6,574 nt of DNA from an uncultured Pseudomonadota bacterium (lineage in GTDB: Bacteria; Pseudomonadota; Gammaproteobacteria; Burkholderiales; SG8-39). This document shows, piece by piece, positions 1 to 6,574 of the stretch; the stretch's first letter is position 1; every line of letters begins with the position of its first letter. Under the pieces are notes generated by a model. It was not told the origin of the DNA. It saw only the letters and a program-made list of their open reading frames with translations, and did not search any database. The translations under genes were made by a program, and so were the position numbers. The stretch covers positions 1 to 6,574 of the forward strand of contig CAITSH010000353.1 in NCBI GenBank assembly GCA_903895005.1, read 5' to 3'.

Positions 1-27
1 CTTGCGCTTCGCTGCTGGTCAAGCGAT

Positions 28-99
28 GTTTTGTTTTTGTTTTTGTTTTTGTTTTTGTTTTTGTTTTTGTTTTTGTTTTTGTTTTTGTTTTTGTTTTTG
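28..99. repeat. Hexanucleotide tandem array (GTTTTT)n
   Basis: Eleven perfect GTTTTT units run from 33 to 98, preceded by a 5-base GTTTT unit at 28-32. The period then decays into GACTTT, GACCTT, GACTCC at about 99-116, which suggests an older degenerate array next to a recently expanded one. Nothing is encoded here: translation gives only alternating Phe-Leu. Changes in unit number by slippage are expected for such an array. Any effect would be on spacing or DNA flexibility, because no gene start lies nearby. Confidence 0.95.
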
Positions 100-164
100 A
101 CTTTGACCTTGACTCCCGTAGGGGACGCCGAGAAGCGCAGCGTCCTCGGGAGGTGTCCGGTCCC

Positions 165-358
165 GTTGTCTGAGCAACCGCAGGGAGCGAGTTCAGGGAC
201 CGGCCCGAGGATGCGAGCATCGCAGGGCAGCCCCCGCGTGACTAATCTGCAAAATGCACTGCGGCTCGCCGGGGGCCGTCACCTTCGGGTCGCCTTTTCT
301 TGGTTACTTCTTTTGGCGAAGCAAAAGAAGTAACTCGCCCCCCGCAGGGGGCGAAACC
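165..358 (+). repeat. Dispersed two-hairpin intergenic repeat, left copy
   Basis: This non-coding element matches an inverted copy at the right end of the window. Shared blocks in order are gttgtctgagc (165-175), a 21-base block beginning gcgagttcagg (187-207), and a 31-base block at 328-358 containing 'aactcgccccccgcaggggg'. It carries a perfect 13-bp hairpin (303-315 with 322-334, loop 316-321) followed directly by an 8-bp GC hairpin (335-342 with 347-354). Frames through the second part give '(K)xxNSPPAGGET', a string I recall from spurious small ORFs in Burkholderiales. It is probably a REP/MITE-like element, possibly acting as a transcription terminator. No mobility gene is seen. Confidence 0.8.
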
Positions 359-455
359 ACCACACTAAAAAGGAACGACCAATCCCGCGCAGCGAATAGG
401 CTGGCTTTCATCCTTGCAAACCGTCCGCGACGGCCATCACCTGCCAACCCCATGG

Positions 456-475
456 ATTCCCGCTTTCGCGGGAAT
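456..475. repeat. dRS3-like 20-bp palindromic repeat
   Basis: The sequence attcccgctttcgcgggaat is a perfect 8-bp inverted repeat with a 4-base loop. It fits the Neisseria dRS3 pattern ATTCCC-N8-GGGAAT exactly. In Neisseria such repeats act as insertion sites for filamentous phages. Very similar elements are scattered in other beta-proteobacteria. Here it lies about 90 bases past the stop of the response-regulator gene, so it could also help end that transcript, although no T-run follows. A further weak inverted repeat (487-493 with 506-512) lies between it and the gene. Confidence 0.75.
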
Positions 476-562
476 GACGTCACGTATGTTCAAACGACGA
501 CCTTGTTGAACATCCCTTAGAACGCCACACGGCAAGCGACGCCCCCGCCCGCGACACCAATA

Positions 563-1912
563 TCAAACCATCTCCGCCTGCACCCTTACCCTCACCTCCA
601 CCGGACTGGCATCGTTGTGCTCGTAGTCGCGGATTTTCCGGATCAGCGATGCGTCGAGCACATGGTCGCGTGACAGCAACAACAGGCCCTCGCGCGTGGT
701 CAGGTCGCGCGCGAGCACCATGCCGCACTGGAGCGCGGCGGCAGAGACGTGCCTTTCGGCCTGGGGTGCGGGCCGGCTGGTTTCGACGCCGACGAGCGCA
801 AGAAACGCGTCCACCACCTGCGGGTCGTAACGACGGCCGCGGTCGGCGATGATGAATTGCTGCGCCTCGGGCGCGCTCAGCGCCACATTGGTCACGGTGC
901 CGCGCTGCAAGCCCTCAAAGTCGCGCGCCACCGCGATGATGCGCGAGCCGATCGGAATCTGCGCGCCGGCCAGCCGGTCCGGATAACCCATGCCGTCGCA
1001 ACGCTCGCACTGGCTGCGAATCAGGTGCGCCGCGGCATCGAGCTGGTCGAGCGCCATCAACGCCGCCTCGCCTTTCACCGGGTGCTTGCAAAACGCCATC
1101 TGCTCTTCCTGGGTGAGATGCGCGAACGGCCGGTTGAGCAGGCGGTCGGGCAGGGACAGTTTGCCGATGTCGCGCAACAGCGCCGCGACCACGACATCCT
1201 GCTGCCCGGACTCCGGCATGTTGAGCCGCAGCGCGATGCGCCGCGCCATGTCGGCAATGCGGCGCGACTGCCCGCTGGTATCACCCTGGCGCAATTCGAT
1301 CAGGTTGGAAAAAACGGCGATGGACGCGGTGAAGTTTTTCTTCAGCTTGTTGTGCGCGAGCGTCAACGAAGTCATGGCCTTTTGCAGCGAGGCGGTGCGT
1401 TGCGCCACCACATCCTCGAGCCCGGCGTTAAGTGTCTTGAGTTCAAGGTTTTGCGCCCTGGTCAGCGCCTCGAGCCTGGCCTTGTCGCGCGCGAGCCCGC
1501 GCAGCTCAAGCGCCTGGCGCACCAGCAGCAGCACATCGCCGTCGCGCCAGGGCTTGGCGATATAACGGTAGATTTCGCCCCGGTTGATCGCGGCAATGGT
1601 GCCCTTGATGTCCTGGACCCCGGTGAGCAGGATGCGTATGGTCTCGGGCCAGCGCTCGCGCACCGCGGCCAGGAACTCGGCGCCGTCCATGTGCGGCATC
1701 GTCAGGTCCGATATCACCATGTCCACCTGCCGCCCCGCGAGCAGTGCCAGCCCCTGTTCGCCGCTATCGGCGGTCAGCACCTCAAAGCCGTGCGAGCGCA
1801 GCATGTTTGACAGCAGCGTGATCACGCCGGGCGTGTCGTCAACCAGCAACAGCGTTGCCGGCTTTGCGAGCAATGGCTCGCTTAAATGCGCGTTGGCCTT
1901 ATCCAAACCCAC
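563..1912 (-). CDS. Response regulator: REC receiver + degenerate HD-GYP domain
   Basis: This is a cytoplasmic two-component response regulator of 449 residues. The REC domain (about 19-135) is intact: acidic pair D25/D26, phospho-acceptor D69 in ISDLTMPHMDG, T97 and K120 in IAKPW. A coiled-coil linker (about 140-195) leads to an HD-GYP-type domain (about 195-375) with DGMGYP at 306-311 and YDPQVVDAFL at 362-371. Active HD-GYP enzymes hydrolyse c-di-GMP with a di- or tri-metal centre. Here the HD pair is R247-D248, the HHE motif is Q301-C302-E303, the upstream GHS is GQS (Q215), and the later Asp is R330, so catalysis is unlikely. The C-terminal part (about 389-445, GMVLARDL...GLLLLS) is a small domain I associate with this group. 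The start is GTG at 1912, with no strong ribosome binding site. No kinase gene is adjacent, so the input is unknown. Confidence 0.92.
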   Translation of the reverse strand: MGLDKANAHLSEPLLAKPATLLLVDDTPGVITLLSNMLRSHGFEVLTADSGEQGLALLAGRQVDMVISDLTMPHMDGAEFLAAVRERWPETIRILLTGVQDIKGTIAAINRGEIYRYIAKPWRDGDVLLLVRQALELRGLARDKARLEALTRAQNLELKTLNAGLEDVVAQRTASLQKAMTSLTLAHNKLKKNFTASIAVFSNLIELRQGDTSGQSRRIADMARRIALRLNMPESGQQDVVVAALLRDIGKLSLPDRLLNRPFAHLTQEEQMAFCKHPVKGEAALMALDQLDAAAHLIRSQCERCDGMGYPDRLAGAQIPIGSRIIAVARDFEGLQRGTVTNVALSAPEAQQFIIADRGRRYDPQVVDAFLALVGVETSRPAPQAERHVSAAALQCGMVLARDLTTREGLLLLSRDHVLDASLIRKIRDYEHNDASPVEVRVRVQAEMV

Positions 1913-2222
1913 CCCGATTCTTGCGTTGTCGCTCTGACCCCGGTGCAGCGCACCGGCATCGCAACAGCGTTATCCGTCTTTTTCCAAGTCAATCCGCTGC
2001 GCGGGCCTGTCCATGTGGCAGGCGGCGCGGCAAACGCGCGCAGGCAGACGCCGCACCGGCGCCGCGAACAAGAACGGCGTGGCGCCACAAAAAACTTATC
2101 GGCAGGACGCGGTAAAACCTTAGGGGGTTATCAGAAAAAACAGGGCGGAAATAGCGCAAAAGCCGCGGCGGTGCGCGGCTTTTGTGATGTCGCCGCCGCT
2201 TACGGCGGAGAGGTCCGTGCCG
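1913..2222. other. Intergenic region upstream of the response regulator
   Basis: This 310-base gap between two minus-strand genes contains no gene I can support; its ORFs are short and unlike any family I know. It should hold the regulator's promoter, reading leftward. The minus strand has TTGACT followed 12 bases later by GATAAC, a spacing too short for a normal sigma-70 promoter, so I do not assign one. A perfect 7-bp hairpin (1940-1946 with 1950-1956, loop agc) lies 27 bases before the GTG start and would sit in the mRNA leader. The right end carries the terminator of the pilin-like gene. Confidence 0.5.
2158..2183 (-). terminator. Intrinsic terminator of the pilin-like gene
   Basis: A perfect 10-bp stem (AAAAGCCGCG at 2158-2167 with CGCGGCTTTT at 2174-2183) closes a 6-base loop. 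Read on the minus strand, the stem ends in a short U-run about 40 bases past the stop of the pilin-like gene. A second hairpin lies between them (2193-2198 with 2203-2208). The symmetry would also let it work on the plus strand. Confidence 0.8.
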
Positions 2223-2942
2223 CTAAAGGCAAAGGCACAGCAGGTAGCGGTTGGTGCCGTTTTCCTGGTAGGTCACCGCCGACGAGGCGGTATCCGGGTT
2301 GCTTGCCGTCTGCAATTGCCCGCGCACCCGGCCCTTTTCGGGCGTGCCCTCATCCATTTGCGCGTCCACCCCGACGGCGATGCTGTCGGGCAGGTTACTC
2401 GAACAAATGATGTTGCCGCCAAAGCCCATGCCGGTGGTTTGCACGCCCATGATGCCGCCGGCGGCGTTGTTCGGCTGCTGCGTGGCGGCAATCCCCTCGG
2501 TGGAGCCACCGACAAAGCCCGCGAGGCGAAGATGCAGCCAGAACAAACCCGTTTCGGCGGCAGCCGCTGCGGGTACGGCGGTGGCATTGTATTTTTGTGC
2601 AGCCAGCAGGGGCGTTGGACAATCGTTGGTGCATAAAACGCCGTTGCCATCGCCGCCGCGGCCGGTGGCGCCCCAGCGCGCGGTCGTGATGCTGTTTTTC
2701 TCGTCACCGGGCAGGGCGCGGTAGCGATCCTGGTAGGCGTAGAGGGCGGCGGTGACGCCGCTAAAATCATCGATGATATTTTTTATCCGCGCCTGCGTCA
2801 CCATCTCACGCGCTTTCAGGGCGCCCCCGAGCAGCAATCCGACCAAGATCAGGACAATGGCGGTGTCGACCAAGGTGAAGCCCGCCTGCGGTCGGATGCG
2901 CGACCGCATACGGGCGCTGAATGTGCCGGGATGTTTGCTCAT
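2223..2942 (-). CDS. Prepilin-type (type IV pilin / type II pseudopilin-like) protein
   Basis: This 239-residue protein has a class III prepilin signal: a basic leader (residues 1-21) ending in QAG, then FTLVDTAIVLILVGLLLGG. Prepilin peptidase should cut between G21 and F22, and the hydrophobic helix (22-42) would anchor it in the inner membrane before assembly. The family's usual Glu at mature position 5 is Asp (D26). The early mature part YAYQDRYRALPGDE (68-81) and the later DAQMDEGTPEKGRVRG (193-208) fit a family of pseudopilin-like proteins with an 'ID-x-DDG-x-P-x-x-G'-like motif. Cysteines at 104/108 and at 180, 236 and 238 could form disulfides; the protein ends in CLCL. It stands alone, with no secretion or pilus machinery beside it. 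A GGAGG is present but 18 bases from the ATG, so the ribosome binding site is weak. Its target system is unknown. Confidence 0.9.
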   Translation of the reverse strand: MSKHPGTFSARMRSRIRPQAGFTLVDTAIVLILVGLLLGGALKAREMVTQARIKNIIDDFSGVTAALYAYQDRYRALPGDEKNSITTARWGATGRGGDGNGVLCTNDCPTPLLAAQKYNATAVPAAAAAETGLFWLHLRLAGFVGGSTEGIAATQQPNNAAGGIMGVQTTGMGFGGNIICSSNLPDSIAVGVDAQMDEGTPEKGRVRGQLQTASNPDTASSAVTYQENGTNRYLLCLCL

Positions 2943-3099
2943 GCCATTGCGGAAATACCGCCTCCATGAATCTGACTTTAATGTCCCGGCAAAATCACTC
3001 GGCGCGGGGCGATTAATGTATCGGTCAGCATGTTGTTGGCCGGCCTGGCCCGCTGCTGTGCCGATGTCTTTATGTAAGCTTCAGGCTTTTAAAAAAAGC

Positions 3100-3129
3100 T
3101 TTACAAAAAAAATTTTAGCCAGCGTATTT
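3100..3129 (+). promoter_or_regulatory. Possible promoter for the first tandem repeat unit
   Basis: TTTACA (3100-3105) and GTATTT (3124-3129) are separated by 18 bases on the plus strand, within an AT-rich stretch. Transcription would begin near 3136, at the front of the 26-base repeat. The -10 match is only fair. An inverted repeat, gctttt/aaaagc (3085-3099), lies just upstream. Confidence 0.3.
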
Positions 3130-3135
3130 CAAAAT

Positions 3136-3247
3136 GGCCCGGAGAATTACTAAGTCTTGTAAAGCGCCTCGTTTAGAGACGAAACCCATTCATGCAACGG
3201 CCGGCCTGTTGATGAGCCACCCGGCCGGCTGCCATGTCTCTGTTTTT
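3136..3247 (+). ncRNA. Candidate small RNA, unit 1 of a tandem pair
   Basis: I do not recognise an RNA family here; the call rests on layout. The unit begins with the 26-base repeat (3139-3164) and has a short weak hairpin near 3168-3182. A GC-rich hairpin follows: nine pairs, 3198-3206 with 3223-3231, possibly extended by CATG/CATG at 3191-3194 and 3233-3236. T5 at 3243-3247 is offset about 6 bases from the stem. The same order recurs in unit 2. A possible promoter precedes it. It would be transcribed divergently from the pilin-like gene. Alternatively the repeats are protein-binding sites. Confidence 0.35.
3139..3164 (+). repeat. 26-bp direct repeat, copy 1
   Basis: The repeat begins ccggagaatta and ends ctaagtcttgtaaag. 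It matches 3300-3325 at 25 of 26 positions, the difference being A at 3149 against G at 3310. The copies start 161 bases apart, and the sequence between them is not repeated. Confidence 0.9.
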
Positions 3248-3255
3248 ATGCGGGT

Positions 3256-3261
3256 TTGACA
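3256..3261 (+). promoter_or_regulatory. Consensus -35 hexamer before the second repeat unit
   Basis: TTGACA is a perfect sigma-70 -35 hexamer placed 39 bases before the second 26-base repeat. This is much the same position as TTTACA before the first. The expected -10 position (TGCAGA, 3279-3284) is a poor match, so a second activator or a different sigma factor would be needed. Confidence 0.25.
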
Positions 3262-3299
3262 CTTGGATGTCGAATTTTTGCAGACTGCACCAACACAAC

Positions 3300-3325
3300 C
3301 CGGAGAATTGCTAAGTCTTGTAAAG
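3300..3325 (+). repeat. 26-bp direct repeat, copy 2
   Basis: This is the second copy of the repeat at 3139-3164 (25 of 26 identical). It lies 20 bases before the terminator stem at 3346-3376. Confidence 0.9.
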
Positions 3326-3345
3326 AACGCCGCTTGCAGGCGAAA

Positions 3346-3376
3346 AAAAACCGGGGGCAGGCTGCCCCCGGTTTTT
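3346..3376 (-). terminator. Strong bidirectional intrinsic terminator
   Basis: A perfect 14-bp stem (3346-3359 with 3363-3376) closes a 3-base loop. It contains CCGGGGGCA/TGCCCCCGG and ends in A/T tracts on both sides. On the minus strand the stem runs into eight T (complement of 3343-3350), so it should end the oxidase transcript about 60 bases past the ancestral stop codon. On the plus strand T5 (3372-3376) would end a transcript from the repeat region. Confidence 0.9.
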
Positions 3377-3414
3377 GCAAATGGCGGCGAGGTTCAGGCC
3401 TCGCCGCCATTTGC
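3377..3414. repeat. Perfect 16-bp hairpin abutting the terminator
   Basis: The arms 3377-3392 (gcaaatggcggcgagg) and 3399-3414 are exact reverse complements around the loop ttcagg. The hairpin starts on the base after the terminator stem ends. On the oxidase mRNA it would be the first structure in the 3' end. It may stop exonucleases or assist termination; no family is recognised. Confidence 0.85.
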
Positions 3415-3449
3415 CCGGTTCAGACAATCTTCCCGGTTCAGACAATCTT
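3414..3449. repeat. 18-bp tandem duplication over the ancestral oxidase stop
   Basis: The unit cccggttcagacaatctt occurs twice head to tail (3414-3431 and 3432-3449) with no difference. On the minus strand each copy reads AAG ATT GTC TGA ACC GGG, that is Lys-Ile-Val-stop. The last three codons and stop of the oxidase have therefore been duplicated. The perfect identity suggests a recent slippage event. Confidence 0.95.
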
Positions 3450-3503
3450 CCACATGGCCATCATGCCGTGGTCTTCGTGAACCACGTTATGGCAGTGCAT
3501 GGG
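3438..3503 (-). pseudogene. Severed C-terminal copper-binding tail of the oxidase
   Basis: The frame of the oxidase continues past its TAA for 21 codons and ends at TGA (3438-3440). It reads PM-HCHNVVHEDHGMM-AMWKIV. HCH-x3-H-x4-M is the fourth copper motif of multicopper oxidases: the Cys, the later His and the Met hold type 1 copper, and the two His beside the Cys hold type 3 copper. Every one of these residues is intact, so the loss of frame must be recent or apparent. An ATG lies three bases after the TAA (3498-3500), with AGGG about ten bases before it, so restart of translation to give a 20-residue peptide is conceivable. I think this is unlikely to be functional. Confidence 0.85.
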
Positions 3504-5462
3504 TTAGATGCCCTTGTAGTCGCGAAAGCGCATCGCCGTGGTGATGGTCGAGCTCGGGTCAAGGCGGTACACGTCCTTGCGGCCGCCTTCCAGGGGCTTG
3601 GTCGGATCGGGCTGGGCCGCGCCGTTGTAGCTGAGGATGCGGCCTTCTTCGTAGTGCGGGTGGATCGGATGCGACCAGGAGCCGCCGCCGTTCTTGTGCA
3701 CCCAGACCTCGGCCGTGCCTTCCTTGACTTCGTAAGGTGCGGCATAGCGGTCGAACAACGCGCCGTTTGAAACCCAGGCGCCGTTGCCACGGCCCCACAC
3801 CCATTCTTTGGTCTTGATCGCGGTGATGGCCGGCAGGTCGGGCAGCGGGCGCAGCGGCATACCGTTGACGATCTTGGTGCTGTTGTCGGTGAGGCCGGTG
3901 CGGGCCGCCTCGACGATGAACTTGATCGCGTCGTTGCCGGTGGTAAGCAGCTTGCCCGAGGGGCCGCGGCCGTTGGTCTGCTCGGCGCGGTTGGTGATGA
4001 AAATCTCGGTGCCCGGCTTGAACTTGGAGAAGTCGACGATCACATCGAAACGCTCACCCACGCCCTGCTTGAAGCTGGTCACATCGACGGCGCGCGGCAG
4101 CAGGTTGCCGTCGTTGGCAATCACGGTCATGGGCAGGTAGGTCGAACCGGTTGCGCCCTGGCGCATCCACCACCAGTAAAAGCGCGACGGGCCGCCGTTG
4201 TACATGCGAAGGCGGTACTTGCGCGGCTGCACTTTCATGAACGGCTGGATGGTGCCGTTGACCGTGAGCTTGTCGCCGATGGCGCCGTCAAGGCAGACCA
4301 GCGGGAAGAAGTCCACGCCCTTGGGGTCGAACTGGCGGTCATGGAACATCATCGGCACGTCAAACTCGTAGGGGTAGCTGGCGGCGTCCTGCGAGTGCGA
4401 GGGGAAGCGGATGCCGGTGGTGCCGGCCACGGTCTCGTCGCCGGTATCGACTTCGTCGTAGATCGGCGCGGCGCCGAACAGGCCGGCGTAGACGTTCTGC
4501 GAGGTGAAGTCATGCTTGTGGTCGTGGTACCAGAGCGAGCCGAGGGCCTCGCGGTAGTCGCCGCGCACGCCGGCCTTGGGCGACACAAAGCCCTGGTTGA
4601 TGCCGGCATACAGGTTGGGATAGTGGTGGTCCCAGAACTTGCCGGCGTAGTTGTAATAGAGCGGGCCGCCATCGCTCTCGGAGGGCGTGTGGTGGTTGTG
4701 CATGTGGGTGCACATGGTCGAGGTGCCAAAGCCCAGGGCCGACACGGCATCGACGGCGGTGGCCGGCAGTTCGTTGTAAATACGCACCAGGTGCGAGCGG
4801 CCGTATTTCAGGCGGAACACCGGGCCCGGAACGCCGGTGCAGCGCACGGCGCCGTTGCTGTTGCCGGTGACGTTGTTGACGGCGTCAAAATCACGATCGA
4901 CAAAACCCCAGGCCAGCTGGCCGGCGGCGCCGGCGGGCATCTCGCTATGCCACATGTGCTTGTGCTGGATGGCGCGCATTTCATAAATGTCCTTGGGCGG
5001 ATTGAGCAGCCCGGTGTTCTTGTCGGTGCCGTCCCAGGCCTGGTGCGCGAGGTTCGCGTTGGGCGTGGCGTTCGCCATTTCGGGGTGGTGATGGAGCAGT
5101 TCGAGCTTGGAATCGAGCGCGTTGCTCGGCGCGCTGGTGGGCTTGCCGCCGCGCAGCATCATCGCGTCGGTCAGTTCGGACACGCTGCTCTTGACGGTGT
5201 AAGTGGGCGTCATTTCTTCGAGGCGCTGGAAGGCGTCCTTGAACGGCGTGGTCTTGGGGCTGATGATCTCGACGCCGGGGATCGGGCAATCGGAGGCGGC
5301 AAACGCGGCGCGCATGCTCAGGCCCGGGATGGGCAGCAGCATGCCGGTGCTGGCGCTCAACACACCCAGTTTCATCAGATTACGACGGTCAAGGCCCGAA
5401 CGCGTGAGTTCACGTTGCGTGTCCATGGTGCGCTGGATCAGTTGCTGCTGCTGCTTGTTCAT
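3504..5462 (-). CDS. CotA/bilirubin-oxidase-like multicopper oxidase, cut short by in-frame TAA
   Basis: Multicopper oxidases oxidise phenols, bilirubin or metal ions and reduce O2 to water. This reading frame gives 652 residues. A twin-arginine signal (LDRRNLMKLG at 24-33, hydrophobic 32-48, likely cut after AFA at 55) sends it folded to the periplasm. Three of the four copper motifs are present: THMHNHH (252-258), LWYHDHKHDFTSQNVYAGLFG split as WYHDH (311-315) and NVYAGL (323-328), and SHPIHPHY (597-604). The nearest relatives I can recall are CotA spore laccase and bilirubin oxidase, from SESDGGP after motif 1 and from the C-terminal layout. TAA at 3504-3506 falls where CotA has Tyr in GRYVWHCH, just before motif 4, which continues in frame downstream. 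Without it no type 1 copper site can form. The start ATG has a good ribosome binding site (AGGAAGGGA, complement of 5471-5479). Substrate is not predictable. Confidence 0.93.
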   Translation of the reverse strand: MNKQQQQLIQRTMDTQRELTRSGLDRRNLMKLGVLSASTGMLLPIPGLSMRAAFAASDCPIPGVEIISPKTTPFKDAFQRLEEMTPTYTVKSSVSELTDAMMLRGGKPTSAPSNALDSKLELLHHHPEMANATPNANLAHQAWDGTDKNTGLLNPPKDIYEMRAIQHKHMWHSEMPAGAAGQLAWGFVDRDFDAVNNVTGNSNGAVRCTGVPGPVFRLKYGRSHLVRIYNELPATAVDAVSALGFGTSTMCTHMHNHHTPSESDGGPLYYNYAGKFWDHHYPNLYAGINQGFVSPKAGVRGDYREALGSLWYHDHKHDFTSQNVYAGLFGAAPIYDEVDTGDETVAGTTGIRFPSHSQDAASYPYEFDVPMMFHDRQFDPKGVDFFPLVCLDGAIGDKLTVNGTIQPFMKVQPRKYRLRMYNGGPSRFYWWWMRQGATGSTYLPMTVIANDGNLLPRAVDVTSFKQGVGERFDVIVDFSKFKPGTEIFITNRAEQTNGRGPSGKLLTTGNDAIKFIVEAARTGLTDNSTKIVNGMPLRPLPDLPAITAIKTKEWVWGRGNGAWVSNGALFDRYAAPYEVKEGTAEVWVHKNGGGSWSHPIHPHYEEGRILSYNGAAQPDPTKPLEGGRKDVYRLDPSSTITTAMRFRDYKGI

Positions 5463-5470
5463 TGTTGTCT

Positions 5471-5479
5471 TCCCTTCCT
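5471..5479 (-). promoter_or_regulatory. Ribosome binding site of the oxidase gene
   Basis: The minus strand reads AGGAAGGGA, 8 bases before the ATG at 5460-5462. This is the clearest Shine-Dalgarno sequence in the window and fixes the start of the oxidase. Confidence 0.8.
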
Positions 5480-5667
5480 GAAAAGGCTGTTAAGTAAAAT
5501 TTGCTTCGATTCGAATTAGGTTTTGAGGCCTTACTGCGATGTAGCGATACTAGAAAAAAATTCACTGCCATTTGTCTGTGCGTGGTGGCGTGTTTGCAGC
5601 ACAAACGTGCGGCTTGTGTAACGGTTTGTCATCGCGCCCCGGGCTGCGCACGAACGCACACCGGCTT
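5480..5667. other. Upstream region of the oxidase gene
   Basis: This stretch should hold the oxidase promoter on the minus strand. TAGTAT (complement of 5546-5551) could be a -10 box, but no good -35 is found 16-18 bases away. An odd-centred 11-base palindrome, ttcgattcgaa (5503-5513), lies about 40 bases before the start codon and could be an operator. I see no metal-regulator box that I can name. Confidence 0.35.
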
Positions 5668-5696
5668 GCCGGTACAGCGCAGCGCGCTGTACCGGC
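5668..5696. repeat. Perfect 13-bp palindrome with 3-base loop
   Basis: Arms gccggtacagcgc (5668-5680) and gcgctgtaccggc (5684-5696) flank agc. The left arm overlaps a smaller palindrome, ccggcttgccgg (5661-5672), so two alternative hairpins compete. It has no T-run, so it is not an ordinary terminator. The hairpin at 1940-1956 shares the ccggt...agc...accgg design. Confidence 0.85.
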
Positions 5697-6009
5697 GGGG
5701 TTTGAAAAACTGGCCGCACAAGACACATGAAAATGGGTTGCTCTCAAAAATTGGGTTGCAAGAAACGCATCAACCGCGTGTATCCGGCCGATCCTGCTGA
5801 TGCTGTGGATCCTGTCGGTTCGCATCGGTTGCTGTGCCACCTATCAGCAGCCGGCGTGCCAGCACCGCGAAAAAATCCGGTTCAGTCGGGTATTGAATTG
5901 TTTTTAATGCGATTTTTTTCAGCGAATAAGCGCAACGCACAACCCGCGCGGATCGAAGCGAATAAAAACTGGGGCATAAAGCACAAATTTTTGGGTGTGG
6001 TTGGGTTTG
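5697..6009. other. Gene-free stretch
   Basis: No gene is supported. Open frames under 100 codons exist on both strands, but they have mixed composition, no ribosome binding site and no family resemblance. Minor direct repeats are present: tgggttgc near 5733 and 5752, and gatcctg at 5790 and 5808. The stretch is more AT-rich near 5890-6010. Confidence 0.5.
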
Positions 6010-6033
6010 AAATTGGGTGAGCTCACCCAATTT
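6010..6033 (+). terminator. 24-bp perfect palindrome, terminator-like
   Basis: The arms aaattgggtgag (6010-6021) and ctcacccaattt (6022-6033) are exact reverse complements with no spacer. As RNA this makes a 10-bp stem with loop AGCT, and the T-run extends to 6035. It would act best on the plus strand. No plus-strand gene precedes it, so it may be an orphan terminator, the end of an unrecognised RNA, or a dimeric-protein site. Confidence 0.6.
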
Positions 6034-6036
6034 TTC

Positions 6037-6133
6037 AGGCGCCACATCGCAAACATGGCGCCCTTGATCGCTTAAACCAGGAACGAAACCTCAGGCGATG
6101 CGATCAAGCTGTCGCGGAAGAAAAAACCGACAG
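6037..6133. repeat. Cluster of three inverted repeats
   Basis: Three inverted repeats follow one another: ggcgcca/tggcgcc near 6038-6062, cttgatcgc (6063-6071) with gcgatcaag (6100-6108), and ctgtcg (6109-6114) with cgacag (6128-6133). They could fold into three successive stems immediately after the 24-bp palindrome. This may be a structured RNA or the remains of a mobile element. No family is recognised. Confidence 0.5.
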
Positions 6134-6418
6134 GATGTTTCGTTGCTGCGTTCAGTCGCGTTGCAGGTTTCGAAGCGTGTGCAGGCTTCAACACCGTTGT
6201 TGTTTTTGGAATGGATGGGCTGAGGACGCGGGCAGCAGTGCGCACATAGGCTGGAAAGGCGCTACTGGCGCGGGTTTCCGGGCGATGGCATTGGTGTTGG
6301 CATGCCGATGTGCGATTGCGACGGCGTGGTCTGCGCGTTGCGCAGCCTTGGTCTTATGCGGCGATGGGTACTGCGTTTTTGTTGCAGCGCTAGGGTAGTC
6401 ACTGTTATTGAATCGGGC
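6134..6418. other. Gene-free stretch leading into the right repeat
   Basis: I see no gene here. A plus-strand frame at 6135-6398 is Cys/Arg/Ala-rich without domain or ribosome binding site. The end of the stretch (about 6355-6418, gggtactgcgtttttgttgc and on) resembles sequence I recall beside the two-hairpin repeat in Burkholderiales, so the repeat may extend into it. Confidence 0.4.
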
Positions 6419-6574
6419 GGTTTCGCCCCCTGCGGGGGGCGAGTTACTTTCTTTGCTTGTGCAAAGAAAGCTAACCAAAGAAAGCACACCCCCGACACCG
6501 CCCCTTCGGGGTTCCCTCGGATGCTCGGTGAAGCGGGCCGGTCCCTGAACTCGCCCCTGCGGGGCTCAGACAAC
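6419..6574 (-). repeat. Dispersed two-hairpin intergenic repeat, right copy (inverted)
   Basis: This is the reverse-complement counterpart of 165-358. Identical blocks are 31 bases (6419-6449), 21 bases (6534-6554) and 11 bases (6564-6574). It keeps both hairpins: an 8-bp GC stem (6423-6430 with 6435-6442), and a 14-bp stem with one bulged C (6443-6456 with 6461-6475, loop ttgt). The arms differ in sequence from the left copy but still pair, so structure is conserved over sequence. The element may continue beyond the window. Confidence 0.8.

Follow-up and report, generated by a model that had tools for sequence, protein, structure and literature searches.

The closest described relative of the multicopper oxidase examined here, among proteins of solved structure, is the bilirubin oxidase of Myrothecium verrucaria (PDB 6iqz, 8rtq and 2xll), which ranks best by sequence and, for the intact homologue P0002, also by fold (23% identity, TM-score of 0.79 on the target). 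As described in a published account, the type-1 copper of bilirubin oxidase is bound by His398, Cys457, His462 and Met467, and a His-Cys-His motif connects this copper with the type-3 coppers (PMC6337666). The HCHNxxHEDHxMM tail and the HPIHxH motif are shared between bilirubin oxidase and the family studied here, and the tails of P0002 and bilirubin oxidase align without gaps. Unlike bilirubin oxidase, the oxidase frame in the window (the whole stretch of 6,574 nucleotides analyzed here) stops ahead of the tail. Their alignment begins at residue 304 of the window's protein and residue 125 of the bilirubin oxidase chain, indicating a longer N-terminal part in the window's family. The CotA laccase of Bacillus (PDB 1gsk and others), with which the original prediction had compared the frame, has the multicopper oxidase fold in common with these proteins and ranks below bilirubin oxidase in both the sequence and the fold searches, with the match starting at residue 212 of the window's protein and residue 56 of CotA.

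The oxidase frame occupies positions 3504..5462 of the minus strand, opens with an ATG at 5462 and comprises 652 sense codons followed by an in-frame TAA (3504..3506, minus strand), which takes the position of a near-invariant Tyr, residue 653 of 674. In phase behind the TAA lies a tail of 21 sense codons (3441..3503, minus strand; PMHCHNVVHEDHGMMAMWKIV), which encodes the HCHxxxHxxxxM motif, with its type-1 and type-3 copper ligands, and the last strand of the fold, and which is closed by the natural terminator TGA (3438..3440, minus strand), at the same position where the genes of the relatives end. Because the tail matches the ends of the relatives and differs from the nearest DNA relative, L001, by synonymous changes only, its openness is not due to chance. 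The original prediction, made from the sequence alone, had placed the 652-residue frame, the TAA and the same-frame TGA at exactly these positions, and all three were recovered on the minus strand; it was also right in considering the tail to be coding and in frame, but quoted a length of 13 residues where the actual tail has 21, including the last β-strand of the P0002 model. By sequence and fold similarity, the protein is a three-domain multicopper oxidase, the fold being that of the intact relative P0002; the family profile PF07731 (Cu-oxidase_2) was matched with 31.6 bits, above the cut-off of 20.4, and PF07732, with 20.7 bits, remained just under its cut-off of 21. The TAA-bearing oxidase is represented by one member on one contig. 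No frame damage was found elsewhere in the approximately 1,360 codons of the three genes in the window, which otherwise uses the stop codons TGA, TAG and TGA, with TAA ending no other gene there.

Conservation of the stop position was assessed at the level of both proteins and DNA. Of 8,000 scored candidates, 2,550 were found to be homologues, and 120 were listed, including the window's own frame. The tail motif HCHxxxHxxxxM is kept near the end of 117 of the 120 listed sequences, and where the window has its stop, 116 of these 117 carry Tyr and 1 carries Trp, bearing out the predicted alignment of the TAA with a Tyr. The 3 listed sequences without the motif are the window's own frame, P0062, which stops at HPIHPH and is perhaps cut by its own contig, and P0063, which diverges after RKDVYL. 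Since the homologues are predicted proteins, the same stop elsewhere would show as a protein ending at this position, and none of the 119 other listed homologues ends there. The closest listed homologue, P0002, is 98% identical and intact, and among the matches listed there are intact homologues at 98%, 97% and 95% identity. According to the original prediction, a Tyr codon in sister strains would make the stop an error or a single-strain mutation, and the intact homologues indeed point to a mutation in a single lineage or an error.

Searches of genome contigs matched 24 loci, of which the 11 close ones (L001 to L011) were used for the counts and 13 distant Arthrobacter-type loci were left out. 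The stop position encodes Tyr in 10 of the 11 close relatives and Trp in L011, with a stop codon in none, and 6 of them (L002, L003, L007, L008, L009 and L010) naturally end this gene with TAA. No relative nearer than L001 was recovered from the 98 searched genomes of its family, a plasmid search returned two weak alphaproteobacterial matches only, and searches of phages and viral contigs returned no matches. The locus displays one hallmark of a pseudogene or nonsense allele, namely, a premature stop that removes essential residues, with the relatives being intact.

In the numbering of P0002, 7 copper ligands precede the stop and are present in the window (H253, H255, H313, H315, H598, H601 and H603), and 5 follow it and are present in the window's tail (H656, C657, H658, H662 and M667). 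This matches the earlier claim that the TAA takes off the last copper motif and leaves the other ligands intact on both sides: the DNA encodes all 12 ligands, and the encoded 652-residue product holds 7 of them. H253 and H255, which fall outside the bilirubin oxidase alignment, we take to be copper ligands based on their motif and their invariance. In the P0002 model (mean pLDDT of 79.8), the stop position lies inside strand 651–657, with strand 668–673 being the last, such that truncation at the stop cuts the former and loses the latter. A product ending at residue 652 could hardly build a type-1 site. A literature search for CueO C500S found nothing, and, judged by title among the matches listed, no publication dealt with a stop at the HCH motif.

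Comparison with L001 over 650 codons revealed 92 synonymous and 72 replacement changes, corresponding to a dN/dS of 0.21. For the window paired with each of nine further copies, a set without L005 and L008, the values ranged from 0.14 to 0.27, and five pairs of intact copies yielded 0.17 to 0.28. The dN/dS analysis advised in the original prediction thus gives a value like that of intact pairs. The 21 tail codons differ from those of L001 by 3 synonymous and no replacement changes. Furthermore, a comparison with 58 full-length homologues, drawn from the 119 others listed, revealed no residue particular to the window at any of the 652 positions, with 12 intact homologues, which served as a yardstick, carrying 0 to 6 unique residues by the same measure, and at each of the 12 differences between P0002 and the window, the window residue is found in at least 5 other homologues. 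Hence, neither the dN/dS against L001 nor the count of unique residues displays relaxed selection, which a very young allele would not show yet. The lack of decay besides the stop implies that the lesion is very young or not real, and because a young lesion and an error predict the same pattern, these data do not separate the two. Of the very young pseudogene envisaged originally, youth is thus supported by the absence of decay, which an error would show equally.

The genomic context of the oxidase, a point absent from the original prediction, sets the window apart from its relatives, with the oxidase lacking its usual downstream partner. In L001, the oxidase is followed by genes for an SCO1/SenC protein, a repeat protein (presumably Sel1-like, as judged by eye), a thioredoxin-fold protein and a CusF protein, and this cassette (L001 4547–9381) recurs in betaproteobacterial genomes. 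All four downstream proteins were matched in L001, L003, L007, L010 and L011, and an SCO gene lies behind the oxidase in 9 of the 11 loci, being cut by the contig end in L008; the contig of L002 stops 74 nt past the oxidase gene, and L006, the intact second copy carried by the genome of L001, shows no SCO gene within 4,931 nt. None of the SCO, repeat, thioredoxin-fold and CusF proteins has a match in the window, where the neighbors of the oxidase are a prepilin-like protein of 239 residues (2223..2942, minus strand) and, beyond it, a response regulator with an HD domain assigned to the NCBIfam NosR family (563..1912, minus strand). The regulator is 70% identical to a relative in L001 that is located divergently upstream of the oxidase, whereas in the window it is codirectional and downstream. 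The changed orientation and the missing SCO gene, as compared with L001, suggest that the oxidase segment lies turned or shifted with respect to the regulator and apart from its cassette, although the altered neighborhood could itself be a misassembly. DNA similarity between the window and L001 spans positions 3438–5658, including the region upstream of the oxidase (5535..5658, minus strand), which is 77.4% similar over 124 nt. The end of this similarity at the natural stop is uninformative, because the matches to L004 and L011, in both of which an SCO gene follows the oxidase, break off at the identical base. The prepilin-like protein carries the sequence GFTLVDTAI, and its nearest homologue is 65% identical; prepilins usually carry Glu at the fifth position. 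It had no Pfam match at 0.001, and its listed homologues carry PF07963.

The region behind the oxidase is rich in repeats. An 18-bp tandem duplication (3414..3451, 2.1 copies) spans the last codons and the natural stop, followed directly 3′ of the gene by a 16-bp perfect hairpin (3377..3414, minus strand) and a perfect inverted repeat with 15-nt arms and a T run at its end on the coding strand (3346..3376, minus strand), which is a candidate intrinsic terminator. Both hairpins fold together over 101 nt with −66.2 kcal/mol (z −7.9). A consensus terminator scan yielded 3 sites versus 3.7 expected, with neither post-gene hairpin among them, perhaps because the A–T pairs of the second stem consume the T run. 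An Rfam match to sraA scored 27.8 bits, well under the gathering score of 56, and was regarded as a chance hit. A 47-nt direct repeat (CCCGGAGAATTNCTAAGTCTTGTAAAG...; 81% alike) is located in the intergenic region after the oxidase at 3138–3184 and 3299–3345 and may be a regulatory or mobile repeat; its 24-nt core, with up to 2 mismatches allowed, was found in none of the 10 related genomes. Inverted repeat stretches at 184–393 and 6384–6557, which are 71% to 78% complementary, flank the three genes near the contig ends, and a 21-nt piece of one of them occurs 3 times in the genome of L001 (once exactly and twice with 2 mismatches) and in none of the 9 others, such that it may represent a dispersed repeat of that lineage. 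Finally, positions 29–99 hold a perfect TTTTGT array of 11.8 copies.

Searches for other oxidase copies in 10 related genomes and in 98 genomes of one family, 12 of which were matched, yielded 31 different places, with many of those from the family search being just 35% to 58% identical. In-frame stops were found in 2 of these 31 copies, L038 and L048, and in 1 of the 14 places from the 10-genome search. L038, which the genome of L002 carries as its second copy, has two adjacent TAG codons (1948–1953) in a frame which is otherwise readable and is cut by the contig end. L048, a distant copy (1501–2821), has one TGA and, towards its end, a break in the frame just before HCH. Thus, copies with stops occur, by decay or by errors. 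Two oxidase copies are held by 4 of the 10 related genomes, and L003 carries a tandem pair in the same direction (2628–7028). L001, L006 and L008 belong to metagenome bins labelled Bordetella parapertussis, a label which seems doubtful, with the isolate names looking environmental.

We weighed four readings of the TAA, the ranking of which is a matter of judgement, and consider it somewhat better than an even bet that the window holds a real, young nonsense allele in an oxidase gene located outside its cassette. Under this reading, a bilirubin-oxidase/CotA-like multicopper oxidase gene, sitting outside the usual copper cassette, would have recently gained a nonsense codon 22 codons ahead of its natural end, and translation would halt ahead of HCHxxxHxxxxM. 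The truncated product would lack most of the last two β-strands along with 5 of the 12 copper ligands, and would hardly form a type-1 site, with no electron transfer to the trinuclear site. The stop, the intact tail, the conservation of the position and the changed neighborhood are observed in the DNA; from these, the base is probably real in the organism and the product probably inactive. Purifying selection until recently, the missing SCO gene together with the changed relative direction of the neighbor, the in-frame stops in 2 of the 31 other copies (one of them distant) and the three window genes without other frame damage all argue for such an allele. Against it, loss of SCO does not mean that the oxidase is useless, intact L006 also being without SCO, and the changed neighborhood could stem from misassembly. 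Moreover, the TAA is present on one contig only, so a base error is possible, and an error would equally leave no relaxed selection. Indeed, a single-base sequencing or assembly error in a gene that is intact in the organism is a possibility to be taken seriously, even if we rate it below an even chance. It is favored by the single contig, the single member and the one isolated base, by the undecayed tail and body next to intact relatives at 98%, 97% and 95% identity, and by the inverted repeats at both contig ends, which would be expected at short-read assembly breaks. Such an error would, however, have spared the rest of the approximately 1,360 window codons and been a rare draw, with 175 of the 5,868 single substitutions in the 652 codons making a stop; yet the finding was picked for being a stop, and a real mutation faces equal odds.

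The two other readings retain a function for the gene as it stands. Readthrough of the TAA or its recoding as an amino acid, with some full-length oxidase being made, would fit the fully preserved protein sequence of the tail and the absence of TAA at the end of any other window gene. In programmed readthrough, the stop is conserved in relatives; here, nearly all relatives with the motif have Tyr at this position, so the stop is not conserved, none of the 119 other listed homologues terminates at this point, all 11 DNA relatives have a sense codon there, and TAA naturally ends the same gene in 6 of the latter. The youth of the lesion explains the preservation of the tail as well, and the readthrough option raised by the original prediction thus finds no support and appears very unlikely. 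It is scarcely credible, too, that the host decodes TAA often enough for a copper enzyme to be throttled by a stop right before its electron-transfer motif. A truncated protein that is functional by itself, for instance, in copper binding without oxidase activity, would be consistent with the 7 ligands and most of the fold that remain, but we regard it as highly improbable given the cut through strand 651–657 and the removal of strand 668–673 in the P0002 model, and no other listed homologue stops here, P0062 and P0063 being different cases. Residues 551, 564 and 565 fit more distant homologues, which raised the possibility of a chimera between strains; the DNA identity profile is without a sharp change of partner, making this reading less likely.

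If the young nonsense allele is real, the locus captures a moment of gene loss within a family of copper oxidases, with the lesion seen together with a changed gene neighborhood and knowledge of these enzymes unchanged. It also illustrates the reach of an isolated stop in one contig, for which the lesion itself could be confirmed and dated as very young or false. Most likely, a well-known enzyme family here shows an ordinary lesion that involves no new mechanism: either one strain lost the function very recently, or the assembly contains an error at a single base. Ordinary bacterial nonsense alleles and young pseudogenes consist of one stop in an otherwise conserved frame, and the oxidase of the window is like young pseudogenes in its one stop, its conserved frame and the position of the copy outside the usual gene cluster.
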